From the IMG/VR virus record IMGVR_UViG_3300040801_003471, positions 1-46,843 of that record: 46,843 nt of DNA; one strand, written 5' to 3'. Under the pieces are notes generated by a model that saw only the letters and a program-made list of their open reading frames with translations, did no database searches and was not told the DNA's origin. This DNA is from a virus. The position numbers and the translations under genes are program-made. Shown in pieces: positions 1 through 46,843 of the stretch; position 1 is the stretch's first letter, and every line of letters begins with the position of its first letter.

Positions 1-112
1 ATTTTTTATCGAAGCTTGTCATTTCTACTATCTTTTGTGTTAAATCTAATTCATTTTTCTCTAAATTAACACTCTTTTCTTCAAAAGTTTTATATGATTT
101 AATCTTCTTCAT
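1..112 (-). CDS. Partial CDS, N-terminal 37 residues of a possible capsid-targeted protein
   Basis: An open frame starts at an ATG at 112 and runs off the left edge. The visible N-terminus, MKKIKSYKTFEEK, is basic and aromatic. It resembles the leaders of T4 internal head proteins and of several other genes in this window (starts at 16960, 21892, 34321, 42178). A clear (L/I)xE cleavage site cannot be fixed in the visible part. The gene is divergent from the portal gene across a 54-nt A/T-rich spacer. Function unknown; the reading as a head-packaged protein is an inference from the leader alone. Confidence 0.5.
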   Translation of the reverse strand, partial: MKKIKSYKTFEEKSVNLEKNELDLTQKIVEMTSFDKK

Positions 113-166
113 TTTTAAACAGAATTCGGTTTTGTATTATATATATTTAAAATATATTGTTATTAC

Positions 167-1876
167 ATGGCTGGATATAATCAGCAAGTACAATTATCAG
201 GCGCACAATCTAATCCCGGATTTTTTAATAAGATACTAAGAAATTTGAGTCGTTGGGGAATGAACTACGACGACATGGTTATTAAGAACGCAGTTGGTGT
301 TGGTGCAAATCAAGTTCCAACTCCTCCTGGTACAAGTAACTTGTATGAAGTTTTTTCTCGTAATGCTATTTCTCGTTTGATGGAAACTAAATCAATTAGT
401 TATTTAGATCATTCATACGCCGAAAAGAGAAGAATACTTAGAGAATATAGCATGAAAGACAGGATTAGAGATGCTGTAACAATTGTTGCTGATGAAGCTA
501 TTGTGTATGATGAAGAAAAAGGTTTTTGTGAACCAAAAAATCTTCCACAAATTTTTCCAAAAGACTTAAGAGAAAGTTATTATGGAATTTTTAGAAAACT
601 TTATCAGAATTTAGGTTTTACTAATGGGACTATTCCGTGGATGTATTTCAAACGTTTTCTTGTTGAAGGTTATATTGCATTTGAAATTTTATATGACAAT
701 AAACAGAAAAACATCATAGGATTGCAATTAATGGACTCGGCGACTCTTGTGCCCGCTGTTGAACCAACAACTAATGAAAATATTTGGATTCAATTTCCGG
801 ATGATCCTTTGCTGAGAAGAATTTTACTTGATTCACAAATTATTTATATCAGTTATTCAAACACAAGTGAATATACTGAAACTAGTTATGTTGAAGGTTT
901 AATTAGACCATTTAATCAACTTACTTTGATTGAACAAGCTCGAGTAATGTTTAACATTATTCATGCTAGTATGCACAAACAATTTAAAATTCCTGTAGGT
1001 GGTTTATCTAGACAATTAGCTGAAGAGCAAATATCAAAAATGATTGCAGATTACAAAGATGAAGTTAGTTGGGATGATACGTTGGGTACAGTTCAAATTA
1101 ATGGATCTCCGCATATTCCATATTCAAAAGAATATTGGTTTCCATTAGGTGAAGGTCAATCTCCAAATTTTGAATTACAAACACCACAAGGTATAAATTT
1201 AAATGATGATTCAACTGTAAATTGGTTTTATAAGTCATATAAAAGAGCAACTAAAATTCCGCTCACTCGATTTGATGAAAATCAAGGTGGAGGAGCAGTT
1301 TTTGGACCTACATCTGAAATCACAAGAGAAGAATTAAATTTCTTTAATTTTATTTCAAGACTTAGAGAGCAGTTCAAAGAAATAATACTCAAACCTTTAA
1401 AAATACAAACAATTCTAAAATATCCTGAATTAAAGGATGATGAAGAACTGCTATCACATATTGATATTGTTTTTAATGGTGTTAATTTATTTCACGAATG
1501 GAGAAAATTAACTAATCTTCAGAAAAGAGCTGAAATTTTAGGACAACTTGCACAAAATATTACAGATGAATCAGGACAGCCTTATTTACATGTTAGATAT
1601 TTAATTAAACATGTACTAAAATTATCAGAAGAAGATTTAGCTGAAAACGAAAGAATGAAGAAGGAATATCCACCTGCACAAGCAGAAGGCGGAGGCGGAG
1701 GCGATTTCGGCGGAGGCGGAGGTGATGATTTCGGTCTTGATCTAGGTGGTGACATTGGAGGTGGTGATGTTGATTTAGGTGGTGATGTTGATTTAGGTGG
1801 TGACGTTGGTGGTGATGAAGCTGGTGGAGGAGAAACTCCAGAAGGCGGAGGCGGAGATGAAGAATTTGATTTCTAA
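167..1876 (+). CDS. gp20: Portal vertex protein (T4 gp20-like)
   Basis: Portal protein of 569 residues (T4 gp20 has 524). It forms the dodecameric ring at one head vertex through which DNA is packaged and to which the neck attaches. Family-typical stretches include KDRIRDAVTIVADEAIVYD near residue 98, the segment around GYIAFEILYDNK and the STVNWFYKSYKRATKIPLTR block near 350. The last about 70 residues are an unusual Gly/Asp/Glu-rich tail with GGDVDLGGD repeats, probably disordered. The gene sits upstream of protease and capsid genes as in T4, but a sugar-transfer pair and two small genes intervene. A TATATATTTAAA box lies about 25 nt before the ATG. There is no Shine-Dalgarno sequence. A strong terminator follows the stop. 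Confidence 0.93.
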   Translation: MAGYNQQVQLSGAQSNPGFFNKILRNLSRWGMNYDDMVIKNAVGVGANQVPTPPGTSNLYEVFSRNAISRLMETKSISYLDHSYAEKRRILREYSMKDRIRDAVTIVADEAIVYDEEKGFCEPKNLPQIFPKDLRESYYGIFRKLYQNLGFTNGTIPWMYFKRFLVEGYIAFEILYDNKQKNIIGLQLMDSATLVPAVEPTTNENIWIQFPDDPLLRRILLDSQIIYISYSNTSEYTETSYVEGLIRPFNQLTLIEQARVMFNIIHASMHKQFKIPVGGLSRQLAEEQISKMIADYKDEVSWDDTLGTVQINGSPHIPYSKEYWFPLGEGQSPNFELQTPQGINLNDDSTVNWFYKSYKRATKIPLTRFDENQGGGAVFGPTSEITREELNFFNFISRLREQFKEIILKPLKIQTILKYPELKDDEELLSHIDIVFNGVNLFHEWRKLTNLQKRAEILGQLAQNITDESGQPYLHVRYLIKHVLKLSEEDLAENERMKKEYPPAQAEGGGGGDFGGGGGDDFGLDLGGDIGGGDVDLGGDVDLGGDVGGDEAGGGETPEGGGGDEEFDF

Positions 1877-1883
1877 ACACATA

Positions 1884-1909
1884 AAAAAAGCGGCTATAGC
1901 CGCTTTTTT
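1884..1909. terminator. Bidirectional intrinsic terminator
   Basis: Perfect stem GCGGC/GCCGC with a TATA loop, flanked by A6 on the left and T6 on the right. It lies between the converging portal gene and the small gene ending at 1927 and can serve both strands. Confidence 0.9.
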
Positions 1910-1926
1910 ATTGCCTAATTTTAATC

Positions 1927-2271
1927 TCACTTTTTAAGTTCGATTTTTTTACTGATTTTCGTTTTGTTTATTTTAACTTCAACAATGTATTCGCCTGATT
2001 CTACATCGGATAATTTAAACATTCTAAAAAAACCAGTTCCTTTTCCAACATACTCATTCCATATTCTTTTTCCATTTGGATCGTAAATATAGACGGTTTG
2101 TTTTTGTTTAATTGTGTCAGATGTTGTTAGCATAACTCTAATAACATTTTCTTTGACAGTGCTAAGTTTTAATTGCACTGTAACGTCGTCTTCGTTGTTA
2201 GTAACGGGTTTACTAAATGCTGTTAAACCTAAACTAACAACAAAAAGTAAACTTAATAAGATTAATCTCAT
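1927..2271 (-). CDS. Small secreted protein with signal peptide
   Basis: Exported protein of 114 residues. The ATG at 2271 is preferred over an upstream TTG at 2313 because it gives a clean signal peptide: MRLILLSLLFVVSLGLTAFS, cleavage probably before KPV. The mature part looks like a single small beta-sandwich domain. The segment VYIYDPNGKRIWNEY and the ending GEYIVEVKINKTKISKKIELKK-like pattern resemble the short C-terminal beta domains common in Bacteroidota surface proteins. A TATATAAAA box lies at about 2296-2304. It may modify the infected cell's envelope, but the function is unknown. Confidence 0.65.
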   Translation of the reverse strand: MRLILLSLLFVVSLGLTAFSKPVTNNEDDVTVQLKLSTVKENVIRVMLTTSDTIKQKQTVYIYDPNGKRIWNEYVGKGTGFFRMFKLSDVESGEYIVEVKINKTKISKKIELKK

Positions 2272-2469
2272 AAATTGTTTTTTTTTGTTTTTCAATTTTA
2301 TATATGATAACAATTTTTATGATATAATGTCACATATTATCTATCTTGCAATAGGAGACCTTTTTCAATATTATTTTTAATAATTTTTTAATAAACATAT
2401 AGATAATATACATTATTTTAACTAACATTTTTTATACTAAATCTCGATTATTTTTGTTAATTTTACATT

Positions 2470-3156
2470 ATGAGTGTATCAATGTCACATGAATTATTAG
2501 AAGTTGAATGGTATAAACTAAGATATGACGATTTAGTTTATGATAATCAACAAGTTTTAAAAGAATCACAAAATGAAAACAATCAATTAAGATGTAAAGG
2601 TATTTCTTCGTCTTATTTTTTACATTATGAAGATTATTTTTTAGTTCTTGATATATCTAATAATAAAACTGAAATTTGTGAAGATATTGAACAAGTGCGT
2701 GAATTTGTTGGTTTTAATATATTTGATAGTTTTATTAGACCAATTTATTTTATTTTGAAATTAAGACCAATGACTAGATGGATTGATGAAGAAATAAGTG
2801 AAGCTGGATATGATAATTTATTGCCGGATATAATTGAAAATTGTATTGAAAGATTTAAAGAAGCTTCGAAAGCTAAATATAATCAACAAGGTAAATTTAT
2901 ATTAGTATTCAAAACTCGTTGGATTGGTGGTTATGATTATTATGGTGGTGGTTATGAATACGACCAAGAATGGGATTTTGCAGGATTTTTGGGCGATAAT
3001 TATGAAGTTAGAATATTTGAACTAACTGAAGAACAACAACAAGAACAAACATATATTAAACAAGCATTAAAAAGGGGAAATCGCATAGCTAATACAATTC
3101 CCCCTGCTCATCCATTACCAGGATATCAATTAGAAATATTCGATGGTTATTTCTAA
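2470..3156 (+). CDS. Hypothetical protein, 228 aa
   Basis: Not recognised. A soluble, acidic protein with many aromatic residues, no signal peptide and no membrane segment. It has a Gly/Tyr-rich stretch (YDYYGGGYEYDQEWDF, about residues 157-173) and a short Q/E-rich segment (TEEQQQEQ) near the C-terminus. It converges on the mutase gene with a 4-nt overlap of the stop codons. Codon use and A/T content match the neighbours, so it is probably a real phage gene. Confidence 0.7.
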   Translation: MSVSMSHELLEVEWYKLRYDDLVYDNQQVLKESQNENNQLRCKGISSSYFLHYEDYFLVLDISNNKTEICEDIEQVREFVGFNIFDSFIRPIYFILKLRPMTRWIDEEISEAGYDNLLPDIIENCIERFKEASKAKYNQQGKFILVFKTRWIGGYDYYGGGYEYDQEWDFAGFLGDNYEVRIFELTEEQQQEQTYIKQALKRGNRIANTIPPAHPLPGYQLEIFDGYF

Positions 3157-4274
3157 GCGTTAGCTCTTTTTAATTCAGCTTCGACGTCTCTAAGTGCTAC
3201 TGCAACGACATCTGTCATATCATAATATCGATAATCCGCTAATCTACCGCCGAATAAATATCTTTTTTCAGCATCCGCTTTTTCTTTATATTTTTGATAC
3301 AAAGAATTATTAGCAGAGTCATTAATTGGATAATATTTTTCATTTTCTCCATGTATATAGTCGGCTGGATATTCTCTAGTAATTATAGTGTGTTGAGTTT
3401 TATTTCTATCTAAATCAAACCATTTGTGTTCAAGTATTCGAGTAAATGGAACATCAGGCGATGTATAATTAATTACTGCATTGCCTTGAAATGAAGCAAT
3501 TTCTAATCTTTCATTATCAAATTTTAAACTTCGATAATCTAAACGACCAAATTCGTGATCATAAAAATCATCAAGACCGCCAGTAAATAATGTTTTGTCA
3601 GCTAACTTGTCTAATTCTACTCTATCTTCGATATAATCTACACCTAATTTTAAATCAATACCATCTAATAATTTTTCAAAAATTTGAGTGTAACCGCCAA
3701 CAGGAATTCCTTGGAATCGATCATTGAAATAATTATCATTATATTCAAGTCTTATTGGTAATCTTTTAATAATTGACGCTGGTAATGTTGCTGGATCCCG
3801 GTTCCATTGTTTTTGTGTATATCCTTCGACAAAAATTTTGTATATTTCTTCACCAACTTGAGATAATAACCAATCTCGTAAATTATCAGGTTTTTCGTCA
3901 AATTTTATTCTAACTTTTTCAAGTGCTTCTTCAGCTTCTGCAGGTGTTGTAACTCCCCAAAGTTGATGTAAAGTAAAAAGATTAATCGGAAAAGAATATA
4001 TTGTATTGTTAAAATTAACTTTTACACGATTTGTATAGTTGTTAAATTCAGCAAATTGTGTAATCCAATTCCAAATTTTCTCATTTTTAGTGTGAAATAT
4101 ATGTGCTCCATATACATGTACAGGTATTCCATCTTCATCCTGAGTGTAACAATTACCTCCGATGTGTTTTCTTTTATCGACTACTAAGCATTTATATCCT
4201 GCCTTTGTAAGCTCATTTGCCCAAATGCTGCCATAAAAACCAGCACCTACAATTAAATAATCATATTCTCTCAT
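3153..4274 (-). CDS. glf: UDP-galactopyranose mutase
   Basis: Flavoenzyme of 373 residues converting UDP-galactopyranose to UDP-galactofuranose; the length is normal for bacterial Glf. The FAD-binding Rossmann motif is VGAGFYGSIWANEL near the N-terminus, followed by the DKRKHIGGNCYT and YGAHIFHT signatures. Later come KQWNRDP, GIPVGGYT, YRSLKF, FQGNAVINYT and the C-terminal FGGRLADYRYYDM block, all matching E. coli Glf as I remember it. No inactivating change is visible. Its ATG overlaps the stop of the glycosyltransferase gene upstream (4271-4274), so the two are translationally coupled. This suggests it makes the donor sugar for that transferase. Some mutases also act on UDP-arabinopyranose, so the furanose made in vivo is not certain. 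Confidence 0.95.
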   Translation of the reverse strand: MREYDYLIVGAGFYGSIWANELTKAGYKCLVVDKRKHIGGNCYTQDEDGIPVHVYGAHIFHTKNEKIWNWITQFAEFNNYTNRVKVNFNNTIYSFPINLFTLHQLWGVTTPAEAEEALEKVRIKFDEKPDNLRDWLLSQVGEEIYKIFVEGYTQKQWNRDPATLPASIIKRLPIRLEYNDNYFNDRFQGIPVGGYTQIFEKLLDGIDLKLGVDYIEDRVELDKLADKTLFTGGLDDFYDHEFGRLDYRSLKFDNERLEIASFQGNAVINYTSPDVPFTRILEHKWFDLDRNKTQHTIITREYPADYIHGENEKYYPINDSANNSLYQKYKEKADAEKRYLFGGRLADYRYYDMTDVVAVALRDVEAELKRANA

Positions 4275-5380
4275 GATACTACTTCTTCTTCTTTTTCTTC
4301 AATTTTATATTCATCCCAATATTTAAATTCCTCAAATTGTAAATCGAGTATTTTATCAAACATTCCTTCTTTTGTTTTGATAATATCAAGCTTTTGTTTA
4401 ATTTCTTCAGGTGTTGATACGTAAAGAATTTTCTGTAAATTGGGATTGTGTATTAATCTATGATTTGGATCATATTCTGAATCAATAAAGCAAATCATTT
4501 TTGCTTTTACTATTTCAAAAAATCTTGATGTAATTAAATTATCATTGAGTATTGGTTCAGACGGCATTATGCTTGCCCAGGATTTATTAATTGTAGAAAA
4601 CAATTTTCTAAATGGAATATTTTTTGTGATCGCGTCATTATTTGGCCATTCTACAGCAAATCCAATTGTTCTCGTGTTTAATACATCATTTTTAAAATAT
4701 TTTTCAATACATTTTTTTCTTTCTGGTTTTAGGGCGCCAAAATAAACAAGATCGGTATCTTTTTCTTGTATTTCAAATGGTTCGAATTTCATATTTAATC
4801 CATTCATTACTGGAATTAACAAATTATCGTGAGTTGTTATTTTCATGTGATGTGGTTTATTTTGATAATTATCTAACCACTTATGATAATTTGTGCCTGC
4901 CCACAATGCAAACCATGGTAAATTTTCAAATTCATCTGCCCATTTTTCAACTTGCTCAGCATTACTTAAACCTGGAAAATCTTCAAGATTTTTGATTGAA
5001 TGCATCCTTCCCAAAATATATCGATATGGGTTAGTAAACGGTATAGTTGTGTCGTCAAGATATGTTAACAATTCACCTTTGTAATTCAACAATTTTTCGG
5101 TTACTGCTATAACATTCTTGTCTATTGTGCCACCGAAGAAATTTTCTGGTGTACAAACTACAACTACTTTGTCATAATCATTAAAATCAAAATTTTCTTC
5201 GGCAACGTCAACATAATATTCAGGAACTTTTGTTCTAGGGCCTTTTGTACCAACATATTCAACATCATAACCTTTAACTTTACTATAATAGTCTCTTAAC
5301 GATAAACAATTGAAACTAAATGCACTATCGCCTTTTAGGTTAACTTTTTTGTAAATACTTGTTATTGCAACTTTCGTCAT
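4271..5380 (-). CDS. T4 beta-glucosyltransferase-like DNA glycosyltransferase
   Basis: Protein of 369 residues resembling T4 BGT (351 aa), which glucosylates 5-hydroxymethylcytosine in DNA. Shared blocks, compared with T4 from memory: NDYDKVVVV (67-75), NFFGG (80-84), a catalytic-type Asp at 110 in YLDDTTIPF matching T4 Asp100, and NDNLITSRFFE (279-289) followed by IDSEYDPNHRLI (299-310). T4 has NDNFITLRVWE and IDEEFDTKHRII, so the T4 UDP-binding Arg269 and Glu272 correspond to R286 and E289. There is an extra insertion around 120-175. Transfer to DNA is an inference from this similarity. Coupling to a UDP-galactopyranose mutase suggests a furanose donor instead of UDP-glucose. A TATAAATC box lies 25-40 nt upstream. 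Confidence 0.85.
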   Translation of the reverse strand: MTKVAITSIYKKVNLKGDSAFSFNCLSLRDYYSKVKGYDVEYVGTKGPRTKVPEYYVDVAEENFDFNDYDKVVVVCTPENFFGGTIDKNVIAVTEKLLNYKGELLTYLDDTTIPFTNPYRYILGRMHSIKNLEDFPGLSNAEQVEKWADEFENLPWFALWAGTNYHKWLDNYQNKPHHMKITTHDNLLIPVMNGLNMKFEPFEIQEKDTDLVYFGALKPERKKCIEKYFKNDVLNTRTIGFAVEWPNNDAITKNIPFRKLFSTINKSWASIMPSEPILNDNLITSRFFEIVKAKMICFIDSEYDPNHRLIHNPNLQKILYVSTPEEIKQKLDIIKTKEGMFDKILDLQFEEFKYWDEYKIEEKEEEVVS

Positions 5381-5490
5381 TTTTATACATTTTTTATTTT
5401 TTCGTATGATTTATATGTTTTCAACCGTGAAAAGTTTCGGCAATATAGCAGTTTTTTTCCTAAATAAGAAAAAATATTTCAAAAAACATA

Positions 5491-5505
5491 AAAATGGAAA
5501 AATGT
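5491..5505 (+). promoter_or_regulatory. Upstream element shared with the capsid gene
   Basis: AAAATGGAAAAATGT, matching 14 of 15 positions with 7984-7998 upstream of the major capsid gene. It ends 16 nt before the TATATAATAAA box of the protease gene. Possible activator site; function inferred from repetition and position only. Confidence 0.4.
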
Positions 5506-5521
5506 CAATAGGACTGACATA

Positions 5522-5532
5522 TATATAATAAA
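5522..5532 (+). promoter_or_regulatory. Putative late promoter (TATATAATAAA)
   Basis: TATATAATAAA lies 30 nt before the ATG of the protease-scaffold gene. The identical 11-mer precedes the genes starting at 34321, 39266, 42178 and 44200. It resembles the T4 late box TATAAATA. Confidence 0.55.
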
Positions 5533-5551
5533 AAATATTCCAAAGTCTTCT

Positions 5552-7945
5552 ATGGATAATATGAAACCAGTTTTAATTGTTGAACATATGAATCAGGGGT
5601 TAAAACTAAATGAATCTGAAAGTAAAACGAAAAATAAATACCTGATGGAAGGTGTTTTTACCGTTTTCAATGTCAAGAACCGTAATGACAGAATATACAC
5701 TGCAGAAAAATTTCTCCCTCATTTAGATGAATTGTTAGAAAGACGTAAAGCAACTGGTGTTATTTATGGTGAATATGATCATCCTGATGTTTTTGATACA
5801 AGTTTAAGTCGTGTTAGTCACGTTGTTGAAAATGCATGGTTTAATGAAGATGATAATCGCGTAGATGGTCAAATTATTTTATTAGACACTCATTGGGGAA
5901 AAGAAGCAAAAGCTATTGTTAACGAAGGTTACCCTGTTTTTGTTAGTTCAAGAGCAGCTGGTGTTACTGATTCAGCTGGTACAGTTGAATTAAAGAAACT
6001 TTTCACTTATGATTGTGTAGCAGACCCAGGTTTTGCTGAAGCAAGAATGAGTTTGAAATCTATTAACGAAAGTGTTGGATACGATGATGATGCTTCCTTT
6101 AGAGTTTACGAAGCACCTGATAATATTATAAAAAAATACTCAAAAATATTCGATTTATCGAATGAGTCAAAAACAAATGAATTATTCGAAATGAACAAAG
6201 ATGATTTAGTCACAAAGCAACAACTTAGTGATTATTCTGATTATCTAGTTGAAGAGATTAATAGAACAAAGTTAGCTTTGGAAAAAGTTTCTACAGGAAC
6301 ACAAAATTTTGATCCTGAGTCTATTAACAATTTGTCTCAATACTACGAACAATTAAATAATCAAAACAAAAAAGTTGTTGAGTACCTTGATTACTTGTCT
6401 AAACATATTCAAGTTGTAGTTGATGATAACAAAAAATTGAGAGCTGAAACAAAAGAAATTTCAGAAAAAACTAATCAATTAATTGAACATCAAGATTATC
6501 TAGCTGAAAATCTAGAGAAATCTATTAATTATCAAAACTATTTAGCTGAGAATTTAGATAAGTCTATTGCATATTCAGAATATGTAGCCGAGAATGTTGA
6601 TAAGAACATTGAATATAGCAATTATTTAGCTGAAAACTTGGATAAGAACATTTCTTATGCGGAATATTTAGCTGAAAACTTGGATAAGAATATTTCTTAC
6701 TCAGAATACTTAGCTGAAAACTTGGATAAGAATATTTCTTACTCAGAATATATCGCTGAAAACTTAAATGCTAATATCAAGTACTCAGAATACTTAGCTG
6801 AGAATTTAGATGCCAATGTTGCATATTCAGAATATATCGCTGAAAATGTAGAAAAAGGTATTAAGTATTCGGAATATGTTGCCGAGTGCACCGATAAAAC
6901 AATGTCTTACGCTGGAACTATTGCTGAATCTCTTAATGGTGACGCATTAAATGAAGGTGCAAGTGTTAAATCTCCCGCTGAATATTTAGCTGGTGAAATG
7001 AGCACTGTTAGCGAAGATGCTCCTGAAGTTAAGCAAGATGTTAAAACTGCTCAAGTTAAAGGTGATAGTTTAAAAGGTGGATCTGTCGAAGCTACTCCTA
7101 AAACACATGCTGAGAATGCTAAGAAAGAAGATACACCAAAAGAAGCTGATGAATCTAAACCAAGTAATTCTGATCCAAAACATTTAAAAGGTGACATGGA
7201 AAAAGAAACTGCTGAAGGTGAAATTGAAAAAGCACATAAATCTTCTGGAGATAAAGAACCTTCACACGTAGCTGAAAATGCCGCTGATAAATATTTAAAA
7301 GGTGACATGGATTCTGCTAAGAAAGAAGGAGAAATCGAGAAGAAACATAAAGTAAATGGTAAGAAAGAACCATCGACTGTAGCTGAAAATGCTGAAGTTG
7401 AAAAAATTGATGAAAAGAATGTATTTAAGCCTGGTGAGCTTACTAACAAAATTGACGCACTTATTACAGAAGCTAAGAAACGAGAAGCTTCTAAAGTTAG
7501 TGAACCTCACTTCTATAAATTCCTAAATCGTTCTCAAATTAAAGCTTTTGAAAGTCTAACGCAAGAAGATCAAGAGAATGTTACAGTTGCAATGAACGAA
7601 AGCAAGTACTACTCAACAAAAGATGTTCTAACTATTATGCGTGAAAGCTTAACTACAACTAAAGAATCTCCCGAAGAGAAATTGTTAAATGCAATGCCTC
7701 AGGATTTACACCCTGTTTGGGAAAGTTTAAATGAAAATCAGAAAAATTCAGTTATTGCGCAGAGTAAATTCTACGTACTGGATTCTGATCAAACATATGA
7801 ACATTTCTGGGCTACTCGTAAATTAGGAGTTCGAAGTTTGAACGAAAGTAAAAATTTAATCCAACATGATGAATTAAAGATGAATGACAATTTGTCTGAA
7901 TCTTACATCAATGGATTTAAAGATCGATTTAAAAACTTGAATTAA
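5552..7945 (+). CDS. gp21: Prohead protease fused to scaffold-like repeat protein (gp21/gp22-like)
   Basis: Protein of 797 residues; T4 gp21 alone has about 212. Residues 25-170 are a T4-type prohead protease (peptidase S77): YGEYDHP with candidate catalytic His77, VFVSSRAAG with candidate Ser132/Ser133, and FTYDCVADPGF. An INE site at 171-173 marks a likely self-cleavage junction. Residues 200-310 are charged and helical. Residues 313-452 are ten 14-residue repeats (consensus YSEYLAENLDKNIS), two heptads each, nearly all with a (L/I/V)AE cleavage-like site. Residues 543-616 hold two 37-residue Lys/Glu-rich repeats, followed by a helical C-terminal domain. I infer a protease and an assembly scaffold made as one chain and processed during head maturation. 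The capsid gene follows directly. Confidence 0.85.
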   Translation: MDNMKPVLIVEHMNQGLKLNESESKTKNKYLMEGVFTVFNVKNRNDRIYTAEKFLPHLDELLERRKATGVIYGEYDHPDVFDTSLSRVSHVVENAWFNEDDNRVDGQIILLDTHWGKEAKAIVNEGYPVFVSSRAAGVTDSAGTVELKKLFTYDCVADPGFAEARMSLKSINESVGYDDDASFRVYEAPDNIIKKYSKIFDLSNESKTNELFEMNKDDLVTKQQLSDYSDYLVEEINRTKLALEKVSTGTQNFDPESINNLSQYYEQLNNQNKKVVEYLDYLSKHIQVVVDDNKKLRAETKEISEKTNQLIEHQDYLAENLEKSINYQNYLAENLDKSIAYSEYVAENVDKNIEYSNYLAENLDKNISYAEYLAENLDKNISYSEYLAENLDKNISYSEYIAENLNANIKYSEYLAENLDANVAYSEYIAENVEKGIKYSEYVAECTDKTMSYAGTIAESLNGDALNEGASVKSPAEYLAGEMSTVSEDAPEVKQDVKTAQVKGDSLKGGSVEATPKTHAENAKKEDTPKEADESKPSNSDPKHLKGDMEKETAEGEIEKAHKSSGDKEPSHVAENAADKYLKGDMDSAKKEGEIEKKHKVNGKKEPSTVAENAEVEKIDEKNVFKPGELTNKIDALITEAKKREASKVSEPHFYKFLNRSQIKAFESLTQEDQENVTVAMNESKYYSTKDVLTIMRESLTTTKESPEEKLLNAMPQDLHPVWESLNENQKNSVIAQSKFYVLDSDQTYEHFWATRKLGVRSLNESKNLIQHDELKMNDNLSESYINGFKDRFKNLN
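6488..6907 (+). repeat. Ten tandem 42-bp repeats within the scaffold region
   Basis: Ten in-frame units of 14 residues, from HQDYLAENLEKSIN to YSEYVAECTDKTMS. Units 5 and 6 are nearly identical at DNA level; outer units are diverged. Each has the form Y-x-x-Y-(L/V/I)-A-E. The length of two heptads fits a continuous coiled coil. Confidence 0.95.
7178..7399 (+). repeat. Two 111-bp repeats in the scaffold C-terminal region
   Basis: Two adjacent 37-residue units: the first begins KHLKGDM, the second KYLKGDM. Both contain EGEIEK, KEPS and VAENA at the same positions. Lys/Glu-rich and probably helical or disordered. Confidence 0.85.
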
Positions 7946-7983
7946 TATTCAAGTAATCTTGAAAGTTTTTTGAAGTTTTTATG

Positions 7984-8022
7984 AAAATGGAAAAAAGTGA
8001 CTTTTAAGACAAAATAAATATT
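7984..8022 (+). promoter_or_regulatory. Putative capsid gene promoter with shared upstream element
   Basis: AAAATGGAAAAAAGT (7984-7998) repeats the element at 5491-5505 with one change. About 15 nt further on is AAAATAAATA, a variant of the TATAAATA late box, some 40 nt before the capsid ATG. Confidence 0.4.
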
Positions 8023-8059
8023 TCTATACAACAGAAATTAAAAAAATAAGAAAAAACAA

Positions 8060-9877
8060 ATGAATATTATTGTTGATAAGAAAAAAGCTCTTAAGAAGTG
8101 GAGTCCTATTTTAGAATCTTTAGGTGTTACTGATAACACTGCTCAAGATTGGATGTCTGAATATGCTGAATACCACAGCATAAATGAAAATACCGCTTAC
8201 AGCACATTAGGTAACCTTTCAGGTATGGGTGGAGTACAATCTCCTCAGCCTTCAGGTATAGCTGGTGACGCTGGTTCTGGTTTATTTAACCCTGTTGCGG
8301 GTGCACAATTCGGTCAAGGTGGAGTTGCTGGTTCTGGTGATTACGGTCAGCAGTTACTTCCAGTGGCTATGAAAGTTGCTGCTCAAACTATTGGTCTTGA
8401 CCTAGTTGCAGTTAAACCTTCTCCAGGTCCTGTTATTGATCTTATGTTCATCGATTACAGATACGATGATAGAGATAGAGATCCTGATTACAACCCAGTT
8501 GTATTCAAAATTGATGCAGATGACTTAACACCTCTTCTTGCTGAAATTGATATTGCTCTTGCCGCATCTGGTGCTAACCTAACTCAAGGTGGAGTTAACA
8601 AAGCTGTATTCTTACCATTTGGTGAAAATACTCTTACTGCTGAGCCTTCGTACAATCCTGAAATGCCATCATCTGGCTTCGGAAACGCTGTACGTGCTGC
8701 TGGTGTTGTTGCTCCTAACTATACTTCTGTTGCAGATCCTGCAAACGTTGTTGGTGCTATTGAATTCCTAGGATATTCGCGTATTGATAAGAAGCCAATG
8801 TTCAGAGCTTTCCGTCAAACTAATGCTGCTGCTACTGGTGCACATTGGGTATTTGACCAAAGAAAGAATACATTTGGACAAGGTGAAGCTATTGTAGAAG
8901 CTTTTGAAAATTCTGCAGTTGCTCCTGCTGGTACTGCTGGTGGACAAACTATCGGTGGATTAACTGGTGTTTCAGTTGAACTAGTTTCAGCTCTTGAAGA
9001 TCACCTTCCTGGATTCTCTGCTGGTTTCCACAGAAAAGGCGCTATGAGTCGTAAAGACGATGAAAATACTTATCCTGGTGTTATTGCTCCTAACGTTTCT
9101 ACTAAGAGAGTACAAGTTGGTACTGTTGAAGTAAGTTCAGCTCTAAAAAGAACTGAAATTGAAGATATCAAGTCTCAGACTGGTATTGATATTGTTTCTA
9201 AATTAGAATCAGTTCTTATTAACGAACTTTCTCAAACAATCTCTAAAGAAATTGTTTACAAAGTTTTCGAACTTGGTGAGTCTAACAGAGCTACTGCTCC
9301 TCTTAACACAGGTGCTCTTTCAAATGGTGGTACTGTATTTGATTTTGATGTAGATTCTTACTTCGCTTCTGCTGCAGCTGCAGGTAATGCTGTTGCTCCA
9401 GGTGGAGAGACTACTAACAGCGCGCAAAGAAAGTTATTAACTAGAATTGACGCTGCGTCTAACTACATTGCAACTGAAGGTCGTATCGGACCTGCTCAAT
9501 ATATCGTTACTAACGCTAAATTGGGTGCGGTACTTAAGACTGCTTCAGGTTACACTATTAATCCTATTAAGAGTGCATTGAACCCTGCTGGACAACTTTA
9601 TCCTATGGGAGCAATTGGTGATTTGACAATTTATGTTGATCCATATATGCTTTACAATGATGATAGAATCGTTATGGGTAGAAAGAACAACCCTGATCAA
9701 CCTGGTTTGATCTTTGTTCCTTACCTAATGGCTCAGTCTATTAGCTTGATTTCTGAAGCAACATTCGCACCAAGAATGTTACTAAGATCTCGTTACGCTA
9801 TCACTGATGTTGGATTCTTCCCACAGAAGCAGTACATGGCTATCCACGTAACTGACACAAACGGTTACTTATCTTAA
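8060..9877 (+). CDS. gp23: Major capsid protein (T4 gp23-like)
   Basis: HK97-fold capsid protein of 605 residues (T4 gp23 has 521). The N-terminal about 43 residues form a propeptide ending SINE43/NTAYS, a good (L/I)xE site for the prohead protease encoded just upstream. Typical family blocks are LLPVAMKVAAQTIGLDLVAV (99-118), the domain around SSALKRTEIEDIKSQTGID, ASNYIATEGRIGPAQYIV and the C-terminal RSRYAITDVGFFPQKQ region. Codon use is visibly richer in GCT/GGT and other C/G-containing codons than the neighbours, as expected for very high expression. Two strong terminators follow. A related 22-residue segment reappears in the mini-gene at 14487-14738. Confidence 0.96.
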   Translation: MNIIVDKKKALKKWSPILESLGVTDNTAQDWMSEYAEYHSINENTAYSTLGNLSGMGGVQSPQPSGIAGDAGSGLFNPVAGAQFGQGGVAGSGDYGQQLLPVAMKVAAQTIGLDLVAVKPSPGPVIDLMFIDYRYDDRDRDPDYNPVVFKIDADDLTPLLAEIDIALAASGANLTQGGVNKAVFLPFGENTLTAEPSYNPEMPSSGFGNAVRAAGVVAPNYTSVADPANVVGAIEFLGYSRIDKKPMFRAFRQTNAAATGAHWVFDQRKNTFGQGEAIVEAFENSAVAPAGTAGGQTIGGLTGVSVELVSALEDHLPGFSAGFHRKGAMSRKDDENTYPGVIAPNVSTKRVQVGTVEVSSALKRTEIEDIKSQTGIDIVSKLESVLINELSQTISKEIVYKVFELGESNRATAPLNTGALSNGGTVFDFDVDSYFASAAAAGNAVAPGGETTNSAQRKLLTRIDAASNYIATEGRIGPAQYIVTNAKLGAVLKTASGYTINPIKSALNPAGQLYPMGAIGDLTIYVDPYMLYNDDRIVMGRKNNPDQPGLIFVPYLMAQSISLISEATFAPRMLLRSRYAITDVGFFPQKQYMAIHVTDTNGYLS

Positions 9878-9896
9878 TAGTAACTTTCCTGATATT

Positions 9897-9924
9897 AAAA
9901 AGCTGGTTAAAACCAGCTTTTTTT
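9897..9924 (+). terminator. Intrinsic terminator after the capsid gene
   Basis: Stem AGCTGGTT/AACCAGCT with a 2-4 nt A-rich loop, preceded by A4 and followed by T6. It lies 20 nt after the capsid stop. Confidence 0.92.
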
Positions 9925-9930
9925 ATGCAT

Positions 9931-9961
9931 AAAAAAAGGGAATCATTTGATTCCCTTTTTG
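9931..9961. terminator. Second, bidirectional intrinsic terminator
   Basis: A7 then stem GGGAATC/GATTCCC with a 4-nt loop, then T5GT5. It backs up the first terminator and can also end transcripts of the minus-strand gene that stops at 9981. Confidence 0.9.
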
Positions 9962-9980
9962 TTTTTCATAATACTGGGTT

Positions 9981-10286
9981 TTAGAAATTTCTTTTTCTTA
10001 GTAAATCTACATCAATTGGTCGATCTTTGCCGTGAATTTCATATCCATATCTTGCTAAATCAACACATTGGTTAGTTCCTTTTACAGTCTCAAACCATAA
10101 GGTATCATTGCGTAAATATAGATTTCCTTTATAATCAAAGGTCTTAGTTCTATTACTTGTATAATCAGTCAAAGTCAGTGATTTATTGCTGACACTACAA
10201 CTAGTTAGTATTCCAACTAGTAAAATCAAAATGATTAACAATATATTGCCTACATTTTCTTTTAATTTTGTGATAGAAAGTGTCAT
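9981..10286 (-). CDS. Small lipoprotein
   Basis: Protein of 101 residues with one hydrophobic segment (residues 13-27) ending in a lipobox LTSC, so Cys30 is the probable lipidation site. The mature part of about 70 residues is soluble and polar (LTLTDYTSNRTKTFDYKGN, NDTLWFETVKG). The N-region before the hydrophobic stretch is 12 residues long, normal for a lipoprotein signal. Phage lipoproteins often act in superinfection exclusion or envelope remodelling, but nothing here identifies the role. Transcribed toward the capsid terminators. Confidence 0.7.
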   Translation of the reverse strand: MTLSITKLKENVGNILLIILILLVGILTSCSVSNKSLTLTDYTSNRTKTFDYKGNLYLRNDTLWFETVKGTNQCVDLARYGYEIHGKDRPIDVDLLRKRNF

Positions 10287-10502
10287 TATGTTTAATTATT
10301 TTAATTTATCAATGAATAGTTTTAAACAAACATTACATATATCATAATTAATGATGTTATTACCATTGCATAATAGCAACATTTGAAAATTATGAAGTCT
10401 CTTTTTCTCATAACTTTTAAGTTTAAATCTATATTATATATACATTATCTTATTGTTAATATAACAAATCTAAAAAATAGTTTTGAAAAAGAAAAATATT
10501 TA

Positions 10503-10787
10503 TTACTGGTTCTGGATATAATATTGTCGAATTTCCTTCATAATAAAAAAGTAAATAATAATAAAAAAAGTTATGATCAACATATTTGCTTCAGTATAAT
10601 ATTTTAATATTTCAGGAAAAATTAATTTGGTATAGTATTTTGTAAATGCATTATAATAATTCATAGAAATTATAATAATACAAATAATAGAAAATGATTT
10701 GATAAGTCTTGATTTGAATTTGTTTATTTTTCGATAGCAATCAGTATGAATTTTATGGTCTTCCATATAATTTTTCAGTTGATTCAT
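10503..10787 (-). CDS. Possible small membrane protein
   Basis: Frame of 94 residues from an ATG at 10787. It has two hydrophobic segments, about 32-48 (SIICIIIISM) and 68-84 (MLIITFFIIIYFFIM), and a basic N-terminus (YRKINKFKSRLIKS). No family recognised. If it is not real, 10287-10885 is about 600 nt of A/T-rich sequence without a gene, and I see no other structure in it apart from the TATATAAAA box at 10856 before gp46. The base composition makes chance frames common here, so confidence is moderate. Confidence 0.45.
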   Translation of the reverse strand: MNQLKNYMEDHKIHTDCYRKINKFKSRLIKSFSIICIIIISMNYYNAFTKYYTKLIFPEILKYYTEANMLIITFFIIIYFFIMKEIRQYYIQNQ

Positions 10788-10885
10788 AGTAAATATAATT
10801 AATAACGTTGAAAATAAAAATTTCTTGCTACATAAAACAATCTATTGTATATACTTATATAAAATAGTTAATTATTTCAATTTTT

Positions 10886-12643
10886 ATGATTATTAAAGAA
10901 TTACACCTCAAAAATTTCAAATCATACGGTAACAACCTACAAACATTAAAATTAGATCCGTCGATTGGAGAGCTAATATTAGTTAATGGTCCGAATGGTG
11001 CTGGAAAGTCAACAATGAGTGATGCGATTGATTATTGTTTATATAATCAAGTTAAAGGTAAAAAGAAAAAAAGAATCGTTGCGTCATCTTTACCAAATCG
11101 ACTTAATAATAATTTATATACGAAATTAGTTTTTGATGCTGACAATACGGAATATGTTGTTGAAAGAAGTATGAATCCTGGTAAAGTTAAATTAATTGAA
11201 GGAGGAGTTCCGTATAATCGAACCGGTAAGTCCAATATTAACGATAAAATTGAAGAAACAATTAATATTGATCTTGATACCTTTAAATCATTTATATCGA
11301 TGAGTATAAATGACTTTAAAAATTTTATGACTTTAACACCTGACGAAAAAAGAAAATTGCTTGATAAATTGTTTAATCTTGGTGTTCTAAATGATTTAGC
11401 AAAAATTCTAAAAAATTTAAAAGATAACAATCAAAAAGAGTTAATTAAATATCAAGAACAGATTAATATATTTGATCAAAATGTTGAGAGTATTACAGCA
11501 ACAGTTCAAAAAATTAAAGATGCTCAAAAATTAAATTTAGCATCCGAGATGGAAATTGTTAAAAGAGAAATATTAGATAATAAGGAAGAATTTTTAGAAA
11601 AAAAGAAAAAATCCGACAATATTGCTCAAAAGGAAGTTAGATTGCAACAAATGTTGACTGAAAAAACAAATCAGTTAAATCAGGTTAAATCTAAAATTAT
11701 GTTGCAAAGAGAGAAAATGGAATTATATGATAATGATAAATGTCCCGAATGCGGTAGTGATTTATGCTCTAATGAACATCAAGAAAAGAAAGAGATACTA
11801 AAATCGGAATTTGATAAATTAAATGAATTGAAATCTGAATACGAAAAATCTTTAAAAGATATTAAAACTAAAGAATTAAAATTTTCTGAATTAAAAGAAA
11901 AATTTCAAAATTCATTTATTGAGCTTAAAACTTATTTACAACAATTAAAAAATAAATATGCAGAATTAGAAACCAAAAAAACTAATAATTCAAATACACA
12001 AGAAATTGCAGAATTATTGAAAAACATTAAACAAAATGAAAATAAGTTAGAAAAAGCTAAAGACAATAAAGATGTAAAGATTTTTAATCAAAACATTTAC
12101 AAAAAACTAGATGAATTATTTTCCGAAAATGGAATTAAAAAATCTATTATTAAAACTATAGTTGAACCAATAAATATGTACGTTGCCGAAAATCTAAAAT
12201 TGTTAGATTTGCCTTTTGAGGTTCAATTATCAGATAGTTTTGACGCATCTATTAAACTGCTTGGTAATGATATTGATGTTGAAAGTTTATCGACTGGTGA
12301 AACTAAAAAGGTAAACATTTCTATAATGTTGGCATATTTAAAAATGATTAGAATGAAGCGAAATATTAATATTTTGTTTTTAGATGAAATATTTTCAAGC
12401 ATCGATATTGAAGGTATTAATTCGATTATTCATATTTTGAAGCATTTCGCAAGAAAATGGAAAGTCAATGTTTTTTTAGTTCATCATAGTAGATTAGATA
12501 TGTATCTATTTGATAGAATTTTACATATTGAAAAAAATATTACAAGTTATATTAGAGAAGAAGTGGTGAAATCGAAAGAAGAAATATTAGGTGAAATAGA
12601 AGATCTAGAAAATATTAATAGTATAGATCAGATAAGTCTGTAA
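10886..12643 (+). CDS. gp46: Recombination endonuclease subunit gp46 (SbcC/Rad50-like ATPase)
   Basis: Protein of 585 residues (T4 gp46 has 560). An SMC-type ATPase that works with the gp47 nuclease to resect DNA ends for recombination-dependent replication and host DNA breakdown. The Walker A motif GPNGAGKS is at 35-42. Coiled-coil arms of about 100 residues on each side flank a zinc hook with CPECGSDLC at 286-294. The signature LSTGETKK and Walker B ILFLDEIFSSID are near 470-520, and HH in FLVHHSR follows. A TATATAAAA box lies 30 nt before the ATG. Its partner gp47 is more than 10 kb away at 23106 rather than adjacent as in T4. The stop overlaps the end of the converging small gene by 29 nt. 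Confidence 0.95.
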   Translation: MIIKELHLKNFKSYGNNLQTLKLDPSIGELILVNGPNGAGKSTMSDAIDYCLYNQVKGKKKKRIVASSLPNRLNNNLYTKLVFDADNTEYVVERSMNPGKVKLIEGGVPYNRTGKSNINDKIEETINIDLDTFKSFISMSINDFKNFMTLTPDEKRKLLDKLFNLGVLNDLAKILKNLKDNNQKELIKYQEQINIFDQNVESITATVQKIKDAQKLNLASEMEIVKREILDNKEEFLEKKKKSDNIAQKEVRLQQMLTEKTNQLNQVKSKIMLQREKMELYDNDKCPECGSDLCSNEHQEKKEILKSEFDKLNELKSEYEKSLKDIKTKELKFSELKEKFQNSFIELKTYLQQLKNKYAELETKKTNNSNTQEIAELLKNIKQNENKLEKAKDNKDVKIFNQNIYKKLDELFSENGIKKSIIKTIVEPINMYVAENLKLLDLPFEVQLSDSFDASIKLLGNDIDVESLSTGETKKVNISIMLAYLKMIRMKRNINILFLDEIFSSIDIEGINSIIHILKHFARKWKVNVFLVHHSRLDMYLFDRILHIEKNITSYIREEVVKSKEEILGEIEDLENINSIDQISL

Positions 12644-13061
12644 TTAAAACATCACATTGGCGATATAAAATATTATACAAATATTTTTGAAATTCTTGTA
12701 GATCATTACTAATATCAGATACTTTGTATGACTTAATATTATCAGTATAAGTAATTATTGAATTATTTTTAGAACAATCAAATAAATGATTAATAAAAGT
12801 TATTTTTTTCTCTTCGATTTTAAGTTGAATTCTTCTATGAATTTCAGTTGTTAAATATGTTTCAATCCATTTATTTTTTTCAAAACTGAATATTGTTAAA
12901 TCAACTATAAAAACTGGTTCAGCTTCATTAAAACTAATTTCAAATATTGTAATTTGAATTAAAGTTTTATATTTGAAATATTTATCAAACTCTTTATCTG
13001 CAAATAAACAACTTTTTTGAATATGTTTCAATTCTTTTTTCTTTTTAATAAAAGTAAACAA
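12615..13061 (-). CDS. Hypothetical protein, 148 aa, TTG start
   Basis: Not recognised. The only usable start is a TTG at 13061; the frame contains no internal Met. The protein alternates beta-like segments (IQITIFEISF, PVFIVDLTIFSF) with charged loops, and contains three Cys. There is no signal peptide or membrane helix. It converges on gp46 with 29 nt overlap and is divergent from the gene at 13106 across a 44-nt A/T-rich spacer containing TATATAA on both strands. Probably expressed, but start and function are uncertain. Confidence 0.5.
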   Translation of the reverse strand: MFTFIKKKKELKHIQKSCLFADKEFDKYFKYKTLIQITIFEISFNEAEPVFIVDLTIFSFEKNKWIETYLTTEIHRRIQLKIEEKKITFINHLFDCSKNNSIITYTDNIKSYKVSDISNDLQEFQKYLYNILYRQCDVLITDLSDLYY

Positions 13062-13105
13062 TCCTTTAGAATTTTATATTTTATTTAAAGTTTATATATA
13101 ACTCA

Positions 13106-13387
13106 ATGGAAATAAAGACGTCTCTTATAGATTGGATCGGAGAACTTGAAGGTGGAGTTGCTGCTCTAATTGGATTAACACTTGATGATAAAAAAACTAT
13201 TGATGGGGTTTACTGGACACACCCAGATGGACGCCGTGGAATTAAATTAGAACATATATTCCTGAGGTATTTGAGAGTCCAGAGAGAAGAAGACATACCT
13301 TTCATTGAGGATCTGTTAAACGATGTTGAATCTATTTTACCGCCAAAGAAAGAAATATTCAAACGATTTTTAGAGGAATCAGATTAA
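13106..13387 (+). CDS. Hypothetical protein, 93 aa
   Basis: Not recognised. A compact soluble protein with no Cys. The central block DGVYWTHPDGRRGIKLEHIF is followed by an acidic helical C-terminus (EDIPFIEDLLNDVESILPPKKEIFKRFLEESD pattern in two helices). Its composition and regular secondary structure suggest a real folded protein. The stop overlaps the converging retropepsin-like gene by 9 nt. TTTATATATAACTCA precedes the ATG. Confidence 0.65.
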   Translation: MEIKTSLIDWIGELEGGVAALIGLTLDDKKTIDGVYWTHPDGRRGIKLEHIFLRYLRVQREEDIPFIEDLLNDVESILPPKKEIFKRFLEESD

Positions 13388-13807
13388 CTTATTGTATTTA
13401 TCTTTAAATGATGTGTTTTTTAAATTTATGTCAATTAAAAAATCACTAAGTGCGGTTCTACCGATCAACACTGGCATTGCCATCGCAGTTCTATCAGCCA
13501 ATGTAAATTCAGCTTCAATAGTTTTCCCAAAAATTATAATTGGAGTTTTAATTGTGAATCGTTGTTCACCTTCTCCATTTGAGGATGTAATTTCATTTAC
13601 AGTGTAATTTGTTGTGCGATATTCTTTATTTGGGAATTTGAATTGTTTGTGTTCACCTATTGTGAAGTATAAAATATCTCCTTCCAGTTTTTTAGCAGTG
13701 CAGTGAATTGAATTTAAATATGCACCAGTATCAATTTTAACAGGTACGTCTTTTAAATTTAATTCAGAAAAATCAAAATAATCTACTCTACCTAATATTT
13801 GTTTCAT
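13379..13807 (-). CDS. Retropepsin-like aspartic protease, RimB / DUF785 family
   Basis: Protein of 142 residues matching the family called putative ATP-dependent zinc protease or RimB. The active-site triplet is DTGA in VKIDTGAYLNSIHC (about residues 24-37). The family's C-terminal block is EAEFTLADRTAMAMPVLIGRTAL, where MxxPVLIGRTAL is diagnostic. A full-length single domain without signal peptide, so cytoplasmic. In bacteria these proteins sit beside RimK-type ATP-grasp glutamate ligases; no ATP-grasp gene is visible here. The function in a phage is unknown; a role in protein modification or turnover is possible. It is the last gene of the minus-strand run starting at 15216 and has its own leader, whose sequence up to the first codons is shared with the gene starting at 16960. 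Confidence 0.8.
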   Translation of the reverse strand: MKQILGRVDYFDFSELNLKDVPVKIDTGAYLNSIHCTAKKLEGDILYFTIGEHKQFKFPNKEYRTTNYTVNEITSSNGEGEQRFTIKTPIIIFGKTIEAEFTLADRTAMAMPVLIGRTALSDFLIDINLKNTSFKDKYNKLI

Positions 13808-13829
13808 AGATTATATATTAAATTGGTGA

Positions 13830-14015
13830 CTATTTTTCTTTAATTGATTGAATAGCATTAAATACTGAAGTTTTAAGCTCTTCTGGGTTAAACTGGATGT
13901 TGTCTGTGTGAATTAATTCTATATCATCAATAGAATCTATATCTTTCTTTTCTGAGGCAGTGTAAATCACCTTTATAGTCGTAATATCTTTATTATTTAA
14001 TATACTAATCGTCAT
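13830..14015 (-). CDS. Hypothetical protein, 61 aa
   Basis: Not recognised. A small acidic protein (KDIDSIDDIELIHTDN in the middle) with a helical Lys-rich end. Its ATG lies inside the end of the upstream gene (11-nt overlap, 14005-14015), typical of translational coupling in a compact phage operon. There is no signal peptide. Confidence 0.55.
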   Translation of the reverse strand: MTISILNNKDITTIKVIYTASEKKDIDSIDDIELIHTDNIQFNPEELKTSVFNAIQSIKEK

Positions 14016-14301
14016 TATTATAATCTAAATTTTCTGAACAAATTTTACACTGATCATATAAGCAAAAATCAAAGCCAACAAATCCAGTATATAAACATGC
14101 TTGTTTATCTTTTTTAATATTTCTATAATATTTACATGGTTTTGTTTTATATCCCCACTTTCCATCTTCCATTACACCAGGTTCAGTCAACATTGTATAA
14201 CAATACATTCCTTCTGGAATTTCTTTAGTTGACAATTTTACATTTAACAGATGTAGTATCTTATGCCATATAATCTCAACATATATAACTAATTTACGCA
14301 T
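14005..14301 (-). CDS. Cys-rich hypothetical protein, 98 aa
   Basis: The ATG at 14301 is chosen over one 21 nt upstream because it overlaps the upstream stop by 8 nt (ATGCGTAA), the coupling pattern seen along this operon. The N-terminus is amphipathic and hydrophobic (KLVIYVEIIWHKILHLL). The second half carries seven Cys, including KPCKYYRN, ACLYTG and CLYDQCKIC, which could bind zinc or an Fe-S cluster. No family recognised. Confidence 0.55.
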   Translation of the reverse strand: MRKLVIYVEIIWHKILHLLNVKLSTKEIPEGMYCYTMLTEPGVMEDGKWGYKTKPCKYYRNIKKDKQACLYTGFVGFDFCLYDQCKICSENLDYNNDD

Positions 14302-14506
14302 AATCTTCGAAACTAATATCATTTAACAATTCTTCATAAGATTTTGGAAGTCTACACATCCAAACCATTTTGGGATAATACGTTTTACCACTACTAAAAT
14401 TAATCATTTGTGTATCAACATATACTTTATCAACTATTGAGCGATCTGTATAGTATATTGTGTAATCTGTAGAATATCTAATTCCTTCAAAATCCGAGTC
14501 GTGCAT
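14294..14506 (-). CDS. Hypothetical protein, 70 aa, with ELLNDISFEDY tail
   Basis: Not recognised. It starts inside the end of the upstream mini-gene in another frame (20-nt overlap). The notable feature is the C-terminal YEELLNDISFEDYA, which nearly repeats IDELLNDITFDDYG in that upstream protein. The rest (STDYTIYYTDRSIVDKVYVDTQ) is beta-rich. The shared tail suggests a common short binding peptide or a partial duplication. Confidence 0.55.
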   Translation of the reverse strand: MHDSDFEGIRYSTDYTIYYTDRSIVDKVYVDTQMINFSSGKTYYPKMVWMCRLPKSYEELLNDISFEDYA

Positions 14507-14738
14507 TATTAACTAGTTCATTTTGGTAACCATAATCATCAAATGTTATATCATTTAATAATTCATCTATATCACCAAAAAATATTTTTCTTGTTTGTTC
14601 AAATGGATCAAAAAACATAAGATTTCCAACGGGCAGGTCAAGAGGTTGAACTGCAACTAAATCTAAACCGATTGTTTGAGCTGCTACTTGTCGAGCTACT
14701 GGTAATAAATCTGGTTGCCATTGTTCCTCTTCTTCCAT
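14487..14738 (-). CDS. Mini-protein carrying a major-capsid-protein segment
   Basis: Protein of 83 residues starting at ATG 14738, 2 nt before the stop of the dCTPase gene; an in-frame ATG at 14822 would overlap that gene by 83 nt and is less likely. Residues 11-32, LLPVARQVAAQTIGLDLVAV and two more, match capsid residues 99-120 at 19 of 22 positions. Similarity continues weakly (VGNLMFFDPF against VIDLMFIDYR). The codons of about half of the conserved residues differ, so this is not a recent copy or an assembly error, and the peptide looks selected. The protein then diverges into DIDELLNDITFDDY. Possible roles are a capsid assembly modulator or a relic of a vertex-protein paralog. No HK97 core is present. 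Confidence 0.7.
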   Translation of the reverse strand: MEEEEQWQPDLLPVARQVAAQTIGLDLVAVQPLDLPVGNLMFFDPFEQTRKIFFGDIDELLNDITFDDYGYQNELVNNARLGF

Positions 14739-14739
14739 C

Positions 14740-15216
14740 TTAATATCCTCTTTCTTGCCGAGCTCTATTTTCCATATTTTTTGCCCAATAAAGTTCAAAT
14801 AACTTTTTGCCATCCATACCAACAGAGATCATCATATTAAATAAGAAATGCTGAGCATCAACTAATTCATACATTAATTCTAATCTATCTCTTTCTGACA
14901 TACCAGCAAGTGTTAATTCATCCATTTTCTTGTAATCCTTTTTCCAAGGTTTCCAAGATGCATTTTTAATGCCATCGTGAATGCCACCTAATGCATCATA
15001 CGCTTCGCGAAATTCATCCTGCAAGGCGTGGTAGTTCCAATCCCAAAATTCTCTTACTTTTCTTAGTGGTGCATTTTCAAGTTCTGAAAAATTATATCCA
15101 TATACATTTTCTTGGATATCTTTTTGAAGTTTCATTAATTCAGTTAGATGCTCGGTATAATCTTCATATTTTTCTTTCAATTCTAAATCTGCACAATTAT
15201 TATCTAAATTTGCCAT
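14740..15216 (-). CDS. gp56: dCTPase/dUTPase, T4 gp56-like
   Basis: All-alpha NTP pyrophosphatase of 158 residues, close to T4 gp56 (171 aa), which hydrolyses dCTP and dUTP so that only modified cytosine enters phage DNA. Shared with gp56 as remembered: DEFREAYDALGG (67-78) against DEFRELLTSLGE, ELVDAQHFLFNM (117-128) against ELVDIFHFVLNM, and KNMENRARQERGY (146-158) against KNKENFARQDNGY. Metal ligands Glu68, Glu71, Glu117 and Asp120 are in place. It heads a run of small coupled minus-strand genes. Its presence supports a modified cytosine in the virion DNA, matching the BGT-like transferase at 4271. Confidence 0.92.
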   Translation of the reverse strand: MANLDNNCADLELKEKYEDYTEHLTELMKLQKDIQENVYGYNFSELENAPLRKVREFWDWNYHALQDEFREAYDALGGIHDGIKNASWKPWKKDYKKMDELTLAGMSERDRLELMYELVDAQHFLFNMMISVGMDGKKLFELYWAKNMENRARQERGY

Positions 15217-15283
15217 TATAAATATTTCTTTTTTTATAATTAGAAAAATATGAAGTAAAGTTTAATTTCTGAATTGAAATTTG

Positions 15284-16960
15284 TTAGATAAATCTAGATT
15301 TAAATCTTCTATATGCTGCAACAGCTCCTTTAGCATTAGAAATATCCATCATTTGATTATATGACGGCTGAATAGGCGTCATAATTGGTTTAGTCCTATA
15401 CATATAAGCCAAACTTAGTTTTCGAACATTATAACCTAATCTTTTTATTAGCGAACTTATTGAAGTTAATGTTGCATTTTCTGATTTCTTTTCTTTGCCA
15501 ACTATATCACTAAAATTACCAATTGATTCTGTATTTGTAATGTTTCCACCTTTCATTGTAACAACTATTTGCACTATTCTAGATTTTTCTCTACCACCAA
15601 GAGTTTTACCATATTGGGTGCCAGCTGCATATATTCTGAATCTAGGATATGGTTGATCATTAATTAAAGGTCTCAATGTTTTTGTAACTGATGCATCTTT
15701 TAATAATCCCGTTGCGACAGCTTTTGCTCTTTCTAAACTTAATATAAATCTCAAATCTGCTAATTCTCTTTCAGTATAAATAGTCCGAACTACTTTGCCT
15801 TCATCTTCTTTTGTAGCACCTATTTTTTTAGTGAAATATAAATGATTATTAGATCCTGGATCATAAGTTAATTTGTTAACTGGAGTGCCGGTTTTTGTTA
15901 CATATTCTGTATCAGTTTCCGCGTGCCCAATTAGAATAATACTATCAATCATTTTAGGGTCAACTCCTTGTAGCCATTTTACTAATTGTTTATATTGTGA
16001 GTCATATCTTAACTTTGATGAATCAGTTTGAAACGGAATCGATTCCAATGCTGGAGCATTTGCAATTTCTGGTTTAGGTTGAGGTGTATCATCTTCTCCT
16101 TTATCATCTTCTTCTTTTTTGTTGATATTACTTATCAAAACCCCTTCTGAATTCATTGTGATTGTAACCTTTGCCAACTGAGCAGTGTCACTATACATTT
16201 TTCCGATTTTCTCACCATTTTTGCCTTCCAGTTGGGCAGTAAATCTAACATATTGTGGTGTATTAACTAAAAGATCATATATTCTTTCAGCGTTTTCTTC
16301 TTTTAGTTCTAATTCTTCAGTTTCATATTTATCTCGATCTTTAATTTCATCACTTTCATCATCAATATAAAATATTGCTTTACCTGTAAAATTATATTTT
16401 GATGCAGTATCAGCCATTTGACGAACTAAGTCTTCTTTATTTCCTTCAAAATTTTCTTGTATAAATTTTCTAAAGTTCTTTCTTGATGTTTTTTTCATTA
16501 TCTGGCCTTCAGAAACATCTTCTAAGATCTCTATTTCATCTGTATTATATCCTTTATCAGCTAGATGTTTTAATACATCTGGTTTTATCTTTTCTAACAT
16601 AGATTTACCTCTATCGTTAGCTAATTGTTGATTATTTTGGATGTTGTATTCTTTACTTTTATAATTAGTCGGAACCCACGATGCAGCTGAAACAATAGAA
16701 AATTTTAAGTCTTTTATTATTGGTGTATTTTTCGTTTCTTCTTGAATTTTAGATAACGTTGTATCTAATTCATTTATAATTTTATTTAAATTTTCTTGAT
16801 ACGCGTCATCTTTTATTTCAATATCATTATAAACAAAATTATTTTGTAAAGTTGTTGTAATATTTTCTTTGATAATCACATCTTGTTTTTTATCATCTTG
16901 TAAATTATCCTGTGATTCATCTTGATAATAATATTCCAATAAAGTCTTAAAATGTTTCAT
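15284..16960 (-). CDS. Candidate virion protein with two OmpA-like modules
   Basis: Protein of 558 residues. The N-terminus MKHFKTLLEYYYQDE is like a T4 capsid-targeting leader with a possible LLE cleavage site. Two degenerate OmpA-C-like segments can be seen. The first is around residues 85-125 (SAASWVPTNY then NNQQLANDRGKSMLEKIK). The second is around 300-420 (IPFQTDSSKLRYDS, IILIGHAETDT, LSLERAKAVATGLL), with the usual beta-alpha-beta order and the final R-A-x-x-V pattern. OmpA-C domains bind peptidoglycan, so the protein may act at the cell wall after ejection, or tether virion parts. Between them is an acidic linker. There is no signal peptide. Function inferred. Confidence 0.65.
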   Translation of the reverse strand: MKHFKTLLEYYYQDESQDNLQDDKKQDVIIKENITTTLQNNFVYNDIEIKDDAYQENLNKIINELDTTLSKIQEETKNTPIIKDLKFSIVSAASWVPTNYKSKEYNIQNNQQLANDRGKSMLEKIKPDVLKHLADKGYNTDEIEILEDVSEGQIMKKTSRKNFRKFIQENFEGNKEDLVRQMADTASKYNFTGKAIFYIDDESDEIKDRDKYETEELELKEENAERIYDLLVNTPQYVRFTAQLEGKNGEKIGKMYSDTAQLAKVTITMNSEGVLISNINKKEEDDKGEDDTPQPKPEIANAPALESIPFQTDSSKLRYDSQYKQLVKWLQGVDPKMIDSIILIGHAETDTEYVTKTGTPVNKLTYDPGSNNHLYFTKKIGATKEDEGKVVRTIYTERELADLRFILSLERAKAVATGLLKDASVTKTLRPLINDQPYPRFRIYAAGTQYGKTLGGREKSRIVQIVVTMKGGNITNTESIGNFSDIVGKEKKSENATLTSISSLIKRLGYNVRKLSLAYMYRTKPIMTPIQPSYNQMMDISNAKGAVAAYRRFKSRFI

Positions 16961-16989
16961 AGATTATATATTAATATCGCTCTTTAAAC

Positions 16990-17023
16990 AAAAAAAGTCC
17001 GATCAAAATGACCAGACTTTTTT
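16990..17023 (-). terminator. Intrinsic terminator
   Basis: A6GTC paired with GACT6, with an imperfect inner stem. It lies between the minus-strand gene ending at 17045 and the start of the next gene at 16960, so it ends the upstream transcript. Confidence 0.75.
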
Positions 17024-17044
17024 AGAAAGGAGGTGTAAAGATTA

Positions 17045-17707
17045 CTATTTTTCGTCTTTAACTTCTTCAACTTCTAATTCTTCAATTTGCTCTTCTTGAG
17101 GTTGTGATGCTTCATCTAGACCTAGAGTCCAATTGTGGATTTTTTCGGAAAGCGCTTTTGTTTCACCATCCCAGTAGTTGAAGATCCTACTAATATTTCC
17201 AATTTCAGTTAAAATTGATGCAAACATATAAGCTTTGTTATTTAGTCCTTTTACAGTATGATCTTTAATCAAATGATGTAAAAGTGTTGCATCATCAATT
17301 TTTATTTTAAATTGATATTCAGTAGTATCTCTTTTAATATCAGCAGGCTTAATATCATTAAAGAAATTTTCTTCAACACGCAAAGCAACAAAAAGAGATT
17401 GTTCAGTATAATGCATGTCTTTTAATATTAAATCTCTAAGATAAAGAAATTCTGCGCCTGTTAATGTCATTGTGTATTCTACACTTCTCAAAAAATTTGA
17501 AAAATCTGACCACAATTCTTTTGATTCACCGTATTTGGCATCTTTTTCCTTTTCTGATAAACCGGAAACATTTTTATTTTCTTCGATAAATTTAGACACA
17601 CTGTCTATTTTTTCACGAAGTTCTTTTTGAAGTTCTTTGGAAACAATAATTCCTTCTTCAAATAATTTGTCAGTTTGCTCGCGAAGCATCTGTTCTCTAC
17701 TATCCAT
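17045..17707 (-). CDS. Hypothetical protein, 220 aa
   Basis: Not recognised. Strongly helical, with a charged N-terminal half (LREQTDKLFEEG, KELQKELREKIDSVSKFIEENK), a middle resembling a small folded domain (TLTGAEFLYLRDLILKDMHYTEQSLFVALRVEENFF), and an acidic tail (EEQIEELEVEEVKDEK). There is no signal peptide. A terminator follows. It could be a structural or DNA-associated accessory protein. Confidence 0.7.
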   Translation of the reverse strand: MDSREQMLREQTDKLFEEGIIVSKELQKELREKIDSVSKFIEENKNVSGLSEKEKDAKYGESKELWSDFSNFLRSVEYTMTLTGAEFLYLRDLILKDMHYTEQSLFVALRVEENFFNDIKPADIKRDTTEYQFKIKIDDATLLHHLIKDHTVKGLNNKAYMFASILTEIGNISRIFNYWDGETKALSEKIHNWTLGLDEASQPQEEQIEELEVEEVKDEK

Positions 17708-17732
17708 TCTAAATATATTTAGTTTTTATCTA

Positions 17733-18179
17733 TTATACGTCTGCCAAAAATTGATCAGTTAGTTGATCAGCATTTTGTGATTCAAGTAAGTTTTCAAGTT
17801 GATTTGCTCTTGATACATCTTCCCAACCATATTTTTTAATGATTCCACTAAAAGTAGTTAAATCGGGTTTATTCACACGGATTCTACCATTTTCAATGTC
17901 AACAGTATATTTGTCTATTTCTTGAACAACCAAAATTTCTTTTGATTTGTCATCAAGTTTTTCAAACATGTTTTCATTAAAACATAAAACCATATCAACT
18001 TTCATTAAAAAGCTGTAAACTTCAGGCACTTTCATAATTTTAATTACCTGCTTCTGTTTCGTCGCATTTACCAATTGATAATTCAAAGAATATGGTAAAT
18101 GAATGTTACTCAAAATATTATCAAAAAACTTTTGAGTGTCATCACTAATTTCAATAAACTTGTCTTGATTTGTATTCAT
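17733..18179 (-). CDS. Possible inactive phage metallopeptidase-like protein
   Basis: Protein of 148 residues. The arrangement VDMVLCFNENMFEKLDDKS, then KEILVVQEIDKYTVD, then PDLTTFSGIIKKYGWEDV resembles the putative phage metallopeptidase family, where the middle block is normally a HExxH-type motif in a helix and the last is a D-F-x-x-I-x-x-x-Y/H-G-W pattern. Here the metal-binding His residues are absent (QEIDK). If the relation is right, the protein has lost catalysis and kept the fold. It starts 12 nt after the stop of the gene at 18192. Family call is tentative. Confidence 0.5.
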   Translation of the reverse strand: MNTNQDKFIEISDDTQKFFDNILSNIHLPYSLNYQLVNATKQKQVIKIMKVPEVYSFLMKVDMVLCFNENMFEKLDDKSKEILVVQEIDKYTVDIENGRIRVNKPDLTTFSGIIKKYGWEDVSRANQLENLLESQNADQLTDQFLADV

Positions 18180-18191
18180 ATTTTTAATTTT

Positions 18192-18593
18192 TTAAAATAT
18201 TATTAAAAATGCTATGGAAGCTAATATTGCACCTATTCCAATGAGTGTTAATGTATTTGCCCACCGTAGCGTATTTAAATACTTATATTTAAGAACTAAT
18301 AAAAAGTTTACATTATCTAATTTAGATATTTCCTGAACTTCTACATATTCTTTCAATCCAATTTCAAATAAGTATTTATCTAATGTTCCTACCCACTTTT
18401 TTATAAATCCTTCAGTTAATCTAGGAGTATTTTCTGGACCATATATTTGAGTTTCATCTGGTACATTAATAACAGTATATAATCTAAATATTCGATCAAA
18501 TTTTAAATTAAATTCTCGTTTTAACTCAGTTTTATGTGTTCTAACAATTTTTATGTATTCTCTAAATATTATTAGTCTCTTAAAAAAGTTCAT
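18192..18593 (-). CDS. Tail-anchored membrane protein, 133 aa
   Basis: Not recognised. A basic N-terminal helix (MNFFKRLIIFREYIKIVRTHKTELKREF) and a soluble middle lead to one strong C-terminal membrane segment (TLTLIGIGAILASIAFLIIF, 114-133) at the very end. This topology is that of a tail-anchored protein with its body in the cytoplasm. The ATG lies within the end of the upstream gene (14-nt overlap). Function unknown; nothing specific to a holin is visible. Confidence 0.65.
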   Translation of the reverse strand: MNFFKRLIIFREYIKIVRTHKTELKREFNLKFDRIFRLYTVINVPDETQIYGPENTPRLTEGFIKKWVGTLDKYLFEIGLKEYVEVQEISKLDNVNFLLVLKYKYLNTLRWANTLTLIGIGAILASIAFLIIF

Positions 18594-19065
18594 CGAATTT
18601 TTCTATTTTTTTATTTTCAGCTATATGTTGTTCGCGAAGATTCATTAAAAAGCGGGCACACTCATATACAGACTTGCACTTTTGACCATTGTAATAATAT
18701 CCATCTTCTTTAACCATAAAACAATTATCATCAATGTGAACTTTCATAATTAATCCATCAAAAGAATTAACGTCAGATTCAGGAGAATTATATTTTATTG
18801 ATCCATTAAATGTTACATTGCCTGTAATTGAAACATTGCCGCGCATTTCCACATTACCATTAATATTTATATTTTCACCATTAACTTCAATTAATGCCGA
18901 ATTTACATTATCATTATTTACTCTGAGATATGCATTATGATTCATTTCTAAACTATATGTTTGTGTGGTGTCAATTGCTATCCAGTTGTCAACTGTATTA
19001 ACATATGTATTTTCGTCGCCGGCCCGTACCTCAGCAAAATGTAAATTTAGTTCTTCATCTTCCAT
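18580..19065 (-). CDS. Beta-repeat structural protein, 161 aa
   Basis: The middle contains a ladder of short repeats (ININGNVEMRGNVSITGNV and following TFNGSIKYN) of the type found in phage tail fibre and baseplate spike beta-helices, with G-N turns every 6-8 residues. A folded C-terminal region follows, with two Cys (YNGQKCKSVYECARFLMNL). There is no signal peptide. It is probably a small virion appendage protein, inferred from repeat type alone. Confidence 0.6.
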   Translation of the reverse strand: MEDEELNLHFAEVRAGDENTYVNTVDNWIAIDTTQTYSLEMNHNAYLRVNNDNVNSALIEVNGENININGNVEMRGNVSITGNVTFNGSIKYNSPESDVNSFDGLIMKVHIDDNCFMVKEDGYYYNGQKCKSVYECARFLMNLREQHIAENKKIEKFDELF

Positions 19066-19095
19066 ATAACATATATATCGGAAGATTAATTTTGT

Positions 19096-20334
19096 TTAAT
19101 GTTTAATTGGCGGTTTTTTGTATCGATTAACATTTTGTTGTGATATCGATAACCCTTGCATTGAAATCATTTGAGACATCAATTGTACCATACCAGCCAT
19201 TAATTCTTCTAGATTTTTTAGAGACTGTTCAGTATTAGTTAACTCTAATTTTGCCGGCGTAGTTGTTGCAGATTGTGTATTATTTATTACAGTTTCTGAA
19301 GTTTTAATTTCTGTACTTTTTTCGTTGGTTGCGGATTGTTCACTTGTTGATTGCGATGAAGATTCTTTTTCTCGAATTGTTTCAGGTTGAAACGAAACAG
19401 GAATAAAATCATTTTTAATTTGTTCAACATTTTCTAATATTGTGCTATATGCTGCATCAATAATTGTTGAGTTATTTTCTGATTGTTGATTAACATCTGA
19501 AAAATTTGATAGAGTATTATTAATAGTTTCGGTACTTTGATTAATAGATTCTGCAAATTCTGCAAAATGTTGATTCAATTCAGTATTTGTTTCAATATTA
19601 TTTGTGATTAAATCGGTTATTGGGGCAGATATAATTTCAAAATTATTATTAATACTCTCTGCAATATCTTGGCTGTTAAAAATATTACTAACATTTTCCA
19701 TGTTGAAATTATCAACTAATGTTTGATTTAAAGAACTAATTTCTTCAGTATATTGCGTAAAATTTTCTAAATTTTCCGTTAATTGATTAAAATTAACATT
19801 ATTAACATTTTTAACCATTTCAGTTATTCCAACATCTGAAATTGTTTGAACTAAATTTTCTTGATATTCCGTAAATGAATCAACTAATTCTTGTTGAGTA
19901 TTAATTATTTTAGTGTTTGTTTCAATTTGGTTTATTGCTGTATCATTTAACTGATTTTGTAGAATATCATTAGTGTCTTCTGCAATGTCTCTATTGGATT
20001 CGTTTACTTGAACTAAATCTTCTATTTTTTCAATTAATGATTCTATTCCTTGATTAGTGTTTTCAGCTTCTTCCGCAATATCTTGATTTGTATCAGTTGA
20101 AAATTGAATGATTTCTTGTATATTATTTAAAAGTCGATTAGAATCATCGATTTTTAAAGTCAACTCGTCTATACCAATTTGATTAACTACATCATCTATA
20201 TTAATATCTTGGTCTTCTTCTTGTTGTTGTAAAATAAATTCATTAATGCTATCAATAACTGTCTCTGTGTTTTGATTTGTATCAACTAACGCATCATCAA
20301 TATCATTTAAAGCATTAATATATTCATCGGCCAT
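19096..20334 (-). CDS. Asn/Gln/Ile-rich coiled-coil protein, 412 aa
   Basis: Not assignable to a family. Nearly the whole chain (about residues 1-300) is low-complexity helix-forming sequence built from N, Q, E, D, I, T and L with repeated IETNT, NQxIE and FAEFAESINQ patterns. This is followed by a Ser/Thr-rich linker and a C-terminal helix ending LMAGMVQLMSQMISMQGLSISQQ and a basic tail. It contains no Cys. Long fibrous proteins of this kind occur in whiskers, tape measures and chaperones. The ATG overlaps the end of the upstream gene by 11 nt. Confidence 0.6.
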   Translation of the reverse strand: MADEYINALNDIDDALVDTNQNTETVIDSINEFILQQQEEDQDINIDDVVNQIGIDELTLKIDDSNRLLNNIQEIIQFSTDTNQDIAEEAENTNQGIESLIEKIEDLVQVNESNRDIAEDTNDILQNQLNDTAINQIETNTKIINTQQELVDSFTEYQENLVQTISDVGITEMVKNVNNVNFNQLTENLENFTQYTEEISSLNQTLVDNFNMENVSNIFNSQDIAESINNNFEIISAPITDLITNNIETNTELNQHFAEFAESINQSTETINNTLSNFSDVNQQSENNSTIIDAAYSTILENVEQIKNDFIPVSFQPETIREKESSSQSTSEQSATNEKSTEIKTSETVINNTQSATTTPAKLELTNTEQSLKNLEELMAGMVQLMSQMISMQGLSISQQNVNRYKKPPIKH

Positions 20335-21888
20335 CTTTTTCAGTTTTTAAATTTTCTAAGTGTTTCCATATAGCTTCTTCACTAGCATCGTTTGTTATAT
20401 TTAATGTTCGCATTATATCGTTATTAATACGACTCCATATATTTTTAAAACCTTTATCTTTTGTCATTTGTAAAGCATTGAGCTCAATATTAGATTTAAA
20501 TGTATTTTCAATGATTTCATCGATTTTTTCAACCTCGAACATAATATAATCAACAGCTCTTTTTCTTAAAAATGGATTTCTTTTCCAGAATAAACTCGTA
20601 CCAGATTCTCTAATTGCACTTTTTAATCCTCCAGTAAGTTCATCGTCTAATTTGAATCCCTGATCTAATGGTAGCATTTCCATTTTATAATTTTTATTAA
20701 TCTTATGAGCAACAATAGTGTTTGTTTCTGGCTGATAAATTACGAATGAATTCATGTTTTTAATATAAAAGAAAACAGTATTATATGTATTCAATAGGTT
20801 AAATGGTATATCAGCAGTATTTTCTATTTTTCTAGGAATAATTAGACCGTCATTCCCTTTATCTAAATTATAAAGTCCAAATGGTATTAAAACATATACA
20901 TTTTTATCAATAAATTCTTTGTAATAAAATACAACTCCAAAATGTGGTCTATTTGATGTAAAATTGAAAAAATAATATCCTTTTTTAGGTAAAAATAATT
21001 TTTGTTTTACAGAAGATTTAACACCTGTGTTTGAATTAAAAATTGAATTCATTCTTTGTGTCGTTCTTTGTACACCAGCAGCTATTTTATCAACATCAAC
21101 TTTATCTTCTTCTTTTATATTGCCAATTAATTTTGATAAATCAAGCATCTCTTCTAACTCTTTAATTGCATAATCATTTTTAAATCTTTCGAAAAGTTGA
21201 TTTTTCCCTTTTTGCCAAAGGAGTTCTGCATTTCTTTTTCTCTTTTCATCATCATATTTACCTATTATTTGAGCTGCTCGAAGAGTCAAATTTTGTATTT
21301 CATATCTTGGAAGTTCCTTTGTATTTAATATTTTTCTTTTTTGGTCGGCTAATTTTTTAGTTTTAGTTATTAATAATTCAAAATCAGAAATATATTTTTG
21401 ATATTCTTCAGGTGTTGGATCAACATGTGCGAATTTAATATTATTGATAATTGCAAGAATATTATCTTTAATCTTTTTAATATTTTCATCTATTTCATAT
21501 AATTCAGCGTATTCAACTGTTGCTGCATATGCTGTTTTTAACGCGTCGAAAAAAGGTTTATTTTTAACAATTCTATCTTCTTTTGCAGTTAATTTTCGAA
21601 TTTCACTTTTGAATGTTGAAGAAGAATCTTTTATATCATCTACCGCGTTTTTCGGTATACCGTTTTTTTCTAATATATTTTCTAATATTCTATTTACCCT
21701 ATAAATTATATTTCTTAACATTTGTAATTTAACACTAAAAGTATCTTTAATTGCATCCATTATTCTTTCTCCATTTCCTAATGTAATAATGTTCCATGCA
21801 ATATCTAATAAACTACCTTTTTCAATAAATTTACCTTCATTTATTGATTCTTCGTTATAGTTTTCAAATGTTGTTAAATACTTTAAAT

Positions 21889-21892
<4 letters not shown>
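20324..21892 (-). CDS. Candidate internal head protein with capsid-targeting leader, 522 aa
   Basis: The N-terminus MNLKYLTTFENYNEESINE is a good capsid-targeting peptide, with cleavage predicted after INE at 17-19. The following about 250 residues are helical and charged. The second half contains beta-like blocks (KKGYYFFNFTSNRPHFGVVFYYKEF, NVYVLIPFGLYNL). No catalytic motif was recognised. The gene lies between two structural candidates and overlaps both neighbours by a few nucleotides. The role is unknown. Delivery into the host with the DNA is inferred from the leader. Confidence 0.6.
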
Positions 21893-23025
<1,133 letters not shown>

Positions 23026-23039
23026 GTTATATATATTTT

Positions 23040-23047
23040 TATTTATA
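23040..23047 (-). promoter_or_regulatory. Putative late promoter (TATAAATA)
   Basis: Exact T4 late box TATAAATA on the minus strand, 15-22 nt before the ATG at 23025. The start is close, so the leader would be very short. Confidence 0.45.
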
Positions 23048-23105
23048 ACAATTAAAACAAGATAGTTTTTTATTATATAAAATTTGAGCAAATAGTTATG
23101 TTTAT

Positions 23106-24209
23106 ATGAAAGCTTTTTTAATAGCAGATACACATCTTGGGGTACACCCACTTAAATTGGATTATTGGTTAAACGATGTCACACGAAATTATTTTGATGA
23201 TTTTTTCATTCCTTTAGTAGAAAAAAGAAAACAAGAAGACGATATAATCATTCATCTTGGTGATTTCTTTGATGATCGATCAATTATACCAGTAAACGTT
23301 TTGCATTATGGCAACAAATTAATGGAACAATTATCATCTTTATTACCAGTGCATATAATATTAGGAAATCATGATTTATATTCGGAATATGATAATTCTA
23401 TTCATAGTATGGATTGGTGTAGACATATTCCTAATGTTTCATTGTATGAAGAACACGAAGTTATAACTTTAGGAATGAAGAAGTGTTTAATGTTGCCGTG
23501 GGTACAAAGAAAAAAAGACGAAGTACAAATTTTAAATAATACTGTAGCAGATTATGTTTTTTGTCATAGTGATTTAAAAGGGGCGTATAATAATAAAAGT
23601 CGTGTTATAAAACACGGAATTGATATACAAAATTATAATAAATTTAAGCAAGTTTGGTCTGGACACATACATCTAAGACAAAAAACACATAATTTTCAAT
23701 TTGTTGGATCGCCGTATCATCTAGATAGAAATGATATTGGTGATAAAAAAGGTGTATATATTTTAGATATCGAAACGGGTGATGCTGAATTTGTTCCAAA
23801 TAATATATCTCCCGAATATAAAGTAATCGAAATTAAAAATGAAAAAGATTTAGATAAATTAGAAGCCAAAGAACTCAAAAAGGATCGTTTTGATCTAAAA
23901 ATAGCAAATTCTTTATTATTAGAAAATAAGAAAATTAGAAGTCAAGTCGAAAGATTATTACAAGAAAAGAAATTTGAGCAAATTAAATGGCAAGACGATT
24001 TAAAGCTTGAAGATGTAATTGAAGAAAAAAATATAGACTTCAGTACACAATCAATAGATTTTGAAATTAAGAAATTAATTTATGATTACATGAATAAACA
24101 AAATTTTGAAAATGAGGATGTAAATCATAAAATATTTGAAACTTTAGATGAATTATTTGAAGTCTACGAAAATCAAAGTAGTATGAATGGCAAAAAGAAA
24201 ACGAAATAA
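23106..24209 (+). CDS. gp47: Recombination nuclease gp47 (SbcD/Mre11-like)
   Basis: Calcineurin-like phosphoesterase of 367 residues (T4 gp47 has 339), the nuclease partner of gp46. All five metal motifs are visible: ADTHLG (7-12), GDFFDD (52-57), GNHD (87-90), CHSDL and SGHIHLRQ. The C-terminal about 130 residues are charged helices that would contact the gp46 coiled coil. A TATATAAAA box lies 32 nt before the ATG. It is divergent from the acidic repeat gene and far from gp46, so co-expression must rely on similar promoters (both have TATATAAAA at about -30). Confidence 0.95.
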   Translation: MKAFLIADTHLGVHPLKLDYWLNDVTRNYFDDFFIPLVEKRKQEDDIIIHLGDFFDDRSIIPVNVLHYGNKLMEQLSSLLPVHIILGNHDLYSEYDNSIHSMDWCRHIPNVSLYEEHEVITLGMKKCLMLPWVQRKKDEVQILNNTVADYVFCHSDLKGAYNNKSRVIKHGIDIQNYNKFKQVWSGHIHLRQKTHNFQFVGSPYHLDRNDIGDKKGVYILDIETGDAEFVPNNISPEYKVIEIKNEKDLDKLEAKELKKDRFDLKIANSLLLENKKIRSQVERLLQEKKFEQIKWQDDLKLEDVIEEKNIDFSTQSIDFEIKKLIYDYMNKQNFENEDVNHKIFETLDELFEVYENQSSMNGKKKTK

Positions 24210-24369
24210 AAAGACAAAAATGTGTCAATGGACTCTTGAAGACATCTCAAAAGATGATGCTATATTAGTTGAAAATATTAAAAAAACATCTGTATCACAT
24301 AGAATAGTTGTTCACAAAGATTTTAAAAATAACTTGCCAGAAGGATTTATTTTTATTGAGGATTTATAA
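24187..24369 (+). CDS. Small hypothetical protein, 60 aa
   Basis: Starts within the end of gp47 (23-nt overlap). Very basic N-terminus (MAKRKRNKKTK) then CQWTLEDISKDDAILVENIK and a C-terminal FKNNLPEGFIFIEDL. Not recognised. The position suggests translational coupling to gp47. It ends with a 6-nt overlap of the converging gene. Confidence 0.55.
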   Translation: MAKRKRNKKTKMCQWTLEDISKDDAILVENIKKTSVSHRIVVHKDFKNNLPEGFIFIEDL

Positions 24370-24720
24370 TACAGCGCCCATTATCACAACGTTATATGCT
24401 ACTCCACCAACTGGAGCAACTGCAAATGTGACATCTACATTATTTAAATTAGGTCTTGAAATAGTTACAAATACATCATCTTTAGATCCTGCATCTGCAT
24501 ATACATTGACATCAACTGAATACGTTCCTAAGTTATGCTGTACAGTGAATGTTGTTGTTGCGTCATTTCCAGTGATTTGAACTTCTACAACTTTTGCTAC
24601 ATTAGAAGTTGCTGAATCAATATATGCTTTGATTGCTTTTTGCGATGCAATTACTGTATCGGAGTCTGCACTTAAAGTGACGTCGGTATCTAATTCTATT
24701 TGTTTTGATCTAACTAGCAT
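24364..24720 (-). CDS. Small fibre-type structural protein, 118 aa
   Basis: Contains the phrase LSADSDTVIASQKAIKAYID (residues 17-36), a pattern very common in phage tail fibre proteins just before a C-terminal domain. A beta-sandwich-like region follows (TFTVQHNLGTYSVDVNVYADAG, VDVTFAVAPVGGVAYNVVIMG). It lies in a minus-strand cluster with the giant tail protein, so a baseplate or fibre tip role is likely. Confidence 0.65.
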   Translation of the reverse strand: MLVRSKQIELDTDVTLSADSDTVIASQKAIKAYIDSATSNVAKVVEVQITGNDATTTFTVQHNLGTYSVDVNVYADAGSKDDVFVTISRPNLNNVDVTFAVAPVGGVAYNVVIMGAVL

Positions 24721-24726
24721 CGCTTA

Positions 24727-25185
24727 TTATGGTAATATTTTTATTGTATAAAATATTTCTATTTCATCTGTTGCTTCCAAATCATAACGAGGACTAATCC
24801 AAGTTATTTCTTGTGAATTAGTGTTATATTCCCAGTCAACATCAATAATTGATTTCATTGTGTTAACATAAAAATATAATGTGTTATCTAATGGGATAAC
24901 GGGTGCTGTCCCGGTTCCTATTGGAAATACATATCCACTCGTTCCTGCTGGGACAATAGGTGTTTCTCTAATAACAATATATTCGGGAACATCTACAATT
25001 GGTGTCTGATCTGTTCCAACTTCTTTCCATACACCTGCACTTAAAATGAATAATTTTCCATTATCAGTATCAACACATAAGGATCCGTTTGGAATATTTT
25101 CACCTTGTAATACGACACCACTGGGTGTTCCTTCTTCAGAAAGTAAAAAAACTAATCTATTTGATTGGATATGTTTGAATGCCAT
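24727..25185 (-). CDS. Small virion structural protein, 152 aa
   Basis: The N-terminal part is like phage fibre modules that describe optional head-fibre or tail-fibre segments: PNGSLCVDTDNGKLFILSAGVWKEVG. The rest is beta-rich (YIVIRETPIVPAGTSGYVFPIG) with Gly/Pro turns. There is no signal peptide or membrane segment. It is 6 nt upstream of the next fibre-type gene and downstream of the giant tail protein gene, suggesting one appendage operon. Confidence 0.6.
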   Translation of the reverse strand: MAFKHIQSNRLVFLLSEEGTPSGVVLQGENIPNGSLCVDTDNGKLFILSAGVWKEVGTDQTPIVDVPEYIVIRETPIVPAGTSGYVFPIGTGTAPVIPLDNTLYFYVNTMKSIIDVDWEYNTNSQEITWISPRYDLEATDEIEIFYTIKILP

Positions 25186-25222
25186 ATTATTTGATTATAA
25201 CAACTTTTAACTATTTATATAT

Positions 25223-28200
25223 TTATAATGTAAAAGCCAATTGATTTAATGAGAACGTCTTTCTGTTTTTATAACCAACACCATAATTATTGTCAGTTAA
25301 TATCTCAATTAATATAAATGGATCTACATTTTCATCTGCAGCAAAATTATAAGAATCCATATTTGTTTTGTATTCATTAATAATTTGAACTGCTTTCATT
25401 TCAAAATTTTCTTCTAAGAAATCATCTTCAGAAGAGAACGTCATAATTCTCATTGTAAAATAATCTGGCACAGTATTATCAACAGTGAAAAATTCTAAAT
25501 GTATATTATATGTTCCAGATTCATTGACAATTGGTTGCTTATAACCTTCAGCTTTAAAATCAACAGGAGAAATTTTTTCATTATGATTAAATGCAATTAC
25601 ACTTTTTTGATCATGCACATATGAAAATTCATGATGATTTTCAGTTTTTCCTGTTATATCTAATATACGTCTTCCAATAGGAATTGTTTCTTCTTGGAGC
25701 CAATTTTTTAATCCAATTAATTTTACTATTACTTCATCAAGACTAAAACTTAATACATTGTTACCCTCAAAATCAGTAATTCGGTATGTTAAATTGAATA
25801 AGTTCGTTTTCTCATATCGATTGTTTGGCATACTACCAATAATAAAATCATTAATTTCAAATCCTTCAACTAAATTATTAAAAATATCAGGGATTTCAAC
25901 CTTTTCTAATTTTTCATATTTTGGACTATTAGGATCTAGATTACGATAATATTCATTAAATTCAAGTTCATTATATCCAAAGAAATTAATTGCATTAATA
26001 ATTGCTTTATATGATCCTATATAATGATAAATTGATGGGAAATTAGCCAATAGTTCTTTTCTTTTTCTATTTAAAAATGTCCAATCAACTCTATTTTCAT
26101 TAATATCATATTTTTTGAAAATGTATGTGTCTTTTTGTTTTAAGTTGAATCCCATATTATTGATCATAGTTTGATAACGATCATCTTCAACTTCTGTTTG
26201 ACCTAATAAATTCAATCTCACTATTTCAACTGGCTCAACACTAATTGTAATTGTTAATGCAGTTGATAAAATGTTGTATGGTGCTAAATAATTTTGAACT
26301 TCTCTCCACGATATTTCATCTACAATATTAGCATCATCTTGTAGTTGAATCCAATTAACTCCAACATTTTTAATTTTGAAAATTCTACCATTATTCTTAC
26401 AAACCGATTGTCCTTTTTGGAGTGTGTTATCATAACCATTTATTTTTATTTTTTGGCCTTCTCTAAAACCTAAATCAATGAAATTATCTGTAAATCTTTC
26501 AACTTTAATTTGTTTTAGAGATTCAATAAAATAAACAACATTATTAAATTCAGTTATTGGTAGATTTTTATTGGGATTATTTGGTTCGTTTTTAATCGTT
26601 TCGATTGTTGCAGAATTTGGTTCAATTCGTTCACATATAACTATTCGCTGATTTACTCCTTCGTATTCAGCATTATAAGATATAAATGTTTGCATTGGTT
26701 CGGGTGCAAACGTTAAATCTGTCTCACTATCAATTTTTTCTAGATCAAATGTTAATTCATCAAATACTGTTTTTTGAACCGACGGATCATCTAATCTTTC
26801 CAGATCTTTATTAATTTCCCGATTTAGAAAAACTCTATCATCTTCCGCTATTAATGGTTTTGGACCAGTGTATGTATAAATACCTTCATTTCCAAGCTGA
26901 GTACCACTAAAATCATAAAAAAACATTGAATCATCTTCATCATTTAACCATTTCCATCTAAATGAAACCTGTGCTTGATCATCATAACCTTCACGTGGGT
27001 ATCGTAAAAATTGTCTGGTTTGAAGTTCTATTTCATCAAATTGTCTTGGACCTCTATTGTAAATATTATCTTCCTCAATAACATATACTTTACTGTTAGA
27101 TTGAAATCCTCCATTTTTAAAATATGCAACAACTGTTACTGTATAGCTACCAATTGATTTATAAATATTTATAGCGTCTCTTTGTGAAATTGGATTTCCA
27201 TTAGTTCCATTTTCCGATAGTGACGAAGTTTCTATTGTAATATTATTTCCATCTCCAAAATCCCAAACCCACTTCTCGATTAAACTTGGATTAGTAAATT
27301 CTTGGAAAATCACTTGATAATAATTAGCTGAATTACCTACATCATTTAAACGATTAATTGGAACAAATCCTTCGCTCAATGGTTGTTTAACATCAAAATC
27401 TACTACAGGGTCAGCTAGATCTTCCCAGTTAAATCCCTGATGACCGGGATTGTTATCTTCAAAACCGGGATATGGATTATTATAAGAAGATCCGATTTCA
27501 TCTGTACTATTCCAAAATGCTCCCTGGTAGCTTAATCCTAAATTATTTGGATCAACTAATATTATATTATATTCTTGATTGTTATTTGGCCATTTACTAC
27601 CCTTTGTTGACACAATCATTGCTGTTGCAAATTGTAGTTGTTGTAAATCGGTGTTTGGAACTAAATTTAAAATTTCGTTACCAGCAATAATTATACCTTC
27701 TTTTCCAGGTTGATAATCGTAAATAAAATAATGTGGTGCAGTTGGTAGTGGATTGACACCAACCCAAACAGTATATTCTAATCTTGTATCATCTTTCAAA
27801 GTATAAAATTTTATACTAGGATTATTATTTTTATCTTTTGAACTAATTACAATAATTTCTTGTGCTAATAAATCTATTTCATTTTCAGCAACCCAATTAT
27901 CAATTGAATTTTGAACACTTGATCCAGATGATTGATATGGAAAACCATTTATTGTTATTCTTAGAATTTCTCCAATAAAAAAGAACGCTACTTCAGAATG
28001 AATTATTTTATGCTGATTATTTGTGCCAACAATTTCAAATGTAAAATTAACATTGGGGTATTTACTTGTTAAAACTAATGTATCATAAGGTCTTCTAAAC
28101 CCGTTTGTTCCTGCGGTTCCAGCTTCTTCTTCAATTAAGTTTTCTTCAGAAGCTTCTAAATGTGTTACAATTCCTAAAGAATCTAATTGTTGATAATATT

Positions 28201-31200
28201 TTAATCCAATATCGGAATCATCATCGGGTGTAAATATGTCTTGGTCAACACCGAATTTTGTGTTACCCCAATCTTTTAGCGTTTCTTCAATATCAATTAC
28301 TTCATCTTCATCTAATGGCAATCCAGATGTGATATTGTCAAAATTAACTGGATAATCAATGCCATTAATTTTAATGTTAAGTCCAAATAATTGATCAATA
28401 TCATCAATTATAATTTTTCTTTGCCATCTTTCTGATATTGTATCTGGATAATTATTTAATCCATATGTTCTATTATATTCATTTTGTAATTGCTCTAAAA
28501 CTTCAAATTGATAAAAATTAAAAGATGTTATATTTTGGTTAAGATCTACAATTTCAGTTTGCTCTCCGTTTGTTCCAAATTCAACTGCCTCATAAGCACT
28601 ACCATAAAATAATATTTTTAGATAATCATCAGATTCTTCTAAACCATTTGAATTATTATCTAGCAAACTATATTTTCGATTTATATTTAAATTAGTGTTT
28701 GTGCCTCCTCTTGAATTGACATCGACAGTTAAATTTAAGTCTAATCCATAAAAATCAAATGTTAATTTCCATTTTTCAAGAAATCGATTAAACATATCAT
28801 ATTGTTCTTTTTCGATATTTTCAAAAATTTGAGCATCTGGATTAGTAATAATTAAATTATTTAAATCCGTTAATTTAATTGAATTTAATAATTCTTGATT
28901 TGTCCATTTTTCTTCAAATAATATCTTCGTATCAGTCAGATAAATATTTTGTTGGACATTTTGTTGATATTCTATTAAATTAGTTCCTTCAACCCATAAA
29001 ACAGTTTGATTTTCAGCCAACGTATACCAAATTGGCTGATTTAAATTTATATCATAATCAACTTGGATGTGCATAGTTTTAGTTCTAGTTCTATGATAAA
29101 TATAGCCGACTGTATTAATATCAAGATTCAAAAGTTGATTACCAATTAAACCTTCAGTTGGTAGCTGACCATTAGTTGGATTATATTCTTCGGCGATTAA
29201 CCCCGGTTGATTTCTTAAAATCTTTAATTCAATTCTATCTAGCATCCAACCTGATGCCTCATTAACATTTACTATTTCATCTCCTGGATTCCAGGACGTG
29301 ACAACTCCAGTTGCTTGATTATTAATACTCAATTGAATTATGTTTGCCATATCTGATTTTGACAAACTTGTATTACCAGTTGTTTCTACTTCAGTAATTG
29401 CGTTCTGAAATTGTGTGTTTAGGGTTAAATCAACAACGAATTTTTCTAATTTAGATGTTTTATTATCTAAATTGTATATTTCTATTTTTGGAGGATCAAC
29501 TATAATATTTAAAACATCTGTTGTAGTTAAGTTCCATCCTTTTCTGTCAGATTCATTTATATCTAATGTATTAAAAGCAGTATTTCTAAGATAAACTTCA
29601 TAAGTGCTATTAAAATTATTATTAACACCGTCTTTTTCAAAAACAAACGTTGTATCTTGTTGTAATAATGTTGGGGTTCTGTCTTCTCGAACAGACCATT
29701 CAAATATGATCAATTCTTTCTGATTTAAAAATGGGTTTATTAAACTTTTAGGTATAAAATCAACAAGCTCATTGCCAACAAAAACTCGTTGTGTTTTAAA
29801 TTGTATTTCTACTTGTAAACCATAACCAGCAGGCAAATCAGAAGCAGAAAGAATATTATTTTTAAACCATTTATTATAATATGGTAATTGCGTATTATTT
29901 TCTCTAAAATTAACTGTATACACTCCATCATTTTGTTGTGTATTTAAAAATGTTAATTTTTTCTTATCATATATTCCACCAATTCCAAGTACATCAAATT
30001 CGCTTTCATTCCAACTAGGATCAATTAAATCGGGTTTATGAATTCTGACAAAATTTGCACTTCTCACGATACCTTTATTTTCTTGATCATATTCATATGA
30101 CCAATTTACGTTTTCAGTTTCCGTTATAATTAATATTGCATCAATTTTTGTATCATATACAGTGAAAGTTCTCCATTTATTCTCAATAATTCCATTTGTT
30201 CCACTTGTAACTCCAATTAATTTCGAATTAAAATCTTCTGGAGAACCATTTGTAAATTCCACATCTTCAAACCAAACTTCGGTCCCTTTGGGGAATTGAG
30301 TATGTAAATTAAATCCATATACCCATTTAGAATAAAATCCATTTTCATTTAATGCAACACTAATATCATTAATTTCAACATTGTCAAAAGTTTTAGACAA
30401 AAAATCAATTCCATTTTCATTAAATAATTGATATTTTTGCATTAATAATTGTTCGGGTTCATCTGCACGAAAATTTATTGGTTCAACATTTTCAAACGTA
30501 TAAAGACCAATTGTTTTAAATGTTTCGTTACTATTTGGATGAAATATTAAATCTCCTTGCCATCTACTTTTATTTTCTTCATATTCAACAAGTTCAAAAT
30601 TTAAATTGTCACCTTCTTTATTAAAAAATAATAAATCGGGAACAATATCAAAATTGTCTCTTGAACCAATTGTATTTGAACCTAATGTCACATTAATTAT
30701 TAATGATAATGTCACTTTATGTTGACCATGTTGTATTGTGCATGTAATTGTTTGCTTTCTAAATACATTGAAATCAAGATAAATTTCATTTGTAGTTTCT
30801 CCAGTACTCCAAAGATAAGATTCTGCTCCATCTTTGACAAAGTAACGAACATTTGTATCATATAATCTAACATAGTCTGGACCATGAATCGCGTCGTCCA
30901 TTTGATATACATTAACTCCAAATCTTTCAGTAAATACATCAATTAAATTTGTTGATGGATCTGTACGTTCGATTTTACATGTTACATAATTAATACCTTC
31001 TTTATAAAAAACAACTTGATGTGGGCCTGCACCACTAAGTTCAGGTATAATAACATCTTCAATATTTGACGTTCCGGAAGTTGAAGCGTTTGCATTATAT
31101 GATTGATTAAAATCAGAGTTAAAAGAGGTGTTCTCTAGACCAAAATTCCAAGTTATATTTTCATTTCCATATAAAAAAGTAGGTTCAGGAGAATCAATTG

Positions 31201-31348
31201 TCACATCAGCTGAAAGCTCGAAAAGATCAATTAAATTATTTGCTGGTTCAACTACACATATACCATTTGTCCCATTTGAACAAGTTGTATCGTAATCTAT
31301 AATTTGACCATTATTTGCTAGTAATGAGAAATTGATCTTTAATGCCAT
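25223..31348 (-). CDS. Giant baseplate/tail structural protein with Ig/PKD domains, 2041 aa
   Basis: Largest gene of the window. The N-terminal about 220 residues are Ig/PKD-like (WNFGLENTSFN, SYLWSTGETTNEIYLDF). A clear PKD domain lies around residues 1310-1410 with the hallmark VWDFGDGN and SIGSYTVTVVAYF. Near residue 1755 comes a block typical of baseplate-associated tail proteins (RKELLANFPSIYHYIGSYKA and INFFGYNELEF). The remaining 1,000 or so residues are beta-rich repeats without clear family. There is no signal peptide. By size and order it could connect baseplate and fibres or bind the cell surface. An exact TATAAATA box lies 26-33 nt upstream. Confidence 0.75.
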   Translation of the reverse strand: MALKINFSLLANNGQIIDYDTTCSNGTNGICVVEPANNLIDLFELSADVTIDSPEPTFLYGNENITWNFGLENTSFNSDFNQSYNANASTSGTSNIEDVIIPELSGAGPHQVVFYKEGINYVTCKIERTDPSTNLIDVFTERFGVNVYQMDDAIHGPDYVRLYDTNVRYFVKDGAESYLWSTGETTNEIYLDFNVFRKQTITCTIQHGQHKVTLSLIINVTLGSNTIGSRDNFDIVPDLLFFNKEGDNLNFELVEYEENKSRWQGDLIFHPNSNETFKTIGLYTFENVEPINFRADEPEQLLMQKYQLFNENGIDFLSKTFDNVEINDISVALNENGFYSKWVYGFNLHTQFPKGTEVWFEDVEFTNGSPEDFNSKLIGVTSGTNGIIENKWRTFTVYDTKIDAILIITETENVNWSYEYDQENKGIVRSANFVRIHKPDLIDPSWNESEFDVLGIGGIYDKKKLTFLNTQQNDGVYTVNFRENNTQLPYYNKWFKNNILSASDLPAGYGLQVEIQFKTQRVFVGNELVDFIPKSLINPFLNQKELIIFEWSVREDRTPTLLQQDTTFVFEKDGVNNNFNSTYEVYLRNTAFNTLDINESDRKGWNLTTTDVLNIIVDPPKIEIYNLDNKTSKLEKFVVDLTLNTQFQNAITEVETTGNTSLSKSDMANIIQLSINNQATGVVTSWNPGDEIVNVNEASGWMLDRIELKILRNQPGLIAEEYNPTNGQLPTEGLIGNQLLNLDINTVGYIYHRTRTKTMHIQVDYDINLNQPIWYTLAENQTVLWVEGTNLIEYQQNVQQNIYLTDTKILFEEKWTNQELLNSIKLTDLNNLIITNPDAQIFENIEKEQYDMFNRFLEKWKLTFDFYGLDLNLTVDVNSRGGTNTNLNINRKYSLLDNNSNGLEESDDYLKILFYGSAYEAVEFGTNGEQTEIVDLNQNITSFNFYQFEVLEQLQNEYNRTYGLNNYPDTISERWQRKIIIDDIDQLFGLNIKINGIDYPVNFDNITSGLPLDEDEVIDIEETLKDWGNTKFGVDQDIFTPDDDSDIGLKYYQQLDSLGIVTHLEASEENLIEEEAGTAGTNGFRRPYDTLVLTSKYPNVNFTFEIVGTNNQHKIIHSEVAFFFIGEILRITINGFPYQSSGSSVQNSIDNWVAENEIDLLAQEIIVISSKDKNNNPSIKFYTLKDDTRLEYTVWVGVNPLPTAPHYFIYDYQPGKEGIIIAGNEILNLVPNTDLQQLQFATAMIVSTKGSKWPNNNQEYNIILVDPNNLGLSYQGAFWNSTDEIGSSYNNPYPGFEDNNPGHQGFNWEDLADPVVDFDVKQPLSEGFVPINRLNDVGNSANYYQVIFQEFTNPSLIEKWVWDFGDGNNITIETSSLSENGTNGNPISQRDAINIYKSIGSYTVTVVAYFKNGGFQSNSKVYVIEEDNIYNRGPRQFDEIELQTRQFLRYPREGYDDQAQVSFRWKWLNDEDDSMFFYDFSGTQLGNEGIYTYTGPKPLIAEDDRVFLNREINKDLERLDDPSVQKTVFDELTFDLEKIDSETDLTFAPEPMQTFISYNAEYEGVNQRIVICERIEPNSATIETIKNEPNNPNKNLPITEFNNVVYFIESLKQIKVERFTDNFIDLGFREGQKIKINGYDNTLQKGQSVCKNNGRIFKIKNVGVNWIQLQDDANIVDEISWREVQNYLAPYNILSTALTITISVEPVEIVRLNLLGQTEVEDDRYQTMINNMGFNLKQKDTYIFKKYDINENRVDWTFLNRKRKELLANFPSIYHYIGSYKAIINAINFFGYNELEFNEYYRNLDPNSPKYEKLEKVEIPDIFNNLVEGFEINDFIIGSMPNNRYEKTNLFNLTYRITDFEGNNVLSFSLDEVIVKLIGLKNWLQEETIPIGRRILDITGKTENHHEFSYVHDQKSVIAFNHNEKISPVDFKAEGYKQPIVNESGTYNIHLEFFTVDNTVPDYFTMRIMTFSSEDDFLEENFEMKAVQIINEYKTNMDSYNFAADENVDPFILIEILTDNNYGVGYKNRKTFSLNQLAFTL

Positions 31349-31373
31349 TAGAAAGTATGAATTTTATTGATTA

Positions 31374-31381
31374 TATTTATA
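31374..31381 (-). promoter_or_regulatory. Putative late promoter (TATAAATA)
   Basis: Exact TATAAATA on the minus strand, 26-33 nt before the ATG of the 2041-residue tail protein. Confidence 0.55.
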
Positions 31382-31547
31382 TATTTGTAATGGACATATA
31401 TGACGAAAACTATTATTAATGTGTTTTTTAAATTCAGAAAAAAATATTATATTTAAACGATGAAAAAAATTAACACTATTGTAAAAGAAATTATATATTT
31501 AACCTTCATTAAACATTTCAATTTTTCAATCTATAATAAATGTTTAA

Positions 31548-31555
31548 TATAAATA
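31548..31555 (+). promoter_or_regulatory. Putative late promoter (TATAAATA)
   Basis: Exact TATAAATA on the plus strand, 31 nt before the GTG at 31586. The position supports that GTG as the true start of the WCI-motif gene. Confidence 0.55.
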
Positions 31556-31585
31556 TATTGTTTAACATAATTTAAAATATACGCA

Positions 31586-33415
31586 GTGGTTCGAGAAGCA
31601 AAAGATTTTATAAAATCACAAATTCAGAAAGGAGCTCTGACAGAGGCCGAATTTAAGGATAAATACAGCGCTTTCAATAAATTGAAAGAAATGTTGAAAA
31701 ATAGTTCTGGATATGTTGGTTTTTTTACAAGAGCACATTATCGTGATCCATACAATGTCACAATTGAACGACTTCAAAAATTATATGACAATTTGAAAAC
31801 TTTGCGTAAATATAATGACGCAGTGGATATTTCGCAGTTTACAAAATGGCCGTATGCTAAATTTGAAGAATATATCCAACAACAAGTTGGAATAAAGTTG
31901 AATGAAAATTTACCGGGTTTGGTAGTCAATGATTCTTTGCTATTTGTTGATTTACATAGAAAAATTAATAACTATCAATGGGTTGCTGTTATTTGTGTTA
32001 GACAAGATTCAAAAGGAAAATACGTTCCTGATCTAAACGCTCTTCGATCCTGGGGAAGTCCAAAATGGTGTATTAAAAGAGATAATTATTTCACTGGAAG
32101 TTATGTTCGAACTCCCGATTATTTGCAATATGTAATTGTTGAAAAAGATTTTTTTGAGCAAGTTAGGCAAGAAGCGTTGAAAGCCGAAAAATCTGAATTA
32201 AAATTAGTTGCACATAATTACGGCACAAATTGGGACGCGGCAGATAGTTATCCGCATCATAGTATGAACACTCGTTCAAAAAGATTTGGAATTACTACTA
32301 AATTTAGTGAAAATTTGAGTTTTTTCAATCAAAAAGACAACGTCCAGTGCTTTGATGATTATAACAACAGTGTTGGTTCATTAGAAAAATTTGCGTCTCA
32401 TACAAATAATTTTCCAATAAGATTAATTGATATCGAAGTTAGAAAGGTTCTTGGTTTGAAACGAAGTGAATATGATGTTAGCCTTCCAACATTTGAAGAA
32501 ATCATCGATCATATTGGAATAAACGAGAATGTTGAGGAACCAGATCAAATTGCAACTGGTTGTGGTAAATTTGTATCTATCATGGATCGTTTGTATAGCA
32601 AACAAGAAGATTTTAATACAATCAGAAGTCAAATTACTCCGTTTTTTGAAAACACAAACCGAAAAAATTTAATATACACAATGTTTTATGCATTGTTGTA
32701 TTCGGATAAGATATCTGAATCAATTTTGAAAATGGCTCACGATATGTATTCAACTAAAGAAAAAGCGCGTGATGTTAATATGGTTGTCACTATTTCATTG
32801 ATTCAAATTTACCTTGATAACAAGCAGAAAGGTATTGAAATGGATGAAAATTTAGTTGAAATTATTCGAGAATCAGTTATCAAAAATTTCGTATTGTGGC
32901 ATTTAACACAATCACTAATCAAAGATCGACCAAAATCTACAATTGATTTAAAAAGAGCGATGATTAATGTCTATAAGAAAAATGAAATTTATAATGAAAT
33001 TGATGGTCCAGGAGCACAAGTTACACGTAGTAAATTATTCAAGTTGATTTCTAACTATCTATATCTACACGATAGAGAATATGGACAGAAATTAATGGAA
33101 GATCAAGGTTGGGAAGATGAAATAGAATTCATTAAGCAAGTGTTGGCTAAAAAACAACGAAAAGATCGTTCTAATACCGATTTTCTTGAAAAAGTTGCTA
33201 ATTCACTTCTGACTAATATGCCGAAATTATTAGTTGAAAAACAAGAAAATGAACTTATTGAAGCAACTTATTCGGACATTTTCAACGAGATTAACATATA
33301 TAAAGATGAAGATTTGGATTACAAATACTCTAACCATGTTGAAGCTTTATTTACCGCTTTGGCATATTATGTTAATTCAATTGATCCATCAATTACCCGG
33401 AAATTTAAAGATTAA
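31586..33415 (+). CDS. WCI-motif protein, paralog of the gene at 42178, 609 aa
   Basis: GTG start; a stop codon (31568-31570) closes the frame five codons upstream. Not assignable to a known family, but clearly paralogous to the protein at 42178-44088. Both contain N-terminal PGLVV, then WGSPxWCI (here RSWGSPKWCIKRDNYF), then YLQY-(V/I)-(I/F) at the same spacing, and both continue with an alpha-helical C-terminal half. The alignment begins at EAKDFIKSQIQ, just after the predicted capsid-targeting leader of the paralog, so this copy lacks that leader. An exact late-type box lies upstream and a terminator follows. The role is unknown. Confidence 0.75.
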   Translation: MVREAKDFIKSQIQKGALTEAEFKDKYSAFNKLKEMLKNSSGYVGFFTRAHYRDPYNVTIERLQKLYDNLKTLRKYNDAVDISQFTKWPYAKFEEYIQQQVGIKLNENLPGLVVNDSLLFVDLHRKINNYQWVAVICVRQDSKGKYVPDLNALRSWGSPKWCIKRDNYFTGSYVRTPDYLQYVIVEKDFFEQVRQEALKAEKSELKLVAHNYGTNWDAADSYPHHSMNTRSKRFGITTKFSENLSFFNQKDNVQCFDDYNNSVGSLEKFASHTNNFPIRLIDIEVRKVLGLKRSEYDVSLPTFEEIIDHIGINENVEEPDQIATGCGKFVSIMDRLYSKQEDFNTIRSQITPFFENTNRKNLIYTMFYALLYSDKISESILKMAHDMYSTKEKARDVNMVVTISLIQIYLDNKQKGIEMDENLVEIIRESVIKNFVLWHLTQSLIKDRPKSTIDLKRAMINVYKKNEIYNEIDGPGAQVTRSKLFKLISNYLYLHDREYGQKLMEDQGWEDEIEFIKQVLAKKQRKDRSNTDFLEKVANSLLTNMPKLLVEKQENELIEATYSDIFNEINIYKDEDLDYKYSNHVEALFTALAYYVNSIDPSITRKFKD

Positions 33416-33445
33416 TCCTCATCATTGAAATATAAATGTTTGCAA

Positions 33446-33480
33446 AAAAGAGAAAGTTTAATTACTTTCTCTTTTGTTTT
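33446..33480 (+). terminator. Intrinsic terminator
   Basis: Stem AAAAGAGAAAGT/ACTTTCTCTTTT with loop TTAATT, then GTTTTTT. It lies about 30 nt after the WCI-motif gene stop. Confidence 0.9.
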
Positions 33481-33514
33481 TTAAAACAAAACATTTTTAC
33501 AATTTATAATTTAT

Positions 33515-34294
33515 ATGATTATTGAGGAATTAAAGACCAAATTATATGATATTCAAAATCATATAGTGTTTAATGATGCTAAACACACTTATCACATTGA
33601 TGATAAAAAACATATCAGTGTAACAACATTCAAAGAAAATTTTATTCCTCCATTTGAAGAAAAAAAATGGCTGAGAATAAAATCAGAAGCTAGGGGAATA
33701 ACAGCCGAAGCATTAAAACATGAATGGTCTGAAAAAGCAAGATTAGCCACAACAATTGGTAGCATTGTGCATGAATATATTGAAAATTATATTATGCAAA
33801 AATCATATACAATACCAATAATTAACGAAACAATTTATACAGCAACACCTGAAGAAATACAAAGAATGATTAATGAAAGGATTGATCATTTTCATATAGC
33901 GTATCAAAAAAATTTACATAAAATGTCTCCATTAGCGATGGAGTTGCAAATTTTTTCAAAAAAATGGCCATTAGCTGGAACTATTGATGCACTATTTTTT
34001 TATAAAAATGTATTGGTAATAGGTGATTGGAAGACTAATAAGGCATTTTCTTCGACTGTTGATGAATCATACAACAACTTACTTTGGCCGTTTGAGCGCT
34101 TCCCAAATACACATCTACATTCATATTCTTTACAGGTTAGTTTATATAGATTGATTCTTGAAGAATGGGGATTTAAAACTGGGCCAGGCTTTTTATATTG
34201 GCTAGGGCCAGATAATAATTCTAAATTTCACAAAACAATTGATTTTCGTCAAACATTAAGAAATTATTTAAATGATTATCAGTGGGCTGCTTAA
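33515..34294 (+). CDS. PD-(D/E)XK nuclease, RecB/Cas4-like
   Basis: Protein of 259 residues with the RecB/Cas4-type nuclease order: GSIVHEYIE with His86, GTIDAL with Asp158, and IGDWKTNK with Asp171 and Lys173 as the D-x-K signature, followed by LHSYSLQVSLYRLILEEWG, the Q-x-x-x-Y helix of this family. It is a complete single nuclease domain without helicase or Cys cluster. It probably acts in DNA end processing, recombination or host DNA degradation together with the gp46/47 complex. It is placed just before a structural gene, whose late promoter begins right after this stop. Confidence 0.85.
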   Translation: MIIEELKTKLYDIQNHIVFNDAKHTYHIDDKKHISVTTFKENFIPPFEEKKWLRIKSEARGITAEALKHEWSEKARLATTIGSIVHEYIENYIMQKSYTIPIINETIYTATPEEIQRMINERIDHFHIAYQKNLHKMSPLAMELQIFSKKWPLAGTIDALFFYKNVLVIGDWKTNKAFSSTVDESYNNLLWPFERFPNTHLHSYSLQVSLYRLILEEWGFKTGPGFLYWLGPDNNSKFHKTIDFRQTLRNYLNDYQWAA

Positions 34295-34305
34295 TATATA
34301 ATAAA
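34295..34305 (+). promoter_or_regulatory. Putative late promoter (TATATAATAAA)
   Basis: TATATAATAAA immediately after the nuclease stop codon and 26 nt before the ATG at 34321. Identical to boxes at 5522, 39242, 42150 and 44168. Confidence 0.6.
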
Positions 34306-34320
34306 AAATAGTCAATTGAG

Positions 34321-35973
34321 ATGAATTTTGTTAAGAAATTTTCTGATTACGATGAAAACATATCTGAAGCTAAGAAGGACCGTAAACTTAAAAGAGTACA
34401 AAAATTAGCTAGAAAAATATCTAGAATTAATAATAGAGCTGCTAAATTAGATCAAAAAGGCAAAGTTGTTAAAGCTACTAGAAAAGATGATAAAGCCGAT
34501 CAAAAACAAGAAAAAATAGATTCTTTGGTTTCTAATTTTAATCAAAAACAAACTAAAGATCAGATGCAAATATTAAGAGATGAACTTAAAACTGCACAGA
34601 ATGAACTTAAAGATGTTAAAAAATCTGGTGACGAATATGATATAAAAAGAGTTGAATCTTATATTGCAACAATTAAAGAAATATATGCAGCAATAAAAAA
34701 TGATGCTTCTGAGGAAGAAATTGAAGAAATGTTTAACATGTTCACTCAAAGTATGTCTAATGAACAAGTTGAAAAAATGAACATTCTTCAGGATTTATTA
34801 GAAGATGAAGACACTGAAAAAATATCACCTAAAGAAAAAGAAGAAGCTGAACAAAAAGGTGAACAAGAATTTCAAGATAAGAAAGATAAGAAAGATAAGA
34901 AAAAAGAAGATGAAAAAGGACGTGATTATAATGAACACATAGAAAAATATAAAACGTTCTATGATGACGTATCAAAATCAGGACAAATTCCAATCGTTAG
35001 TCCTAAATATTCATCAAATGAAAATTATAATAAATTAATTCAAGATTTTCTGATTCAATCTGGTAGTAATATTGAAAAAACTGGTAAATTAGATGAAGCA
35101 ACTCTTACAGCAATTGAAGAATATCAAAAGAAAAAAGGTTTAAAGGGTGATAAAGAGGTTGGTAAATTAACCTGGTCTAAAATACTAACTGATGTTGGAG
35201 TTAAAGTCGAAGGTGAATTATCATATGATGAATTTTTAAGAGGAATGCAATCATCACAGGCTGATAAACCTTCAAAATCTGAAATTACAGACAATCAAGA
35301 ACAAATAAACGCAATTAAGGATGAATTAGCTGAACGAGAGCAAAAGTTAAAAGAAATTGCAAATAGTCCAAACACACAAAGTATATTAAAAGATTTAATT
35401 ACATTGCTAGCTGGAGAAAATATGCATGCTAGATTTAGATCTACAGATGAAGTTAAAGTATTTAGATCATTAATTCAAGGATTAAAATCTCATTCAATTA
35501 ATAAATTTAATGTTGCTGCATTCTTTAATGGCTACGAACAAAAAGTTGGAAGTGATAGTAAAGGATTAATTAAAGATTTAATGTTTGCTTTTGATTCCGA
35601 TTCAGGCGAAATTAATAATATTATAGGTGTAAATAAAGATAAATTTGTTGCTTTTGTAAAAGAATTTGGTTTAATTGGTGAATCAGCTACAGGAGCTGGA
35701 ATTGTTGCATCAATGATTGCTGGAAAAGCGGCTTGGGGTAACGAATCATATATGGCAGCTCAATTAATATTTTGTTTTGGATCTTTTAATGATCAAATTG
35801 TTAATGCTGAACTTTCAGCTGCAAATATAAATATTACACAAATACAAAATATTAAAAAGGAAGGAACCAAGGAAATTGTTGATGATTCAATAAACAAAAA
35901 GAAAAATAGTGATGTTGATAAGCAAATAGAAACTGATGATACTGATAAGCAAACAACAACTAAAGAAATGTAA
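34321..35973 (+). CDS. Candidate internal virion protein with peptidoglycan-binding domain, 550 aa
   Basis: The N-terminus MNFVKKFSDYDENISEAKKD fits a capsid-targeting peptide cleaved after ISE (14-16). A long charged coiled coil follows (residues 20-210, many K/E/D/Q, including the KKDKKDKKKEDEK run). At about 232-292 is a PG_binding_1-type domain: YNKLIQDFLIQSG, GKLDEATLTAIEEYQKKKG, GKLTWSKIL, with the family's G-x-x-D-x-x-T-x-x-A-(I/V)-x-x-(F/Y)-Q pattern. The C-terminal 200 residues are helical with a Gly/Ala-rich segment (GESATGAGIVASMIAGKAAWG) that may be membrane-active. I infer a protein ejected with the DNA that contacts the cell wall. It has its own late-type promoter. Confidence 0.7.
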   Translation: MNFVKKFSDYDENISEAKKDRKLKRVQKLARKISRINNRAAKLDQKGKVVKATRKDDKADQKQEKIDSLVSNFNQKQTKDQMQILRDELKTAQNELKDVKKSGDEYDIKRVESYIATIKEIYAAIKNDASEEEIEEMFNMFTQSMSNEQVEKMNILQDLLEDEDTEKISPKEKEEAEQKGEQEFQDKKDKKDKKKEDEKGRDYNEHIEKYKTFYDDVSKSGQIPIVSPKYSSNENYNKLIQDFLIQSGSNIEKTGKLDEATLTAIEEYQKKKGLKGDKEVGKLTWSKILTDVGVKVEGELSYDEFLRGMQSSQADKPSKSEITDNQEQINAIKDELAEREQKLKEIANSPNTQSILKDLITLLAGENMHARFRSTDEVKVFRSLIQGLKSHSINKFNVAAFFNGYEQKVGSDSKGLIKDLMFAFDSDSGEINNIIGVNKDKFVAFVKEFGLIGESATGAGIVASMIAGKAAWGNESYMAAQLIFCFGSFNDQIVNAELSAANINITQIQNIKKEGTKEIVDDSINKKKNSDVDKQIETDDTDKQTTTKEM

Positions 35974-36663
35974 TCATAAACTTAGACCATAGTCTAAGTT
36001 TTTATTAAAACTATCAACTAATAATCCGAATTTTAAAGCTAATTTAGAATTCGGATTTTCTTTTATATAGTGCATTGTTTCGATTTTATATACCATTAAG
36101 TCTTCATACATTTCACATAAATCCTCAATTATATGTGTTGACGCATATTGATTAACATAACCGTTTTCTAATGTTGGCTTATCGGCTTGTTCCCCGTGGT
36201 CAGTGTATTTCTCAACTTCGCGATATAATTTTAATAAAAAATTGTCCGGCCAAAATTCATAGTGCTGATTAATTATTGTATGACATATTTCATGATGTAA
36301 TGTTCCGATAAAATTTTCATTTTGAATATTAAGAACAATTGCATTATTTTTTAAATTAACACCGTACGTTTGTTCATTTGTTTTGTTTTCAACTATATTA
36401 GTGCAAATGTATATTTCATCTGGAACATACTTGATTCTAGATTTGTAATTATATTCACACAACGCCTCGAAAATTTTAGTTGTTATTTTAAGTTCTTCAG
36501 TTCGTTCAAGTTTTTCAGATTGATATGTGTAATCGTTACTGTTTGAAATCGGTGTATCAAAGTGTACTTCAACAATATTTCCACTAATATTAACTGGAAA
36601 AGTTGTTTCAGATAAAACATCAAAAGATAAAAAAGTCAGAAATAAAATTATAAAGTTCTTCAT
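35974..36663 (-). CDS. Secreted HExxH metallopeptidase, copy 1
   Basis: Protein of 229 residues with a signal peptide (MKNFIILFLTFLSFDVLS, cut near residue 18-20). The zinc motif is HHEICH, giving His124, Glu125 and His128. A downstream ENGYVNQYASTHIIEDLCEMYEDL block is typical of gluzincins, where the third ligand is a Glu in the E-D-x-x-E stretch, as in the Bacteroidota Peptidase_Mx1-type hydrolases and lethal-factor-like enzymes. It is paralogous to the gene at 36718. Likely exported to periplasm or outside. It has a host-type promoter box 20-40 nt upstream. The substrate is unknown: envelope proteins, or competitors' receptors, are possible. Confidence 0.8.
   Translation of the reverse strand: MKNFIILFLTFLSFDVLSETTFPVNISGNIVEVHFDTPISNSNDYTYQSEKLERTEELKITTKIFEALCEYNYKSRIKYVPDEIYICTNIVENKTNEQTYGVNLKNNAIVLNIQNENFIGTLHHEICHTIINQHYEFWPDNFLLKLYREVEKYTDHGEQADKPTLENGYVNQYASTHIIEDLCEMYEDLMVYKIETMHYIKENPNSKLALKFGLLVDSFNKNLDYGLSL
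35978..36001. terminator. Bidirectional terminator overlapping the end of a coding region
   Basis: Stem AAACTTAGAC/GTCTAAGTTT with loop CATA, followed by T4 on the plus strand. It lies 5 nt after the plus-strand stop, inside the last codons of the converging peptidase gene. Confidence 0.8.
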
Positions 36664-36681
36664 GTTTGTTTATTATTTAAA

Positions 36682-36709
36682 CAAATATAATAAAATTCTG
36701 AATTAAAAA
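36682..36709 (-). promoter_or_regulatory. Putative host-type promoter of peptidase copy 1
   Basis: On the minus strand: AATTCAGAA, six nucleotides, then TATATTTG, which fits the Bacteroidota -7 box TAnnTTTG. The same layout and spacing occur upstream of copy 2. Confidence 0.5.
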
Positions 36710-36717
36710 GAAATTTT

Positions 36718-37422
36718 TTAAGTAGAAATATCTAAATTCAAATTGTTTTTTATTGCTGATCTGAACACATAAAACTTTTTTGATAATTTAGATTCTGGAT
36801 TATTTATGATAAATTCTGTTGCATACATATCTCCTGAAAAAAATAATCCAAACATTTCACAAAATTCTTCGTGTAAATGTGTTCTCGCGTAGTCGGAAAC
36901 ATATCCATCCTTATGGCATTGAAAAAATACTTTATTTACAGTGTTTAGAGTATCAGAATTAATTTTTTCAAGTTCATTTAATAATGTGTAAGTCCAATTT
37001 TTAGAATAATGTGGATTATATTTTCTTAATATTTCATGTGCGATTTCATGATGTATTACTTCACCAAAACTTGGACTTATTGATAATTTAACTGCGATTT
37101 CATTATCACCAAGATTCATGCCAGCATAAGAAGTTTTAGCATCAATTATTGCATCGCATACATAAATTTCTCTTGGACCAAATATTAATAACTGCTTCGT
37201 ATCATATTTGGATAATTCTTTTTTTAGAATTAAAATAAATTCTGATTTATATTTTTTAGGAATATATGCTTTTGTTTTATAAGTGTATCGTTTATCTAGT
37301 GTTGACACTTCTTTATTGAAGTGCACATTAATTATTGTATTCTTAACAGAAACACTTATTGTTTCTGCATAAAGGTTAAAGCTAAAATAATATAAAAATA
37401 GAACTATAAATATTTTTCTCAT
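36718..37422 (-). CDS. Secreted HExxH metallopeptidase, copy 2
   Basis: Protein of 234 residues with a signal peptide (MRKIFIVLFLYYFSFNLYA, cut before ETIS). The zinc motif is HHEIAHEIL with His125, Glu126 and His129. DGYVSDYARTHLHEEFCEMFGLFF carries the third-ligand region. Same domain order as the neighbour at 35974 but clearly diverged (shared blocks include IIxVHF near 30, PxEIYVC near 85 and the zinc region), so the duplication is old. A host-type promoter is present. The function is inferred only from motifs. Compare it with the upstream copy: both Glu and His residues are intact, so both may be active. Confidence 0.8.
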   Translation of the reverse strand: MRKIFIVLFLYYFSFNLYAETISVSVKNTIINVHFNKEVSTLDKRYTYKTKAYIPKKYKSEFILILKKELSKYDTKQLLIFGPREIYVCDAIIDAKTSYAGMNLGDNEIAVKLSISPSFGEVIHHEIAHEILRKYNPHYSKNWTYTLLNELEKINSDTLNTVNKVFFQCHKDGYVSDYARTHLHEEFCEMFGLFFSGDMYATEFIINNPESKLSKKFYVFRSAIKNNLNLDIST

Positions 37423-37426
37423 ATAA

Positions 37427-37454
37427 CAAATATAAATCTTTTCTGAATTTAAAA
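37427..37454 (-). promoter_or_regulatory. Putative host-type promoter of peptidase copy 2
   Basis: AATTCAGAA, six nucleotides, TATATTTG on the minus strand, as upstream of copy 1. The box is 5 nt from the ATG, so the leader would be very short or the message leaderless. Confidence 0.5.
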
Positions 37455-37486
37455 GAAATGAATATATAAAAAAATGATTTAAGTTA

Positions 37487-38098
37487 ATGGTTAGACGAGA
37501 CCTATTTGTTGATAGATATTCAGCTTTAAATAATAAGAAACTTCTTGAATTAGGATTAGCGGATTTAGAAAAATATGTTGATAATGAACTGCTAAAAGAT
37601 AATAATATTATTAAAATGATTAATCGTGATGGTGTAGCAGGAACTAACGGAGAAATTATTAATGATGCTATTTTAAATGAAACTGTTCATAAAGATCCAA
37701 GTATTCGAGATAATGGTAGTGGTAGAAGTGGAGGAGTTGATAATGTTGAATACGCAATTTGGTCAAAAAATATCACAACAACATCTTCGGATGATGCAAC
37801 AAAAAATCCGTGGTATGATAAAACTTTAAATAAAGATGTTGAAGGTGAAATAGAAGTTTTATTGCCTGTTGGCACAAATAAAAATTTAGCTCGAATGTTA
37901 GTTGATAAGTATTTAGGTCCTATTGATTTCACCAACTTAACAGATAGGGAATTAAAAACATACGGTTTTTGGAGAAAAATTCCAACTCTTGGTTCATTAG
38001 CTGGAGAATCAAGTGTAACTGATAACACTGATGCGGTTGAATTAATATATGTTGAAGATACTGATCAATATAAGATCGTTTTTAGATTAAATCCTTAA
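37487..38098 (+). CDS. Hypothetical protein, 203 aa
   Basis: Not recognised. Soluble, with a helical N-terminus (KKLLELGLADLEKYVDNELL), a Gly/Ser/Asn-rich loop (DNGSGRSGGVDN) and a beta-rich C-terminal part (EGEIEVLLPVGTNKNLARM, AVELIYVEDTDQYKIVFRLNP). There is no signal peptide. TATATAAAAAAAA precedes the start by about 24 nt. Its composition resembles the structural proteins of this phage more than enzymes, so a virion or neck component is possible. Confidence 0.6.
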   Translation: MVRRDLFVDRYSALNNKKLLELGLADLEKYVDNELLKDNNIIKMINRDGVAGTNGEIINDAILNETVHKDPSIRDNGSGRSGGVDNVEYAIWSKNITTTSSDDATKNPWYDKTLNKDVEGEIEVLLPVGTNKNLARMLVDKYLGPIDFTNLTDRELKTYGFWRKIPTLGSLAGESSVTDNTDAVELIYVEDTDQYKIVFRLNP

Positions 38099-38123
38099 TT
38101 TTTTTAAAAAATATTTTTTAATA

Positions 38124-38543
38124 ATGAAGATAAGTGCCGGAATAATTATCATTTGGAATAAAAATATATTGTTAGCTCATCCAACAAATCATAAAATGTT
38201 TTCAACATGGGATATTCCCAAGGGTGCTGTTGAAGATGGTGAATCATTTAAAGAAGCAGCTTTAAGAGAAACTAGAGAAGAAGTTGGATTGTGTATTGAC
38301 CCCGATGAAGTTGAAGATGAACCAATAATAATTGATTATATCGATAAAGAAGGACAACTTTTTAAAAAAGTATACGCATTTAAATATTATTGTCAATCTT
38401 TGAAAGAAATTGGATTAGAATATCCAATGATACCAGTGGAACATTTACAAACTATTGAAATGGACATGGCTGCATTTTTTCCTCTTAATATAGCTGAAGA
38501 TTATATTTTTTGGAGATATAAATCTATTTTAAATCAAATTTAA
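38124..38543 (+). CDS. Nudix hydrolase
   Basis: Protein of 139 residues with a perfect Nudix box from Gly34: GAVEDGE then REEVGL, matching G-x5-E-x7-R-E-x2-E-E-x-G-L (Glu40, Arg48-Glu49, Glu52-Glu53). It hydrolyses nucleoside diphosphates linked to another group. T4 also has a Nudix enzyme (NudE), and phage Nudix proteins can clean nucleotide pools or remove RNA caps. The FSTWDIPKGAVEDGE lead-in is normal for the family. The substrate cannot be predicted. The 3' end overlaps the small terminase gene by 4 nt. Confidence 0.9.
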   Translation: MKISAGIIIIWNKNILLAHPTNHKMFSTWDIPKGAVEDGESFKEAALRETREEVGLCIDPDEVEDEPIIIDYIDKEGQLFKKVYAFKYYCQSLKEIGLEYPMIPVEHLQTIEMDMAAFFPLNIAEDYIFWRYKSILNQI

Positions 38544-39184
38544 TCGTCATCATCGTCATCATCAACATCAAAATTTAAACTATCACCGTGTTTACCAATT
38601 AAACTGTCAATTGTATCATTTAAATTCTTAAAGTTTTGTTGAGTATTATTTTCTTGTTGTTCTTCACTTTGAAGTGGTGTTTGTGTAATACCTAAATCGT
38701 CCCTAAGCGATTTATAAAATGTTTCAACACTTTTTAAAGTTGTAGATGCAAATTTTATATTATCGCGCATTTCTTTTTGTAACATAGATTGAACTTCAAA
38801 CATTCTAACATTAGTATTTCCCATATCGAGTTCTCGCATCATTGACATTAAAGTCTTAGTACTCAATTCAACTAAAAATTGAAGTTTTGAAAAATATTCT
38901 GCGTCCTTTCTTCTTTTTTCAGATATATATGGATTATCTAAAAGTTTTTCATCTCCTAGATATAATTCTGCTAAATTATCAATAATATTTTGAGATTCAT
39001 TATGAATATCAATCAATTGTTGTTTATAATCTAAAGCGCTATTATCATCTTCAGAAAAAGATGGTAAAGAATTTTCATTAGCAAACAAATCTTCAGGTGG
39101 TAATTTTTCAACTTCCTGAGAAATTGTTAATTCAAGTGATTCAAATTCTTTTTTTAATTTTTCTTTATTACGTGTACTGGCCAT
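38540..39184 (-). CDS. gp16: Terminase small subunit (T4 gp16-like)
   Basis: Protein of 214 residues. The ATG at 39184 (MASTRNKEKLKK) is chosen because the upstream extension (start 39265) is hydrophobic and overlaps the promoter of the divergent gene. The chain is helical. The segment GNTNVRMFEVQSMLQKEMRD resembles T4 gp16's SPRHMEVFATLMGQM, in the same order after a DYKQQL-type helix, and precedes a coiled-coil helix as in gp16. The tail is poly-Asp (DDDDDDD). Gp16 recognises DNA and stimulates gp17 during packaging. Unusually it is encoded on the strand opposite to gp17 and separated from it by two small genes. Confidence 0.65.
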   Translation of the reverse strand: MASTRNKEKLKKEFESLELTISQEVEKLPPEDLFANENSLPSFSEDDNSALDYKQQLIDIHNESQNIIDNLAELYLGDEKLLDNPYISEKRRKDAEYFSKLQFLVELSTKTLMSMMRELDMGNTNVRMFEVQSMLQKEMRDNIKFASTTLKSVETFYKSLRDDLGITQTPLQSEEQQENNTQQNFKNLNDTIDSLIGKHGDSLNFDVDDDDDDD

Positions 39185-39241
39185 AATTCTATTTCGATTT
39201 TCACATTCTATATATCTATTTATAAAACATATGCTACAATG

Positions 39242-39252
39242 TATATAATAAA
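39242..39252 (+). promoter_or_regulatory. Putative late promoter (TATATAATAAA)
   Basis: Same 11-mer as elsewhere, 24 nt before the ATG at 39266. It argues that this ATG, not one at 39239 within the box, is the true start. Confidence 0.55.
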
Positions 39253-39265
39253 AATACAAAGTCAT

Positions 39266-39622
39266 ATGATATTATCTGAATTAGAAACGGGTCTTTATTT
39301 AGATTTAGATTTACAAAAATTCTTACAAAAATATTATAGTATTAATATAGAGCAAATGTTAGTGATAGATGAATTACATTCTCCGGAATCTTTAATGTCT
39401 CTTAATCAAACATTTTTAACGAATAATCCATTTACAGTCAAAACAATAACAATTGATCCATCATCGTTAATATATCGAATTAGTTTCACAATTCATAATG
39501 GAATGGAATATTGTAAAATTGAAAAACAAGATTCAATTGATTTTATGTTTGTCATAATGAATAAAGATTTTAAAAAATGGCAACAAGAAATTTCATCTGT
39601 CCAAAAGAATTATTATATTTGA
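39266..39622 (+). CDS. Hypothetical protein, 118 aa
   Basis: Not recognised. The ATG at 39266 is preferred because an upstream ATG at 39239 would start before the putative promoter box. Soluble, acidic N-terminus (ETGLYLDLDLQKF) with alternating beta and helix (TVKTITIDPSSLIYRISFTIHNG). It lies between small terminase (opposite strand) and large terminase, four nucleotides before the next small gene, suggesting a short late operon leading into gp17. Confidence 0.6.
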   Translation: MILSELETGLYLDLDLQKFLQKYYSINIEQMLVIDELHSPESLMSLNQTFLTNNPFTVKTITIDPSSLIYRISFTIHNGMEYCKIEKQDSIDFMFVIMNKDFKKWQQEISSVQKNYYI

Positions 39623-39625
39623 TGC

Positions 39626-39859
39626 ATGTTTGATGCATTAGATAACGGTTCAGAATGGTTTAATCTTTTTTATGATGATACTCTAGGTGTCGACGAAAAA
39701 GTTGTTGTGTCAAAATCTACAATTCAATTTACTAACAAACAGGGAATAGTTTTTAATCATTATACCAATGCCAGAGGTATAGAAATTGTTGCTATCTCTC
39801 CAGATAGCATAGCTTCTAGCATCCAAGAAGCTAAAGAAATTTTCACATATTCTGAATAG
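39626..39859 (+). CDS. Hypothetical protein, 77 aa
   Basis: Not recognised. Starts 3 nt after the previous stop. Acidic, one compact domain: SEWFNLFYDDTLGVDEKVVV, FNHYTNARGIEIVAISPD. There is no signal peptide. Its proximity to both terminase genes makes a packaging or regulatory role conceivable, but nothing in the sequence shows it. Confidence 0.55.
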   Translation: MFDALDNGSEWFNLFYDDTLGVDEKVVVSKSTIQFTNKQGIVFNHYTNARGIEIVAISPDSIASSIQEAKEIFTYSE

Positions 39860-39940
39860 AAACTTTAATTCTTTTTATTTCTTAATTTTTTAACACATAA
39901 AGTATTGTTTTTATCAATATATAGATAAAAATAGGCTTTT

Positions 39941-42148
39941 ATGGCATTAGAAAGACAGGTTGTTTTTACATCTAAATATGTCAATGAAATTAATGATAAA
40001 ATTAATGATGGATATATAGCCCACCGATATGAAAATCCATGGTTCAATGGAGAAGTTGGTGTTAGAAAAGGAGGTTTAGCGTTTAAATTAACTCCTGAAG
40101 AATTAGAAGAATACGCAAAGTGTAAAATAAATGTACAATATTTCGCCAGAAAGTATTGTAAAATTAAATTAAGTGATGGCACAGTAGGTAACATGACATT
40201 TAAAGGTCGACAATATCAGAAAAAAATGTTAGATATGATTGTCAACCATCGTTTTACTATTTTCATGTGTAGTCGACAAATTGGTAAAACTATATCTACA
40301 GCAATTGCTATTCTGCATTATTGTATTTTTAACTCCAATAAAAATGTAATGTTGATGGCAAACAAACTAACAACTAGTGTTGAAATTTTAGATAAAATCA
40401 AAGAAATTTATAAATACTTACCTTTTTTCTTAAAACCTGGAGTTAGTAGCTGGCAAGCGAGAACACTTATTTTTAAAGATACTGGATGTAGAATTATGAC
40501 TTCAGCTAGAACAAAAGAACCAGCAATTGGTTTTACAATCGACTTTTTGTATTTAGACGAGTTTGCCCACATTCCAAGAAATATTATTGAAAGTTTTTAT
40601 CGAGCGGCTTATCCAACGGTTTCAGCAATAGATAATTCAAAAATTGTAATTACATCAACACCAAACGGTAAAAATTTATTTTGGAGAATATTAGATGCTG
40701 CAGAATTACCTGACGGAGATCCAAGAAAAAACAACTTTAAACCGTATCGAGTATATTGGTGGCAAGTGCCAGGTAGAAATACAACATATATTAGATTAAA
40801 TGAACATAAGTTACAAGAATATGATTTGAAAAAAGAAAACTTAGTCAAATATATTCAGAAAAAATATGATATTGAAGAAAAAGATATTTATTTAAGATAT
40901 AATGAAGATAATTTCACATGGGAAATAAGAATTGATAATTCACATGATATAAACACTGAAGATGTTAGACGTTTTGTTATTAAAAGTGATGAATTTGAGG
41001 GCGCATTTAAAGATGCAGCTGAACCAGTTGAAATAAGTGTCAATCACGTCGGTCAAGTTACATCATGGAAAGAAGAAACAATTAAAGATATTGGATCTGA
41101 AGAATCATTTAATCAGGAATATGGTTTACAATTTTATGCAGCAAGCAATTTAACATTTACAGAAGATGTATTATCAAGGATATCTAATCAAGAAGAAAAT
41201 TTTGTTTGGCATGAAATTCCAGAAATAGAGCAAATGTCACATTTAGAATATAAGGAATTAAAATGGATTGAAGATAGACCTGATATTTTCGAGTGGTCAG
41301 AAATGCGAAATTATTATTATGCACTTGGAATAGATTTATCTGAAGGATTAGGACAAGATTTTAGTGTTATTAATATTTTTAGAATAATGCCAAAAACTGA
41401 AGAAGAAGTAATTAATGATAGAATTGAATCAGTGTATGATTTTTTCAGATTAGAACAAGTTGGTGTATATCGACATAATCTAGTAAGTGTTAAACAATTA
41501 TCTGAAATATTTTATATCTTAGCATTTCACGTATTAGATGAAAACAAAATTAAAGTATGTTTAGAATATAATACATATGGAGCGGAAATGTTAGCTCATT
41601 TACCAGGGTTATATCAAGGAAATAATACATTTAGTTCACATATATTTGCCCGATATAAACACCGTGCTGATGCAACATTTGCTAAATTAGGATTAAAAAT
41701 TAAAACTAATAAAGGTATTCTAGTTAAAGAATATCAAAATAGAATTAATCGAGATTTTGTTAGACTACATCATGATCATACTATCAGAGAAGTTACTACG
41801 TTTGTTAAGGTAGAAAATCCGCGAAGTAATACTGATAAGTTTGAAGCAGAAAGTGGCCATGATGATTGTGTAATGTCAACTGTTGGTGTATGCACATTAT
41901 TTAATAATACAGGTTTTCATGATTTACTTGATTTTTATATTGATAAAGAATTAGATCACGATCATATTCATTGGATTCAAGAAAAATTAGATAACTTGGA
42001 ATATCCAACTGGTGTTGATTATAATATTTTATGGTCGGCTAAAAAAAGTTTAAATGAGGATAAGTATAGACAGGAATTTGCAAACGCTCAAATTAAAAAT
42101 GTTGATTTAACAGGTTTAAATGTTCAAAGGAATTACCCGTATAATTAA
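39941..42148 (+). CDS. gp17: Terminase large subunit (T4 gp17-like)
   Basis: Packaging motor of 735 residues (T4 gp17 has 610). The ATPase domain has Walker A SRQIGKT at 111-117 and Walker B LYLDEF at 203-208, with the coupling motif TSTPNGKN. The nuclease domain begins near YALGIDLSEGLGQDF, first acidic residue Asp465. The second region is LEYNTYG and the last ESGHDDCVMS, all typical of gp17. The extra length is mostly between the two domains (about residues 270-400). A variant box TATAGATAAAAATA lies about 20 nt upstream. The stop is directly followed by the late promoter of the next gene. Confidence 0.96.
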   Translation: MALERQVVFTSKYVNEINDKINDGYIAHRYENPWFNGEVGVRKGGLAFKLTPEELEEYAKCKINVQYFARKYCKIKLSDGTVGNMTFKGRQYQKKMLDMIVNHRFTIFMCSRQIGKTISTAIAILHYCIFNSNKNVMLMANKLTTSVEILDKIKEIYKYLPFFLKPGVSSWQARTLIFKDTGCRIMTSARTKEPAIGFTIDFLYLDEFAHIPRNIIESFYRAAYPTVSAIDNSKIVITSTPNGKNLFWRILDAAELPDGDPRKNNFKPYRVYWWQVPGRNTTYIRLNEHKLQEYDLKKENLVKYIQKKYDIEEKDIYLRYNEDNFTWEIRIDNSHDINTEDVRRFVIKSDEFEGAFKDAAEPVEISVNHVGQVTSWKEETIKDIGSEESFNQEYGLQFYAASNLTFTEDVLSRISNQEENFVWHEIPEIEQMSHLEYKELKWIEDRPDIFEWSEMRNYYYALGIDLSEGLGQDFSVINIFRIMPKTEEEVINDRIESVYDFFRLEQVGVYRHNLVSVKQLSEIFYILAFHVLDENKIKVCLEYNTYGAEMLAHLPGLYQGNNTFSSHIFARYKHRADATFAKLGLKIKTNKGILVKEYQNRINRDFVRLHHDHTIREVTTFVKVENPRSNTDKFEAESGHDDCVMSTVGVCTLFNNTGFHDLLDFYIDKELDHDHIHWIQEKLDNLEYPTGVDYNILWSAKKSLNEDKYRQEFANAQIKNVDLTGLNVQRNYPYN

Positions 42149-42149
42149 A

Positions 42150-42160
42150 TATATAATAAA
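42150..42160 (+). promoter_or_regulatory. Putative late promoter (TATATAATAAA)
   Basis: Begins 2 nt after the gp17 stop and 28 nt before the ATG at 42178. Identical to the other four 11-mers. Confidence 0.6.
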
Positions 42161-42177
42161 ATTGTGTACAGTTTTTA

Positions 42178-44088
42178 ATGTTTCGCACCTATAGTCAATA
42201 TCAACATATCAATGAAAATACTGCAGAAGCAAAAGCTTTAGTTAATAAGCTCATATCAGCAAATAAATTACCTGCAGATGAACTAACTAATCCTGAAAGT
42301 GCATATAATAAAATTAAAATCATGTTAGGAAATAATCTTGGTAATATGGGATATTTTGTTGCAAAATATTACGAAAAACCAAGTGAGGGAACATTGAGAA
42401 TGCTGGATAAACTTTGGAATTGGTTAAATCAATTAAAAAAGTATAAAATTAAGTTTGATTTAAACCAATATAAAAACCGACCACTTCAAGATTTACTTAA
42501 AGATGTTCAACTTTCTTTGGGCGCAAAAAATATTCCGGGTTTAGTGGTAGACGAACATGATGAGACTAAACATATAGCGAATTTAACTAAAGATTACAAA
42601 ATTGTCATATGTGTTTCAAAAATTGGCGGAAAATGGGTATCTGATCCTGATGCTGTTAAATTTTGGGGTAGTCCAACTTGGTGTATTCAATCGGAAGCAA
42701 CATTTAAAGGAACATATGTCAAAACGAATAATCATCTTCAATATATTTTTATACATAAGAATATTTTTGATGAAATTAAATATGCCGGCATTATGAAACA
42801 AGATTCTAAAGTCAAAGTTGTTCCATACAACTATCCACATATATCCGGCTCTGGTCAATCTGATTATGATCCATGGTTTGACCAAAATCACAGAATAGGT
42901 ATAACAACAAAGCCAACAGATATTTCTGATATTACTCAAACAATTGATTCAATACAACGAAAAACATTTAGTTATACTGTATCAAATGATTTAAATTCTA
43001 TGATTAATGATTCAACTGTTGTTGAAAAATTAGGTACTAGTGTTCAAATTATTGACAAAGAAGTTCGAAATGCGCTAAATCTTATGCCTTCTAGTGCTAA
43101 TCTTGATGATATAAAATTTGTAGATATTATTCAATATTTAGATATTGATATTAATAATAAAGAAGATGAACAATTGAAAAATAATGTGGTGAAGTTCAAA
43201 AAATTCATTGACAAAATTAAATCAACAAGTTTATATACCGATCAATATCAAAAATACATTGTTCCATTTTTTGAGCAAAATCCAGAATTAATATGGACAC
43301 ATCAATTTATGTTTTTTCATGCTAAAAAATTATCAAAAGAATTAATAGATGCATTTTCTGAATTATACAATGTTAGTTTTGAAGAACATAGCAAATTACC
43401 CTTCAATTATATTTCGACTCTTTTGCATTATTTTATGATTTTAACTAAAGAAGAAAAAAATATAATGGATCCAAATTTTGCGAGAGCATTTGGCAAAGGA
43501 GTTGTTGATAATTATTTCTTACCAAACATAGAAGATACACCATTAAAAGATTCGCCTAAAGAATATCAAGATTTTAAATCAATAATGTTGCAAGTATTCT
43601 ATGTTGGACATTATGATATGGCAAAAATGCCATCATTTGGTTCAAGAGCACAAGTATTATTAGCATTTATTTTAGTTGCCCATTATTTACATACACATGA
43701 TTATCAAAAAGGCAAACAAATAATTGAAAAATATGAATGGGATCAAGAATATAAAATCGTTAAAGGATTACTTGATATATTAAATGACCCAGATAGTAAA
43801 AATTCAGATATAACATTCGAAAAACCTAAAGTCCAAGAATTCCTAATTAAACTAATTAAAAATTTACAATATTCACTTTCAGAAATTGTTCAAAATCCTT
43901 CAACAGGACAAGTTGAGTACAAAACACAAAACATAGAATATGTTATTAGGTCAATTATGGCTGCCGATTCAAGTATTGAGTTAACATATAATCCTTTGAA
44001 ACATAATACATTTTTATACATAGTGCTTAAACACTTCTTAATGACACATCCTGAAATTAAAAAACAGCTAGAGGAAGAATCCAAATAA
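42178..44088 (+). CDS. WCI-motif protein with capsid-targeting leader, paralog of the gene at 31586, 636 aa
   Basis: N-terminus MFRTYSQYQHINE, then NTAEAK, a strong capsid-targeting peptide predicted to be cut after Glu13 (compare T4 MKTYQEFIAE). The body shares PGLVV, KFWGSPTWCIQSE and LQYIFIHKNIFDE with the protein at 31586, plus the helical C-terminal half. No enzyme family recognised. The location between gp17 and the sheath gene, the late-type promoter and the leader point to a protein packaged inside the head and probably ejected with DNA. The paralog lacks the leader. Confidence 0.8.
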   Translation: MFRTYSQYQHINENTAEAKALVNKLISANKLPADELTNPESAYNKIKIMLGNNLGNMGYFVAKYYEKPSEGTLRMLDKLWNWLNQLKKYKIKFDLNQYKNRPLQDLLKDVQLSLGAKNIPGLVVDEHDETKHIANLTKDYKIVICVSKIGGKWVSDPDAVKFWGSPTWCIQSEATFKGTYVKTNNHLQYIFIHKNIFDEIKYAGIMKQDSKVKVVPYNYPHISGSGQSDYDPWFDQNHRIGITTKPTDISDITQTIDSIQRKTFSYTVSNDLNSMINDSTVVEKLGTSVQIIDKEVRNALNLMPSSANLDDIKFVDIIQYLDIDINNKEDEQLKNNVVKFKKFIDKIKSTSLYTDQYQKYIVPFFEQNPELIWTHQFMFFHAKKLSKELIDAFSELYNVSFEEHSKLPFNYISTLLHYFMILTKEEKNIMDPNFARAFGKGVVDNYFLPNIEDTPLKDSPKEYQDFKSIMLQVFYVGHYDMAKMPSFGSRAQVLLAFILVAHYLHTHDYQKGKQIIEKYEWDQEYKIVKGLLDILNDPDSKNSDITFEKPKVQEFLIKLIKNLQYSLSEIVQNPSTGQVEYKTQNIEYVIRSIMAADSSIELTYNPLKHNTFLYIVLKHFLMTHPEIKKQLEEESK

Positions 44089-44131
44089 AGAGTCAAACGT
44101 TTTTATGGATTTATATATATCTTAGAAATAG

Positions 44132-44153
44132 GTGAATTATCATTAAAATTCAC
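44132..44153 (+). other. Hairpin between two late genes
   Basis: Stem GTGAATT/AATTCAC with an 8-nt loop. No T tract follows, so it may be an RNA processing or weak termination signal rather than an intrinsic terminator. Confidence 0.35.
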
Positions 44154-44167
44154 TTCATAAAAGAATA

Positions 44168-44178
44168 TATATAATAAA
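44168..44178 (+). promoter_or_regulatory. Putative late promoter of the sheath gene (TATATAATAAA)
   Basis: Identical 11-mer 32 nt before the ATG at 44200. The extended version reads TATATATAATAAATAAAAA. Confidence 0.6.
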
Positions 44179-44199
44179 TAAAAATTTAATTGATAACCA

Positions 44200-46843
44200 A
44201 TGGCAATCCAAATTTCAAAGTATAAGCGACCAGGTATTTTTATTGAAGAAATAGATCAGTCAATACAGCAGATTCCGGTACAAGATACTTTAATAAATTT
44301 GGTTGTTGGCTTTAGCAAGAGAGGTCCAGTTAATCGACCTGTTCTAGTTAATTCTGCAGCTGAGTTTACAAGTATTTTCGGTGATATCGATAGAAATTTA
44401 GAGAAAAAAGGTTCATATTTTCACAGAACAATTCTCAACGTATTAAATCAATCACCAATTTGGGCATTAAATTTGCTAAAAACAGATAACGAATTAGATC
44501 TATTGGATTGGGAAAGTGTTTCAACTGCCGCACAATATGATAATTCGATTATTTATAATGATCCATATGCGGATTTCTTTAACAAAAATGAATTTTGGGT
44601 AAGAGATACAGAATCATTTTTGAACGTTGCTGATAAAAGACAACCTACCGTCAAAGAAAAGATTCTACATATTACAAATATGTCAGATAAGAAGATCAGT
44701 GTGTTCATGTACCGTTCTCAAAATACTACCGGGTTTGATATCAATGCAGAAGATTGGTATGGAGGTCGTGACAAAGTTCCAACGTGGATGTACCCGAATG
44801 ATTTAATTAGTGACTATATGATGGACGTAGTGGTTGTTTCTGGTGAATGGTCAAATTATCAAGTTTTAGCTGTTGATCCAAGATGGAGTAAATACTTTAA
44901 CGTAAATGGTCTAAGAAAAAATCAAATTGGTAATTTTGTAAATGATCCTAGTGTTAATGTACTTAACACTTATACTGTATCATTAATTCCTTACTTCAGA
45001 GATAATAATGGAACTGATTTCTTTATTGAAACAGTTATAAATAGAGACACAGATTCTACTGGATTGTTTGTATCTTACGATATTGATGCACTTGAAACAG
45101 ATAATCCAAATGGATTGGTCGATTTAATTGGTCACACATTGGTTGATGCTGATAGAGATAACATTAATTTCTTATCATATAAAGAAACAATAGATGAAAA
45201 AGTAGAATATGAACAACGACCACTTGACGATCCAAATAATGTGTTTGAAGAATTTTCGTTCGAGACACGCGTTTTATCTGGAGCAATGAGTTGGTACCCA
45301 ACATATAATTTACAAGCATCTGATATTAATGATCCAAGTGCAAATAAAGTATCAAGAATTACTACTGCGACTGAAGGAAAATATATTTTTAATGGATCAG
45401 TTGTATCAGTTCCATCAGGACAAGAAGTTGCTGTTCCTGATACTCAATTAGGTAGAATAAGAAAAGATACTATCTATATGGATGCAGTTGGTCAAATTGG
45501 AGTTGCTCAAGGTATTGAGGTTTCTGATTTCACTGAATGGGATAATGTACCAACAATTGCAATTGCAAGCAATTTATTGCCAATTACAATTGTTAAAGTT
45601 GGCACAAACGCAAACGATGCAAACAATCCATATACAGGAGTTGATGGTGATGGTAACATTGTTAATATTTCTAGTTTAACTTGGGCAGAAACATCTGCAG
45701 GCACATCTGGTGCAGCAAATGTTGATATTGAAATTTTCCAAAAATCATCATATGAAAGAACAATTATTTTCCATAACACAAAACAATCAGATGATGACGT
45801 AGAATATAAGAAAACACGTGCTATACACATATTCAATTACTTACAACAAAACATTTCAGTTGGTGAAACAATACTTGATATATCACCATCAGGAACATCA
45901 AAAATTATTGATGTTAGTTATTTGGTTGAATCAAGTAGCAATAAAGAAGTTGATTTAGTAATTAGTAATTTACAAACTGTAGCACAACCTTTTGTATTAC
46001 ATTATTCAGATAATGCATTTGAATTAGGAACTAAAGGTTTAAGATCGGTTGCATCTCTTCCAGATTTTGGATTAGTTAGCTCTAATTCTGATTTAGCTAG
46101 AGATTATTATGATGGAGTAATTAAATCAGGCGACTTTTTCTATCAAAATGTTATTGGAGGTGGTGATGGTTTCACTTCGGTTGAATTTTCAAAAGATTCA
46201 TTAGGACAATCAATTGTGACAATATTCACAAAAGAAACAGGCACTGGACTTGCAGGTGAATTTGATGGTCCATTAACTGATTCAGATATAGTTGGAGGTG
46301 GAGGTGAAAAAATCATTCTCAATGGAACTGAATATAATGATTCTGAATTAACTATACTATCCAGCACTAATTCAACTAGACCTACTAGTGGTGCTGAAGA
46401 TGCGGTTTATACAAAACAAGGTGAATTGTATCAGTATAAATTAGAATTAGTAGTGAATGAGAATGTTATTGAAGAAGTTTTTCACACATTTGAAAACACT
46501 AACTTATTAACAATTCACGATGCAAATGAAGATAAGATTGTTTACTTAAGAATGTATACGATAAGTAATCAATTGTATATTGATTTTGTTAACAGTGTAA
46601 ATATTGAAATTGCAGGATATAACGAAATTATTCCAGCAAATAATCCGTCTATATTTATTTACTCAAAAAGATCTAATTATAGACAAACATTAGAAATTGA
46701 ATCTGTTCTTGAAAACAATCAATTCCTAATTGATGCAAATAGATATGGTGAAGTTAAAATTGGTGATTATTTAAAAGCGAAAACGCCCGACGATCTTGAA
46801 ATTGGTGAAGTACCAAAGAGATTCACTAGAATTATTTCTAAAA
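44200..46843 (+). CDS. gp18: Tail sheath protein (T4 gp18-like), partial
   Basis: Opens with MAIQISKYKRPGIFIEEIDQ, the conserved start of contractile sheath proteins, and runs without stop to the right edge (881 full codons). T4 gp18 has 659 residues, so this sheath is enlarged already before its missing end. Recognisable early blocks are VVGFSKRGPVN, FTSIFGDIDRN and SPIWALNLLK. The middle (about 380-640) is Gly/Thr-rich and probably holds surface-exposed inserted domains. The conserved sheath C-terminal core is likely to lie beyond the window. Sheath subunits surround the tube and contract at infection. Confidence 0.93.
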   Translation, partial: MAIQISKYKRPGIFIEEIDQSIQQIPVQDTLINLVVGFSKRGPVNRPVLVNSAAEFTSIFGDIDRNLEKKGSYFHRTILNVLNQSPIWALNLLKTDNELDLLDWESVSTAAQYDNSIIYNDPYADFFNKNEFWVRDTESFLNVADKRQPTVKEKILHITNMSDKKISVFMYRSQNTTGFDINAEDWYGGRDKVPTWMYPNDLISDYMMDVVVVSGEWSNYQVLAVDPRWSKYFNVNGLRKNQIGNFVNDPSVNVLNTYTVSLIPYFRDNNGTDFFIETVINRDTDSTGLFVSYDIDALETDNPNGLVDLIGHTLVDADRDNINFLSYKETIDEKVEYEQRPLDDPNNVFEEFSFETRVLSGAMSWYPTYNLQASDINDPSANKVSRITTATEGKYIFNGSVVSVPSGQEVAVPDTQLGRIRKDTIYMDAVGQIGVAQGIEVSDFTEWDNVPTIAIASNLLPITIVKVGTNANDANNPYTGVDGDGNIVNISSLTWAETSAGTSGAANVDIEIFQKSSYERTIIFHNTKQSDDDVEYKKTRAIHIFNYLQQNISVGETILDISPSGTSKIIDVSYLVESSSNKEVDLVISNLQTVAQPFVLHYSDNAFELGTKGLRSVASLPDFGLVSSNSDLARDYYDGVIKSGDFFYQNVIGGGDGFTSVEFSKDSLGQSIVTIFTKETGTGLAGEFDGPLTDSDIVGGGGEKIILNGTEYNDSELTILSSTNSTRPTSGAEDAVYTKQGELYQYKLELVVNENVIEEVFHTFENTNLLTIHDANEDKIVYLRMYTISNQLYIDFVNSVNIEIAGYNEIIPANNPSIFIYSKRSNYRQTLEIESVLENNQFLIDANRYGEVKIGDYLKAKTPDDLEIGEVPKRFTRIISK

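Follow-up and report, generated by a model that had tools for sequence, protein, structure and literature searches.

An 83-aa gene found in the window (the whole stretch of viral DNA that was analysed, 46,843 nt) is a real gene of capsid origin that goes back to the N-terminal portion of the gene for the major capsid protein. This mini-gene is one member of a conserved group of partial capsid genes in a phage clade and is not a private relic. Judging from what is known of HK97-type shells, its product may mimic an assembly interface of the capsid, a reading to which we give a probability of roughly 0.4.

A mini-gene derived from the major capsid gene

The parent gene encodes a T4 gp23-like major capsid protein (MCP) of 605 aa (8060..9877, + strand), which scored 95.2 bits against the Pfam Gp23 family, matched the major head protein in PHROG and gave T4 gp23 as the best Foldseek matches. 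The mini-gene (14487..14738, − strand) encodes a capsid-derived core and a C-terminal extension of its own; it was recognized by its Gp23 match and by a counterpart at the equivalent gene position in the nearest relative, G002. The initial annotation had counted 19 identities between mini residues 11–32 and MCP residues 99–120 (22 positions), with different codons at nine of these 19, and both counts proved exact. The similarity continues to mini residue 44, so that the capsid-like core comprises residues 11–44 (14607..14708, −) and the copied capsid segment is MCP residues 99–132 (8354..8455, +). Over this full match, 25 of 34 residues and 70 of 102 nt are identical, and 11 of the 25 identical residues have different codons. 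The match had an E value of 2.9e-10 in a search within the window's record, which is far above chance.

Taken alone, the mini matched PF07068 (Gp23) with 29.9 bits (E 5e-7), above the curated Pfam cut-off of 24.4, and on this score it can be classed as a partial member of the family. The match spans mini residues 5–58, corresponding to model positions 2–56 of 376. With 83 aa and this part of the model only, the mini does not encode a complete HK97-type fold, in agreement with the earlier statement that the rest of the capsid fold is missing. The predicted structure of the mini lacks confidence (pLDDT 49), and the same region of the MCP model is mostly below 50.

The mini ATG lies 1 nt beyond the stop of an upstream gene for a dUTPase/NTP pyrophosphohydrolase-like protein of 158 aa in the same operon (14740..15216, −; PHROGs), and a GAGG 8 nt 5′ of the ATG (14747..14750, −) is the likely Shine–Dalgarno sequence. 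Downstream, the mini overlaps the start of an adjacent 70-aa gene (14294..14506, −) in a tightly packed operon. The start spacing, the GAGG and this overlap represent a packing typical of real phage genes. The gene located 3′ of the dUTPase gene is not conserved beyond the near relatives. The operon also contains a PF05618 Zn_protease-like gene with a retropepsin-type DTG (13379–13807, −), which adjoins the mini in G002 too. Elsewhere in the window, a UDP-galactopyranose mutase gene (3153–4274, −) lies between the gene for the portal and that for the prohead protease.

The C-terminal motif of the mini, DELLNDITFDDY (residues 58–69; 14532..14567, −), does not originate from the MCP, which is devoid of it, and is common to the G002 mini and the 70-aa gene. 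As seen by sequence comparison, the latter ends with its own version of the motif, EELLNDISFEDY. In addition, residues 8–34 of the 70-aa product correspond to a motif found within long proteins of the relatives that are taken, from their sequence, to be tail fibres, and the 70-aa gene is itself likely a fragment gene.

Counterparts in related huge phages

The window encodes T4-type portal, prohead protease, capsid, terminase and sheath proteins. Its MCP is closest to those of LR756504 (W01, 636 kb), LR745206 (W03, 635 kb), LR756502 (W04, 642 kb) and LR756501 (W02, 735 kb), and since these phages are of 635–735 kb, the genome from which the window comes is probably that of a huge T4-like phage. 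The initial annotation had proposed a search for the mini-gene in related phages and had taken absence or broken frames there as the mark of a decaying relic. Counterparts were identified in G002, W01, W03, W04, G028 and several IMG/VR huge phages, and these are open frames, with a conserved gene order in G002. All relatives with capsid-derived minis are metagenomic records. When viral contigs were searched directly with the mini, the best 80 matches were all full capsid genes.

The nearest relative, G002, is a 158-kb fragment with a capsid protein 80% identical to that of the window and an 87-aa mini counterpart. Its gene order is as in the window: gp46-like, 93-aa-like, Zn-protease-like, small gene, mini-gene and 558-aa-like. 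Two of these genes serve as markers of the conserved locus in the window, namely, the gp46/SbcC-like gene (10886..12643, +), so named from its sequence, with homologues in all relatives, and the 93-aa gene (13106..13387, +), with homologues in G002, W01, G001 and W04 and a similar gene in W03. The window and G002 minis have LLP...A.T.G.DLV.VQP and a C-terminal ND.TF.DY in common, but are only 38–39% identical, which, against 80% for the capsid proteins, indicates that the minis evolve much faster than the capsid.

In W03 and W04, about 3 kb separates the minis (157 and 165 aa, respectively) from the gp46-like gene, and this interval contains the 93-aa-like gene; the minis of G028 (134 aa) and W01 (65 aa) are located elsewhere in the genome. 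A profile scan added the minis of L383 and L385–L389 (132–163 aa). The neighbourhood of L385 and L386 is as in W03 and W04, and the genes flanking L387 upstream and downstream also match. A 126-aa ORF in L390 has a permuted order, with the spine-helix segment ahead of the segment corresponding to the Gol region of T4 gp23.

Selection on the mini-genes

The codon differences had been read in the initial annotation as a sign of long-term selection on the peptide. This reading is supported by the comparison of the mini with the MCP and by the pairs of relatives, but not by the pair formed by the window and G002. The mini core compared with the MCP gene of the same window gave pS 0.59 and pN 0.22. 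In a neutral simulation with 40 substitutions on the mini branch, about 15 of 34 residues were kept, compared with the 25 observed, and the mean pS was only 0.28; the simulation rejects neutrality provided that the mini branch carries about half of the synonymous changes, which is an assumption. Among pairs of relatives, pN/pS was 0.49 (0.37–0.63) for W03/W04 and 0.41 (0.23–0.64) for L385/L387, and three further pairs gave 0.52 (0.31–0.89), 0.57 (0.36–1.00) and 0.50 (0.37–0.70), with one weaker pair at 0.73 (0.54–0.98). The minis of the relatives are thus under purifying selection. The window/G002 pair, which is highly diverged, gave 0.93 (0.68–1.38), and taken by itself is compatible with neutrality.

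A value near 1 for this pair is what would be expected if the fragments were by-products, that is, partial duplications arising from head-cluster rearrangement or mobile endonucleases and kept neutrally or for unrelated reasons. The MCP and the gp46-like gene adjoin in the window and in W01, which would make a local duplication easy, and endonuclease genes adjoin the MCP gene in several relatives. Nevertheless, the mini family shows pN/pS of 0.4–0.5 with intervals below 1 for most pairs, its starts, insert and basic tail are conserved, and the neutral simulation fails for the window core. An origin of this kind is rather unlikely, although individual fragments are possibly such relics.

Fragments of virion genes in the clade

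We searched the proteomes of W01–W04, two partial relatives and the window with profiles of the 65 families common to W01–W04 for shorter partial paralogs; the window mini, missed by the gene caller, is outside this count. The capsid family had 16 partial paralogs, compared with 0.8 expected by length, followed by portal (four), prohead protease (four), terminase (three), sheath (two) and baseplate hub (two), while 52 of the 65 families had no fragment. In three of the 16 capsid fragments the similarity is confined to the glycine-rich N-arm, and another two fall into a group of about 250 aa that may represent a genuine minor capsid protein; after removal of these five, the excess was still large. 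Chance or a bias towards detection of the capsid was rejected as its source, because the capsid family is about as conserved (0.59) as fragment-free families (0.65, 0.56, 0.56 and 0.55).

With a broad profile including T4-like and Lak capsids, capsid fragments were not found in T4 (gp24 apart), two Lak phages, RM378, immuto, PAU, pT24, Mel-JY01 or LR756508. In contrast, capsid fragments are present in the 462-kb LR756500, and a small number of other phages carry one or a few. This distribution indicates a trait of the clade, not of genome size.

The capsid fragments derive from all parts of the MCP, not from contact elements alone, and some have an internal stop, as the by-product explanation would predict. 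Against it, GIY-YIG and HNH_3 genes are not, as a rule, beside fragments, and most core families are fragment-free. Scars of homing endonucleases were likewise rejected as a general origin, given that such genes are few and away from the fragments, even though the capsid genes of other phages do have endonucleases next to them.

The fragments might alternatively act as decoys. The mini would then display a piece of capsid sensed by bacterial immunity and occupy or misfire the sensor, and the portal, protease and terminase fragments would do likewise for other sensors. The four most fragmented families are the MCP, portal, prohead protease and terminase, and portal and terminase are known as Avs triggers. 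According to published work, Lit is triggered by the Gol peptide of T4 gp23 and CapRel by capsid proteins (PMC9712102); Thoeris responds to a capsid protein and CBASS to a prohead protease (PMC11312562). The attraction of the decoy explanation is that the fragments come from the very proteins to which defence systems respond. However, the free Gol peptide of T4 activates Lit and does not block it (PMC3014915), and the fragmented parents are also simply head and packaging genes. We consider a decoy function unlikely.

Likeness to the T4 Gol segment

Position 1 of the Gp23 model is residue 88 of T4 gp23, and an independent profile placed mini residue 5 at gp23 residue 89. The mini core thereby corresponds to about residues 95–128 of gp23, namely, the Gol region and the start of the next strand, and the mini is, by alignment, homologous to the T4 Gol segment (gp23 about 93–121). 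The residues seen in common are VQP, D and I only, and the similarity to T4 is modest. Activation of Lit in T4 depends on 13 core residues of Gol. Most minis share an N-terminal helix and the strand (L)FYxDYxY, even those without the Gol core, and this conserved strand should be the first strand of the E-loop.

Within T4 gp23, the Gol region is reported to show the highest conservation; it binds domains II and III of EF-Tu and enables cleavage by Lit (PMC3014915). The mini resembles Gol in that this 29-residue segment is homologous to it and works as a short peptide apart from the capsid fold; it differs in being a separate gene, whereas Gol lies inside gp23, and EF-Tu binding and Lit activation are facts of T4. 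Could the mini be a ligand of host EF-Tu that modulates translation or capsid folding? The independent profile aligned the mini core with gp23 about 95–116, within the region that is conserved and EF-Tu-binding in T4 (PMC3014915), and VQP, as in T4 and RM378, is kept in four minis (window, G002, W01 and G028), whereas the 12 MCPs from the near huge-phage set all have VKP. In contrast, the L385–L389 minis persist without the Gol core but with the strand and the remainder kept, so that EF-Tu binding cannot be the general function of the minis. Together with the modest residue similarity to T4, this makes the EF-Tu explanation very unlikely. A phage-encoded EF-Tu was also considered as a partner and rejected, since none is encoded in W01–W04 or the partial relatives.

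A possible role at an assembly interface

Contacts between the subunits of HK97-type shells involve the helix that follows the N-arm and the beginning of the strand after it. The mini retains just these elements, without the rest of the fold. Since the models of the mini and of the corresponding MCP region are weak, the role at an interface is drawn from general knowledge of HK97-fold shells. As a mimic of such an interface, the mini would bind capsid subunits or a capsid partner, and this binding might pace, cap or block head assembly, either of its own phage or of a co-infecting one; the unrelated C-terminal motif could add a second contact. The roles suggested in the initial annotation, namely, competition for a capsid–capsid contact, binding of the protease and limitation of the head assembly of another phage or satellite, are still candidates. 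The interface mimic is the most likely explanation in view of the homology above the cut-off, the gene order in G002, the pN/pS values of the relatives, the excess of capsid fragments and the position of the W03, W04, L385 and L386 minis, which are separated from a nearby gp46-like gene by a 93-aa-like gene. The helix and strand shared even without the Gol core, and the minis of other interlocking parts found alongside, point in the same direction. Its probability is held down by the origin of fragments from all MCP parts, by the window/G002 pair, which by itself is compatible with neutrality, and by some of the paralogs of about 250 aa, which may be ordinary minor capsid proteins.

Known systems offer partial parallels. 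The T4 vertex protein gp24 is likewise the product of a second gene derived from the capsid gene and acts in the same shell, but as a full-length paralog it has the complete fold, whereas the mini has only about 35 capsid-like residues. The capsid-remodelling proteins of satellites (Vibrio cholerae PLE) are small and thought to redirect or inhibit shell assembly; they are encoded by satellites and are not described there as partial capsid copies, and their resemblance to the mini lies in the proposed effect only (PMC10945586). T4 Inh, a prohead protease inhibitor encoded near gp24, is also a small modulator of head assembly near capsid genes. As a precedent for a capsid fragment it was rejected, because it has no Gp23-family match in Pfam and is thus not a capsid fragment.

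More broadly, the shell and packaging fragments of the relatives suggest an undescribed steering of virion assembly or misleading of capsid-sensing immunity. An open-access literature search yielded no paper describing such head-gene fragments. It is conceivable, though doubtful, that huge phages keep a system of small interface-segment proteins (capsid, portal, prohead protease, sheath and terminase), often with a genome-specific tail motif, and use them as baits or in a dominant-negative manner against rival phages or sensors of immunity. Head-gene fragments in many huge phages, concentrated on proteins that are sensed by immunity and build the prohead, would point to a new layer of phage–phage or phage–host conflict, or else a novel control of very large capsids. 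The mini is a natural stand-alone Gol segment, which makes the old question of Gol conservation directly testable. Even if the fragments do no more than persist and evolve under constraint, they bear on gene gain in huge genomes.

Tails and fused partners of the fragments

Many fragments in the relatives end in an unrelated tail, and such tails can be genome-specific, as for DPYGEExW in the 735-kb phage W02 and the DELLNDITFDDY-like motif in the window. In W02 (LR756501.1, loci L240–L276), DPYGEExW occurred 107 times in 92 proteins, often C-terminally. It was C-terminal in six of 22 fragment genes, compared with 31 of 918 other small proteins (Fisher 1e-4), and was present in one of the 65 core proteins. 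A DNA repeat was rejected as its basis: 107 of 109 six-frame occurrences were in the gene frame, with 48 different 18-mers, indicating that it is mainly a peptide motif. DPYGEE, mostly followed by x-W, behaves like a peptide-level tag in W02.

The W03/L385 type of mini has a conserved basic tail, HKKTRRSKKKK, and the insert of the W03/W04 family gave no match among the tested core proteins. Portal-like pieces adjoin the capsid mini in W03 and W04, and in L383 a 42-aa ORF with the N-terminus of the tail sheath follows it. A 456-aa protein of W02 (497197–498567) joins the tail-sheath N-terminus to the capsid Gol segment; by eye, it also has a stretch resembling the palm of family B DNA polymerase.

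Other capsid-like proteins of the relatives

A partial capsid paralog of 243–313 aa, comprising the second half of the fold, is recurrent and is a candidate minor capsid or vertex protein (W03:207176–207907, W04:234417–235202, W04:241135–241887, G001:113996–114745, W05:247592–248533, G020:178333–179229, G022:129352–130242 and W11:175824–176558). Very reduced capsid-like proteins of 169–196 aa have start, spine and end pieces (W02:276342–276932, W02:565330–565899 and W05:252195–252704). Small proteins with the capsid N-arm motif GMGAVxSP...GSGD were found at G001:156397–156771, W02:730457–730711, W03:93266–93520, W03:554784–555284, W04:80294–80539, W04:542908–543423, W01:233552–234145, G022:228074–228532 and G024:198223–198678. 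Several of them carry the motif behind an N-terminus resembling the capsid-targeting sequence of T4 (MKxxxxFxxFxxE), and these small proteins are possibly packaged internal proteins.
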